Assembly: GCF_963675165.1 (NCBI RefSeq)
Contig: NC_087386.1
Span: forward strand, 2,358,169-2,422,168
Direction of reading: 5' to 3'
Length of the DNA stretch: 64,000 nucleotides
Origin: Halichondria panicea
Lineage: Eukaryota > Porifera > Demospongiae > Suberitida > Halichondriidae
Below the pieces are notes generated by a model. It did not search any database. It was not told the DNA's origin and saw only the letters and a program-made list of their open reading frames with translations. Positions within the stretch are counted from its first letter, which is position 1. Each line of letters begins with the position of its first letter. Made by a program: the position numbers and the translations under genes. Shown in pieces: positions 1 through 64,000 of this stretch.

Positions 1-231
1 TTGATTTTTATACATAAAGTTTTATTGATACTATTTTGTCTGTAAATGCTTTGCTTTTCTGAACACATTATTGGTAGTCTCTTTGAGAAGTTGAACTGAG
101 CATGCGCAGTATGAAAATTTAGCAACACCCACACATTGAAAAATGCCGTCACAACGGTCAAATTGCACCTGTGGTAGAATTAAAGGAAAATCATGGTCGT
201 GAAATATTGAAATCCAACCTTCAAGACAAAG
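1..231 (+). other. 3' flank of an upstream GTPase/death-domain gene copy
   Basis: This stretch closely matches the sequence immediately after the stop codons of the two complete GTPase genes (about 34500-34858 and 50322-50540). It shares the run that reads TTTTATTGATACTATTTTGT and the later run ending TCCAACCTTCAAGACAAAG. The TGA at 2-4 lies where those genes stop. I infer that a further copy of the GTPase gene ends at the left edge of the window, so the tandem array has at least four members. The match breaks at about 231, exactly where the large transposon begins. Confidence 0.8.
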
Positions 232-338
232 GAGTTATTACACTTTCCAGATTGTGGCAATGGACTCTGATAAATGGACCAACGGTAGATTACGTCATAG
301 AGGCTTGAGAGCTTGCATGGTGGGTGGGGCTCACACAA
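232..338 (+). repeat. Left terminal inverted repeat of KDZ element
   Basis: It is inverted relative to 10702-10808 with only scattered differences. Both contain ATGGACCAACGGTAGATTAC and a GGTGGGTGGGGCTCACAC run. Confidence 0.8.
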
Positions 339-360
339 CAATTGCAAGCTGATACCACCA

Positions 361-763
361 CACACAGCTACAGGGTTTTGCAGAATCTTTGAAATAGAGG
401 GTGTAGAGCGTTCCTTATATGGATATTTAATCTTTACACATTGTGGTGTCATAAACACATTGTGGTGAAATGCCAAGTCTGCTTAGGAAGTAAAATTCAA
501 AAACAAAATGGCTTTTTCTTGTAAAAAGCGGTATTATTAGATGGAGAATAGTGCATCAGACAGAGCTGCTTGGACTGTCTTATCAAAGTGTTGCTGAGAA
601 TCTTCAAGTTGATCCATCAACTGTTTGTAGAATAGTGCATTGTTGACATGCTGACTAAGATCTACAACTTTATGGTTGACCACAGATAACCTTATAAGGA
701 ACGCTCAACGCAAAACGCTTTTTTGGGATATTGCAAAGATTCTGCAAAACCCTGTAGCTAGAG
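361..763. mobile_element. Nested small transposon with HTH transposase remnant
   Basis: The ends are inverted copies of each other: about 363-390 contains CTACAGGGTTTTGCAGAATC and about 732-760 contains its reverse complement, and both sides carry a CCTTATA / AACGCT motif nearby. Between them, at about 535-640, the plus strand reads a helix-turn-helix-like peptide (LSYQSVAENLQVDPSTVCRI), typical of DNA-binding N-termini of DDE transposases. The frame is short and soon stops, so this is a decayed remnant sitting inside the KDZ element. Confidence 0.5.
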
Positions 764-1029
764 ATATATAGTAGACTAGTTATATCATAGATAATAGAGC
801 ACAGAAAAATATGGTTATATAAAGTACCCCCCTGCAGCATGTACTATGTCTTGAAGCAAAAGGATATGGAAGGCTGCATGCATATTTTAATTTTTAATGC
901 ATGTCTGGGTTGCCCTACAGTTTGCCAGTTTCTTTATATCCGTTTCATTGCAAACTTCTGTTCACAGGATCTACAGCAAACAGTGTTGCATGTTACACTT
1001 GCTTGATTGCTCCAGGCATCATTAAAACC

Positions 1030-1900
1030 TGCTCATTGGTCCTAAGGGGCCTATTAAAATTAGGTGCATGGACCAACTGCCTGGACGACTGGTAAAAGAA
1101 TTCACCCAGCTTGCATAAAGTGTTCTAGGTGGGCAGCTCATTTCAAAGCTTGCAGGGGTTCGTTGGCATCAGGAAAACCTGCTTGTTGGTCCATAGGAGG
1201 CTGTTTCTGGAAACTAGGTGGACCAACGACCTGGACGGCAAGTAAGAAAATAGTCGCGCAGCTTGAATAATGTGTTCCAGGCTGGTGTCACAGCTCATTT
1301 TTCAAAGTTTAGTGTCTCCATTGGCATCAATTAAAAGAAAACCTGCTTGTTGGTCCATAAGGTTTCCTATTTCTGGAAACTAGGTGGACCAACGGCCTGG
1401 ACGACAAGTGAGAAAATAGTTCACGCAGCTTGAATGCATAATTTAATGTGTTCCAGGTTGGTGTGAGCTCATTTCAAAGCTTGGTGTCTCCTTTGGCATC
1501 ATTAAACTGGAAAACCTGCTCGTTGGTCCATAAGGTTACCTGTTTATGGAAACTGGATGGACCAACGTCTTTGGACGACAAGCAAGAAATAGTTCACGCA
1601 GTTTGATTTCATGTACTCATTTCAATGTTTGGTGGCTCCTTTAGCATTGAAAACCTGTTGTTGATCTATTAAAGTTTCCAGTTTCTGGAAATTGGGTAGA
1701 CCAACAGACAACAGGGGTAAGAAAAGAGTTTATGCAGCTTGCATTATTGTGTTGGTTTCAACTTTCCAAGTTTGGTGGCTCCATTGGCATCAATTAAACA
1801 AGATAACTGCATGGGTCCCCATCGTATAAGTATCATAAAAATTATTCCTGGAAATTCGATGGACCAATTAAAGGGCCAGGACGACAGGTAAGAAAATAAT
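1030..1900 (+). repeat. Left subterminal repeat array
   Basis: About six degenerate units of roughly 170 bp are present. Each has an AAACCTGCT.GTTGGTCCAT part, a TTTCTGGAAACT part, a GGACCAACG..CTGGACGACA part, and a GTTCACGCAGCTTG part. TTGGTCC and GGACCAA within a unit form a small inverted pair. The same unit is found in opposite orientation at 8860-10440, so these are likely transposase-binding subterminal repeats of the enclosing element (inference). Confidence 0.8.
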
Positions 1901-3378
1901 TATGTTTCTCCAGTTGTTGACTACTATTACATACAGTGCATACTGCCTCAGTGTGGGACCTGACATCCTGTGGTTAGACACCATTCAAAATGTTGAACAG
2001 CTCTATCTTTTGAATACATGATGTGTGTGGGTGTTGTTGCATAAACTTTGCTATTAATTTTGATGTGGTTGATTTAAACCTGGCTGCGGTGCTGATTATG
2101 ACATCTAATGAACTCTGATCTTTCTGAATATGTACATCAGCTTAATTCTAGACTTAGGCTGTATAATGTAATGAAGAGCAGGCTGCCACAGGCAATGAAC
2201 AAGATGACTTTGAATTCTCGGTGAGCAACAGTGATATTGAGCCTCAGTCCTAGATCTATATATAAAAATAGTGATACCATGCACCAGTGAATTATGCACC
2301 GATCCATGTCAGTCCCCACTGCCCCCCCTCCCCCTGTAGGACATAGTGGGGTTTTGGTAACCCTGAGGTGCGGGATATAGGGTGAGAATTTGACTTCCTT
2401 AGTATACAAACTTACAACAGCAATATCCATGGAGAGAAGTGTATAGCACATGCACGCGTGTATAGTCAAATCCCGAGGTTATTAAGTGGGGGTATATGGG
2501 AGGGAAAGAGGCGATTTGATTTCACCCAGGCTCCCAGGATATTGATGCAAATCAAATCCCCACTAAACCCCGACATACATACACGGGGCGTAGTGGGGCT
2601 GAAATTGATACTTCTCCTATCTATATATATTGCTATTTTTGGGTGAACAATAAATATAATTATCCCAGACCTCTATAACATCCATCAATCATATCGTCAT
2701 CATTATAGAAGGCCTATGATCCTGAATCGATTTTCTTAATCTAGCAACATTGACCATGACGATATTTGCCGTGCATGGGTATATTATATATATACCCATG
2801 TATATCTATATATATAATTATATATATATATTGTATCCAATGACATGTATATGAGTAATCAGTATAATTGGTTGGGTATCACTGCATGGGTGATTCCTAT
2901 TCATTCATGCAACATCTGCAACACTGATGTAGTGAGTCGCTATAATAATGTATAGCTATCATTGTGCATGTGCTATGTACAAATGCACTAGCTCGTGGCA
3001 ATAAAACACGTCATCAATTATAGAAGGCCTATATGATCCAGTTATAAGCCACTCATGGAAATAGATTCGAGAGGCTAACGAAGATAAATATTTATTTTGC
3101 TCAAACAAGTTAAAGAAGAAGAGGAAACACTACCCTATAGTAAGAGAATTAAAGCATAATTAGTATAAATCTATATGGGTATGAATGCGGGGTATTCGAT
3201 ATTGATGTACAAGCCTGATTGCTATTGCGAAATGCATGCGCATGCTCTTTCTTTGCGTTTATTTCGATTGCGAATTATGCATTCGCAGTTTGCAATAGAA
3301 AGAACTATCCTCCAATATACGGTACCATCCACAACCTATATTGCTAAGTGATCACGAAGAAGTAAATTAATCCCAAGT
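1901..3378. other. No gene recognised; AT-rich spacer in transposon
   Basis: The stretch contains an AT-rich run with alternating TA (about 2784-2832) and a few short open frames of no recognisable similarity. Nothing here supports a gene call. Confidence 0.5.
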
Positions 3379-6300
3379 GTGTATTATATTGTTCAATTTG
3401 TAGGTCAGATCAAGAAAATGCACCGAGTTGTTCAGGGAAAGGGAATCGTGTCAACTCAATTCAGGAGTGACCAAGAGGGCCATAATGAGCCTTTTGATGA
3501 TATGACACTAAGTCAAGCCGGATACAAAGTACAGGTAATCGTACAAACTCAAACATTAGATCTCTACAATCATGCCATTGCAGGATAATGTTTCAAAGTC
3601 AGAAACAAAGCCGTCTGGAATTCCAGTGCCATTGCTGTCTGCATATCTCATCAGTGTACATGAACAGCGTGCTTTCAACTCATTGGACAACTCTCTCCGG
3701 TCGTTTGTTATACAGGGAATCAATAGAATCGATTCCTCTTTGAATGTAAGTATATTATCTTTTTCGTGCGTATAATTGCATGCATATAATAATAATTATA
3801 AAAATTATAGAGAGATGAAGTATAATTATATTCATGTAGGTTGGTCTGTTGATCTATTATAATTTCACTGAGCATGGAGTTTCTTTTCGTCTCACGCTGT
3901 GGGTTGCACTTCAGTGATGGTATACAGTGGGTATACTGGTGCAGTTGTGATAGTGCACGTGGCCACTTACTAAATAGCTGCTCCACTTCGGTTGATTCCA
4001 CATATGATGCATTCACAAGCATTGTTGGCTCTGAATGTATCCACATCGAACCAACTAGACTGATTATCCAAGAGACTGACAATATTCACAACATTACATC
4101 AGCTCAAGAATTATCAGGTACATGTCTTCTAAAAGTGCATGCACAGCTAATATTTATGAATTATCCTCATACCCATTCAGATCATTCGTATACTTTGAAT
4201 ATCGAACCTCACAAGGAGGACACCTCCTACAGTATAAATGTTGGCACAGAGGTAAGTTGGACACTATTGTGCATGCATGTACGTCTCCAATCACAACTAT
4301 ATAATTATAATGATTTATAGGTTGTATGCTCTATTGGGCAGGCGGTATGTACAAGAGCTGATATAGTGGCCATGTGTTGTACAAGTTCGTATTGATGATA
4401 AACAATTAAGGGGTCTGTACTGTTGTACATGCATGCAAGTACAATAAACAGCACAGTTCACATGTGGATATTGTCGAGAAAGCATTGAATAGCCCGGATG
4501 AGGATAAACATGACTGCCTCAATAAAATTGCAAAAGATCTGTCTAGTGTGCAGCAGAATAGACAAGTGCATGTGCATGCATCAGTATCGGTCCCTTAATT
4601 TCATCAAGCAGTATATACCGTTCAATTTATCAAGTGAATTGTCTCAACAACTGGCATGTACTGTAGCTGATCGCTTCAACATTGTAAACAACACTTCTAT
4701 TTTGGGCTCAGTTGACACATATTGTAAAGAGTGCAGTACGCTTACACGAGATGAAGAAGACAAGCAGGAATCTGTACGGAGCAAAATTATACTGCTCAAT
4801 ACAGTTATCAATGCGAATGGTAGGTGGCTTTAGAAGTATAAATCCATAACAATTATTATATTGACCAAACAGTGCATGTTAGGTATTGCTCAGGATGTAA
4901 GAAACGTAAAGAATTTGATGGCCAACTAGTAGGATTAGTGACTATGGGCAAGTTCCTGGTATCCTATGAAGTTCTGCGAGGTTTTATGCATCAATTCCTT
5001 TTGGGAAGGTAATTAATGTTGCATGTGTGTGCACTTTGACTATTAACGATGCATTTCCTCTTCAGAACAACTATATATACCCAGTATTGTGTGTTGGTTA
5101 AAAACCATGAAGATGCAGGATTCGGCGATCAGTTTAATAAGTATAATATGTGTTTACATACAATCACTATCGGTTGTCGTGGTATGCCTTTCTTGACCTG
5201 TTAGACATTGATTATCAAGTAGGATTTCAGTACACTGCGTGTGGAGATTGTCCACCCATTGTTGTCATGGATGCTACTTGTTTAGCATTCAGAAAAGACC
5301 TTATGCCCTGGAAGTCCCAACTCAACGGTTCTGGAGTTCATAAAACCTCATCCCCTATCAGCTGTACTGGAAGATAAGTGCAAATTTTCCCATGTCATCA
5401 ACCACTGTATATAATGATTATATATATAATGATAGTCCTCCCTGAGCTAAGACAAAATAAATACCTTGCCAAGCATGCATGCACAGATTTATTCAAAACT
5501 TGAATCCATTTGTAGAAGATGCCTCTCATCATAGTAATCATATACAGTGTGGCGAAAGCTGTTTTACTTATTTAGCAATTATTGTTGTGATAAGTTTAGG
5601 ATCATGCGGACAGCTGAAAAGTTACTGTATTTATTTTCTTTCAACACTAGTTTCCATGATCGGATATACATCAACAACAAGACAATTACATGCACGCAGC
5701 TGAAGATGTTTACTACAAAGAAGTGTATAAGCCAGCATGAATTCACTTCTCTTCTAGAATTACTATATTTGCACGCACCAAGTTTGGTCAAACTTATCAC
5801 CACAATAGCTAAAGAAGTCAACGAGGCTGATACAGCTGTCTCCTGTTGCAAGCACTGGATTAATTTACTGCAAGCTCTCAGTTCAGCATCACCTGTGTGT
5901 GCTTTGGTACCACCTACAGAAGAAGTGCACAAAATGCTAAAGGAAATGGAGTCTTCTGGCTCCTTGAAGTCAAATGCAAAAAAGATGGCCTTTCTACAAA
6001 AGGAAGCTCCAGTACTGTTCACTTTAATTGAATGTCTTCCTTCTTACCCCACTGAAGCATTGCAGCCTATACTAAAAAGGCTTGTGGAATTATCATTAGC
6101 CCCATTTACGCAAGACTTCACAGAGTCTAGTACTGGTGACCACACTGACATTAATGATGATGATATGATATCGTACTTTCCAAAGCTTCCTTCACTAAGA
6201 AAACGAAAGATTTATAAGGCTGACAGTTCTAAATCCTCTGTATATGTACAAAAAAAAAGCTCAAGACATCCATCACTGCTACCGGGGATATTTACTCTGT

Positions 6301-7003
6301 ATTGTCAGCATGGTAATGCTGCATGCATGATAATTGTAATTATTACGCCTCTACCGTATTACTAGAATATTTTGCAGGTGAAAAACCTTTGCGAATGAGC
6401 CAAATCAGCAGAAAATTTAACCCTTTGCGATCTAACTATTGTGTTCTGGCAAGTATTTACTAGTAATAATTAATATTTTAGGTTTTGTGGATTTTATTGA
6501 TCAACCCTCGCAAAATTCGCAAATGTTTGATGCTCGCAAAACATTCTAGTAATAATTATGGTACATTAATTTGCATCAATATTGTATAGGAATTTGCTAT
6601 GGATTCCAACTGATGGAAGTTCAGGAATCCCCCAACATTCCTTTCACTATCTTATATGAACGATTCTCATTAGGTATAAATGCTATATATATCGGGATGA
6701 TTATTTTTGAACTCTTCCGGCATGCAATTGCATAATATAATTATATGCCCTTGTATCTGCAGCACCTGAAGTCATCATATACGACAATAGTTGCAACCTG
6801 CACCAATACTGCTTGAATAGAGAGCCCCCCTTTTTCAGGCACAGTCGGTTTCTATAGGTCTAGTAGATCGTTTCCATTGGCCAAATCATTCAGGTATATA
6901 ATAATTGTATGTTAAGTATAATTATATGATTTTAATTACCATGCACTTATATATCATACAGGATGCAGTGTTGCTTACAAAATGAGCACCTATAGACAAT
7001 AAT
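3379..7003 (+). pseudogene. KDZ/CxC transposase-like gene with introns, degenerate
   Basis: This encodes a protein of the CxC-cluster family linked to KDZ (Kyakuja-Dileera-Zisupton) transposases, the family that also gave rise to vertebrate HMGXB3-like proteins. Recognisable blocks in order are: a cysteine cluster RYCSGCKKRKEFDG (about 4882-4925); LLDIDYQVGFQYTACGDCPP and VVMDATCLAFRKDL (about 5208-5305); a long open stretch 5547-6320 ending YFPKLPSLRKRK and KKSSRHPSLLPGIFTLYCQHG-like sequence; GICYGFQLMEVQESPNIPFT (about 6592); APEVIIYDNSCNLHQYCLNR (about 6764-6825); and VDRFHWPNHSG plus CSVAYKMSTYRQ-stop (about 6871-7002). GT-AG introns are plausible at about 6674-6763 and 6904-6961. Frames shift between blocks, and an in-frame TAG follows FFRHSRFL at about 6855, so the copy is probably inactive. 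The exact exon structure is unresolved. Confidence 0.7.
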
Positions 7004-8859
7004 GATGCCTTGAACAGCCAGATGGTAGAGCAAAGCAATTCATGCTTGAAGAGAATCAAATCGTCACTGTCGTATATGAATAAAAGAAATTTCCTCACAC
7101 ATTGTGGATTTTATTTATGGTATCACAATCAGAAAAAACTATAAGTATAATGTACTCACATGCATGATGGTCTTGTCATGCACTTTTTGTTTTTACAACC
7201 ATGAATTTAAAATTGTGGCGTCACTTGTTCTGACTTATCATGCATGCGTTACAATAAGGGGTGATTGAAGAAATTACACACAACACAATCATATTATATG
7301 CATGGGGGAATAACAGATGAGAAACTATATGAGGGAAACTAGTAACTATATTATTGCACATAATTATATACAATAAAAAATAAACATTCTGAGCTATACA
7401 ATTAATGTTAAGTAAAAATAGCAGTTTAGGCTTCGATTTTGCCGTCTTCTTAACAGATACACTGGCATCATCATCAGTCTATTGCATAGTAGACAATGTC
7501 GGTATAGTTTATATACCAGCATGCATTGAAGCATGCTCATATACACATTATACAAGTACATAGCAATCAACGTTTGTGAATGCATGAACACAATCATGAG
7601 TGCGTGTCAGTGTGGTGTACTCACCTGCAGATCTGTATTAGCAACCCTTTTACTCCTTCTGACTCCGTGAGATGTCTTTTGGCTGCAGTATATAGGTACA
7701 CATGAGGGAGTAGCCAAAATCATTTTTTTTACCTTTGTTGAGTGGAGTAGCATGATAACAGGATCAATCCACGTAATTCAGCAGTGTTTACAGACTTTTG
7801 CAGGTGCTTTGATGCAGGTAGTCCAGAAAACTGATCAATTGTGTTAGTGTAAATACTCACGAATGCTTTTACATATACCATCACGTACCTTGACTATTGT
7901 CATAATAATTATTGTGTATCACATGAATGCCACATTCAACTCCATCCTGAGCGGCCACCTAATACAATAAACATTCGTGAACTAAAATCCATCACGAAAC
8001 AAGGAGTGCGTGGAGTATCCAAGAAGACAAAAAAATTGCATTTGGGGCAACTAAGCAAGTCAATGATTTAACTTTTATGATTACCCCATGCATGCATGTG
8101 CACTCTATAAATTATTATAAATTATATACCTTCACACACTGTATATCCATCTTTGCAGGTGATCGAATGCACATGCTTAAGAATTGATTAATGTCTTGTG
8201 CATGCATGTTGCCTGCTCAGTAAAAGGTGAGAGAATTGGCGACTGGGAGTCAAGAACATAGACACTACAGAAAAGGAAAATTGTACTCACATTAGTAATA
8301 ACCTTTTTGACAGACCAACAAAACATGTAATCCTATCACACAATATAATGCATCCATGAGGAGCTCACATGCATGTATGGGTACTGGTCGAATTAGACTC
8401 CAGAAACTCAATCACATGCATAATAACGTACGTTTTCTTTGGGAGATTGACAGCAACAAGAATCCAGTGCCAGCCTCTATAATTATGATGTATACGTGGG
8501 AACAATGAAATTCTCATAAACACTATATGAAAGTGAATTCAGTGTGACAACTTATACCTTACTCTACACGGAAACAGAATCCTTAAATGTCATTGTAGAT
8601 TTCAGCATACAGAGTCGCAGTGAGGCTTTCATTCAGTCTGATGTATAATAGAGTTTGTAGATGCAGCTGTATGATGAGTTTTTACGACAGTAGTCTGACA
8701 AATTGTGTAAACAAAATTAATAATTATAGACTTGAATTAGTCGATATCATTGTGATCATCACAGCTGTAAAAGTGTACATACCAGACTGTCGTGTGTTAC
8801 TTATTACCTTACCTGTCGTATAGGCTGTTGTCTATCCAATTTCCGGCTGGATATGATAT
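7004..8859. other. No gene recognised; right interior of transposon
   Basis: This is AT-rich sequence between the transposase-like gene and the right repeat array. Short open frames (for example 7394-7597 on the minus strand, 8620-8823 on the plus strand) show no recognisable domain. Confidence 0.5.
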
Positions 8860-10440
8860 TCTGATAGACCATGCAGGGAACAGGTTTTCGAGTTTCCAAC
8901 AAAGCCACCATGCATGCAGCATTTGAAATGAACTGATACCCACCTATAAAAGAATGAATGCAAGCTAAGCTGCATGAACTATTTTCTTACCTGTCAGTGT
9001 CGTCCAGGCCGTTGGTCCACCCAGTTTCCAAAACAGAAAAGGTTATGGGCCAACGTCCAGGTTTATTAGTATAACTGCATGATGCCAACGGAGAGCCACC
9101 AAGCTCTGACACCAACTATGCAGGAACACATTAAAAGAATGCTCAAGCTGTGTGAACTATTTTCTTACTTGTCATCCAGGCCGTTGGTCCACCTAGTTTC
9201 CTTAATTGATGCAAACAAGAGACACTAAGCTTTGAAATGAGCTGACACCAACCTGGAACACATTGCATTCAAGCTGCGTGAACTATTTCTTACTTGTCGT
9301 CCAGGCCGTTGGTCCACCTAGTTTCCAGAAGCAGGAAATCTTATGGACCAACGAGCAGGTTTTCTAGTTTAAAGATGCCAACGGAGACACCATGCAAGCT
9401 TTGAAGCTCACACCAACCTGGAACACATTAAAAGAAAGTGCGTGAACTATTTTCTTACTTGTCGTTCAGGCCATTAATTGTCCACCCAGTTTCCAGAAAC
9501 ATGAAACCTTATATGGACCAACGAGCAGGTTTTCCAGTTTAATGATGCCAACGGAGACACCATGCAAGCTTGCTCACACCAAACTGGAGAACACATTAAA
9601 AAGAATACATTCTAAGTGTGCAAACTATTTTTTTACTTGTCGTCCAGGCCGTTGGTCCATCCAGTTTCCAGAAACAGGAAACCTCATAGACCAACAAGCA
9701 GGATTTCCAGTTTATAATGATGCAATGGAGACACCAAGCTTTGAAATGAGCTCATAATCACACCAAACTGGAGAACACATTAAAAGAATACATTCAAAGT
9801 GCGCGAACTATTTTTTTACTTGTCGTCCAGGCCGTTGGTCTATCCAGTTTCCAGAAACAGGAAACCTCATAGACCAACAAGCAGGATTTCCAGTTTATAA
9901 TGATGCCAACGGAGACACCAAGCTTTGAAATGAGCTCATAATCACACCAAACTGGAGAACACATTAAAAGAATACATTCAAAGTGCGCGAACTATTTTTT
10001 TACTTGTTGTCCAGGCCGTTGGTCCATCCAGTTTCCAGAAACAGGAAACCTCATAGACCAACAAGCAGGATTTCCAGTTTATAATGATGCCAACGGAGAC
10101 ACCAAGCTTTGAAATGAGCTCATAATCACACCAAACTGGGGAACACAGAATGCATTCAAAGTGCGTGAACTATTTTTTTACTTGTCGTTGGTCCACCTAG
10201 TTTCCAGAAACGGCCTCCTGTATGGACCAACGAGCAGGTTTTCCTGATGCCAACGAAGACACCAAGCTTTTAAATGAGCTCGGATATGGCTATAAAAAAG
10301 AATCCATGCAAAGTACAATGTAAGTAAACTATTTTCTTGCTTGTTATCCAGCCCGTTGGTCCACCCACTGAAATAGGAACTTTAATAACCAACGAATGCA
10401 TTTTCAGGTTTACCTGATACCAACGGAGCCATACCGAGAA
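8860..10440 (-). repeat. Right subterminal repeat array
   Basis: About nine units of roughly 175-185 bp are inverted relative to the left array. Each carries ACTTGTCGTCCAGGCCGTTG, a CAGTTTCCAGAAACAGGAAAC-like part, GACCAACGAGCAGG, and GATGCCAACGGAGACACCAA. Units at about 9640-10140 are nearly identical to each other, indicating recent local amplification, and the right array is longer than the left one. Confidence 0.85.
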
Positions 10441-10701
10441 TGTTTAAACACTTGTACTTTGTGTAGGGAGTGAAAGGACGACACCAAGGAGACCTGGACC
10501 AGCTGTTCCATACCTTTCTTAAATTGTTGCTTCAATTATAGATATATAGTAGAGGAATCGACAGACATGTTTCAAGAGACTACTCCCTTACTTCTTCTAC
10601 TATCTATGCTTCAATCAACAGTAGATCTAGTCTACATGCTGCAGTGGATACTTGAGCGTCTAGCACTGTACTGTGTACGTGTGCATGCTGCATGGGGCTT
10701 G

Positions 10702-10808
10702 TGTGTGAGCCCCACCCACCCTGCAGGCTCTCAGCCTCCTCATGACGTAATCTACCGTTGGTCCATTCGTCAGAGTCCATTGCCACAATCTGGAAAGTGT
10801 AATAACTC
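10702..10808 (-). repeat. Right terminal inverted repeat of KDZ element
   Basis: This is the inverted partner of 232-338, ending CTGGAAAGTGTAATAACTC. The XDH start codon lies only about 50 bp beyond it. Confidence 0.8.
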
Positions 10809-10858
10809 TCTCTTTACCCACTTCCCTAATATTAATTACATGAACCATCGCGAGCATC

Positions 10859-13800
10859 ATGGCTGAGTTAGAGGGAGCCAAAGAAAGCATTTCCTTCTAT
10901 GTGAATGGAGGAAAAGTGTGAAGTATGCATGCTAGTATACTGCTAGCTAAACTGCATTGCATCCTGGATACACATTAAATTAATTTTTAATTATGATAAT
11001 TATATATACACCGTGTGTGCAGGTTGTTGTGGAGAGCCCGGACTCGGAGACCACTCTATTGTACTTCCTAAGAACGCAGCGTATCCTCGTAAACCTCTTT
11101 CATGCAAAATGTTGTATTGTATATTTCGTATTGAGGAGCATCATACGAAAATTAAAACTACGAAATTATTCTACCGCATACAATAGATTCAACGTCACTA
11201 TCCTGAGCTGTACGAATATTTATTAAAAATGGGTAAAATGTAGTTATACAAAAATGTGTACCAACAAAATTACCTGCGTATGCGTATATTGAGTATATTG
11301 CACGAGTACTTTCCTTAGCGCCCCGTCCCTCTAGTCCGCCTAACAGGTACTAAGCTTGGGTGTGGTGCCTGTACGGTGATGCTCTCCTGGTATCAAGAGG
11401 GCGTGGTTACACATGCTGCCGTCAACGCTTGTCTTGCCCCCCTCTGTTCTGTGGATGGTATGGCGGTCACCACAGTGGAGGGGATTGGTAGCTCCCGCGA
11501 TCTCCTTCATCCTGTTCAGGTGATCATATACGATACAAAGTCAGTTTGCATTCACTTAATTCCTTCCTGCTAACAGTTTTGCAGTCTTTTGATTCTTTTC
11601 AAAGACTTCTCACTTTTCCTCATAGATATCAGATGAAATTATTACTTCCAACTACGATATCTCACAACATGTTCCCCCTCTCCTCCCATGCAGGAGCGTA
11701 TAGCGCGTGCCCATGGGTGACAGTGTGGCTTCTGCACCCCCGGTTTTGTCATGTCCATGTACACTCTCCTCAGGAACAGCCACGCCCCCTCAGAGAAGCA
11801 GATTGAGGGAGCATTCGAAGGTACGTATGTGTACAAAGTCACCTCTGTATCTCTAGTGTGTGTGTGTGTCCCCTCAGGCAATCTGTGCAGGTGTACTGGG
11901 TACAGGCCCATCCTAGAGGGATTCAAAACCTTCTCACAGGTGAGCTTCACCTGTGACCCCCCCTACACACCATACCCCCCACATACTGACCCCACACACA
12001 CAATGCCCCCCACAGACTGGCTGCTGTGGCGGTGCTACCAAATACTGTATGGACGTCAAAAGCTCTGATGGAATTAAGACTATCAAAGGTCCTTCTGTCC
12101 TCTTTAATGCCTCCAAATTCCGACCCCTTGACCCCACCCAGGAACCCACCTTTCCCCCAGCACTCAGGACGGAGCCTCTCATCCCATTGGCTATCAAGGG
12201 CCGAGGGTGTCATGGTATCGACCTTTGACCCTGGACCAGTTGCTGGTGTTGAGAGCAAGGTTCCCTCAGAGCAAGTTGGTCATTGGAAACACGGAGATAG
12301 GTGAGTGGTTGTCAAGGAGACTGTGAGGTACTGTATTAGCAAGCGTATTATAATAACGTTCTTACTATGCGATATTTGATTCCTACTGTATACTTTATAT
12401 ACTTGCTACAGACTACAGTAATGACAATGATTTGATATGCAGTAGCTCATGTTGTGTTTGTGTGTATTCTCCTGTTTCTGCCGCATACCCACTGCCCTAC
12501 ACATACACACAGGCGTGGAGGTAAAATTTAAGGGGGCCTTCTACGATACTCTCATCAGCTGCTCTCAAGTGCCTGAGCTCAACAAGATGGCGGTCACTGA
12601 CGAGGGACTGACAGTGGGAGCATCTGTGACACTCACCCGACTGGAGGAACAGCTCAAGCATCTAGTGGAGTCTCTACCAGGTTTGATTATATGAAGTGGC
12701 ATTTTTGTGACGTTCTACTAATTAATGCTAACGTCCGCACACATGCATTCTATCTGTGCTAACGTAATTTGTGTTCAGATTGTCCAATTTCAAAACTGAT
12801 CAGAATTACCTTTCCAATGGTGTGTTTAGATTATATTATACAGAGAACAAAACGAGGACATTCTCTGCTCTCCTGGAGATGCTGCGGTGGTTTGCAGGAC
12901 AACAGATCAGGAATGTGTCGGTCAGTACCCCTCCCTAATATCGTATAGCGGGTAATATTCGTTGGTGAACATTTTCGTATGAACTACCCAATTACATATT
13001 TCGGATTCTAAATATTTGTACAGCTGAGAATAGTGACGTAGAACCTATTGCACATAATAATTTTGCAGTTTATAATTTTTGTATTAATGCTCGAAAAACG
13101 AACATTTCCTACGTAAGAAAATAACCGGCTCTAAGGTACTCTGTATCCTGTAACTGTGTCCCCTCAGGGTATTGGGGGAAATATCTGCAACGCTAATCCA
13201 ATCTCAGACCTCAATCCAACTCTGTTAGCGGCCGGAGTGAAGCTAACCATAGCAACCAAAGGTAGTGATGTTACCAAAATTTGGGAAATTTGAACCGAAG
13301 ACCACCAAATTAAAGTTTTCCTGTGGACACAATGTCATTGCTGTATTGCCACGGATGTTAAATTAAAAAACCGCTAAGTCGGTTTAAATGGCTCATTCGC
13401 CAGATATCATACTTGCCAAATTTTCTTGTTATACGTATAGGTATATAGAAAACCCTTTCTAAACTAACCTATTGCACTAGCAAAGATCTTCTCTGATCTC
13501 TACAGACAGTAACCGGGGTGATAGTGATGGACCCCAGCTTCTTCACTGGCTACAAGAAGACATCCATTAAGCCGGGGGAAATACTACTATCAATCCTCAT
13601 CCCCTTCACCAAAGAGGTAGGTCATGGTAGTGAAGGGTAGGGGAGGTCATGGTAGTGAAGGGCAGGGGAGGTCATGGTAGTGAAGGGCAGGGTAGGTCAT
13701 GGTAGTGAAGGGCAGGGGAGGTCATGGTAGTGAAGGGCAGGGGAGGTCATGGTAGTGAAGGGCAGGGGAGGTCACGGTAGTGAAGGGCAGGGGAGGTCAC

Positions 13801-15094
13801 GGTAGTGAAGGGCAGGGTAGGTCACGGTAGTGAAGGGCAGGGTAGGTCAGGGTAGTGAAGGGCAGGGTAGGTCATGGTAGTGAAGGGCAGGGGAGGTCAT
13901 GGTAGTGAAGGGCAGGGTAGGTCATGGTAGTGAAGGGCAGGGGAGGTCATGGTAGTGAAGGGCAGGGGAGGTCTGACATGCATGCACGAATCACTACATG
14001 TACTGAGTTTGTCACTATCCCCCATTTTTTCCTTGCAGTATGAGTTTGTGCTGAGTTACAAGCAGGCTAGGAGGAGAGAGGATGACATTGCCATCATCAA
14101 CGCTGGTCTTAGAGTCGTCTTAGCACCACCAGCGGGTGATTCCGATTGGACGGTCCAAGACTGTTGCCTTAGTTACGGAGGGATGAGTTACATAACTACA
14201 GTGGCCAAGAAGACGCAGGCTTATCTCATTGGAAAGTGAGTACACACATACAACAGTACAGTAATGTGTTTTTAGTATAATATTGTGTTAAATTATTTCG
14301 TTCATTAATCACCAGGCCATGGTGTGAGTCTACACTGGAGGAGGTGTGTCCACTACTCCTGGAGGACCTGCCTCTCTCCCCTGATGTACCTGGGGGCATG
14401 CCGGACTACAGGCGCTCTCTTGTCACATCCTTCTTCTACAAGTTCTATCTCACCGTCCTCTCTCGTTTGGAGTGAGCCCCTGCCACAGAATCTCATTAGT
14501 GCCACAAGGTCAGTGGTCCATGGTGTGTATTGTTGCTAGGTTACCGTTAGCCTCATCATTACCAGGAATATTTATTACGGTTTTAATAGACGTGGTTGTT
14601 TCGGGGAAACCAATACGAACACACTGTTTCCACGTCTGTGTAGATCACCTAAGGCAATTTAGAGCTCTGTTTCTACCCTATTTCTACTCTCTGTGTATAG
14701 GCTGGTCCTTTCAACTGTGATATTACTCGTCCACCTGGTTGTACTATACCCCCCAGGTTGTTTGAGAGACCCCCAGTGCAGAGTAGTCAAGGGTTTCAGA
14801 GTGTGTCAGACAAGCAGCTGCCAGAGGATAGTGTGGGGCGACTATTGATGCATTTCTCGGCTCTGCAGCAGGCGTCCGGGGAGGCAAGGTGAGGGGGTGG
14901 GGCTGTGTAGTCCTATTGGTGTCATCAAAGATCGGGTAAAATCCATCAACTGTTTAAAGATGTATCCCCCCCTGCATAGGTACATGGACGACATCCCCCC
15001 CACAGAGGGGGAGCTGTACGCTGGCCTCGTCCTCAGCACGCATCCTCACGCTAATTTCATTCACAGTGCAGCACATAGAGCTAGTCTAAAGTAG
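10859..15094 (+). pseudogene. XDH: Xanthine dehydrogenase, truncated pseudogene
   Basis: XDH is a molybdo-flavoenzyme oxidising hypoxanthine and xanthine to urate. Fourteen exons can be followed: the start MAELEGAKESISFYVNGGK (10859-10915); the [2Fe-2S] domain with [35 protein letters not shown] and [19 protein letters not shown]; then FAD-domain blocks KLVIGNTEIG, GIGGNICNANPISDLNPTLL and YKQARRREDDIAIINAGLRV; and the beginning of the molybdenum domain, YMDDIPPTEGELYAGLVLST. Several lesions are visible. The first Fe-S ligand motif, normally CGEGGCGAC, reads CGAC. An in-frame TGA (11718-11720) replaces the Ser before QCGFC. The frame shifts at about 12200 and again at about 14470. The whole molybdopterin-binding C-terminal half is missing, and the last exon runs into an unrelated stop at 15092-15094, where the repeated EDEM3 unit begins. 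The human enzyme is about 1,330 residues; only roughly the first 600 are represented. Confidence 0.9.
13617..13975. repeat. 25-bp minisatellite in XDH intron
   Basis: About 14 head-to-tail copies of a 25-bp unit (GTCATGGTAGTGAAGGGCAG plus GGGAG) vary at a few positions (GGGGAG/GGGTAG, CATGG/CACGG). It lies between the exon ending IPFTKE and the exon starting YEFVLSYKQ. It has no spacer structure, so it is not CRISPR-like. Confidence 0.95.
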
Positions 15095-17290
15095 AACCAT
15101 TGTACAGATAGTGACAATGGTATTGTACGTGTGGGGAGTGGTGATTGTGTGCTCCCTACTACTCACTCATCACAATGGCGCACTATCAATGGGCCCCACT
15201 GAAAAGAAACACTACAAGTAAGTGTGTGTGTGTACACATTACCCTAGTCCTAGTAGTAGTCTAGAGGTTCCCATACTGGCCTTATTGTGTACCTACCTCA
15301 GCCTTTATTGTGTGGGAGGAATTTTGGTTTGTATGAGGTTTCCAGGGACAAGGTTCTGGAGATGTTCAATCATGCCTACCGTTCATACATGGTGAGCCTA
15401 TCACATGACGTGTCTATCTAATCACATGACTCTGATTTACGCTGCTGACAGGACTTTGCATATCCTGCTGATGAGTTGATGCCACTGACGTGTAAGGGGC
15501 GTGCCGGGGGGTGGAGCAAGGACGAGGGGACATTGACTTTACCCTGGGCAGGTTCTCCCTCACCCTCATAGACACACTGGACACTCTGGCTGTGAGTTAA
15601 GTATATACATATAGTGTGTGGGTGGTCAGGGCAACCTCATCCCCTGAGGCCCTATTGGAGGAGAAGCTATGTAACTTATTTAGAAGCCATTACCATGAAT
15701 TAAGTAGCTACTGTATTTGTCTGGAGATAGTTTCCTGTATTGAATAGTTAATATAGATGCTTCCACCAGAGGCTCCTCTCTTACCTTGACTTCCTTCCCC
15801 TATATCTGAATCAGTACAATACACTATATGAGAGGAAGCTGTACTCTAACTGTACTGTACATGGTAGCCTGTTGTTATTAAAGGGGCAGGAGCAATCTCC
15901 CCCTCCACCAATGTACATGTGTTTGTCCCCTCAGGTAATTGGTTCGGTTGATGAGTTTTCCTCGGCTGTACAAAAAGTCATGACAGACATTAGCTTCGAC
16001 AGTGACTTGGTGGTATCAGTGTTTGAGACCAACATACGTGTGCTAGGTGGTTTACTGGGAGGTCACTTTGCTGCCCTGGCTCTCAAAGAGAAGGGCTACC
16101 ATCAGTTGGCTTGGTATGATGGGGGGCTGCTCAGAATGGCAGTGGAAGTGGGGAACAGATTACTGCCTGCTTTCAACACCACTACAGGTCTCCCCTATCC
16201 AAAGGTGACTGCTCTGTACTCTGAAAAATACCCAACAGAAAATGCAGTTTCAAATTTTATACCAAATTTGAAACTGGTCTTAGTCCTAAATGTACAGTAT
16301 GTCATGTGGATAATACAACCTGTACATATGTAGAAAGTGCTTTATTATAGGCAAATCTCTGTTGCAAGTGCACTGCAATCCACTGTACTGTGCAAAATTG
16401 CCAACAGAAAATACAGTCCATTCTGTACTAAAATAGAAACTGGTAGATAATACAACCGTTACATGTGCTGTATTATATTGTGCCTCTCCTCAGATCAACC
16501 TTCGCCACGGTATGGGCTACCCGAACATGGAGAAGACAACGTGCACGGCATGTGCTGGGTCCATGATCCTTGAGTTTGCTGCCCTCAGTAGACTAACAGG
16601 TGCAGTGATTGTGTGTGTGTGTGCGTGTGCGTGCGTGCGTGCGTGCGTGCGTTGTGTGTGTGTGTACATTACCAAATGCATTTTGTAGCTCTAAGAGTTG
16701 TCTAGGCTTAGATTGTTAGTTACATTTGAGCCTAAGAAATGATAAATACATTGTGTAATGGTCAAGCTCTCTCTCTCTCCCATCAGTTGATCCTCAGTTT
16801 GAGGTGAAACCCCACCAAGCAATGGAGGGAATCTGGCGTAGTAGACACCGAGGGCACAATCTGGTTGGCTCAGTCATCAACGTACACAGTGCTGAGTGGA
16901 CGAGAGTGGATAGCGGTGTGGGGGCGGGGATTGACTCATACTACGAGTACTGTCTCAAGTCTTACATCCTGTTGGGGGACAGGAAGTATCTGCAGAGGTT
17001 TGGGAAGGTGAGCGAGGGGTTATTGAAACACTTGGTGCTTATACTGTTAGAGTTAAAATTGTGAGGTAAAGGAGTTAACGGAAACTGTGTATACAGTACA
17101 GAGCTTTAATATGTACATGCAAGGTCAGCAACTTCATTTTCTTTCTTTACCCCCTCCCCTACAGCATTATGATGCCATCAAGAGATACATCACGAATGGG
17201 CCCATGCTAGTGGAGGTGAGCATGAATTCACCTCATCGAATGACTAGATCTTTCATGGACTCACTTCTGGCGTTCTGGCCTGGTCTACAG

Positions 17291-17309
17291 GTACACACAC
17301 ACACGCACG

Positions 17310-17374
<65 letters not shown>
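17291..17374. repeat. (CA)n microsatellite directly after EDEM3 exon 7 donor
   Basis: A nearly pure AC repeat begins at the splice donor. The same array follows the matching exon in unit 2 (35042-35108) and unit 3 (53152-53188) with different lengths. Confidence 0.95.
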
Positions 17375-17375
<1 letters not shown>

Positions 17376-17940
17376 CACTGACTAAGAGAAACCACTAGCT
17401 CCCTTTAGGGGCCGTAACTTGTGTCCATATTAGAATTTATTTGTAGCTCTTTGATAAAGGTAGTACAAGATGGTAGGCTAAGATCAACAATTGTTTTTCG
17501 TGCCGTAGTTTTCTGTTTTGCCTTAATATCTCTGAACCTCTCTAGAACGGTTTGACATAGAAAAGTACTGCTTAGAGGCCGTCCGTCTATTGTAGTCTGC
17601 AGTATACATTTTTGTATATACTGTACTTACCTAACCTTCATGTTTAAAATGACGGGGTTTGTTGTACATGTATCTATCTCCAGGTTCTGTGGGGTGATGT
17701 AGACACAGCTATCCACATTCACGACATGCTTTATCATGTGATGGAGAGACACAACTTCCTACCCGAGGCATTCACTCATGACTTCAGGGTCCACTGGGGA
17801 AACCACCCTCTCAGGCCTGAGTTCATTGAGAGCACTTACTTCCTCTACAAGGTACACCGTCATGTGTGTGTGGGGTGTGTGGGTGTTTGTGTGTGGGGAG
17901 GATGGGAGTGGGTGTGTGCGTGTGGGGTGGGTGGGGGTCC

Positions 17941-18660
17941 ACGGAATTCAAGTTATGGCAGCTGAAAAGAATAATTAAATTGAGGGGGGGGGGTGTTGCA
18001 GTTAATTTCAACAGCTATTAACTTTAGTACCGTTGATCGAATCTCCAAAATTTTGTGATTTTCGGAAAGCTTAGAAAATTTCCTTTCAAATGATATATTT
18101 CAATCCAAAAATTTGTCGGGGCCATAATTTGTCATTTTTCGGCCTTGGACCATGGGCTATTATTCATGGAATCGCCAAATTCGCAAATATTTTTATCGTT
18201 CAAATAAGAATTTTGATGATGCTATTTGAAAGGTGTGTTTCTAAGCTTTCAGAAAATAATATTATCGTTCAAATTGGATTCACGGAATTCAAGTTATGGC
18301 AGCTGAAAAGAATAATTAAATTGAGGGGGGGGGGAGAGTTGCAGTTAATTTCAACAGCTATTAACTTTACTACCGTTGATCGAATCTCCAAACATTTGTG
18401 ATTTCGGAAAGCTTAGAAAATTTCCTTTCAAATGATATATTTCAATCCAAAATTTCGTCGGGGCCATAATTTGTCATTTTTCGGCCTTGGACCATGGGCT
18501 ATTATTCATGGAATCGCCAAATTCGCAAATATTTTTATCGTTCAAATAAGAATTTTGATGATGCTATTTGAAAGGTGTGTTTCTAAGCTTTCAGAAAATA
18601 AATTGGATCCACGGAATTCAAGTTATGGCAGCTGATAAATTGGGGAGAGTTGCAGTTAAT
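17941..18660. repeat. Tandem ~335-bp repeat in EDEM3 intron, copy 1
   Basis: A unit beginning ACGGAATTCAAGTTATGGCA recurs at 17941, 18282 and 18611 (third truncated). Each contains a poly-G run, a TTCGGCCTTGGACCATGGGC block and an AAAGGTGTGTTTCTAAGCTT block. Flanks are GT/GGGTG-rich low-complexity DNA. Unit 2 holds three starts (35661, about 35987, about 36337) and unit 3 only two (about 53737, about 54085). Confidence 0.9.
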
Positions 18661-20504
18661 TTTAATTTGGGGGTGGGTGTGTGTGTGTGGGGTGTGTGGG
18701 GGTGGGTGTATGTATGTGTGGGGGGTGGGGGTGTGTGTGTGTGGGGGGGGGGTGGGGGTGTGTGTTTACTCTATGCATTAGCTGTACATGTATATATCAT
18801 TTTCTGTTGTTTCGAAGAAAGCATCTCAGTAATTGGAATATTTCTGTAAGTACTGTAATCAACCCCTAGCGTGTGATGCTACTGCTCTACTCTACTCTCT
18901 GTATTATTTTGATGGCTAAGTAGTTAATGAACGATTATGTTGTGTTGCTACTGCAGGAGACTGGAGATCCATACTACCTGGACGTGGGTCGATCAGTGGT
19001 GAACAACTTGAACAAGTACGCCAAAGTGAGGTGTGGCTTCGCTGCCACCAAGGACCTCAGGACCAACGTTCACGAGGACAGGTGAGTCAGGGGAACCATG
19101 TGTCTGTGTATGTACTAATAGTTAGAATTTAGTTCCCCATGTAGATCTCGCAAAAACCTATATCAGTACTTGTATGACATCACTATCCTTACCAGAATGC
19201 AAAGGTTAGATCGTAAAGTCTTAATAAACTCATTCACAAAGGGTTTAATATTCTAGTAGTACGATATCATTTCATTGGCAATCTTCGATACTGTATAGAA
19301 TGGACTCCTTCGTACTGGGGCTGAGACGTTCAAGTATCTGTTCTTGTTGTTTGCTGACGAGGGGGACAGTCCCTTGAACATGGATGACTTTGTGTTCACG
19401 ACTGAGGCCCACCTCTTCCCCCTCTCCCTCGCCAGCGCTAACACCACCCTCAATAGAGTCGTCCAAGAGGCAGTGAGTGGGTACAATACATACACAGTGT
19501 AGCGGCTATGCTACAAAACTACAATTGTAATACCTTGAGATTGAGGGGTAAGGCAGCTCTTTTATAGAGAGTACCTTCTTTTGAATGAGATTATTGTAGC
19601 CTGGCTGTGTGAGTGTGTCATGTGATGTTCTCTCTCTGTGTAGTTGCTGGTGAAGAACACAGACCTGGTGAATATGAGCACTGTCACTGTTACCACTAGC
19701 GGACCAGACTCTTCCGTGAAGGCAGCAAAGAACAAACCAGTCGCTGACAGCTTCACTAAAGGTTCACTGAAACACACACTAGACACCATGTACAGTAGTA
19801 GCCAATAATCCTGTCTAGTCAGCACAGTTGTAGTTGTATATAATTATACACACCCTCACACCCACACACACACACCACACACCCCCTCACACCCACACGC
19901 CCCCACACACACACACCACACACCATGAATTACCATGAAGTAAGTAGCTACTGTATTTGTCTGGAGATGGTTTCCAAACTTCTACACCTCCATCACTAAC
20001 CCTCCCCCCCCCTACACACACACACACAGCCCACAGCCGTCTCCTGTTCACTGACGAGAGTGTCCTCCCTCACGAGGTGGGTAAAGGAGAGGCTGCTGTC
20101 AAATGGTATAAGAGACAAAGCAAGGCAAACTCCACCCACTCAATCAGCGGTGGATTATAACGAGCAGGGGCCCACTCATGATGTGTGTAGTTCATGGTTC
20201 ATCGAGCCAGTACAGTGGATGGAAAGCTCTCTACTGGGCAAAGTGGAGGGGAAGGTGAGGCTGCTACTTGTGCATTAGCTATAATAGATACGTATCTTAA
20301 AAGCCTGTAATTTTGTGTTCTGATTGTCCAATTTCAAACTACATTCAAGAGCTCTCAGAATTACCTTTCCAATGGTGTGCTTAAATACATGTACTATTTT
20401 GTGATAAGTTAAAATCCAATTTTAACAAAGACTATAGCCTTGCGTTATTTTCTAGAATTCAACTGTTTAGCTCGTAGAATTTGCTATATATTCTTCATAA
20501 TTAT

Positions 20505-20515
20505 ACACACACACA

Positions 20516-20551
<36 letters not shown>
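20505..20551. repeat. (CA)n microsatellite
   Basis: A short AC array in the 3' part of the EDEM3 unit. The equivalent array in unit 2 (about 38345-38420) is longer and in unit 3 (about 56529-56548) is shorter. Around it (20255-20855) no further sure exon is seen. Confidence 0.9.
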
Positions 20552-20554
<3 letters not shown>

Positions 20555-20855
20555 GGCAGATTCTGTGTCTTTAGTGCTCGGCTCGTGTGGGGTCATTCAA
20601 CTGGTCAGGTGATCAGTGCTCGTGTGGGCAGTGGGTCACGCCCTCCTTCCAGATACACAAGGCACGAATAGACGAAACCAGCAGAACACTCACTAGGAGA
20701 AAAGTGGACAAAACTGTATAGCTAGCAAATTACTGAATTATTGTCCAAATTCAAACATAAATTTTTTCAATCATTTGAAGGTTTATTGCTTGAACAATAA
20801 ATGATGTCATACTAATTCAATGTACCATGTACTGCATGTACAAATAATAGCATAA

Positions 20856-21798
20856 CCCTTTCCTTGCCATTCGTGAAATCTGGAACAGGAGCGTCTTTAG
20901 GTCGATCAATTAGTGTGGATCCGGCCTCACCACGCCTCCATGTCATTCTATTAGTCTAGATCCGGCTAGCAATTCTAGCTGGGACTCCCAGTTCTAGCTC
21001 CTTTTGTTTAGCGTGTCAGAGACTGGGAGAAGATGATTGGCACTCCCTGGCTCCTTTGGATGTACAGCTGTCCAGATCCCTAGAACATACCCTCCATTCT
21101 GACGAGTTATCAGTGCATAGGGTGCTTACTAGATTCTTGCCAGCCAGTACAGTTCAAGCTACACACAGCACCGCTCAACTATTCTCTACCCCATTATCTA
21201 GCTAAATCTGGTCCAACTAGACAGCAGACACAGCTAGTTAATTCAGTAAAGCCAGGGGTAGCCCTACTTCTACGGTTGTTCAGTACCCACGGTAACAATT
21301 CCTCTGGGCTGGGCTAACTAGTTGAGCCACGCCTCCCAATTCTCAAGGCTAGGTACATGTCTCTGTCTAGCTGCTTCTTCAGCTTCTTGCTCAGTTTTGT
21401 GGCTTAGAGAAAGGCCAGCTACTCAGGGGGAAGAGTCCAGATGAAAGTCTGGCAGCCAGGTGACGTCCAAACGGTCAGTTATTCTTTCCACCAACTTTTT
21501 AATTAATCTAGTCTAGTCCTGCTTGCACTGCTACTACTACTACTGCTACTCTTCCTACTACTAACTGCTGCTACTCTTCCTAGCTAGTCAAAGGTTTCCT
21601 TTTTTTTTTACATATGCACAAAGAGACATCAAAGCTTACATCAAAGGACACAGATTTTTAGCCTACTTGACTGATAAGGCCGTTACCTAGACTACAGTTT
21701 GTTTGTCAGGGAGGAGCTCACATACAACTTCATCTAATTCATCATAACGATTCCTTACCCATTGTTGTAATTTCTACAACAGATTGCCAAGGAAAGAG
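20856..21798. mobile_element. Unit-1-specific MITE, ATAA target duplication
   Basis: Units 2 and 3 read AATAGCATAAGAAGCGTCAA without interruption. Unit 1 has 943 bp inserted between two copies of ATAA (20852-20855, 21799-21802). The ends are short inverted repeats (CCCTTTCCTTGCC versus the reverse of TTGCCAAGGAAAGAG). No open frame of note, so this is a non-autonomous DNA element inserted after the units were duplicated. Confidence 0.85.
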
Positions 21799-22243
21799 AT
21801 AAGAAGCGTCAATTATTATTCACTGCAAATTCAAAATTAATTTTTTCTATCATTAATTTGATAGATTATTGATTGGAGAATATGAATGATACCACACAGT
21901 ACTGCATGTACATAGCATAAATTATATTAGCAACTAATAAACAAATGGTCATAACAATTTGTCTGTTGTTTGGATAGTCCTCAAACTTGTGTCTATAGCA
22001 AACGTGAGTCTGCTTGGCAGTGACAGCCGCCGTACTGTGGCTTGTTCTTGGCTGCTCTGAGTTGTGCAAGGATGACGTGACATCGGTACTGATGTGTGTA
22101 GGCCCAGAGGAACAACAGAGTGGCTACAATCAGGCCAGCAAGAGGTGAGTCTGCAATGAAACATTCATCAAGGCTGACATTCAAATAGAGACTCCTAAAC
22201 AAGAATTAACAACCCACACACAAGTCAACAATTACACAGTAGT

Positions 22244-22468
22244 ACCAAGGGCGTATAAAAGAAGAGAGGGCATGCAACTCCTATATGAGCAGAGTTCAAA
22301 CGTAGGCGGATGAATGTGCATGACAGTGCATGAAATGCTAAAAATAAAAATTTCTATTTTTAGCACTTCATGCAAATGCACACATTCCTCCGCCCACGTT
22401 TGAACTCTGCTAGCTACGTGTACTGATAGTGGAGTTGCATGCCCTCTCTTCTTTTATACGCCCTTGGT
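22244..22468. mobile_element. 225-bp foldback (hairpin) MITE, unit 1
   Basis: Almost the whole element is one inverted repeat: the left arm starts ACCAAGGGCGTATAAAAGAA and the right arm ends with its reverse complement, meeting at an AAAAATTTCTATTTTTAGC centre. An AGT repeat flanks both sides. It lies in the last SRD5A3 intron. It occurs at the same place in unit 2 (39154-39372) and unit 3 (57304-57519), so it predates the duplications. Confidence 0.9.
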
Positions 22469-22522
22469 AGTACACTTACAATTAATACTTAATCAAGGTA
22501 TGTACAATTACTAGACTGAATA

Positions 22523-22707
22523 CCGTACAGAGGTGGGTAATTTTCGTGGGGCAAAATATTTGTGGTGTTCGTGGTTGGACCTCTAACCACGAATGAAGCG
22601 ACTTTGCCTATCGTTACCTGCTCCAACCACGAAAATATTACCCACGAAATGTCTCAATATTGCTGAACAACAAATATTTTGTCCCCCGAAAAATACCCGC
22701 TATACGG
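22523..22707. mobile_element. CCGTA..TACGG MITE with TA target duplication, unit 1
   Basis: The ends are CCGTACAG / CTATACGG, flanked by TA on both sides. The interior has inverted GTGGGTAATTTTCGTGG / CCACGAAAATATTACCCAC parts. The right end lies about 10 bp from the SRD5A3 exon 2 splice donor. Present in all three units. Related elements lie at 51330-51553 and about 30066-30275. Confidence 0.8.
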
Positions 22708-23237
22708 TATGACTATACCTGAATTCAAATGCAGCAGTGCTGTTGGTCTCAATAGAGGTAGTCGTGTGTGCAGTAGACAGTGGCTGGTGTAGTAGAGGAA
22801 TACAGAGTAGTTCCACACCACCCCCCACACGTAGAAGTGGGTGAACCACCTGCAGAGGGGAATAAAGACCTCCTTAGACTGGGACAATGCTATTACAACC
22901 ACTACAAGTCAGGACAGTCTCAGCTAGGGAGCTCGCTATTGTAAATCACAATCCAGTACTTAGCTAGGTGTTACAAGCTAGACTTGTAGGGGGTTCTCGT
23001 TACAAGAGGTAGACTGATACACTGTATATATTGACCCTGACTGACCTCCTTGAGTCTTGGGCACACTAGGGATCATCCAGCTCCAGCCACTCTCACTCCT
23101 CAGCTTACCATACTCGTACACATCTCTGGTGAAACTTGGCAGATATTGTCTCCAATAGACAAGAGCATGAACTAGCAGTCCAGAACCAATCCACAGTAGC
23201 CAGGAGATGCTCACATGCTGCATTAGCTGATCAGCCA

Positions 23238-24389
23238 TTAGCCTCTGGCACGAGAGTGGTCGACCAGCTTCCCCACTTTGTCACTGAGATCTGCACGTGT
23301 GTGTGTGTGTGTGTGTGGGGGGGGGGGAAGTGAGTGGGTGTGAGAGAAAGGACATTCTGTACTATATATGACAGTGGTAGCAACAGTGAATTGAAACAGT
23401 ACACACACAGGAAACTGCAAGTGCTGGTGTTGCCCAGCTGTGCATGTACAATGCTGACACAGGAAAAAAGCATGACCTTATAATTAAGTCTACAAAATAT
23501 GGATGACAGATATAAATACGTACCAAACTCAATGAAGTGGTACGGTCGACTGGCCTTGTGTACATCGTTGCCATGTTGCTCACTGAAGTCTTTGTGTAGA
23601 TTCTCGAGGTAGTTAAAGGCCAGCTTGGCAGGATAGGTGGGGTCACACAGGGGGAGGTAGCATATCCCCTCCTCAAGGATGTAGCTGTGTGGGGGGTCCA
23701 TGTTAGTGTGTATGCTTCAAGCTCAAAGTCATCGCCCCTCATCCAACATTAAACTGGAGTATAATATCACCAACAAGTTCCAACTATTCTTAGACTACAT
23801 GTACACTGGTAGTTCCTTGTTAGACAATCACTATAGAGGGACCTATGTATAACACACACCACTTACAATGTGTATGGTACAGTTAAGCAAATGCTCACAA
23901 ACAAAAGGCCATCCATTGCATCAGTTTATACCATGACAGAGCACCAATCATCATACACACCACGAGGCAATAATGACATTCACAGGAGAGTGCTTACTGG
24001 AACACCATACGACCCGGGTCACACTCGATTGAGCATCGAGGGGGGCTGACTGACGACAGCTTGCGGAATATCTGCTTGGCCTTGGGTTGGTATTCAGCAT
24101 AATCCCGGCCAGACTGCAGAGGGAGAATGCAACAATTCAGTTAATTCAAGCTGTTAAAGATAGCACACACTACACACGTATTATTCTAGCAAGCTTCTCT
24201 TTATATGTCTACAGAATCATGACTTGACAACTATTCATGTCACTGAGCTGCATACAGTACAGTGTCCTGATGGGACCAATGCAGACTGTACTGTATTATC
24301 TACTGTAGCTCCTCTACCTCTTCATTGACAATGGATGCAGACAGAGGTAGTCCATCACTGGCTCTGGCAATTAGTGTCAGGTGGGCCAT
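23238..24389 (-). CDS. SEC22: SEC22-like longin-only protein, copy 1
   Basis: SEC22 is an ER-Golgi SNARE with an N-terminal longin domain. The exons (minus strand) are 24389-24318 (MAHLTLIARASDGLPLSASI), 24113-23998 (SGRDYAEYQPKAKQIFRKLS), 23684-23524 (YILEEGICYLPLCDPTYPAK to SRPYHFIEF) and 23290-23238 (DLSDKVGKLVDHSRARG-stop). Splice phases agree and the joined frame is 133 codons plus stop. The longin part aligns well with SEC22B, but the coiled-coil SNARE motif and C-terminal membrane anchor (SEC22B is 215 residues) are absent, replaced by 17 unrelated residues. The TAA stop overlaps the SRD5A3-like ATG by one base (TAATG). It may be a soluble longin domain or a decayed duplicate; all three copies remain open. 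Confidence 0.75.
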
Positions 24390-24619
24390 TGTTCCTGAGC
24401 TCTTCTTTCTTCAGTGCTTCTTCTTCTGATATGTACTTGCTTTATGTATGTTCTGTGCTCTATTTGGAACAATAATTATGTGTCCTTTGAACCCTTTCTT
24501 TATTGAACAATGTGTGGGTGTTGCTACAAGCCCCTCCCCCTCATGCCTCTAGTCACCCACAAAGAAATATAAGGGGCGTTCCAGACTAGACTAGACGTAC
24601 GTACGTACCTTCTCTTGAA
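24390..24619. promoter_or_regulatory. Divergent promoter between SEC22-like and GTPase genes, unit 1
   Basis: Only 230 bp separate the two start codons, which face away from each other. An AATATAAGG TATA-like box (24566-24574) lies about 50 bp before the GTPase ATG. The other units read GGCGTTCCAGACCTTCTC or GGCCTTCCAGACCTTCTC between box and ATG. Unit 1 has an extra stretch there of about 20 bases, with repeats of TAGAC and GTAC. No functional data; the TATA call is by motif and position. Confidence 0.55.
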
Positions 24620-27600
24620 ATGGCTGAATCTACAACACTGAATGCTGCTAGTTCCCCACAGTTGATGGAGGATGGACTGACTGATTCTGATAGGGTATGA
24701 TATTCACATGATAGATAGATACTCAATGATCAGTGCATTCTCCTAGTGCCTAGATGTACTTGTTGACCACCCATAAACACACTTGGCATCATTCATTCAT
24801 CAAAGTATAGTGCCTACACTCTACCCTGTCAGTGTGAGGTGTTTTATCTCATGTTGTTGTTCTCTCCACATGTACCACTCTCTCTGGATGGACAACAGTA
24901 TTGGATTAAGGTACGTTGTGTGCAATCACATTCTACCAAGCTGACATGCTTGTGCTCTGAGCACTTGTTGTTAGGAGGTAGACAGTGTAAAGAAGAGCAC
25001 ATACGGATAACTGAATGTGATACTATTCCTTAATTGAGACAAGTAGATCTACTCGTAGTATAGCCTCCTTCACCGGCCTTCATAGAAAAGAAGGCCTGCT
25101 ATCGACTGCTTGCGCATGCGCCAAATTATTGGATATATTTTCCCGTAAAATTTCCTATAATACTGGATTTATCAGAGAAAATATCCTAAAAGTCATACAC
25201 AGAGCTATATAGCTAGCTAGCTAGAGACAGAGCTGTGTAGGTTTGTTGTACAGCTATTTTCTTTTGATAGAATCAGTAGCAGTAGTATAGTAGACTTTCA
25301 CCAAAGTTAGTGTTAAATGGGCGTGGCCTGTCCATATAGGCTCTTGTCAGCTTTCACTCCGTTCAGACGATCGTCATCCACACTGTTACAGGCTGTGAGT
25401 CTTTGTTAACATAGCAGGCTAAGGGTAGCTATCAGAGAATGCTATCAGATGGGCTAGAAACTCAATCAAACTTTCTATCTACTTCCTTCAATCCACTTTC
25501 GTTCGTTGTGATGTCACAGTTTTACTGAGCATATACGATGTTATCCAAAGCCCCCAGATACCGGGGGGATATTAGCGCATCCCTAAGTGAAGTGGGAAGT
25601 GCGGCCTGGGATCGAGGCTACTCGTAGTAGTACCTGAAAGTATGCATGGTTAATCAAGTGTTTCAGTCTGCATGTTTGGCTGTTAACAATTGTTTCCCCT
25701 CTCCTGTGTCATGCAATCACCAGTGTACTGTATCACTGCACTAATGTTCTCTTCCTTCCATTTCATGCATCTCCACCTCACCTTTGACTGACCCTCTGAA
25801 ACAACAGAATGTAAGTTGGTGTGTGTGTGTTGTCAGAGTATTTAGTGTCTGTTGCATATTCTGTGATGTTTCTACTTCCCCATTATTACTCTTGTGTGTG
25901 TGCAGTGCCATAGTGTTATATAGGGAAATATTTAGTATGATCACATTCAACCTCGTAATCATTCATTTACTATCTTCCCACTGTTTGCCCTGTGGACTCT
26001 CCCTCTCTGGATCAACAGTGTGTAAGTTGTGTTTGCACGTGCACACTCATTTTAATGGTTACTAGGAACTCGTAAATTATCTTTGTCTCTTTCCATATTG
26101 TCAACTTGGTATTAGCCGAGGCCCACACAACTTATTAGGTTGTAGTTTTAATATTCGTAGAATATACACCTAAGTTCATTAGTTGGTACGTACATTATCG
26201 TGTTTGTCTCTTCCCATGCACACACTCATTCCTATGTTGGACCACATACTGATTTGGACTATTGTAGGAGGTGAGCTTCTTACGAGTACTCAATGTCCAC
26301 ACACTAAAATGGTTCAGCTGCAATGTGTACGGATGTACTGGTTACCTAGCATCATTAGCGTGTGTCCCTTGTCCTCTAGAGCTGACCCTCTCCCTCGTAT
26401 AGGGTAGACCACGGCTTTAAACTTGTTCAATTCGTAATCCCATTTTACGGCCACAAGTTCGAAATACCACCATTGTGTACATTGTGTACATGTGAATTTG
26501 TGTTTATGTAAATTCCCCAACCAATTAAGTGCCTACTGAACCTAAAACTTGTTGCCTATTTCTCAATATTTCCCCAACTTTTTTATTTCTTAGCTTTTCT
26601 ATGCCAGGTCTAGCCACTTGTTGCTATGTGTAGTCAGTCCCATACACACCAGCGTTCAACTGATCTGATGTCTTGTATGATGTGTTAAGATTAAATCTCT
26701 CCCTCACATGTACAGTAGCCCTCATATAAAAGTTCCCGTTCCGTACCGTTCAATTTGCGTACAACGGTTCGCGTAGAAACGGAATGAAAACGGAAGCCAG
26801 CTCATTAAAATTTAATACGGTACGGAAATAACCGTTTTAATTCTGAAATAACGTTCGCACGTGTAGCTGCATGATTTGCTCCGTAGCTAGCTGGCTAGTG
26901 TGTTCCAAGAAATCAAGCTGGTGAACTGTTCTACTAAACAAAGAATCCTCATCCTTCACAAACAGCTACGGAGCAAGTACAGAATCCCTAAGAAGCAAGG
27001 TCAAGGCGAGCTAGATCTAGTTAGAATAATTACTGACATTTAGTTTGAACATTTATATTTATAGCACTGTACATGAATTTGTTATTCTTCATTTGACATG
27101 ATGTTTTAATGATACAGGACATTGTATACGATAGTGTATAATTTATAATGAAGTGTTCAACAAAAGTAATAGTACAATCAGATCATAATATAATGTAGCT
27201 GTATCTAAGATTCCAGACTGAGAGATCCGGTTGACTTGCTACTACCAACTTTCTCATCTTCTTCCAGCCTTGCATGTAAGTTCTGCAGTATTCCCAGTGC
27301 TATTTGTATGCCCCTGGATTACACTAGAGAAGTTAGTACATTTGTAGCTTGCGCTTAGTACATACAGAATAAATAAAAATTATTATTGCTAACTCAGCAA
27401 ATTCCACCCGTTTTTTCTCCTAGAACGGTGTAGGTAATTACGGTGCGTTTATGAATAATACGCTACCGTTTAGTTAGCGTTTTCTGACTCCGTAAAAACG
27501 GGAACGTTACGTGCAACTGAAACGCAACGGGAACTTTTATATGAGGGCTACTGTACCATTTGATGTGTCTCAGACTGTCATTGAGGTATGTTGTGATTGT

Positions 27601-30600
27601 GTGTGTGTCTCGTGGTGTGCATGTGTTGTATTGTACGACAAACAAAATCATACGTATCAAAGTTGTACATGTAAGATGCTTGTTGTACCGTTTACCGTCC
27701 CTTCCACTGACCCACCCACTGACCCTTCCATTATCTGCTATTGCTAGTACTGAGTACCTGTGTGTGTACTAGCCAGTGTGTGTACTACCAGTGTTCATAT
27801 CACTCTCTCCTCACATGTACCCTCTGTGGACTGTTACTCAACAACAGGACGTGAGTTTATTGCATGTACATATAATGGCGTACTAGGCTGACTTGTATAC
27901 ATGTACTACTGCATGAAGGCAAAAAGAATAACTTGCGTGACTTTATTTAGGATTAGTACGTACTGAAAGTTTCATGCTGTACAGACGTTAGACTGGCGGC
28001 GATAGAGCGACTGGCAAACTGCCTATCAGTCACTTGTCTCAGCGGAAGTGTAATAGATCGTATGACACTACTGAACATGAATATCGTTATAGATAATGTG
28101 GTTAAATGTTGCTACGAGATTCAGCTACTATGGAATGCACTGAATCCCCTGAAGTGTAAGTGCGGTTACAATTACAGGGCTAATATGACGTTGAGCAATC
28201 TGATAGGCTGCAATGTTCGTTGCAGCTGAGACGAGTGACTGATAGGCAGTTTGCCAGTCCCTCGCGCTACGCACGCGAGGGGCTGTCGCCGCCAGTCTAT
28301 ACAGACGTGTACTTGCAATAATTGATGTATACATGTGTGAATGCATTCGTGTATTTGAACATGTTCATTTCTCTACATGTCCGTGTCCTACTGCTTGTTA
28401 ATGTGACTACTGCTAATGATTACTGGAACAACAGAATGTAAGTTACAGTATATACAGACATGTATGAATGCACTCACTGCTCCTACCATCATCCCCCTCT
28501 CTCTGTTTCCATGTGTGTCTGGCGCTGGTGTCTCATTGGACTAAACAGAAGGTGAGCGGGACACTGCATGACTTGTGACTGTACTTGTGTCAGTATTGTT
28601 TGAGTTGCATGAGTACATGTGTATTGGCATTCATAGTGTACAGGTTTGTGATTATATTCTTTTCTCTCTCCCTACATTTCCATGGTTACTGAATATCTGG
28701 AACGATAGAGAGTGAGTTAAACAATGTTGGCAAACATACCGTACACCTCATGTGGCTTCAGTTTGTAATAGTCTCATATCCTTACCTGACTCTAGTAGCT
28801 ATACTGGTTGCACCTATAGACAACTCATAGTGTGTGACCACAAACACACAGTCTAACTCACTGTTGTCTTGTTCACCTTGTCCAGGCGAAAGCTATGAAT
28901 GAGAGTTACCTGAAGAGACATGAGACGGTGAGTGTTGATAGTTGCACTTACTACTCTCGTGGTAAGAGTGGTACACGTAGTCTAGCAGAACGACAATGTG
29001 TGTACATGTACTGTCCATTGTATGATGAATGGTTGCTTTTTGTCTACCTTTTTTTAGGTATGATTTGTAAGTCCACTTTTACTGTTTGTCTGTGTGAGGT
29101 TATACCGTATAGCGGGTAAATATATAATTATGCTCGCCAAGTTTATTTAGGTTGGTGGTTGCTGATTTTTATATTTTGATAATTCGTACATTTGTATCAG
29201 CTGCATGTTCTATTTGGTGGAATTTTTCTTCAGTCGTATATAAATTCTTTACTCCCCCAGAGAAGAGCTGCCCTCCAACAGAGACTGTCTGGTGACATCA
29301 CTGACCAGGACCGGAGACAACTGCAGGGAGAGCTGGAGGAGGTGGAGGGGGAGATCAAGGAGTGTGTCTCAATGATACAAGAGTATGAGAAGAGTATACA
29401 TCACAATTATAAGTATATTGCTGAGAGACGAGTAAGAGGAGAGAAGAGGCAGAGAGAGGAAGGTGAGGGGAGCAAGGAACTTTATAGTACAGTGAGTGTT
29501 GATGCTCATAGTTGCAATCACTCGTACCTGTAGCAACTTACATGTAGTGTGTTATTAGTAGACTGTACCTACAGCTGTTGTGAGGTCCTCATACTTTATA
29601 TAATCGTGTTATTGCAAAAGCGTTGGCTCCACCCACAACATTTTCGTTCGCCTATCACATGTGTTGTGTTGCTAGGCAACTGCCCCTGATTGTGCACACT
29701 ACAGTGTACTAGAGCATTGTTCCTGTTACTACTCTACACACTGTGGTGGTATGGATATGGTTTATTGGAATACCAACTTTCAATGATTTGGGTTCGTGAC
29801 GTTGTACTGTGTTACTTAATTATGACAGCATCATGTTAATTCAAGCATAGCACACTCCTGTAGTGATCAGCCACATCATTATTACCCAGTACATGTATTC
29901 CCTGTCATTGGTGGGTCACCCACTTAGCAAGCTTTAAAGGTTTACGATTTAAAGGTGGTTTATGTTCAGCTGCTTCATGTCCTTCATTTCCACTGGCACT
30001 TCATTGGCTTCTTACGTATACGCACAGCTGCTGTGTCCAGTTAGATCCATTTTAAAGCAGTTACCATATATACCGCAAAATTTTCGAGGGGCTATATTTT
30101 CGCTGATTTCATGGGTTAGCAATCCACGAAAATTGTACCAATTATCTGCTATAACATGCAAAGATTAAAGGCATGGCTTGTGGTAAGCGGTCAACCCACA
30201 AACATTGTGCAACGAAATGCTTTAGAGGCCATTCCACGAAATATAACTGCCTCGAAAATTTCGCACTATAAGGTATTATGTACATGTATATACCATACGT
30301 ATGTAATCATGTTCTTATCAACTATTTGCTCCACCCACCACCTTTTTAAGCTTGCGTTGCTAGGCAACTGACTGTATTGTACAGTTTAGGCAGACTAGCA
30401 ATCATTTTATGAGCCCGAGGGCGAGTTGCATAAAACATGATGCTATTGTTATGTGTTTTATATACCTCACCAAATTATGCTTTAAGGCGACGTGATCGGA
30501 CTGTATGACTTTATACATACTTGTTGCCTTTATATTGTTTACATGTTTTCCAGACCTCAATGTAATGTTCATTCCATTGTTCATTCCCCCACCCACTCAC

Positions 30601-33600
30601 AACCACCATCCTTTTAATTATGTATTTTGCTTCATATCCATTGGGTTGTGGGGCGTACCCTCTACTGTGCTTACTACATGTGTACTTAATAGTGACATCC
30701 ATGAATGCAAGCACAGCACATTCCTGCATGTAATGATCGGTTTAATCACATGCATCATAATTATGGTGACATCATAATAATAGTCCATCTTGTCACCCAG
30801 CTCTGAAGTATTGCATAGTTAACATTCCTAACACCTCATACACACGTCTTGTTTAGAATCGAAGCGGTTATTTGATGAGGCGATGAAGCATGGATATGTC
30901 TTGGTCAACATTGTCAACATGCTCGTGTTTGGACCGGCGGGAACAGGGAAGACCAACCTCAAGCACCTGCTAACTGACAAGCCCCCTCCACTACAGCGTG
31001 AAAGCACTCCTTGTATGGAAAAGCCAGTACGCATTCGACCTGTGTCCAACTCGAAATTCAAGTCAACTGGAAGAGGCTGGGAAGAGATGTCTCAGCCAAA
31101 GCTGCGCAAGCTACTTGCTGAAATCATCGCTAAGTTACCAAAAGAAAGCGCCGATCCATCCACAGCATCAAGGGTTGCCAAGAGTTTGAAGAAGATGACC
31201 ACAACCGAGCTAATTTCTGGTTCCGATGAGCAAATTTCTGATTCCATTTCGAGCCCATTGAGGAACGATTCCGATACACTTTCTGGCTCTGCAAGAATGT
31301 TGAAGAAAGCCATCGATGAAGTGATAGCGAGTGTAGTGAGTGGTGTGGCAGAAGAGCTGAAGCCAGCCACACAAGGAACTGACCAACTGTCGAGCAGTGA
31401 CCAGCAAGAAGGAGAACTGTTTAATTCCAACTGGGTGTACGTTACCGACTGTGGCGGCCAGCCGCAATTCCACGATATCAGCCCTCTCTTCATCAAGCAC
31501 ATTTCGGTGGCGTTGATAGTCCTGCGTTTGATTGACGAACTCTCCAGTTTTCCTTCTGACGAGTACTACAAGGATGGGCAGCTTGTTGGTAGTCCTCATA
31601 CATCTCACATGACCATCGGGGAGACACTTCAGAGTCTCATTCGATCCATTGAGTCCCATACCTCACAAGACAAGAAGCCGAAGATGATCTTTGTGGGCAC
31701 ATTCTTAGATCAGCTGAAGAGCTCGGATACACTTATCAAGAGAAATCAAGAGATTCTCGACATGCTGCCACACGATATCGAGAAGCTATTGGTGTACGAA
31801 GATCTTGGAATTAACAATCTGATTTTTGGTCTCAACACAATCAGCCGAAAAGATAATTCACTGGCCACTGCCAATAGGATTAGAATTGCTATTGAGCGTT
31901 CTATTCCGCTACAAGTCAAAATGCCCATCTGGTGGTCCTTCTTGGATTCACTTCTCCAGAGTTTATCTGCCGGTCTCGAGCGAGGTGTACTCGGCATTGA
32001 AGAATGTCTCCAATTAGCCACGCGATTTGGTTATTTTCTCAAAGATCTTGAAGCTGCACTGGTCTTCTTTGACAGCGTGTGTATAGTGCACTACTATCCC
32101 TCCATTCTCCCCAACACAGTGTTTGTGGATGCCCAGATTCCACTAGACAAGATCACCGAGCTCTCACAGCACGCCATCTTCCTGAGGAATGCATGCTCTA
32201 CTGTTAGCCCAGGAGGGACAGATGCCGAATGGAAAAGATTTCGAGACGAGGGCATAATCACTGTAAAGTTCCTACAATTCTTCGAGAAGCATTACGTTGA
32301 AGGCATCTTTTCTCCAGAAGATATGCTGTTGATCATGAAAAAGCTTCTTGTGATTGCTCCCATTCCACTAGTGGAGTCCCCTACCCACCAAGCCGAGTTC
32401 TTCATGCCATCTCTACTCAAATCGGTCCAACCTGCTGAGCTAGACAAAGTCCGTTTGTCATCTGTCCCCCTCGCTATTCACTTCCCTAGTGGGTGTATTC
32501 GTTCAGGTGTTTTCTGTTGTACGGTTGTTGATGTAATGCGGAGGCATGATTGGAAAGCTGTTCTCCCCTCAAGTGGTCCAATACTTTTCGCTAAGAATTG
32601 TATTCAATTTCGATATCCGAATCGTCCTTGTGTCATCTCATTGGTTGATTCCTTCTTCTGTATGGAAGTGTATGTCAAAGCCCCCCCTCTATTACGCAAA
32701 GTGTTGTGTCCCATAGTTTGTTCTCAACTAATGGAATCCATCAAAGCTGCTTGTGTTGTTTTGAATTACAACAATGATACACCCAAACCAGCGATCTTTT
32801 GCCCTTGCAAGAAGAGCATAGGAAGTGGAAACAAGTTGCACCTTGCCGATGTGAGTGTGGATGGCTATTGGATGTGTTCCCTTCATGCAGATGAGTGGGA
32901 AGAGCTCAGTGACGAACATAGAATTTGGCTGGGCAATATCGAAGGTTCAGGTGAGTATAATAATTATATAGTGTTCAGTAATATTGACATTTATGTTTCT
33001 CTATGTTAGGTGAACCATCCTCTGTTACGAGAGATGTCACTGAAAGAACGAGTGATCAGCTGCAATACCCCGGTAATTACGTAACAGTATATGTAAACAT
33101 TTGCAGTTTTGGAACTTAACTAGCTAGTACATAGTTACTTGATTAGCAGATTATTTGTTATAGTTTAGTAAAATGTGTATCAAATAATTTAAAGAACGAG
33201 TGATCAACAGCCTTGTATGGTAATTGACAAACGTACTACATTAGCGTAACTGCTGTGTCTGCTTTTCCTCAGGTAATTCTGTAATGGAAGATGTGTGCTT
33301 GAAGACGGAAGTACATGTGCATGTTCATGATCAGCGAAATACTTCTAGTAAGCTTTGCTTTGCGTTTTTTTGTTTTATAAATTTTCCCTCCTCAGACCTT
33401 GCAATGGAACATGTGGTCAATAAAACGAGTGATCAACATACCAGTAAGAAAATGTCAATCGGTCAACAAGTTTCGAGTTTGAAAGTTTAAATTTTTTCCT
33501 GGGTCTAATAATAACGATTTAATCTATCTTTTCTTCAGGTGAATTGTCCTCTGTTACAGTAATGGAAGATGTGTGCAAGGAGACTGGAGTGAAGGACCAA

Positions 33601-34501
33601 CAACTAGATCAAGAAATCCCTGAGAGTGACATCATTCTAATCGCGGAGAAATTTCCACACCTGCTGAGCGTGCACAAGGTAGGCAGTACTCTAATTCATA
33701 TACTGTACGTACTTACATAATTATCATTTTTACATTTGGTAAGGGATTGAGCATTGTTCACTGGAACCCCTCAATTGTATATATTCCCTTTGAGTTTCCC
33801 CTAGAAGGTATTTACAAGGGGCAACCCTCACCAAATGAAACCCTGGTTGATCGTTGCTTTTGTACAGGCTTTGACAATTGACGATCTGCAACATGTTTAC
33901 GAGAAACTACACACTGCACATGAAAGTGCCAGCCCTCAGTGGTTCAATCTGGGATTGGCTCTAGGTCTCCATCATTCTGTTCTTGCCATCATCAAGATCC
34001 AAAATCATAACGAGTGTGTGTCATGCTTGCGTGACATGTTGGTTAAGGTCCTAAGTACGCAACATGTAACATGGAGTCTCCTGTCAGGCGCTCTCAAAAA
34101 GCCCACAGTGGATCTCATCAATTTGGCTGATAGCATCACAGGTAACTATTTTCAATGTTTGCGTATTTTTTGATTAGCCTGGCTGCATGTGGGTCATTTT
34201 TAGTGCTTGTTATAGACTATCATTATCTTAGCTTTTTTCTTTGCATTCAGCCACAACTCCTAACCTGCTCGATCGACTCAACCTCACCCCAGCTGACCTT
34301 GGTGATGTAACTGATGTCACACGTCGTTATGGCAATCAAGCTGGAGTGGCTCATGCATTGGGAGCGTGGCGAAGTGTGAATCCTTCCAGGGCTACCTTCA
34401 GGGCCTTGGTAGAAATTGCCATAGGACTGAAAAGCGGAGACACTGCTACAGACATTTGTAGATTCATTGTAGAGAATACGAGTGGAACTGACCGAAACTG
34501 A
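24620..34501 (+). CDS. Microexon-built Roc-COR GTPase with two death-fold domains, copy 1
   Basis: I join 19 exons: 24620-24694, 24899-24910, 25808-25810, 26019-26021, 26268-26270, 27574-27585, 27848-27850, 28435-28437, 28549-28551, 28709-28711, 28886-28927, 29261-29462, 30857-32950, 33010-33072, 33273-33347, 33396-33443, 33539-33678, 33868-34141 and 34251-34501. They total 3,309 nt, an unbroken 1,102-residue frame. Order: N-terminal tail; coiled coil (about 26-121); Roc-like GTPase with P-loop GPAGTGKT (about 144), DCGGQPQF (about 318) and VGTFLDQ (about 400); COR-like region (about 450-800); a linker of repeated short exons; death-fold domain 1 (TIDDLQHVYEKLHTAHESAS, about 929-1019); and death-fold domain 2 (TPNLLDRLNLTPADLGDVTD, to the end). 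Roc-COR-death resembles the C-terminal half of DAPK1. A cytoplasmic GTP-switched signalling or receptor role is inferred. Confidence 0.85.
25061..25620. mobile_element. MITE with 9-bp target duplication, unit 1
   Basis: Inverted ends TAGCCTC / GAGGCTA are flanked on both sides by CTCGTAGTA (25052-25060, 25621-25629). A 9-bp duplication suggests a Mutator-like family. It sits in the intron after the first 12-nt microexon and is shared by units 2 (41959-42547) and 3 (60082-60670). Unit 1 has lost an internal piece, including the second GCATGCGCAAGCAGTCGATA arm. Confidence 0.85.
26713..27553. mobile_element. Unit-1-specific Tc1/pogo-like MITE, TA target
   Basis: Inverted ends CAGTAGCCCTCATATAAAAG and its reverse complement are flanked by TA (26711-26712, 27554-27555). 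The empty site is intact in units 2 and 3 (ACATGTACCATTTGATG). The element lies about 20 bp before the acceptor of the second 12-nt microexon, within the polypyrimidine/branch region, and is 841 bp long. Confidence 0.9.
27989..28299. mobile_element. Unit-1-specific MITE, 9-bp target duplication
   Basis: Inverted ends TAGACTGGCGGCGA / TCGCCGCCAGTCTA enclose matched inner arms (AAACTGCCTATCAGTCACT and its complement). TACAGACGT is duplicated at both sides (27980-27988, 28300-28308) and single in units 2 and 3. The 9-bp duplication suggests a Mutator-like family. It lies between microexons 7 and 8. Confidence 0.9.
29463..30856. other. Long intron before the GTPase exon, copy 1
   Basis: This intron separates the coiled-coil exon from the GTPase exon. 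It holds a diverged MITE at about 30066-30275, whose arms CGAAAATTTCGCACTATA and its inverse relate it to the CCGTA family. No exon could be supported inside. The same intron in unit 2 carries a different insertion. Confidence 0.6.
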
Positions 34502-34960
34502 TTTATACATAATGTTTTATTGATACTATTTTGTCTGCAATGCTTTGCTTTTCTGCACATTAATTTTTTGGTAGTCTCTGTGAGAAGTTGAACTGAGCAT
34601 GTGCAGTATTAGCCTCGACTCAAGTCCGCTTTACAGCGGCCTTGAATCGAGGCTAGTGCAGTATTAGCCTCGATCCCAGGCCGAGTTTTCGCTAACAACT
34701 AGTTGTTTGCCTAACCGTTATAAAAGGGAAACCTCGGCCTGGGATCGAAGCGCCCACACATTGAAAAAGCCGTCATCACATTGCTAAAGTCAAAGTGCAG
34801 TTAGTAGAATTAAAAGAATAATCATGTCTTGAAATATTGAAATCCAACCTTCAAGACAAAGAGACTCTGTGCTTTGTTTATCTTTCCTCCTACTATGAAC
34901 AGGTTATAGCTGACAGGGTGAGTTGCAATATGCAAGGGGCCTTCCAGACCTTCTCTTGAA
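34502..34960. other. GTPase 3' flank and junction to unit 2
   Basis: This 3' flank carries two unit-1-specific palindromic insertions at about 34613-34752 (TTAGCCTCGATCCCAGGCCG and GGCCTGGGATCGAAG arms), related to the ends of the 9-bp-TSD MITE. At about 34935-34960 it passes into a 5' fragment of a GTPase gene, the breakpoint with the partial EDEM3 copy. Confidence 0.7.
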
Positions 34961-35041
34961 ATGGCTGAATGCATGAATTCACCTCATCGAATGACTAGAT
35001 CTTTCATGGACTCACTTCTGGCGTTCTGGCCTGGTCTACAG

Positions 35042-35105
<64 letters not shown>

Positions 35106-37949
35106 ACATGCACTGACTAAGAGAAACCACTAGCTCCCTTTTAGGGGCCGTAACTTGTGTCCAATTTATTTGTAGCTCTTTGATAAAGGTACCACAAAAT
35201 GGTAGACTGAGATCAACAATTGTTTTTCGTGCCGTAGTTTTCTGTTTTGCCTTAATATCTCTGAACCTCTCTAGAACAGTTTGACATAGAAAAGTACTTC
35301 TTAGAGGCGTCCGTCTATTGTAGTCTGCAGTATACATTTTTGTATATACTGTACTTACCTAACCTTCATGTTTAAAATGACGGGGTTTGTTGTATCTATC
35401 TCCAGGTTCTGTGGGGTGACGTAGACACAGCTATACACATTCACGACATGCTTTATCATGTGATGGAGAGACACAACTTCCTACCCGAGGCATTCACTCA
35501 TGACTTCAGGGTTCACTGGGGAAACCACCCTCTCAGGCCTGAGTTCATTGAGAGCACTTACTTCCTCTACAAGGTACACCGTCATGTGTGTGTGGGGTGT
35601 GTGGGTGTTTGTGTGTGGGGGGATGGGGGTGGGTGTGTGTGTGTGGGGTGGGTGGGGGTCTACGGAATTCAAGTTATGGCAGCTGAAAAGAATAATTAAA
35701 TTGAGGGGGGGGAGAGAGTTGCAGTTAATTTCAACAGCTAGTACCGTTGATCGAATCTCCAAAATTTTGTGATTTTCGGGAAATTTCCTTTCAAATGATG
35801 TATTTCAATCCAAAATTTCGTCGGGGCCATAATTTGTCATTTTTCGGCCTTGGACCATGGGCTATTATTCATGGTATCGCCTAATTGGCAAATACTTTTA
35901 TCGTTTAAATAAGAATTTTGATGATGCTATTTGAAAGGTGTGTTTCTAAGCTTTCAGAAAATAATATTATCGTTGAAATTGGATCCATGGAATTCAAGTT
36001 ATGGCAGCTGAAAAGAATAATTAAATTGAGGGGGGGGGGGGGGGGGGAGTTGCAGTTAATTTCAACAGCTATTAACTTTAGTACCGTTGATCAAATCTCT
36101 AAAATTTTGTGATTTTCGGAAAGCTTAGAAAATTTCCTTTCAAATGATATATTTCAATCCAAAATTTCGTTGGGGCCATAATTTGTCATTTTTCGGCCTT
36201 GGACCATGGGCTATTATTCATGGTATCGCCTAATTGGCAAATACTTTTATCGTTCAAATAAGAATTTTTTTGATGATGCTATTTGAAAGGTGTGTTTCTA
36301 AGCTTTCAGAAATAATATTATCGTTGAAATTGGATCCACGGAATTCGAGTTATGGCAGCTGATAAATTGAGGGGGGGGAGAGTTGCAGTTAATTTTAATT
36401 TGGGGGTGGGTGTGTGTGTGTGGGGTGGGGGTGGGTGTGTGTGTGTGTGTGGGGGTGTGTAGGGGTGGGAGTGTGTGTGGGGGTGGGGGAGTGTGTTTAC
36501 TCTATGCATTAGCTGTACATGTATATATCATTTTCTGTTGTTTCGAAGAAAGCATCTCAGTAATTGGAATATTTCTGTAAGTACTGTAATCAACCCCTAG
36601 CGTGTGATGCTACTGCTCTACTCTACTCTCTGTATTATTTTGATGGCTAAGTAGTTAATGAACGATTATGTTGTGTTGCTACTGCAGGCGACTGGAGATC
36701 CATACTACCTGGACGTGGGTCGATCAGTGGTGAACAACTTGAACAAGTACGCCAGAGTGAGGTGTGGCTTCACTGCCATCAAGGACCTCAGGACCAACGC
36801 TCACGAGGACAGGTAAGTCAGGGGAACCATTATATACTAATAGTTAGAATTTAGTTCCCATGTAGATCTTGCAAAAACGTATAATAATCGGTACTTGTAT
36901 GGCATCACAATCCTTGCCAGAATGCAAAGGTTAGATCGCAAAGTGTCATTCACAAAGGGCTTAATATTCTAGTAGTACGATATCATTTCATTGGCAATCT
37001 TCGATACTGTATAGAATGGACTCCTTCGTACTGGGGCTGAGACGTTCAAGTATCTGTTCTTGTTGTTTGCTGACGAGGGGGACAGTCCCCTGAACATGGA
37101 TGACTTTGTGTTCACGACTGAGGCCCACCTCTTCCCCCTCTCCCTCACCAGCGCTAACACCACCCTCAATAGAGTCGTCCATGAGGCAGTGAGTGGGTAC
37201 AATACATACACGGTGAAGCAGCCATGCTACTTCAGAACATAATATTAGCATTTTTCAAGTACAGCTGCACATCGTAGGGTGGGGGGGGGGTAAGGCAGCT
37301 CTTTTATAGAGAGTACCTTCTTTTGAATGAGGTTATGGTAGCCTGGCTGTGTGAGTGTGTCAGGTGTTGTTCTCTCTCTGTGTAGTTGCTGGTGAAGAAC
37401 ACAGACCTGGTGAATATGAGCACTGTCACTGTCACCACTAGCGGACCAGACTCTTCTGGGAAGGCAGCAAAGAACAAACCAGTTGCTGACAGCTTCACTA
37501 AAGGTTCACTGAAACACACACTAGACACCATGTACAGTAGTAGCCAATAATCCTGTCTAGTCAGCACAGTTGTAGTTGTTTATAATTATACACCCCCTCG
37601 CACCCACACACACACACCACACCCACACACACACACACACACCATGAATTAAGTAGCTACTGTATTTGTCTGGAGATGGTTTCCAAACTTGTACACCTCC
37701 ATCACTAACCCCCCCCCCACACACACACAGGCGTCTCCTGTTCACTGACGAGAGTGTCCTCCCTCACGAGGTGGGTAAAGGAGAGGCTGCTGTCAAATGG
37801 TATAAGAGACAAAGCAAGGGCAAACTCCACCCACTCAATCAGAGGTGGATTATAACGAGCAGGGGCCCACTCATGATGTGTGTAGTTCATGGTTCATCGA
37901 GCCAGTACAGTGGATGGAAAGCTCTCTACTGGGCAAAGTGGAGGGGAAG
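34961..37949 (+). pseudogene. EDEM3: EDEM3-like, copy 2: 5'-truncated chimera with GTPase start
   Basis: The first exon (34961-35041) begins with the GTPase gene's own start context (CTTCTCTTGAAATGGCTGAA) and then joins, in frame, the middle of EDEM3 exon 7: MAEC followed by MNSPHRMTRSFMDSLLAFWP. Later exons match copy 1: 35406-35573, 36688-36812, 37015-37188, 37386-37503 and 37731-37949. Exons 1-6, including the signal peptide and the first half of the GH47 barrel, are absent, and exon 10 carries the same extra GG seen in all copies. A working mannosidase is impossible. If transcribed, the first about 125 residues could be translated from the borrowed start up to the shared frameshift. Confidence 0.85.
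35661..36380. repeat. Tandem ~335-bp repeat in EDEM3 intron, copy 2
   Basis: Three starts of the same unit as in copy 1 (GGAATTCAAGTTATGGCAGC) are present, with a long pure G run at about 36031-36047. Repeats within unit 2 are more like each other (TGGTATCGCCTAATTGGCAA) than like unit 1 repeats (TGGAATCGCCAAATTCGCAA), which suggests local homogenisation. Confidence 0.85.
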
Positions 37950-38157
37950 GTGAGGCTGCTACTTGTGCATTAGCGAGATACGTATCTTTGAAAGCTCGTA
38001 ATTTGTGTTCAGATTGTCCAATTTCAAACTAATTGATGCATTCAAGAGCTCTCAGAATTACCTTTCCAATGTTGTGCTTAGATACATGTACTAGTCTTGT
38101 GATTAGTCAAAATCCAATTTTAACAAAGACTATAATTATAGCCTTATATATTATATA

Positions 38158-38295
38158 CAGTAGAACCTCGATTATCCGGACACCTTGGTTCCAGAAGCAG
38201 GCCGGATAAGTGAATATGCCAGATAATCGAATAGATAAACCACGCCTTGATCCACCCACTTTATTGAAAAACATCAGTGCCACATGCGCAGAAGA
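38158..38295. mobile_element. Truncated Tigger-like MITE, unit 2 only
   Basis: It begins CAGTAGAACCTCGATTATCC and matches the left half of the complete element at 63623-63929, then stops near GCGCAGAAGATAA. The region 37950-38902 otherwise holds EDEM3 3' remnants and a (CA)n array. Confidence 0.8.
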
Positions 38296-38339
38296 TAAGC
38301 CTTGCGTTATTTTCAACTGTATAATTTACTATACATTTT

Positions 38340-38423
<84 letters not shown>

Positions 38424-38902
38424 GGTAGATTCTGTGTCTCAAGTGCTCGGCTCGTCTGGGGTCATTCAACTAGTCAGGTGATCAGTGCTCGTGTGGGCAG
38501 TGGGTCACGCCCTCCTTCCAGATACACAAGGCACGAATAGACGAAACCAGAACACTCACTAGGAGAAAAGTGGACAAAACTGAATAGCTAGCAAATTACT
38601 GAATTATTGTCCAAATTCAAACATTAATTTTTTCGATCATTTGAAGGTTTATTGCTTGAACAATAAATGATGTCATACTAATTCAATGTACCATGTACTG
38701 CATGTACAAATAATAGCATAAGAAGCGTCAATTATTATTCACTGCAAATCATTTTTCGATCATTAATTTGATAAATTTTTGATTGGAGAATATGAATGAT
38801 ACCACACAGTACTGCATGTACATAGCATAAATTATATTAGCAACTAATAAACAAATGGTCATAACAATTTGCCTGTTGTTTGGATAGTCCTCAAACTTGT
38901 GT

Positions 38903-40121
38903 CTATAGCAAACGTGAGTCTGCTTGGCAGTGACAGCCGCCGTACTGTGGCTTGTTCTTGGCTGCTCTGAGTTGTGCAAGGATGACGTGACATCGGTACT
39001 GATGTGTGTAGGCCCAGAGGAACAACAGAGTGGCTACAATCAGGCCAGCAAGGGGTGAGTCTGCAATAAAACATTCATCAAGGCTGACATTCAAATAGAG
39101 ACTCCTAAACAAGAATTAACAACCCACACACAAGTCAACAATTACACAGTAGTACCAAGGGCGTATAAAAGAAGAGAGGGCATGCAACTCCTATATGAGC
39201 AGAGTTCAAACGTGTGGATGTGCATGACAGTGCATGAAGTGCTAAAAATAAAAATTTCTATTTTTAGCACTTCATGCAAATGCACACATTCCTCCGCCCA
39301 CGTTTGAACTCTGCTAGCTACGTGTACTGATAGTGGAGTTGCATGCCCTCTCTTCTTTTATACGCCCTTGGTAGTACACTTACAATTAATACTTAATCAA
39401 GGTATGTACAATTACTAGACTGAATACCGTACAGAGGTGGGTCATTTTCGTGGGGCAAAATATTTGTGGTGTTCGTGGTTGGACCTCTAACCACGAATGA
39501 AGCGACTTTGCCTACCGTTACCTGCTCCAACCACGAAAATATTACCCACGAAATGTCTCAATATTGCTGAACAACGAATATTTTGTCCCCCGAAAAATAC
39601 CCGCTATACGGTATGACTATACCTGAATTCAAATGCAGCAGTGCTGTTGGTCCCAATAGCGGTAGTCGTGTGTGCAGTAGACAGTGGCTGGTATAGTAGA
39701 GGAATACAGAGTAGTTCCTCACCACCCCCCACACGTAGAAGTGGGTGAACCACCTGCAGAGGGGAATAAAGACCTCCTTAGACTGGGACAATGCAATTAC
39801 AACAACTACAAGTCAGGACAGTCTCAGCTAGGGAGCTCACTATTGTAAATCACAATCCAGTACTTAGCTAGGTGTTACAAGCTAGACTTGTAGGGGGTTC
39901 TCGTTACAAGAGGTAGACTGATACACTGTATATATTGACCCTGACTGACCTCCTTGAGTCTTGGGCACACTAGGGATCATCCAGCTCCAGTCACTCTCAC
40001 TCCTCAGCTTACCATACTCGTACACATCTCTGGTGAAACTTGGCAGATATTGAACTAGCAGTCCAGAACCAATCCACAGTAGCCAGGATATGCTCACATG
40101 CTGCATTAGCTGATCAGCCAT
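38903..40121 (-). pseudogene. SRD5A3: SRD5A3-like ORF, shortened, copy 2
   Basis: It has the same three-exon layout as copy 1: exon 1 from 40121, exon 2 39753-39623, exon 3 39060-38903. A 21-bp in-frame deletion in exon 1 removes HALVYWR from the first hydrophobic segment (SGLLVQYLPSF instead of SGLLVHALVYWRQYLPSF). Exon 2 has GVVRNYS in place of GVVWNYS. The frame stays open, giving about 156 residues. It lacks most of the enzyme, as in copy 1, and starts within the stop codon of the SEC22-like ORF. Confidence 0.65.
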
Positions 40122-40179
40122 TAGCCTCTGGCACGAGAGTGGTAGACCAGCTTCCCCGCTTTGTCACTGAGATCTGCAC

Positions 40180-40210
<31 letters not shown>

Positions 40211-41307
40211 GGGGTGAGTGTGTGTGTGTGTGTGTGTGTGTGGGGGGGGTGAGTGGGTGTGAGAGGAAGGACATTCTGTACTATATATAACAGTGGTAGC
40301 AACACTGAATTGAAACAGTACACACACAAGAAACAGCAAGTGCTGGTGTTGCCCAGCTGTGCATGTCCAATGCTGACACAGGAAAAAGCATGACCTTATA
40401 ATTAAGTCTACAAAATATGGATGGCAGATATAAATACGTACCAAACTCAATGAAGTGGTACGGTCCACTGGCCTTGTGTACATCGTTGCCATGTTGCTCA
40501 CTGAAGTCTTTGTGTAGATTCTCGAGGTAGTTAAAGGCCAGCTTGGCAGGATAGGTGAGGTCACACAGGGCGAGGTAGCATATCCCCTCCTCAAGAATGT
40601 AGCTATGTGGGGGGTCCATGTTAGTGTGTGTGCTTCAAGCTCAAAGTCATCGCCCCTCATCCACCATTAAACTGGAGTATAATACCACCAACCAAGTTCC
40701 AACTATTCTTAGACTACATGTACACTGGTAGTTCCTTGTTAGACAATCACTATAGAGGGACCTATGTATAACACACACCACTTACAATGTGTATGGTACA
40801 GTTAAGCAAATGCTCACAAACAAAAGGCCATCCATTGCATCAGTTTATACCATGACAGAGCACCAATCATCATACACACCACGAGGCAATAATGACATTC
40901 ACAGGAGAGTGCTTACTGGAACACCATACGACCCGGGTCACACTCGATTGAGCATCGAGGGGGGCTGACTGACGACAGCTTGCGGAATATCTGCTTGGCC
41001 TTGGGTTGGTATTCAGCATAATCCCGGCCAGACTGCAGAGGGAGAATGCAACAATTCAGTTAATTCAAGCTGTTAAGATAGCACACACTACACACGTATT
41101 ATTCTAGCAAGCTTCTCTTTATATGTCTACAGAATCATGACTTGACAACTATTCATGTCACTGAGCTGCATACAGTACAGTGTCCTGATGGGACCAATGC
41201 AGACTGTACTGTATTATCTACTGTAGCTCCTCTACCTCTTCATTGACAATGGATGAGGACAGAGGTAGTCCATCACTGGCTCTGGCAATTAGTGTCAGGT
41301 GGGCCAT
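40121..41307 (-). CDS. SEC22: SEC22-like longin-only protein, copy 2
   Basis: The exons are 41307-41236, 41032-40917, 40602-40442 and 40173-40121, the same sizes and phases as copy 1 and again 133 codons. Changes from copy 1 include LPLSSSI for LPLSASI, CYLALCDLT for CYLPLCDPT, KASGPYHF for KASRPYHF and, in the tail, DKAGKLVYHSRARG. The SNARE helix and membrane anchor are absent. The (GT)n array just before the last exon (about 40180-40245) is longer than in copy 1. The TAATG stop/start overlap with SRD5A3 is kept. Confidence 0.7.
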
Positions 41308-41515
41308 TGTTCCTGAGCTCTTCTTTCTTCAGTGCTTCTTCTTCTGATAGGTACTTGCTTTATGTATGTTCTGTGCTCTATTTGGAACAATAATTATGTG
41401 TCCTTTGAACCCTTTCTTTATTGAACAATGTGTGGGTGTTGCTACAAGCCCCACCCCCTCATGTCTCTAGCCACCCACAAAGAAATATAAGGGGCGTTCC
41501 AGACCTTCTCTTGAA
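41308..41515. promoter_or_regulatory. Divergent promoter, unit 2
   Basis: This 208-bp divergent spacer has the AATATAAGG box at about 41484 and GGCGTTCCAGACCTTCTCTT directly after it. It lacks the extra stretch seen in unit 1. Confidence 0.55.
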
Positions 41516-44500
41516 ATGGCTGAATCTACAACACTGAATGCTGCTAGTTCCCCACAATTGATGGAGGATGGGCTCACTGATTTGGATAGGGTATGATATT
41601 CACATGATAGATAGATACTCAATGATCAGTGCATTCTCCTAGTGTCTAGATGTACTTGTTGACCACCCATAAACACACTTGGCATCATTCATTCATCACA
41701 GTATAGTGCCTACACTCTCTACCCTGTCAGTGGGAGGTGTTTTATCTCATGTTGTTATTCTCTCCACATGTACCACTCTCTCTGGATGGACAACAGGGAT
41801 GGATTAAGGTACGTTGTGTGCAATCACATTCTACCAAGCTGACATGCTTGTGCTCTGAGCACTTGTTGTTAGGAGGTAGACAGTATAAAGAAGAGCACAT
41901 ACGGATAACTGAATGTGATACTATTCCTTAATTGAGACAAGTAGATCTACTCGTAGTATAGCCTCCTTCACCGGCCTTCATAGAAAAGAAGGCCTGCTAT
42001 CGACTGCTTGCGCATGCGCCAAATTATTGGATATTTTTCACCGTAAAATTTCCTATAATACTGGATTCATCAGAGAAAATATCCTAAAAGTCATACACAG
42101 AGCTATATAGCTAGCTAGCTAGAGACAGAGCTGTGTATGTTTGTTGTACAGCTATTTTCTTCTGATAGAATCAGTAGCAGTAGTATAGTAGACTTTCACC
42201 AAAGTTAGTGTTAAATGGGCGTGGCCTGTCCATATAGGTTCTTGTCAGCTTTCACTCCGTTCCGACGATCGTCATCCACACTGTTGCAGGCTGTGAGTCT
42301 TTTGTTAACATAGCAGGCTAAGGGTAGCTATCAGAGAATGCTATCAGATGGGCTAGAAACTCAATCGAACTTTCTATCTACTTCCTTCAATCCACTTTCG
42401 TTCGTTGTGATGTCACAGTTTTACTGAGCATATACGATGTTATCCAAAGCCCCCAGATACCCGGGGGATATTAGCGCATGTGCAAGCAGTCGATACCAGG
42501 CCCACTTCCCTAAGTGAAGTGGGAAGTGCGGCCTGGGATCGAGGCTACTCGTAGTAGTACCTGAAGTATGCATGGTTAATCAAGTGTTTCAGTCTGCATG
42601 TTTGGCTGTCCACAATTGTTTCCCCTCCCCTGTGTCATGCAATCACCAGTGTACTGTATCACTGCACTAATGTTCTCTTCCTTCCATTTCATGAATCTCC
42701 ACCTCACCTTTGACCGACCCTCTGAAACAACAGGATGTAAGTTGGTGTGTGTTGTCACAGAGTATTTAGTGTCTGTTGCATATTCTGTGATGTTTCTACT
42801 TCCCCATTATTACTCTTGTGTGTGTGCAGTGCCATAGTGTTATATAGGGAAATATTTAGTATGATCACATTCAACCTCGTAATCATTCATTTACTATCTT
42901 CCCACTGTTTGCCCTGTGGACTCTCCCTCTTTGGATCAACAGCTTGTAAGTTGTGTTTGCACGTGCACACTCATTTTAATTGTTACTATAGGAACTCGTA
43001 AATTATCTTTGTCTCTTTCCATATTGTCAACTTGGTATTAGCCGAGGCCCACACAACTTATTAGGTTGTACTTTTAATATTCGTAGAATATACACCTAAG
43101 TTCATTAGTTGGTACGTACATTATCGTGTTTGTCTCTTCCCATGCACACACTCATTCCTATGTTGGACCACACACTGATTTGGACTACTGTAGGAGGTGA
43201 GCTTCTTACGAGTACTCAATGTCCACACACTAAAATGGTTCAGCTGCAATGTGTACGGATGTACTGGTTACCTAGCATCATTAGCGTGTGTCCCTTGTCC
43301 TCTAGAGCTGACCCTCTCCCTCGTATAGGGTAGACCACGGCTTTAAACTTGTTCAATTCGTAATCCCATTTTACGGGCACAAGTTCGAAATACCACCATT
43401 GTGTACATTGTGTACATGTAAATTTGTGTTTATGTAAATTCCCCAACCAATTAAGTGCCCTACTGAACCTAAAACTTGTTGCCTATTTCTCAATGTTTCC
43501 CCAACTTTTTTATTTTTTAGCTTTTCTTACCATGTCTAGCCACTTGTTGCTATGTGTAGTCAGTCCCATACACACCAGCGTTCAACTGATCTGATGTCTT
43601 GTATGTGTGTTAAGATTAAATCTCTCCCTCACATGTACCATTTGATGTGTCTCAGGATCAGATTAAGGTATGTTGTGATTGTGTGTGTGTCTCATGGAGT
43701 GCATGTATTGTATTGTACGACAAACAAAATCATACGTATCAAAGTTGTACATGTAAGATGCTTGTTGTACCGTTTACCGTCCCTTCCACTGACCCACCCA
43801 CTGACCCTTCCATTATCTGCTATTGCTAGTACTGAGTACCTGTGTGTGTACTAGCCAGTGTGTGTACTACCAGTGTTCATATCACTCTCTCCTCACATGT
43901 ACCCTCTGTGGACTGTTACTCAACAACAGATGGTGAGTTTATTGCATGTACATATAATGGCGTACTAGGCTGACTTGTATACATGTACTACTGCATGAAG
44001 GCAGAAAGAATAACTTGCGTGACTTTATTTAGGATTAGTACGTACTGAAAGTTTCATGCTGTACAGACGTGTACTTGCAATCATTGATGTATACATGTGT
44101 GAATGCATTCGTGTATTTGAACATGTTCATTTCTCTACATGTCCGTGTCCTACTGCTTGTTAATGTGACTACTGCTAATGATTACTGGAATAACAGAATG
44201 TAAGTTACAGTATGCAGACATGTATGAATGCACTCACTGCTCCTACCATCATCCCCCTCTCTCTGTTTCCATGTGTGTCTTACGCTTGTGTCTCATTGGA
44301 CTAAACAGAAGGTGAGCAGGACACTGCACTGACTTGTGACTGTACTTGTGTCAGTATTGTTTGAGTTGCATGAGTACATGTGTATTGGCATTCATAGTGT
44401 ACAGGTTTGTGATTATATTCTTTTCTCTCTCCCTACATTTCCATGGTTACTGAATATCTGGAACGATAGGAAGTGAGTCAAACAATGTTGGCAAACATAC

Positions 44501-47500
44501 CGTACACCTCATATGCATTCAGTTTGTAATAGTCTCGTATCCTTACCAGACTCTAGTAGCTATACTGGTTGCTCCTATAGACAACTCATAATGTGTGACC
44601 ACAAACACACAGTCTAACCTCTTGTCTTGTTCACCTTGTCCAGAGGAAGGTTAGGAATGAGAGGCAACTGAAGATTTATGAGAAGGTGAGTGTTGACAGT
44701 TGCACTTACTACTCTCGTGGTAAGAGTGGTACACGTAGTCTAGCAGAACGACAATGTGTGTACATGTACTGTCCATTGTATGATGAATGGTTGCTTTTTG
44801 TCTACCTTTTTTTAGGTATGATTTGTAAGTTCACTTTTACTGTTTGTCTGTGTGAGGTTATACCGTATAGCGGGTAAATATGATAATATGATATGCTCGC
44901 CAAATTTATTTAGGTTGGTGGTTGCTGATTTTTATATTTTGATAATTTGTACATTTGTATCAGCTGCATGTTCTATTTGGTGGAATTTTTCTTCAGTCGT
45001 ATATAAATTCTTTACTCCCCCAGAGAAGAGCTGCCCTCCAACAGAGACTGTCTGGTGACATCACTGACCAGGACCGGAGACAACTGCAGGGAGAGCTGGA
45101 GGAGGTGGAGGGGGAGATCAAGAAGTGTGTCTCAGGCATACAACGATGTGAGGGGAACATACATATGTGTGAGAATAAGATTGCTAGGATACGAGGAGAA
45201 GGAGAGGAGAGGCGGAGAAAGGAAGGTGAGGGGAGCAAGGAACTTTATAGTACAGTGAGTGTTGATGCTCATAGTTGCAATCACTCGTACCTGTAGCAAC
45301 TTACATGTAGTGTGTTATTAGTAGACTGTACCTACAGCTGTTGTGAGGTCCTCATACTTTATATAATCATGTATTGCAAAAGCGTTGGCTCCACCCACAA
45401 CCTTTTCGTTCGCCTATCACATTTGTTGTGTTGCTAGGCAACTGCCCCTGATTGTGCACACTACAGTGTACTAGAGCATTGTTCCTGTTACTACTCTACA
45501 CACTGTGGTGGCATGGATATGGTTTATTGGACAATCTAGACTTTATTAATACCAACTTTCAATGATTTAACCCTAACCCTAACCCTATATAGGTAGACTC
45601 CTAGGCCTGGTATTGATTGTATCTTGGCATGGTTGGAATTCGCTCAAACGAGCAAATTCCTAAGCGATTAAATACTATTAGCAAGCTAGCTAGCTAGCTA
45701 CCTGTGACTCGACTATGGGTACTTCAGTTCTGGATTTTGATGGACAAGGGGAGCGCTGGTCCTACCAAGCTTGTAGTCCATCAAAAATGATAACAACTGG
45801 TAGCAAAGAGATATCCCATACCCTGTTAGGAACCACACACACACCTCCGTTCCCTTAGACAGGAGCTTGAGGGCCTATTCCTTCAAGAGAGTAAGGCTTC
45901 TTGCTTCGTACAGGGCATTTATAAGCTATTGCTCCATCGAAATCCTTAATCGCTTAGGAATTCGCTCGTTTGAGCGAATTCCAACCACGCCCAAATACAA
46001 TCAATACCATGCCTAGGCCTATATAACGTTCAATTGGAGACGGATCGGCCTAGGAGTCTACCTAGCGTTCAATTAAATTGGAGACAGATCGGCCTGGGAA
46101 CGAGGCTAGTAGTCCAGTTGCCTTTCCACTGACACTTTATTGGCTAGGCAACTGACTTTTTTAACATGTACGTAGTACAGTTTAGGCATACTAAACTAAG
46201 CATCATTCCTTTTGCTACTCTACATGGACACTGTTTATTGAACATTGTAGTAATATACTGTAGGACTGAACATATATAGCTGATGCCCATCGTGTTCTAA
46301 TCGCGTTATCGGTATTATCCTTGCAAACATGCATTTTATGACATACAGGCAGAAGCCCGAGTGACGATCGAGTGCGATGATTATATATTATTATGTGTTT
46401 TATATCACGATGACCCCTTACCAATTTATGCCTTGAGGCTACGCAACGGTGTAATTAAATAACACAGAAGAGCTTTCTTGTTGCTTTGGCAATTCTATAT
46501 ATTCACATGTTTTCCCCACCCCAATGTACATTGTTCGTATATCCCTCTACTGTACATGTGGTTGTTGTTAGCATTACATACACCACATATACACATTAGA
46601 ATCGAAGCTATCAGCAAAGCGGTTGTTTGATGAGGCGATGAAGCACGGACACGTCTCGGTCAACATTGTCAACATGCTTGTGTTTGGACCTGCGGGAACA
46701 GGGAAGACCAACCTCAAGCACCTGCTAACTGACAAGCCCCCTCCACTACAGCGAGACAGCACTCCTTGTATGGAAAAGCCAGTACGCATTCGACCCGTGT
46801 CCAACACGAAATTCAAGACAACTAGTACTGGAAGAGGCTGGAAAGAGATGTCTCAGCCAAAGATGCTCAATCTACTAGCTCAAATCATTGCCAAGTTACC
46901 AAAAGAAAGCACCGATCACCTAGTTGGAAAAATCACTGATCGCTCCATGGCATCAAGGATTGTCAATGGCTTGAGGAACATGATGATGGCATTCAAGAGG
47001 ATGACCACAACCAAGACAACTTCTGGTTCCAAATTGAGCCCATCGACGAACGATTCCGATGAACTTTCTGGCTCTGCAAAAATGTTGGACAAAGCCATTG
47101 ATGAAGTGATAGCGAGTGTAGTGAGTGGTGTGGCAGAAGAGCTGAAGCCAGCCACACAGGGAACTGACCAACTGTCGAGCAGTGACCAGCAAGAAGGAGA
47201 ACTGTTTGATTCCAACTGGGTGTATGTTACCGACTGCGGCGGCCAGCCGCAATTCCACGACGTCAGCCCTCTCTTCATCAAGCACATTTCGGTGGCGTTG
47301 ATAGTCTTGCGTTTGATTGACGAACTCTCCAGTTTCCCTTCTGACGAGTACTACAAGGATGGGCAGCTTGTTGGTAGTCCTCATGCATCTCACATGACGC
47401 TCGGGGAGACACTTCAGAGTCTCATTCGATCCATTGAGTCCCATACCTCACAAGACAAGAAGCCGAAGATGATCTTTGTGGGCACATTCTTTGATCAGCT

Positions 47501-50323
47501 GAAGAGCTCGAATACACTTATCAAGAGGAATAAAGAGATTCTCGACATGCTGCCACCCGATATCAAGAAGCTATTGGTGTACGAAAATCTTGGATTGAAC
47601 AATCTGATTTTTGGTCTCAACACAATCAGCCGAGAAGAAGATTCACTGGCCACTGCCAATAGGATTAGAATTGCTATTGAGGACTCTATTCCGCTACAAG
47701 TCAAAATGCCCATCTGGTGGTCCTTCTTGGATTCACTTCTCCAGAGTTTATCTGCCAGTCTCGAGCGAGGTGTACTAGGCATTGAAGAATGTCTCCAATT
47801 AGCCACTCGATTTGGTTATTTGCTCAAAGATCTTGAAGCTGCTCTGGTCTTCTTTGACAACGTGTGTATAGCGCACTACTATCCCTCCATTCTCCCCAAC
47901 ACAGTGTTTGTGGATGCCCAGATTCCACTAGACAAGATCACCGAGCTCTCACAGCACGCCATCTCCCTGAGGACTGCAAGCTCTACTGTTAGCCCAGGAG
48001 GGACAGGCGCCGAATGGAAGAGATTTCGAGACGAGGGCATAATCACTTTAAAGTTTCTACGATTCTTCAATAAGTATTACGTTGAAGGCATATTTTCTCC
48101 AGAAGATATGCTGTTGATCATGAAAGATCTTCTTGTGATTGCTCCCATTCCTCTAGTGGAAGCCACTCCCCACCAAGCCGAGTTCTTCATGCCATCTCTA
48201 CTCACATCGATCCCACCTGCTGAGCTAGACAAGATTCGTTCCTCCTTCACAACATCACCCCTCGCTGTCTACTTTCGTAGTGGGTGTATTCGCTCTGGAG
48301 TATTTTGCTGTCTAGTTGTGGACGTGATCAAGAGGCTGGGCTGGAAAGTTTTGCTTCCCTCAGGGGAAGCAAACATTTTAGCTAAAAATTGTATCCAGCT
48401 AGAAATCCCCAATCTCCCGTGCACCGTGGTTCTGATCGACTCCTTCTCGTATCTTGAAGTGTATATCGATGTGCTTTTTGCTCTTCGCAAACAAGTATGC
48501 CCTACAATTCGAAACGAAATTTTGATCAGCATTAAATCATCGTTTGAAATGTTGCATTACAACAACGACACACCCGAGACAGCCATCTTTTGCCCATGCA
48601 GCAAGAAAAGCACTGGAAGCAAATTGCACCTTGCCGATGTCAGTGAACGGAATGGCTGTAAGTTTTGGAAGTGTTCCCTTCAGACACGTGTGTGGGGAGA
48701 GCTCAGTGATGAAGATAGAATCTGGTTGGACGATAGCGAAGGTTCTGGTGAGTATAGTGATTTTTTAAATGTGAAATTTACCTTTTGTTTCTTCTATTAG
48801 GTGAATCATCCTCTGCTACTGGAGGTACTTGTACGAAGACTGAGAGAAAGAGTGATCAGCAGCAATACTCCGGTAAGTTCATAGCAGTGTTATATATTAT
48901 AGGGATATCATTAAGTGAAACAATAATTATTAACTATCGTTGGTTTAATGTGCATGTTGTTGTTTTATGAATTCCTCTTGTTTTGTTCAGTCCATCAATG
49001 TGGGACTCTGGCCAATGTTGTTAGTAGCACTGGATCTAGAATGAGTGATCAACAGCCTTGTTTGAGTGAGCATGTTAATTGACAAACGTACTACATTAGC
49101 GTAACTGCTGTGTCTGCTTTTCCTCAGGTAATTCTGTAATGGAAGATGTGTGCTTGAAGACGGAAGTACATGATCATGATCAGCGAGATACTTCTAGTAA
49201 GCTTTATTTTGTAGTTTTTTTGTTTTTAAACTGTTTCCTCCTCAGACAAATCATCTCCTGCAATGGAACATGTGCTCAATGATCAACATGCCAGTAAGAA
49301 AATGTCGTTTGGTCAATGTATTTTGAAAGTTTCCCGGGCCTGATGAAAATTTAATGTTTTATGTTTCTTTTCTTTTCAGGTGAATTGTCCTCTGTTATAG
49401 TAATGGAAGATGTGTGTAAGAAGACTGGAGTGAGGGACCAACAACTAGATCAAGAAATCCCTGAGAGTGACATCATTCTAATCGCGGAGAAATTTCCACA
49501 CCTGCTGAGCGTGCACAAGGTAGGCAGTACTCTAATTCATATACTGTACGCACTTACATAATTATCATTTTTACATTTGGTAAGGGGATTGAGCATATTG
49601 TTCACCCGAACCCCTCAATTGTATTCCCTTTTGAGTTTCCTCTAGAAGGTATTTACAAGGGGCAACCCTCACCAAATTAAACCCTGGTTGATTGTTGGTT
49701 TTGTACAGGCTTTGACAATTAATGATCTGCAACATGTTTACGAGAAACTACACACTGCACATGCAAGTGCCAGCCCTCACTGGTTCAATCTGGGATTGGC
49801 TCTAGGTCTCAGTCATCCTGTTCTCACCAATATCAATAGTGATAACCGTGAAAAGAATTTGTTGTGCTTTCGTGAAATGTTGGCTGAGCTCCTGAGTACA
49901 CAACATGTAACATGGAGTCTCCTTTCAGACGCTCTCAAAAAGCCCACAGTGGATCTCATCAATTTGGCTGATAGCATCACAGGTAACCATTTTTAGTGTT
50001 TGCGCACTTGTTTATTAGCTTTTAGACTATCATGTTTTAGTGATGCTGTTTTTCTTCATGCAGTCAATCAATCCACAACTCCTAACCTGCTCGATCGACT
50101 CAACCTCACCCCAGCCGACCTCGGTGATGTAACTGAAGTCACACGTCGTTATGGCAATCAAGCTGGAGTGGCTCATGCATTGGGAGCGTGGCGAAGAGTG
50201 AATCCTTCCAGAGCTACCTTCAGGGCCTTGGTGGAAATTACCATAGGACTGAGAAGAGGAGACACTGCTACAGACATTTGTAGATTCATTGTAGACAATA
50301 CAAGTGGAACTGACCGAAACTGA
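41516..50323 (+). CDS. Microexon-built Roc-COR GTPase with two death-fold domains, copy 2
   Basis: Exons are 41516-41590, 41797-41808, 42734-42736, 42943-42945, 43194-43196, 43656-43667, 43930-43932, 44197-44199, 44309-44311, 44470-44472, 44644-44685, 45024-45225, 46600-48747, 48801-48872, 49128-49196, 49246-49293, 49380-49519, 49709-49982 and 50064-50323. The total is 3,375 nt with no stop, giving 1,124 residues. P-loop GPAGTGKT, DCGGQPQF and VGTFFDQ are kept. Against copy 1, introns and most of the GTPase exon are nearly identical. The microexons, exon 11, the second half of the coiled-coil exon, the insert between P-loop and DCGGQ, and the end of the COR-like region all differ strongly, and the length differences are multiples of three. 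Exon 13 has three extra residues (LSA) near its start. Confidence 0.85.
41797..44472 (+). other. Microexon array, copy 2
   Basis: The exons are GGATGGATTAAG, GAT, CTT, GAG, GATCAGATTAAG, ATG, AAT, AAG and GAA, encoding GWIK-D-L-E-DQIK-M-N-K-E. Splice sites and about 100-150 bp on either side are nearly unchanged from copy 1, so the exon bases are the main place where the copies differ. Confidence 0.8.
41959..42547. mobile_element. MITE with 9-bp target duplication, unit 2
   Basis: This is the same insertion as 25061-25620, with the complete second inner arm (GTGCAAGCAGTCGATACCAG). Confidence 0.85.
45226..46599. other. Long intron before the GTPase exon, copy 2
   Basis: This intron has an insertion at about 45568-46100. 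It starts with three TAACCC units (45568-45585), followed by an inverted-repeat element (about 45590-46023) with arms GGAATTCGCTCAAACGAGCA and its near reverse complement, and GCCTGGTATTGATTGTAT / ATACAATCAATACCATGCC. Near 46035-46095 are two copies of GTTCAATTGGAGAC / GTTCAATTAAATTGGAGAC followed by GATCGGCCT. No exon is supported. Confidence 0.75.
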
Positions 50324-50690
50324 TTTATATACCTAATGTTTTTATTGATACTATTTTGTCTGTAATGCTTTGCTTTTCTGAACACATTATTTGTAGTCTC
50401 TGTGAACTGAGCAGCATGCAAAGTATGAAAATTTAGCAACGCCCACACATTGAAAAATGTCGTCACATCGCTAAGGTCAAAGTGCAGTTAGTAGAAAAGG
50501 AAAAATCATGGTCTTGAAATATTGAAATCCAACCTTCAAGACAAAGAGACTCTGTGCTTTGTTTATCTTTCCTCCTACTATGAACAGGTTATAGCTGACA
50601 GGGTGAGTTGCAATATAATACTTATCAAATGAGTGTACAGTGCAGCACATAGAGCTAGTCTAAAGTAGAACCATTGTACAGATAGTGACA
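50324..50690. other. GTPase 3' flank and junction to unit 3
   Basis: The 3' flank is the same as after copy 1, up to GACAGGGTGAGTTGCAATAT, then a breakpoint at about 50633. There it joins CAGTGCAGCACATAGAGCTA, the sequence just upstream of EDEM3 that in unit 1 is the tail of the XDH pseudogene (15064 onward). Confidence 0.8.
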
Positions 50691-51329
50691 ATGGTATTGT
50701 ACGTGTGGGGAGTGGTGATTGTGTGCTCCCTACTACTCACTCATCACAATGGCGCACTATCAATGGGCCCCACTGAAAAGAAACACTACAAGTAGGTGTG
50801 TGTGTGTACACATTACCCTAGTCCTAGTAGTAGCCTAGAGGTTCCCATACTGGCCTTATTGTGTACCTACCTCAGCCTTTATTGTGTGGGAGGAATTTTG
50901 GTTTGTATGATTTTATTTGGTTTCCAGGGACAAGGTTCTGGAGATGTTCAATCATGCCTACCGTTCATACATGGTGAGCCTATCACATGACGTGTCTATC
51001 TAATCACATGACTCTGATTTACGCTGCTGACAGGACTTTGCATATCCTGCTGATGAGTTGATGCCACTGACGTGTAAGGGGCGTGTCCGGGGGGTGGAGC
51101 AAGGACGAGGGGACATTGACTTTACCCTGGGCAGGTTCTCCCTCACCCTCATAGACACACTGGACACTCTGGCTGTGAGTCAAGTATATACATATAGTGT
51201 GTGGGTGGTCAGGGCAACCACATCCCCTGAGGCCCTATTGGAGGAGAAGCTATGTAACTTATTTAGAAGCCATTACCATGAATTAAGTAGCTACTGTATT
51301 TGTCTGGAGATGGTTTCCTGTATTAAATA

Positions 51330-51553
51330 CCGTATAGCGCGAAATTTTCGAGGCACTTATATTTCGTGGATTAGCCTCTAAAAGCTATTTCGTTGCACAA
51401 TGTTCGCGGAATGACTGCTTACCGGAAGCCACGCCTTTAAATCTATGCATGCTATAGCAGGTAATTCAATTTTGGTGGACTTAATTTTCGTGTAGGATTC
51501 TAACCCACGAAATCCGCGAAAATTAAGCCCCTCGAAAATTTCGCGCTATACGG
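51330..51553. mobile_element. Unit-3-specific CCGTATAGCG MITE, TA target
   Basis: Inverted ends CCGTATAGCGCGAAATTTTC and its reverse complement are flanked by TA on both sides. Absent at the matching place in unit 1 (CTGTATTGAATAGTTAATA). 224 bp, inside EDEM3 intron 3. Confidence 0.9.
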
Positions 51554-52401
51554 TAGTTAATTTCCACCAGAGGCTCCTCTCTTACCTTGACTTCCTTCCC
51601 CTATATCTGAATCAGTACAATACACTATAGGAGAGGAAGCTGTACTCCAACTGTACTGTACATGGTAGTCTGTTACTATTAAAGGGGCAGGAGCAATCTC
51701 CCCCTCCACCAATGTACATGTGTCTGTCCCCTCAGGTAATTGGTTCGGTTGATGAGTTTTCCTCGGCTTTACAAAAAGTCATAACAGACATTAGCTTCGA
51801 CAGTGACTTGGTGGTGTCTGTGTTTGAGACCAACATACGTGTGCTAGGTGGTTTACTGGGAGGTCACTTTGCTGCCCTGGCTCTCAAAGAGAAGGGCTAC
51901 CATCAGTTGGCTTGGTATGATGGGGGGCTGCTCAGAATGGCAGTGGAAGTGGGGAACAGACTACTGCCTGCTTTCAACACCACCACAGGTCTCCCCTATC
52001 CAAAGGTGACTGCTCTGTACTCTGAAAAATAGCCAATAGAGAATACAGTACAAAATTTTATACCAAATTTGAAACTGGTCTTAGTCCTAAGTGTACAGTA
52101 TGTGGATAATACAACCTGTACATATGTAGAAAGTGCTTTATTATAGGCAAATCTCTGTTGCAAATGCACTCCAATCTACTGTACTGTGCAAACTTGCCAA
52201 CAGAAAATACAGTCCATTCTGTACTAAAATTGAAACTGGTAGATAATACAACCGTTACATGTGCTGTATTATATTGTGCCTCTCCTCAGATCAACCTTCG
52301 CCACGGTATGGGCTACCCTAACATGGAGAAGACAACGTGCACGGCATGTGCTGGGTCCATGATCCTTGAGTTTGCTGCCCTCAGTAGACTAACAGGTGCA
52401 G

Positions 52402-52405
52402 TGTG

Positions 52406-52480
<75 letters not shown>
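52402..52480. repeat. (GT)n microsatellite after EDEM3 exon 5, unit 3
   Basis: An almost pure GT array about 75 bp long. The unit 1 counterpart (16610-16665) is shorter and interrupted by GTGC repeats. Confidence 0.95.
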
Positions 52481-53150
52481 ATTACCAACTTTGTGGGTGC
52501 CTCTAACTGGAGGTAGGATTGTCCAATATGGAAACTGAAAAATGCATTGTGTAGCTCTAAGAGTGGTCTAATTTATGGTAGGCTTAGATTGTTGGTTACA
52601 TTTGAGCCTAAATGATATGGTCAAGCTCTCTTTCTCTCCCATCAGGTGATCCTCAGTTTGAGGTGAAAGCTAGCCCACCAAGCAATGGAGGCAATCTGGC
52701 GTAGTAGACACCGAGGGCACAATCTGGTTGGCTCAGTCATCAACGTACACAGTGCTGAGTGGACGAGAGTGGACAGCGGTGTGGGGGCGGGGATTGACTC
52801 ATACTACGAGTACTGTCTCAAGTCTTACATCCTGTTGGGGGACAGGAAGTATCTGCAGAGGTTTGGGAAGGTGAGCGAGGGGTTATTGAAACACTTGGTG
52901 CTTACTGTTAGAGTTAAAATTGTGAGGTAAAGGAGTTAACGGAAACTGTGTATACAGTACAGAGCTTTAATATGTTCATGCAAGGTCAGCAACTTCATTT
53001 TCTTTCTTTACCTCCTCCCCTACAGCATTATGATGCCATCAAGAGATACATCACGAATGGGCCCATGCTAGTGGAGGTGAGCATGAATTCACCTCATCGA
53101 ATGACCAGATCTTTCATGGACTCACTTCTGGCGTTCTGGCCTGGTCTGCA

Positions 53151-53190
<40 letters not shown>

Positions 53191-53736
53191 CACTGACTAG
53201 AGAAACCACTAGCTTTCTTTAGGGGCCGTAACTTGTGTCCATATTAGAATTTATTTGTAGCTCTTTGATAAAGGTAGTACAAGATGGTAGGCTAAGATCA
53301 ACAATTTTTTTTCGTGCCGTAGTTTTCTGTTTTGCCTTAATATCTCTCAACCTCTCTAGAACGGTTTGACATAGAAAAGTACTTCTTAGAGGCCGTCCGT
53401 CTATTGTAGTATGCAGTATACTGTATATACTGTACTTACCTAACCTTCATGTTTAAAATGACGGGGTTTGTTGTATCTATCTCCAGGTTCTGTGGGGTGA
53501 TGTAGACACAGCTATACACATTCACGACATGCTTTATCATGTGATGGAGAGACACAACTTCCTACCCGAGGCATTCACTCATGACTTCAGGGTCCACTGG
53601 GGAAACCACCCTCTCAGGCCTGAGTTCATTGAGAGCACTTACTTCCTCTACAAGGTACACCGTCATGTGTGTGTGGGGTGTGTGGGTGTTTGTGTGTGGG
53701 GGGGTGGGTGTGTGTGTGTGGGGTGGGTGGGGGTCC

Positions 53737-54140
53737 ACGGAATTCAAGTTATGGCAGCTGAAAAGAATAATTAAATTGAGGGGGGGGGGGGGGAGTTGCA
53801 GTTAATTTCAACAGCTATTAACTTTAGTACCGTTGATCGAATCTCCAAAATTTTGTGATTTTCGGAAAGCTTAGAAAATTTCCTTTCAAATGATGTATTT
53901 CAATCCAAAATTTCGTTGGGGCCATAATTTGTCATTTTTCGGCCTTGGACCATGGGCTATTTATTATTCATGGTATCGCCTAATTGGCAAATACTTTTAT
54001 CGTTCAAATAAGAATTTTGATGATGCTATTTGAAAGGTGTGTTTCTAAGCTTTCAGAAAATAATATTATCGTTGAAATTGGATCCACGGAATTCAAGTTA
54101 TGGCAGCTGATAAATTGAGGGGGGGGGAGAGTTGCAGTTA
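53737..54140. repeat. ~335-bp intron repeat, copy 3 (one full unit)
   Basis: Only two starts of the unit are present, so there is one complete copy and a stub, compared with two complete units in the other EDEM3 copies. It is followed by GGGTG/GT-rich low-complexity sequence to about 54270. Confidence 0.85.
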
Positions 54141-54726
54141 ATTTTAATTTGGGGGTGGGTGTGTGTGTGGGGGGGGTGGGGGTGGGTGTGTGTGTGTGTG
54201 TGGGGGTGGGTGTGTGTGTGTGTGGGGGGGGGGTGGGGGTGTGTGTGTGTGTGTGGGGGGGTGGGGGTGTGTGTTTACTCTATGCATTAGCTGTACATGT
54301 ATGTATCATTTTCTGTTGTTTCGAAGAAAGCATCTCAGTAATTGGAATATTTCTGTAAGTACTGTAATCAACTCCTAGCGTGTGATGCTACTGCTCTATC
54401 TCTGTATTATTTTGATGGCTAAGTAGTTAATGAACGATTATGTTGTGTTGCTACTGCAGGCGACTGGAGATCCATACTACCTGGACGTGGGTTGATCAGT
54501 GGTGAACAACTTGAACAAGTACGCCAGAGTGAGGTGTGGCTTCACTGCCATCAAGGACCTCAGGACCAACACTCACGAGGACAGGTTAGTCAGGGGAACC
54601 ATGTGTCTGTGTATGTACTAATAGTTAGAATTTAGTTCTCATGTAGATCTCGCAAAAACCTATATCAGTACTTGTATGACATCACTATCCTTACCAGAAT
54701 GCAAAGGTTAGATCGCAAAGTCTTAA

Positions 54727-55332
54727 GGTTACGGTATACTAATTGCTCATGAATAATTCATAAGATATTTATTTTCTTTATTTCTCACCACAACATTATT
54801 TTTGTAACTTGCAATGATTATCAATGAAAAGAGAACATGAAACAATGCTAGCTATTATTATAGCTAAAAGTATCTATGTCTTGTAATCCAATGAAGTGGT
54901 CTGGGGTCAGCTGGAAAAAACTGAAAATTTTGGCGTCAAGTTTTGTTGACTGCATAGCTTCTAGGTTGTCTTTCTGACCAGTATTCGATGCCTAAAGACT
55001 TACTGGAGGGCGACTCGAAGAGATCTTGTTCATAGAGACCTTACAGCAAAAAATATATCCTTGTTACTACTCTACAGTCGCCATATTAGCCTACAAAAAC
55101 AGCTAGAAATGGCCGTAACTTTGTTTCAACTTACTCTCTTGGGAAAAACTCTTCGAGTCGCCCTGCCCCTTTATTCGTATAATAAGAAACAGCAGACTAT
55201 ACGGTAAGGAGGGGTTTCCTCGTTCTTAGAATTGACGCCAAGTGACCATTGCCAGATGAGAGCCATTTTACACTGAACTTGCATTGAACACCCACGCAAA
55301 TATGAGCGTGGGTGGAACAGTATACCGTAACC
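54727..55332. mobile_element. Unit-3-specific piggyBac-like MITE, TTAA target
   Basis: Inverted ends GGTTACGGTATACT / AGTATACCGTAACC are flanked by TTAA on each side (54723-54726, 55333-55336). Units 1 and 2 lack it; unit 1 reads GTCTTAATAAACTC. TTAA duplication is the signature of piggyBac-type elements. 606 bp, no transposase frame, inside EDEM3 intron 9. Confidence 0.9.
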
Positions 55333-57052
55333 TTAATAAACTCATTCACAGAGGGTTTAATATTCTAGTAGTACGGTATCATTTCATTGGCAATCTTCGA
55401 TACTGTATAGAATGGACTCCTTCGTACTGGGGCTGAGACGTTCAAGTATCTGTTCTTGTTGTTTGCTGACGAGGGGGACAGTCCCTTGAACATAGATGAC
55501 TTTGTGTTCACGACTGAGGCCCACCTCTTCCCCCTCTCCCTCGCCAGCGCTAACACCACCCTCAATAGAGTCGTCCAAGAGGCAGTGAGTGGGTACAATA
55601 CATACGCAGTGTAGCGGCTATGCTGCTTCAGTATGCATTTTTTAGGTGCAGCTGCACATTGTAGGGGGGGGGGGGGGGGTAAGGCAGCTCTTTTATAGAG
55701 AGTACCTTCTTTTGAATGAGGTTATGGTAGCCTGGCTGTGTGAGTGTGTCAGGTGTTGTTCTCTCTCTGTGTAGTTGCTGGTGAAGAACACAGACCTGGT
55801 GAATATGAGCACTGTCACTGTCACCACTAGCGGACCAGACTCTTCCGGGAAGGCAGCAAAGAACAAACCAGTCGCTGACAGCTTCACTAAAGGTTCACTG
55901 AAACACACACTAGACACCATGTACAGTAGTAGCCAATAATCCTGTCTAGTCAGCACAGTTGTAGTTGTTTATAATTATACACCCCCTCACATCCACACAC
56001 ACACACACCACACACCACACACCATGAATTAAGTAGCTACTGTATTTGTCTGGAGATGGTTTACAAACTTGTATACCTCCATCACTAACCCCCCCCCCCC
56101 CCACACACACACACATAGGCGTCTCCTGTTCACTGACGAGAGTGTCCTCCCTCACGAGGTGGGTAAAGGAGAGGCTGCTGTCAAATGGTATAAGAGACAA
56201 AGCAAGGGCAAACTCCACCACGAGCAGGGGCCCACTCATGATGTGTGTAGTTCATGGTTCATCGAGCCAGTACAGTGGATGGAAAGCTCTCTACTGGGCA
56301 AAGTGGAGGGGAAGGTGAGGCTGCTACTTGTGCATTAGCTAAGAATAGATACATGTACGTATCTTGAAAGCCTGTAATTTGTGTTCAATTTCAAACTAAT
56401 TGATGCATTCAAGAGCTCTCAGAATTACCTGTCCAATGGTGTGCTTAGATACATGTACTAGTCTTGTGATTAGTCAAAATCCAAGACTATATAGCCTTGC
56501 GTTATTTTCTAGAATTCAACTGTTCGTTCACACACACACACACACACATGCGGCAGATTCTGTGTCTCAAGTGCTCGGCTCGTGTGGGGTCATTCAACTG
56601 GTCAGGTGATCAGTGCTGCTAGCAGTGGTCGTGTGGGCAGTGGGTCACGCCCTCCTTCCAGATACACAAGGCACGGAATAGACGAAACCAGAACACTCAC
56701 TAGGAGAAAAGTGGACAAAACTGTATAGCTAGCAAATTACTGAATTATTGTCCAAATTCAAACATTAATTTTTTCGATCATTTGAAGGTTTATTGATTGA
56801 ACAATAAATGATGTCATACTAATTCAATGTACCATGTACTGCATGTACAAATAATAGCATAAGAAGCGTCAATTATTATTCACTGCAAATTCAAAATAAA
56901 TTTTTTCGATCATTAATTTGATAGATTATTGATTGGAGAATATGAATGATACCATACAGTACTGCATGTACATAGCATAAATTATATTAGCAACTAATAA
57001 ACAAATGGTCATAACAATTTGTCTGTTGTTTAGATAGTCCTCAAACTTGTGT

Positions 57053-58290
57053 CTATAGCAAACGTGAGTCTGCTTGGCAGTGACAGCCGCCGTACTGTGG
57101 CTTGTTCTTGACTGCTCTGAGTTGTGCAAGGATGACGTGACATCGGTACTGATGTGTGTAGGCCCAGAGGAACAACAGAGTGGCTACAATCAGGCCAGCA
57201 AGGGGTGAGTCTGCAATGAAACATTCATCAAGGCTGACATTCAAATAGAGACTCCTAAACAAGAATTAACAACCCACACACAAGTCAACAATTACACAGT
57301 ACTACCAAGGGCGTATAAAAGAAGAGAGGGCATGCAACTCCTATATGAGCAGAGTTCAAACGTGGGCGGATGAATGTGCATGACAGTGCAGGAAATGCTA
57401 GAAATAGAAATTTCTATTTTTAGCAAATGCACACATTCCTCCGCCCACGTTTGAACTCTGCTAGCTACGTGTACTGATAGTGGAGTTGCATGCCCTCTCT
57501 TCTTTTATACGCCCTTGGTAGTACACTTACAATTAATACTTAATCAAGGTATGTACAATTACTAGACTGAATACCGTACAGAGGTGGGGAATTTTCGTGG
57601 GGCAAAATATTTGTGGTGTTCGTGGTTGGACCTCTAACCATGAATAAAGCGACTTTGCCTACCGTTACATGCTCCAACCACGAAAATATTACACATGAAA
57701 TGTCTCAATATTGCTGAACAACGAATAAATTGTCCCCCGAAAAATACCCGCTATACGGTATGACTATACCTGAATTCAAATGCAGCAGTGCTGTTGGTCC
57801 CAATAGCGGTAGTCGTGTGTGCAGTAGACAGTGGCTGGTATAGTAGAGGAATACAGAGTAGTTCCACACCACCCCCACACGTAGAAGTGGGTGAACCACC
57901 TGCAGAGGGGAATAAAGACCTCCTTAGACTGGGACAATGCAATTACAACAACTACAAGTCAGGACAGTCTCAGCTAGGGAGCTCACTATTGTAAATCACA
58001 ATCCAGTACTTAGCTAGGTGTTACAAGCTAGACTTGTAGGGGGTTCTCGTTACAAGAGGGTTAGACTGATACACTGTATATATTGACCCTGACTGACCTC
58101 CTTGAGTCTTGGGCACACTAGGGTTCATCCAGCTCCAGTCACTCTCACTCCTCAGCTTACCATACTGGTACACATCTCTGGTGAAACTTGGCAGATATTG
58201 TCTCCAATAGACAAGAGCATGAACTAGCAGTCCAGAGCCAATCCACAGTAGCCAGGAGATGCCCACATACTGCATTAGCTGATCAGCCAT
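57053..58290 (-). pseudogene. SRD5A3: SRD5A3-like, copy 3 (frameshifted)
   Basis: It has the same exon layout as copies 1 and 2 (exon 1 from 58290, exon 3 57210-57053). Exon 2 has one C fewer in the run at about 57872-57876, so WFTHFYVWG shifts frame before GVVWNYSVFL. The full first hydrophobic segment (HALVYWRQYLPSF) is present, unlike copy 2. With the shift, the third exon would not be read in its original frame. Confidence 0.75.
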
Positions 58291-59434
58291 TATCCTCTGG
58301 CACGAGAGTGGTCGACCAGCTTCCCCACTTTGTCACTGACATCTGCACGTGTGTGTGTATGTGGGTGGGTGTGTGGGTGTGAGAGGAAGGACATTCTGTA
58401 CTATATATAACAGTGGTAGCAACAGTGAATTGAAACAGTACACACACAAGAAACTGCAAGTGTTGGTGTTGCCCAGCTGTGCATGTCCAATGCTGACACA
58501 AGAAAAAGCATGACCTTATAATTAAGTCTACAAAATATGGATGGCAGATATAAATACGTACCAAACTCAATGAAGTGGTACGGTCGACTGGCCTTGTGTA
58601 CATCGTTGCCATGTTGCTTACTGAAGTCTTTGTGTAGATTCTCGAGGTAGTTAAAGGCCAGCTTGGCAGGATAGGTGGGGTCACACAGGGCGAGGTAGCA
58701 TATCCCCTCCTCAAGGATATAGCTGTGTGGGGGGTCCATGTTAGTGTGTGTGCTTCAAGCTCAAAGCCATCGCCCCTCATCCACCATTAAACTGGAGTAT
58801 AATATCACCAACCAAGTTCCAACTATTCTTAGACTACATGTACACTGGTAGTTCCTTGTTAGACAATCACTATAGAGGGACCTATGTATAACACACACCA
58901 CTTACAATGTGTATGGTACAGTTAAGCAAATGCTCACAAACAAAAGGCCATCCATTGCATCAGTTTATATCATGACAGAGCACCAATCATCATACACACC
59001 ACGAGGCAATAATGACATTCACAGGAGAGTGCTTACTGGAACACCATACGACCTGGGTCACACTCGATTGAGCATCGAGGGGGGCTGACTGACGACAGCT
59101 TGCGGAATATCTGCTTGGCCTTGGGTTGGTATTCATGATCAGCATAATTCCGGCCAGACTGCAGAGGGAGAATGCAACAATTCAGTTAATTCAAGCTGTT
59201 AAAGATAGCACACACTACACACGTATTATTCTAGCAAGCTTCTCTTTATATGTCTACAGAATCATGACTTGACAACTATTCATGTCACTGAGCTGCATAC
59301 AGTACAGTGTCCTGATGGGACCAATGCAGACTGTACTGTATTATCTACTGTAGCTCCTCTACCTCTTCATTGACAATGGATGGGGACAGAGGTAGTCCAT
59401 CACTGGCTCTGGCAATTAGTGTCAGGTGGGCCAT
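58290..59434 (-). CDS. SEC22: SEC22-like longin-only protein, copy 3
   Basis: The exons are 59434-59363, 59158-59037, 58722-58562 and 58342-58290 (last approximate at its 5' end). A 6-bp in-frame insertion in exon 2 changes DYAEYQ to NYADHEYQ, giving about 135 residues. The tail reads DVSDKVGKLVDHSRARG, and the TAATG overlap with SRD5A3 is kept although its third-last codon changed (GGA TAA). The frame is open. As in the other copies, it has a longin domain only, without SNARE helix or membrane anchor. Confidence 0.7.
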
Positions 59435-59652
59435 TGTTCCTGAGCTCTTCTTTCTTCAGTGCTTCTTCTTCTGATGATATGTACGTACTTGCTTTGTGTA
59501 TGTTCTGTGCTCTATTTGGAACAATAATTATGTGTCCTTTGAACCCTTTCTTTATTGAACAATGTGTGGGTGTTGCTACAAGCCCCACCCCCTCATGCCT
59601 CTAGCTAGCCACCCACAAAGAAATATAAGGGCCTTCCAGACCTTCTCTTGAA
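59435..59652. promoter_or_regulatory. Divergent promoter, unit 3
   Basis: The layout matches unit 2: AATATAAGG at about 59622 and GCCTTCCAGACCTTCTCTTG right before the GTPase ATG. Confidence 0.55.
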
Positions 59653-62600
59653 ATGGCTGAATCTACAACCCTGAATGCTGCTAGTTCCCCACAGTTAATC
59701 ACTGATGAGGTCGAGGTATGATATTCACATGATAGACAGATACTCAATGATCAGTGCATTCTCCTAGTGCCTAGATGTACTTGTTGACCACCCATAAACA
59801 CACTTGGCATCATTCATTCATCACAGTATAGTGCCTACACTCTACCCTGTCAGTGTGAGGTGTTTTATCTCATGTTGTTGTTCTCTCCACATGTACCACT
59901 CTCTCTGGATGGACAACAGTGGATGATTGAGGTACGTTGTGTGCAATCACATTCTACCAAGCTGACATGCTTGTGCTCTGAGCACTTGTTGTTAGGAGGT
60001 AGACAGTGTAAAGAAGAGCACATACGGATAACTGAATGTGATACTATTCCTTAATTGAGACAAGTAGATCTACTCGTAGTATAGCCTCCTTCACCGGCCT
60101 TCATAGGAAAGAAGGCCTGCTATCGACTGCTTGCGCATGCGCCAAATTATTGGATATTTTTTCCCGTAAAATTTCCTATAACACTGGATTCATCAGAGAA
60201 AATATCCTAAAAGTCATACACAGAGCTATATAGCTAGCTAGCTAGAGACAGAGCTGTGTAGGTTTGTTGTACAGCTATTTTCTTTTGATACAATCAGTAG
60301 CAGTAGTATAGTAGACTTTCACCAAAGTTAGTGTTAAATGGGCGTGGCCTGTCCATATAGGCTCTTGTCAGCCTTCACTCCGTTCAGACGATCGTCATCC
60401 ACACTGTTGCAGGCTGTGAGTCTTTTGTTAACATAGCAGGCTAAGGGTAGCTATCAGAGAATGCTATCAGATGGGCTAGCAACTCAATCGAACTTTCTAT
60501 CTACTTCCTTCAATCCACTTTCGTTCCTTGTGATGTCACAGTTTTACTGAGCATATACGATGTTATCCAAAGCCCCCAGATACCGGGGGGATATTAGCGC
60601 ATGCGCAAGCAGTCGATACCAGGCCCACTTCCCTGAGTGAAGTGGGAAGTGCGGCCTGGGATCGAGGCTACTCGTAGTAGTACCTGAAAGTATGCATGGA
60701 TAATCAAGTGTTTCAGTCTGCATGTTTGGCTGTCAACAATTGTTTCCCCTCCCCTGTGTTATGCAATCACCACTGTACTGTATCACTGCACTAATGTTCT
60801 CTTCCTTCCATTTCATGCATCTCCACCTCACCTTTGACTGACCCTCTGAAACAACAGCGTGTAAGTTGGTGTGTGTTGTCAGAGCATTTAGTGTCTGTTG
60901 CATATTCTGTGATGTTTCTGCTTCCCCATTATTACTCTTGTGTGTGTGCAGTGCCATAGTGTTATATAGGGAAATATTTAGTATGATCACATTCAACCTC
61001 GTAATCATTCATTTACTATCTTCCCACGTGTTTGCCCTGTGGACTCTCCCTCTCTGGATCAACAGCATGTAAGTTGTATTTGCACGTGCACACTCATTTT
61101 AATGGTTACTAGGAACTCGTAAATTATCTTTGTCTCTTTCCATATTGCCAACTTGGTATTAGCCGAGGCCCACACAACTTATTAGGTTGTAGTTTTAATA
61201 TTCGTAGAATATACACCTAAGTTCATTAGTTGGTACGTACATTATCGTGTTTGTCTCTTCCCATGCACACACTCATTCCTATGTTGGACCACACACTGAT
61301 TTGGACTACTGTAGGAGGTGAGCTTCTTACGAGTACTCAATGTCCACACACTGAAATGGTTCAGCTGCAATGTGTACGGATGTACTGGTTATCTAGCATC
61401 ATTAGCGTGTGTCCCTTGTCCTCTAGAGCTGACCCTCTCCCTCGTATAGGGTAGACCACGGCTTTAAACTTGTTCAATTCGTAATCCCATTTTACGTGCA
61501 CAAGTTCGAAATACCACCATTGTGTACATTGTGTACATGTAAATTTGTGTTTATGTAAATTCCCCAACCAATTAAGTGCCTACTGAACCTAAAACTTGTT
61601 GCCTATTTCTCAATGTTTCCCCAACTTTTTTATTTCTTAGTTTTCTATACCAGGTTTAGCCACTTGTTGCTATGTGTAGTCAGTCCCATACACACCAGCG
61701 TTCAACTGATCTGATGTCTTGTATGTGTGTTAAGATTAAATCTCTCCCTCACATGTACCATTTGATGTGTCTCAGACTCTCATTGAGGTATGTTGTGATT
61801 GTGTGTGTGTCTCATGGAATGCAGGTGTTGTATTGTACGACAAACAAAATCATACGTATCAAAGTTGTACATGTAAGATGCTTGTTGTACCGTTTACCGT
61901 CCCTTCCACTGACCCACCCACTGACCCTTCCATTATCTGCTATTGCTAGTACCGAGTACCTGTGTGTGTACTAGCCAGTGTGTGTACTACCAGTGTGTTC
62001 ATATCCTCTCTCCTCACATGTACCCTCTGTGGACTGTTACTCAACAACAGAGCGTGAGTTTATTGCATGTACATATAATGGTGTACTAGGCTGACTTGTA
62101 TACATGTACTACTGCATGAAGGCAGAAAGAATAACTTGCGTGGCTTTATTTAGGATTAGTACGTACTGAAAGTTTCATGCTGTACAGACGTGTACTTGCA
62201 ATAATTGATGTATACATGTGTGAATGCATTTGTGTATTTGAACATGTTCATTTCTCTACATGTCCGTGTCCTACTGCTTGTTTATGTGACTACTGCTAAT
62301 GATTACTGGAACAACAGTATGTAAGTTACAGTATGCAGACATGTATGAATGCACTCACTGCTCCTACCATCATCCCCCTCTCTCTGTTTCCATGTGTGTC
62401 TCACGCTGGTGTCTCATTGGACTAAACAGAAGGTGAGCGGGACACTGCACTGACTTGTGACTGTACTTGTGTCAGTATTGTTTGAGTTGCATGAGTACAT
62501 GTGTATTGGCATTCATAGTGTACAGGTTTGTGATTATATTCTTTTCTCTCTCCCTACATTTCCATGGTTACTGAATATCTGGAACGATAGGAAGTGAGTT

Positions 62601-64000
62601 AAACAATGTTGGCAAACATACCCTACACCTCATGTGCATTCAGTTTGTAATAGTCTCATATCCTTACCTGACTCTAGTAGCTATACTGGTTGCTCCTATA
62701 GACAACTCATAATGTGTGACCACAAACACACAGTCTAACCTCTTGTCTTGTTCACCTTGTCCAGAGGAAGGCTGGGTATGAGAGTGAACTGAAAAGTCAT
62801 GAGACGGTGAGTGTTGACATGTACAGTTGCACTTACTACTCTCGTGGTAAGAGTGGTACACGTAGTCTAGCTGAACGACAATGTGTGTACATGTACTGTC
62901 CATTGTATGATGAATGGTTGCTTTTTGTCTACCTTTGTGTATGTTTTATATGTCCACTTTTACTGTTTGACTGTGTGAGGTTATACCGTATAGCGGGTAA
63001 ATATAATAATTTTTATTATTATGATATTCTCGCCAAGATTGGTGGTTGCTGATTTTGATAATTTGTACATTTGTATCAGCTGCATGTTCTATTTAGTGAA
63101 ATGCTCATTCAGTCATATATAAAGTTTATAATAATATTTTTACTCCCCCAGAGAAGAGCTGCCCTCCAACAGAGACTGTCTGGTGACATCACTGACCAGG
63201 ACCGGAGACAACTGCAGGGAGAGCTGGAGGAGGTGGAGGGGAAGATCAAGCAGTGTGTCTCAGGGATACAAGCGTCTGAGAGGGATATACATCGCTATGA
63301 GAATGCTATTGCTGAGATACGAGGAGAAGCAGAGGAGAGGCAGAGAAAGGAAGGTGAGGGGAGCAAGGAACTTTATAGTACAGTGAGTGTTGATGCTCAT
63401 AGTTGCAATCACTCGTACGTACCTGTAGCAACTTACATGTAGTGTGTTATTAGTAGACTGTACCTACAGCTGTTGTGAGGTCCTCATACTTTATATAATC
63501 GTGTATTGCAAAAGCGTTTGCTCCACCCACAACATTTTCGTTCGCCTATCACATTTGTTGTGTTGCTAGGCAACTGCCCCTGATTGTGCACACTACAGTG
63601 TACTAGAGCATTGTTCCTGTTACAGTAGAACCTCGATTATCCGGACACCTTGGTTCCAGAAGCAGGCCGGATAAGTGAATATGCCGGATAATCGAATAGA
63701 TAAACCACGCCTTGATCCACCCACTTTATTGATGAACAGCAGTGCCACATGTTGTCTGCGCATGCGCAAAAGAAAAGCAGGCATGTCTCCATGGTAACAG
63801 CTGCAACGCGCATGCGCATTTGAGGGACATGCCCATTTTCTGAATATGTAATCTGATTAAAGAGAAAACTGCCAAGCCGGATAATCGAGGTTCCGGATAA
63901 TCGAGGGCCGGATAATCGAGGTTCTACTGTACTACTCTACACACTGTGGTGGTATGGATATGGTTTATTGGACTTTTTAATACCAACTTTCAATGATTTG
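59653..64000 (+). CDS. Microexon-built GTPase/death-domain gene, copy 3 (5' part, cut by window end)
   Basis: Visible exons are 59653-59715, 59920-59931, 60858-60860, 61066-61068, 61315-61317, 61776-61787, 62051-62053, 62318-62320, 62430-62432, 62591-62593, 62765-62806 and 63152-63353; the GTPase exon would lie beyond the edge. Exon 1 is 12 nt shorter than in the other copies and ends QLITDEVE instead of QLMEDGLTDSDR. Microexons encode WMIE-R-H-E-TLIE-S-Y-K-E. Exon 11 reads RKAGYESELKSHET. The coiled-coil exon starts with the invariant RRAALQQRLSGDITDQDRRQ and then diverges (QCVSGIQASERDIHRYENAI). All visible exons keep phase and are open. Whether the rest is intact cannot be seen. Confidence 0.8.
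59920..62593 (+). other. Microexon array, copy 3
   Basis: The exons are TGGATGATTGAG, CGT, CAT, GAG, ACTCTCATTGAG, AGC, TAT, AAG and GAA, with acceptors and donors as in copies 1 and 2. The GAG and AAG exons and the ATT (Ile) codons are invariant in all three copies; every other exon differs in at least one copy. Confidence 0.8.
60082..60670. mobile_element. MITE with 9-bp target duplication, unit 3
   Basis: This is the same old insertion as in units 1 and 2, with both inner arms (GCTTGCGCATGCGCC and GCGCATGCGCAAGC). Confidence 0.85.
63623..63929. mobile_element. Unit-3-specific Tigger/pogo-like MITE, TA target
   Basis: Inverted ends CAGTAGAACCTCGATTATCC and its reverse complement are flanked by TA (63621-63622, 63930-63931). 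Unit 1 has the empty site CCTGTTACTACTCTACAC. The right end has extra GCCGGATAATCGAGG repeats. 307 bp, in the intron before the GTPase exon. Confidence 0.9.

What the first reader, a model, noticed from the sequence alone, without database searches (positions are those of the whole stretch)
41797..44472. Microexons hypervariable while flanking introns are nearly identical
Across three copies the triplets read AAT/GAT/CGT, TGT/CTT/CAT, GAC/ATG/AGC and AAT/AAT/TAT, and the 12-mers also differ. Yet about 50-150 bp on each side show only isolated changes. For the GAC/ATG exon, copies 1 and 2 differ at all three bases, with about one change in the surrounding 150 bp. Exons changing faster than introns is the reverse of normal constraint and points to strong diversifying selection or targeted diversification of recognition residues.
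Basis: seen in the sequence. Interest (0 to 1): 0.95.

Follow-up and report, generated by a model that had tools for sequence, protein, structure and literature searches.

The report
Hypervariable one-codon exons in receptor-like genes
In a family of near-duplicate genes of an unnamed eukaryote, single-codon exons that line one face of a predicted protein helix differ from copy to copy while the introns around them are almost identical, which suggests a recognition surface under strong pressure to differ.

Summary
I aligned 26 copies of the module on contig C10 (plus 2 from C13). Introns differ by 2.2% per pair; positions 1-2 of eight microexon codons differ by 67%, near saturation, with no raised diversity in flanking bases. 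In the 23 complete copies microexon lengths never change, 0 of 966 splice-dinucleotide cells deviate (14 expected) and variable sites hold no stops (14.8 expected), so these look like real phase-0 exons. Each 12-mer plus three triplets spells one heptad. Variable residues fall mainly at c, d, f and g, one helix face, and the same register recurs in the next exon. Third bases rarely change unless the amino acid demands it, and neighbouring variable codons are unlinked. This fits recurrent amino-acid-level diversifying selection in genes whose introns are homogenised by gene conversion, better than a mutator aimed at DNA. Downstream lie a P-loop GTPase-like frame and a Death-like exon, both labels tentative. 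Truffle nank genes also have codon-sized microexons, so the kind has a precedent. No RNA or population data were available.

The parts
41516..41590 (+). copy 2 exon 1 (25 codons, MAESTTLNAASSPQLMEDGLTDLDR); the end is variable
   Evidence: first 17 codons pN/pS 0.19
41797..41808 (+). copy 2 12-nt exon 'a': heptad positions f,g,a,b (G W I K)
   Evidence: AG/GT and length kept in 23 of 23 complete copies; codons 1 and 2 have 13 codons each in 28 copies
42734..42736 (+). copy 2 triplet t1, heptad c
   Evidence: 13 codons for 13 amino acids in 28 copies; 42 exact genome matches, third base T in 41
42943..42945 (+). copy 2 triplet t2, heptad d
   Evidence: 9 codons for 9 amino acids in 28 copies
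43194..43196 (+). copy 2 triplet t3, heptad e, nearly invariant GAG
43656..43667 (+). copy 2 12-nt exon 'b': heptad f,g,a,b (D Q I K)
43930..43932 (+). copy 2 triplet t4, heptad c
   Evidence: 10 codons for 10 amino acids in 23 copies
44197..44199 (+). copy 2 triplet t5, heptad d
   Evidence: 9 codons for 9 amino acids in 24 copies
44309..44311 (+). copy 2 triplet t6, heptad e, invariant AAG in the copies that hold it
44470..44472 (+). copy 2 triplet t7, heptad f (GAA/AAA/AGA only)
44644..44685 (+). copy 2 42-nt exon, 14 codons (two heptads long)
   Evidence: pN/pS 1.94 in 21 copies
45024..45254 (+). copy 2 coiled-coil exon; second hypervariable heptad stretch about 45117-45191
   Evidence: pN/pS 2.16 in 15 copies; same heptad register
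46623..48800 (+). copy 2 long ORF: P-loop (GPAGTGKT), putative Roc/Ras-like GTPase
   Evidence: Roc below cut-off; 11 copies pS 0.149, pN 0.072
49712..49981 (+). copy 2 Death-domain-like exon
   Evidence: no Pfam hit itself; 38% identical to a locus L040 reading frame that scores Pfam Death E=9.3e-5
24620..29491 (+). copy 1 of the module: exon 1 24620; 12-mers 24899, 27574; triplets 25808, 26019, 26268, 27848, 28435, 28549, 28709; 42-mer 28886; coil exon 29261-29491
59653..63382 (+). copy 3 of the module: exon 1 59653; 12-mers 59920, 61776; triplets 60858, 61066, 61315, 62051, 62318, 62430, 62591; 42-mer 62765; coil exon 63152-63382

Best explanation
Shown from sequence: the window lies in a tandem family whose 5' half spells a heptad-repeat helix through 12-nt, 3-nt and 42-nt exons in one frame; the next exon spells a second heptad stretch. 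Residues at heptad c, d, g and part of f, one face of a helix, are hypervariable between copies. Position a is fixed or nearly so, e nearly fixed with one exception in the second stretch, b intermediate (often K/E). The introns are near-identical. Inferred: all microexons are spliced into one protein. That protein is an intracellular receptor or adaptor with an N-terminal hypervariable helical surface, a GTPase-like switch and a Death-type signalling part. The variable face binds diverse partners (pathogen, symbiont or self/non-self ligands), and copies are repeatedly selected to differ there. Gene conversion and duplication keep introns alike and spread the module, even beside a 43-44% identical GTPase type. 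The codon-sized exons are the inherited layout of that helix and need not themselves generate mutations.
For: Exon reality: 0 of 966 splice-dinucleotide cells deviate (14.3 expected at the intron rate), microexon lengths identical in 23 of 23 complete copies, expected stops 14.8 at eleven variable sites, observed 0 in 496 codons at 20 sites that include those eleven. Heptad: c,d,f,g against a,b,e, permutation p 5e-5 in helix 1 and 1e-4 in helix 2, best of 7 phases in both; removing any one triplet lowers the helical moment from 3.16 to 1.51-2.44. Selection on amino acids: 391 of 428 third bases kept where allowed; of 308 same-amino-acid pairs at eight codons 11 differ in codon, 3.6%, near the 2.2% intron background; 168 non-synonymous against 9 synonymous one-base pairs of distinct codons; ts/tv 0.52 against 1.81 in introns. 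Recurrence: 23 of 23 complete copies have distinct 8-residue strings and none of seven neighbouring codon pairs is associated, although intron SNPs within 30 bp have r2 0.47. Background: an intronic repeat insert has pi 0.026, like the introns, so introns look neutral and homogenised; the two C10 clusters are not differentiated. Effector under purifying selection: GTPase exon pN/pS 0.48 in 11 copies. Module beside two GTPase types: by adjacency of coordinates.
Against: No transcript or protein evidence. Nei-Gojobori pN/pS at the eight codons is only 1.93, with pS 0.329, far above the intron rate; I attribute this to forced third-base changes and multi-hit path counting, but it is a result against a simple picture. 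At 12a codon 1 the third base is not kept in 11 of 25 allowed cases, and at t4 in 5 of 21. t1, t2 and t7, 3 of 13 codons tested, show linkage to the flanking haplotype (p 0.002, 0.001, 0.011), so part of the sharing is by descent. Position f is low in the 42-mer (0.16, 0.24) and e reaches 0.52 at coil codon 50. Exon 1 is not a multiple of three in 2 of 23 complete copies (82 and 55 nt as aligned) and 2 of 11 GTPase frames hold stops, so some copies may be broken. GTPase and Death labels rest on weak matches. The structure job gave pLDDT 30 and says nothing.
Confidence: 0.72

Rival explanations
1. A mutator aimed at DNA, like a diversity-generating retroelement or a deaminase, hits these codons.
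For: Near-saturated positions 1-2 with a fixed third base (NNT at t1 in 41 of 42 places) resemble NNY patterns of randomised codons; adjacent codons vary independently.
Against: The third base does change when the amino acid needs it, for example TGG or ATG (67 of 495 codons); diversity at 3-15 bases from the exons equals the intron background; variable and fixed codons alternate by helix face within one 12-nt or 42-nt exon. No template repeat or reverse transcriptase was looked for.
Confidence: 0.12
2. Old balanced differences between copies are kept while gene conversion homogenises everything else.
For: Introns recombine among copies (mean r2 falls from 0.47 to 0.06 with distance; four-gamete pairs 13 of 121 within 30 bp, 347 of 711 beyond 1 kb) and C10 clusters are mixed.
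Against: Old codon alleles should have gathered synonymous third-base changes: t1, t2, t4 and t5 show 0 codon differences in 160 same-amino-acid pairs. Neighbouring variable codons 3 bp apart are unlinked.
Confidence: 0.13
3. The triplets are optional cassettes, and diversity is made mainly by alternative splicing, as reported for truffle nank genes.
For: All microexons are multiples of three in one frame, so any can be skipped in frame; skipping a whole 3-triplet set disturbs the register least (2.87 and 2.75 against 3.16).
Against: Skipping any one triplet breaks the helical phase that the downstream exon shares; diversity is already in the genomic copies. No RNA to test it.
Confidence: 0.15
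4. Chance AG-NNN-GT motifs in neutral intron, not exons.
For: Some chance motifs exist (5.0 expected in the window).
Against: Hypervariability, conserved splice sites, fixed lengths, no stops and heptad register all coincide at these triplets.
Confidence: 0.02

Closest known systems
nank (NACHT-ANK) family of the truffle Tuber melanosporum, Iotti et al. 2012 (not seen; known to me from passages of PMC4986451 and PMC3689799)
   Same: Expanded family of receptor-like NTPase genes with 'tens of codon-sized microexons' used for diversification
   Different: Those passages describe alternative splicing in a fungal NACHT-ankyrin protein. Here the diversity is between genomic copies in a heptad helix with a GTPase-like and a Death-like part; no NACHT or ankyrin match in the five stretches scanned
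Podospora HNWD/HET type fungal NLRs (PMC4986451 passages)
   Same: Repeat domain with hypervariable positions under positive selection, concerted evolution, family members with different N-terminal domains
   Different: WD/ANK/TPR repeats; the passages read mention codon-sized exons only for the truffle family
Schistosome micro-exon genes (PMC4350168 passages)
   Same: Most of the coding region in very small symmetrical exons; dN/dS above 1 in a few
   Different: Those are found in secretions and glands and vary by splicing; their exons are larger than 3 nt as far as I recall; here no signal peptide is apparent by eye
RPS24 3-bp microexon in human (PMC11162997 passages)
   Same: A 3-bp exon next to other microexons (18 and 22 bp) is spliced in animals
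   Different: One 3-bp exon in a ribosomal protein gene; hypervariability is not a topic of the passages read
Venom phospholipase A2 and similar toxin genes with introns more conserved than exons (recalled only; searches listed no paper)
   Same: Exons evolving faster than introns
   Different: Ordinary-sized exons, as I recall; no codon-by-codon split

Membership tests
microexon (3 to about 30 nt internal exon) | length, consensus splice sites, frame kept | tested here: met
microexon (3 to about 30 nt internal exon) | present in spliced RNA | not testable with these tools
   no RNA data
NLR (NACHT or NB-ARC plus LRR) | NACHT/NB-ARC and LRR domains | tested here: not met
   Pfam: no NACHT, NB-ARC or LRR match in the five stretches scanned; NB-LRR (PF12061) E 0.084, below cut-off
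Roc/Roco GTPase | Roc and COR domains | tested here: inconclusive
   Roc E 0.069 and 0.15, below curated cut-off; Rab-like stretch E 0.09-0.83
Death-domain protein | Death domain | tested here: inconclusive
   window exon has no Pfam hit; 38% identity to a frame scoring PF00531 22.9 bits, cut-off 22.6
truffle nank | codon-sized microexons in an expanded receptor-like family | tested here: met
   for this family; truffle side from passages
truffle nank | NACHT plus ankyrin repeats | tested here: not met
diversity-generating retroelement target | reverse transcriptase and template repeat nearby | not tested
   no search made
diversity-generating retroelement target | only template adenines altered, so NNY codons keep their third base (feature recalled) | tested here: not met
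   67 forced and 37 unforced third-base departures of 495 codons
schistosome micro-exon gene | small symmetrical exons | tested here: met
schistosome micro-exon gene | secreted, signal peptide | not tested
   only read by eye

The most novel reading that the evidence does not exclude
One-codon exons set in long near-identical introns form a germline diversity system. Each recognition residue is isolated in its own exon, so recombination and gene conversion between copies can move single residues independently. A GTPase-Death receptor family thereby builds a combinatorial repertoire on one helical face, shared across different effectors.
Probability: 0.2. Interest if true: 0.95.

Novelty: new variant of a known kind. 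Interest (0 to 1): 0.86.

Why it matters
If the exons are spliced as inferred, each complete gene carries seven one-codon exons and two four-codon exons, at dozens of loci (42 exact t1 matches), and the residues under selection are visible codon by codon against a near-neutral intron background. It would give a natural map of a recognition surface, a test bed for how very short exons are spliced, and a candidate immune or self-recognition repertoire in a eukaryote that may be an animal (taxon not tested). Gene predictors would be expected to miss such exons.

Tried and rejected
Structure prediction of the GTPase exon with two window copies gave pLDDT 30 and was not used further. A duplication origin of the microexons was only weakly supported: some upstream intron flanks resemble each other (12b-t4 z 8.6, 12a-t4 z 5.9 against shuffles), while the best blastn hit in that test was an overlap of my own two queries. 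A chance-motif explanation was rejected. Linkage of codons to flanks was tested and is partial: 3 of 13 at p below 0.05. Searches of PubMed Central. None listed a paper that, by title or abstract start, is on hypervariable 3-nt exons in an animal gene family; that is a statement about those ten searches only.

Errors of mine, corrected: exon 1 was taken one base too long (fixed); one GTPase locus was counted twice (12 rows, 11 loci; one search is the corrected value); a label says 16 codons where 15 were used.

Full report
What is there. The window is part of contig C10 (2,358,169-2,422,168) of an unnamed eukaryote genome of 131 Mb in 39 contigs. It carries three copies of one module, with exon 1 at 24620, 41516 and 59653. 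In copy 2 the chain is exon 1 (41516-41590), 12-mer a, t1, t2, t3, 12-mer b, t4, t5, t6, t7, a 42-mer, and a 231-nt coiled-coil exon (45024-45254). It is followed by a 2.2-kb P-loop reading frame and a Death-like exon. All exons of the chain are phase 0 in the three window copies. The concatenated product of copy 2 begins MAESTTLNAASSPQLMEDGLTDLDR-GWIK-D-L-E-DQIK-M-N-K-E-RKVRNERQLKIYEK.

Data used. A DNA search listed further copies on C10 in two stretches, about 340-750 kb and 2.24-2.52 Mb. I extracted 26 C10 copies and later 2 from C13. At least 42 places in the genome match the t1 site exactly, 27 on C10 and 15 on C13, so the 28 aligned copies are a part of the family. Of the 28, 23 hold all eight hypervariable codons; 21 of these are on C10. 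Four C10 copies end after t3 (2256699, 2450947, L033, L034) and one lacks t3 to t4 (2292773); these were left out wherever complete copies were needed.

The contrast. In 26 C10 copies mean pairwise diversity is 0.0218 in the introns, 0.0263 in an intronic repeat insert, 0.0266 just 5' of exon 1, and 0.0225 in conserved microexon codons. It is 0.674 at positions 1-2 of eight codons (12a codons 1-2, t1, t2, 12b codons 1-2, t4, t5) and 0.370 at their third positions. No circular shift of the exon mask, of 3052, was as variable; the best reached 0.329 against 0.356. Around these exons diversity is 0.003 at 1-2 bases (the splice dinucleotides), 0.018 at 3-6, 0.024 at 7-15 and 0.018-0.019 beyond, so there is no shoulder. 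In the six closest pairs of 210, with 0.9-1.3% intron difference, 6 to 8 of the 8 codons differ; over all pairs the median is 7 and the minimum 4.

They behave as exons. In 23 complete copies none of 966 splice-dinucleotide cells deviates, against 14.3 expected at the intron rate, and microexon lengths never change. At eleven variable sites (277 codons) base frequencies predict 14.8 stops; none occurs in 496 codons at 20 sites that include these. The motif YAG-NNN-GTRAGY is five-fold over expectation in the window, 26 against 5.0. Exon 1 varies in length; in 2 of 23 copies it is not a multiple of three as aligned.

They form a helix face. With 12-mers as f-g-a-b and triplets as c, d, e, residue diversity in helix 1 is high at c (0.72-0.90), d (0.44-0.88) and g (0.60-0.92). 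It is mixed at f (0.16-0.86) and b (0.16-0.53), and low at a (0-0.09) and e (0-0.23). The next exon has invariant isoleucines at codons 32, 39, 46 and 53. With these set to a, its variable residues again fall mainly at c, d, f and g, though e reaches 0.52 and b 0.49 at one codon each (permutation p 5e-5 for helix 1, 1e-4 for helix 2; the register was fixed after seeing the isoleucines). Leaving out any single triplet spoils the phase; leaving out a whole 3-triplet set does so far less. This is indirect evidence that the microexons are used together.

Selection or mutation. At t1, 13 codons encode 13 amino acids; at t2, t4 and t5 it is 9 for 9, 10 for 10 and 9 for 9. Over 23 variable sites in both helices the usual third base is kept in 391 of 428 codons where the amino acid allows it; 67 further codons change it because they must. 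The 37 exceptions are most frequent at 12a codon 1 (11), coil codon 41 (6), t4 (5) and coil codon 45 (4). Nei-Gojobori pN/pS is 1.93 for the eight codons, 1.94 for the 42-mer (21 copies each), 2.16 for the coil exon (15 copies) and 0.19 for exon 1 codons 1-17. It is 0.48 for the GTPase exon (11 copies). The high nominal pS of the eight codons (0.329) counts against a naive reading; direct counting of same-amino-acid pairs gives 11 of 308 with different codons. Neighbouring variable codons are not associated in 7 of 7 tests, even 3 bp apart, while intron SNPs within 30 bp have r2 0.47. That speaks for independent recurrent change at each codon, though t1, t2 and t7 retain some linkage to their flanks.

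Homogenisation and module exchange. Intron LD decays from r2 0.47 to 0.06 over 3 kb, and the two C10 clusters are as different within as between (0.023, 0.021, 0.023). Synonymous diversity in the GTPase exon is 0.149 in 11 copies, about seven-fold above the introns of the 5' module in 26 copies, so the 5' module is the more homogenised part. On C13, four module copies (5833901, 5765348, 5588284, 6027869) lie beside GTPase exons only 43-44% identical to the window's. Others, most of them at similar module identity (93-96%), lie beside 78-86% ones; one near 5,007,000 has a module of 81-84%. Two more distant family members, on C6 and C14, show no microexon chain in the 7.5 kb read upstream.

Function. 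Effector labels are tentative: the long frame has a P-loop and sub-threshold Roc/Ras matches. The window's Death-like exon matches no Pfam family itself, but is 38% identical to a frame near another paralogue that just passes the Pfam Death cut-off. From the layout I infer an intracellular recognition-plus-signalling protein; this is inference.

Known relatives. The closest precedent is the truffle nank family with tens of codon-sized microexons, seen only as passages in two papers. Fungal NLRs show a similar evolutionary logic, with variable repeat positions and concerted evolution (passages). A human 3-bp exon exists in RPS24 (passages). I therefore rate this a new variant of a known kind; what appears new is one-codon exons holding residues hypervariable between genomic copies on a heptad face, at dozens of loci.

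Noticed in passing
window 41955-42548 and the matching intron of copies 1 and 3: A repeat insert of about 590 bp sits in the intron after 12-mer a; its columns are held by 12-14 of 26 copies, and 94-96% identical pieces lie on many other contigs. A CAG-GCT-GTGAGT motif at 42287 lies in it, with counterparts at 25389 and 60410.
   Followed up: partly
window 40281-40616 (-) and 51712-52029 (+): The neighbourhood also carries pieces matching Longin (a SEC22-like guess, recalled) and glycosyl hydrolase family 47; similar ORFs recur near the other copies.
   Followed up: partly
C10:2256699, C10:2450947, L033, L034: Four copies stop after the first heptad unit; L033 has a frameshift in exon 1 and C10:2450947 lost the acceptor AG of 12-mer a, so these may be decaying.
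   Followed up: partly
t2 in L029, L032, L034, L036: All four copies with TGG at t2 share an unusual donor gttagt instead of gtaagt, suggesting one origin spread among copies.
   Followed up: no
C13:5829305, 5760735, 5584155, 6023263: A second GTPase type, 43-44% identical, lies beside the same microexon module.
   Followed up: partly
window about 45570-45590: Short run of CCCTAA-type telomere-like repeats inside an intron.
   Followed up: no
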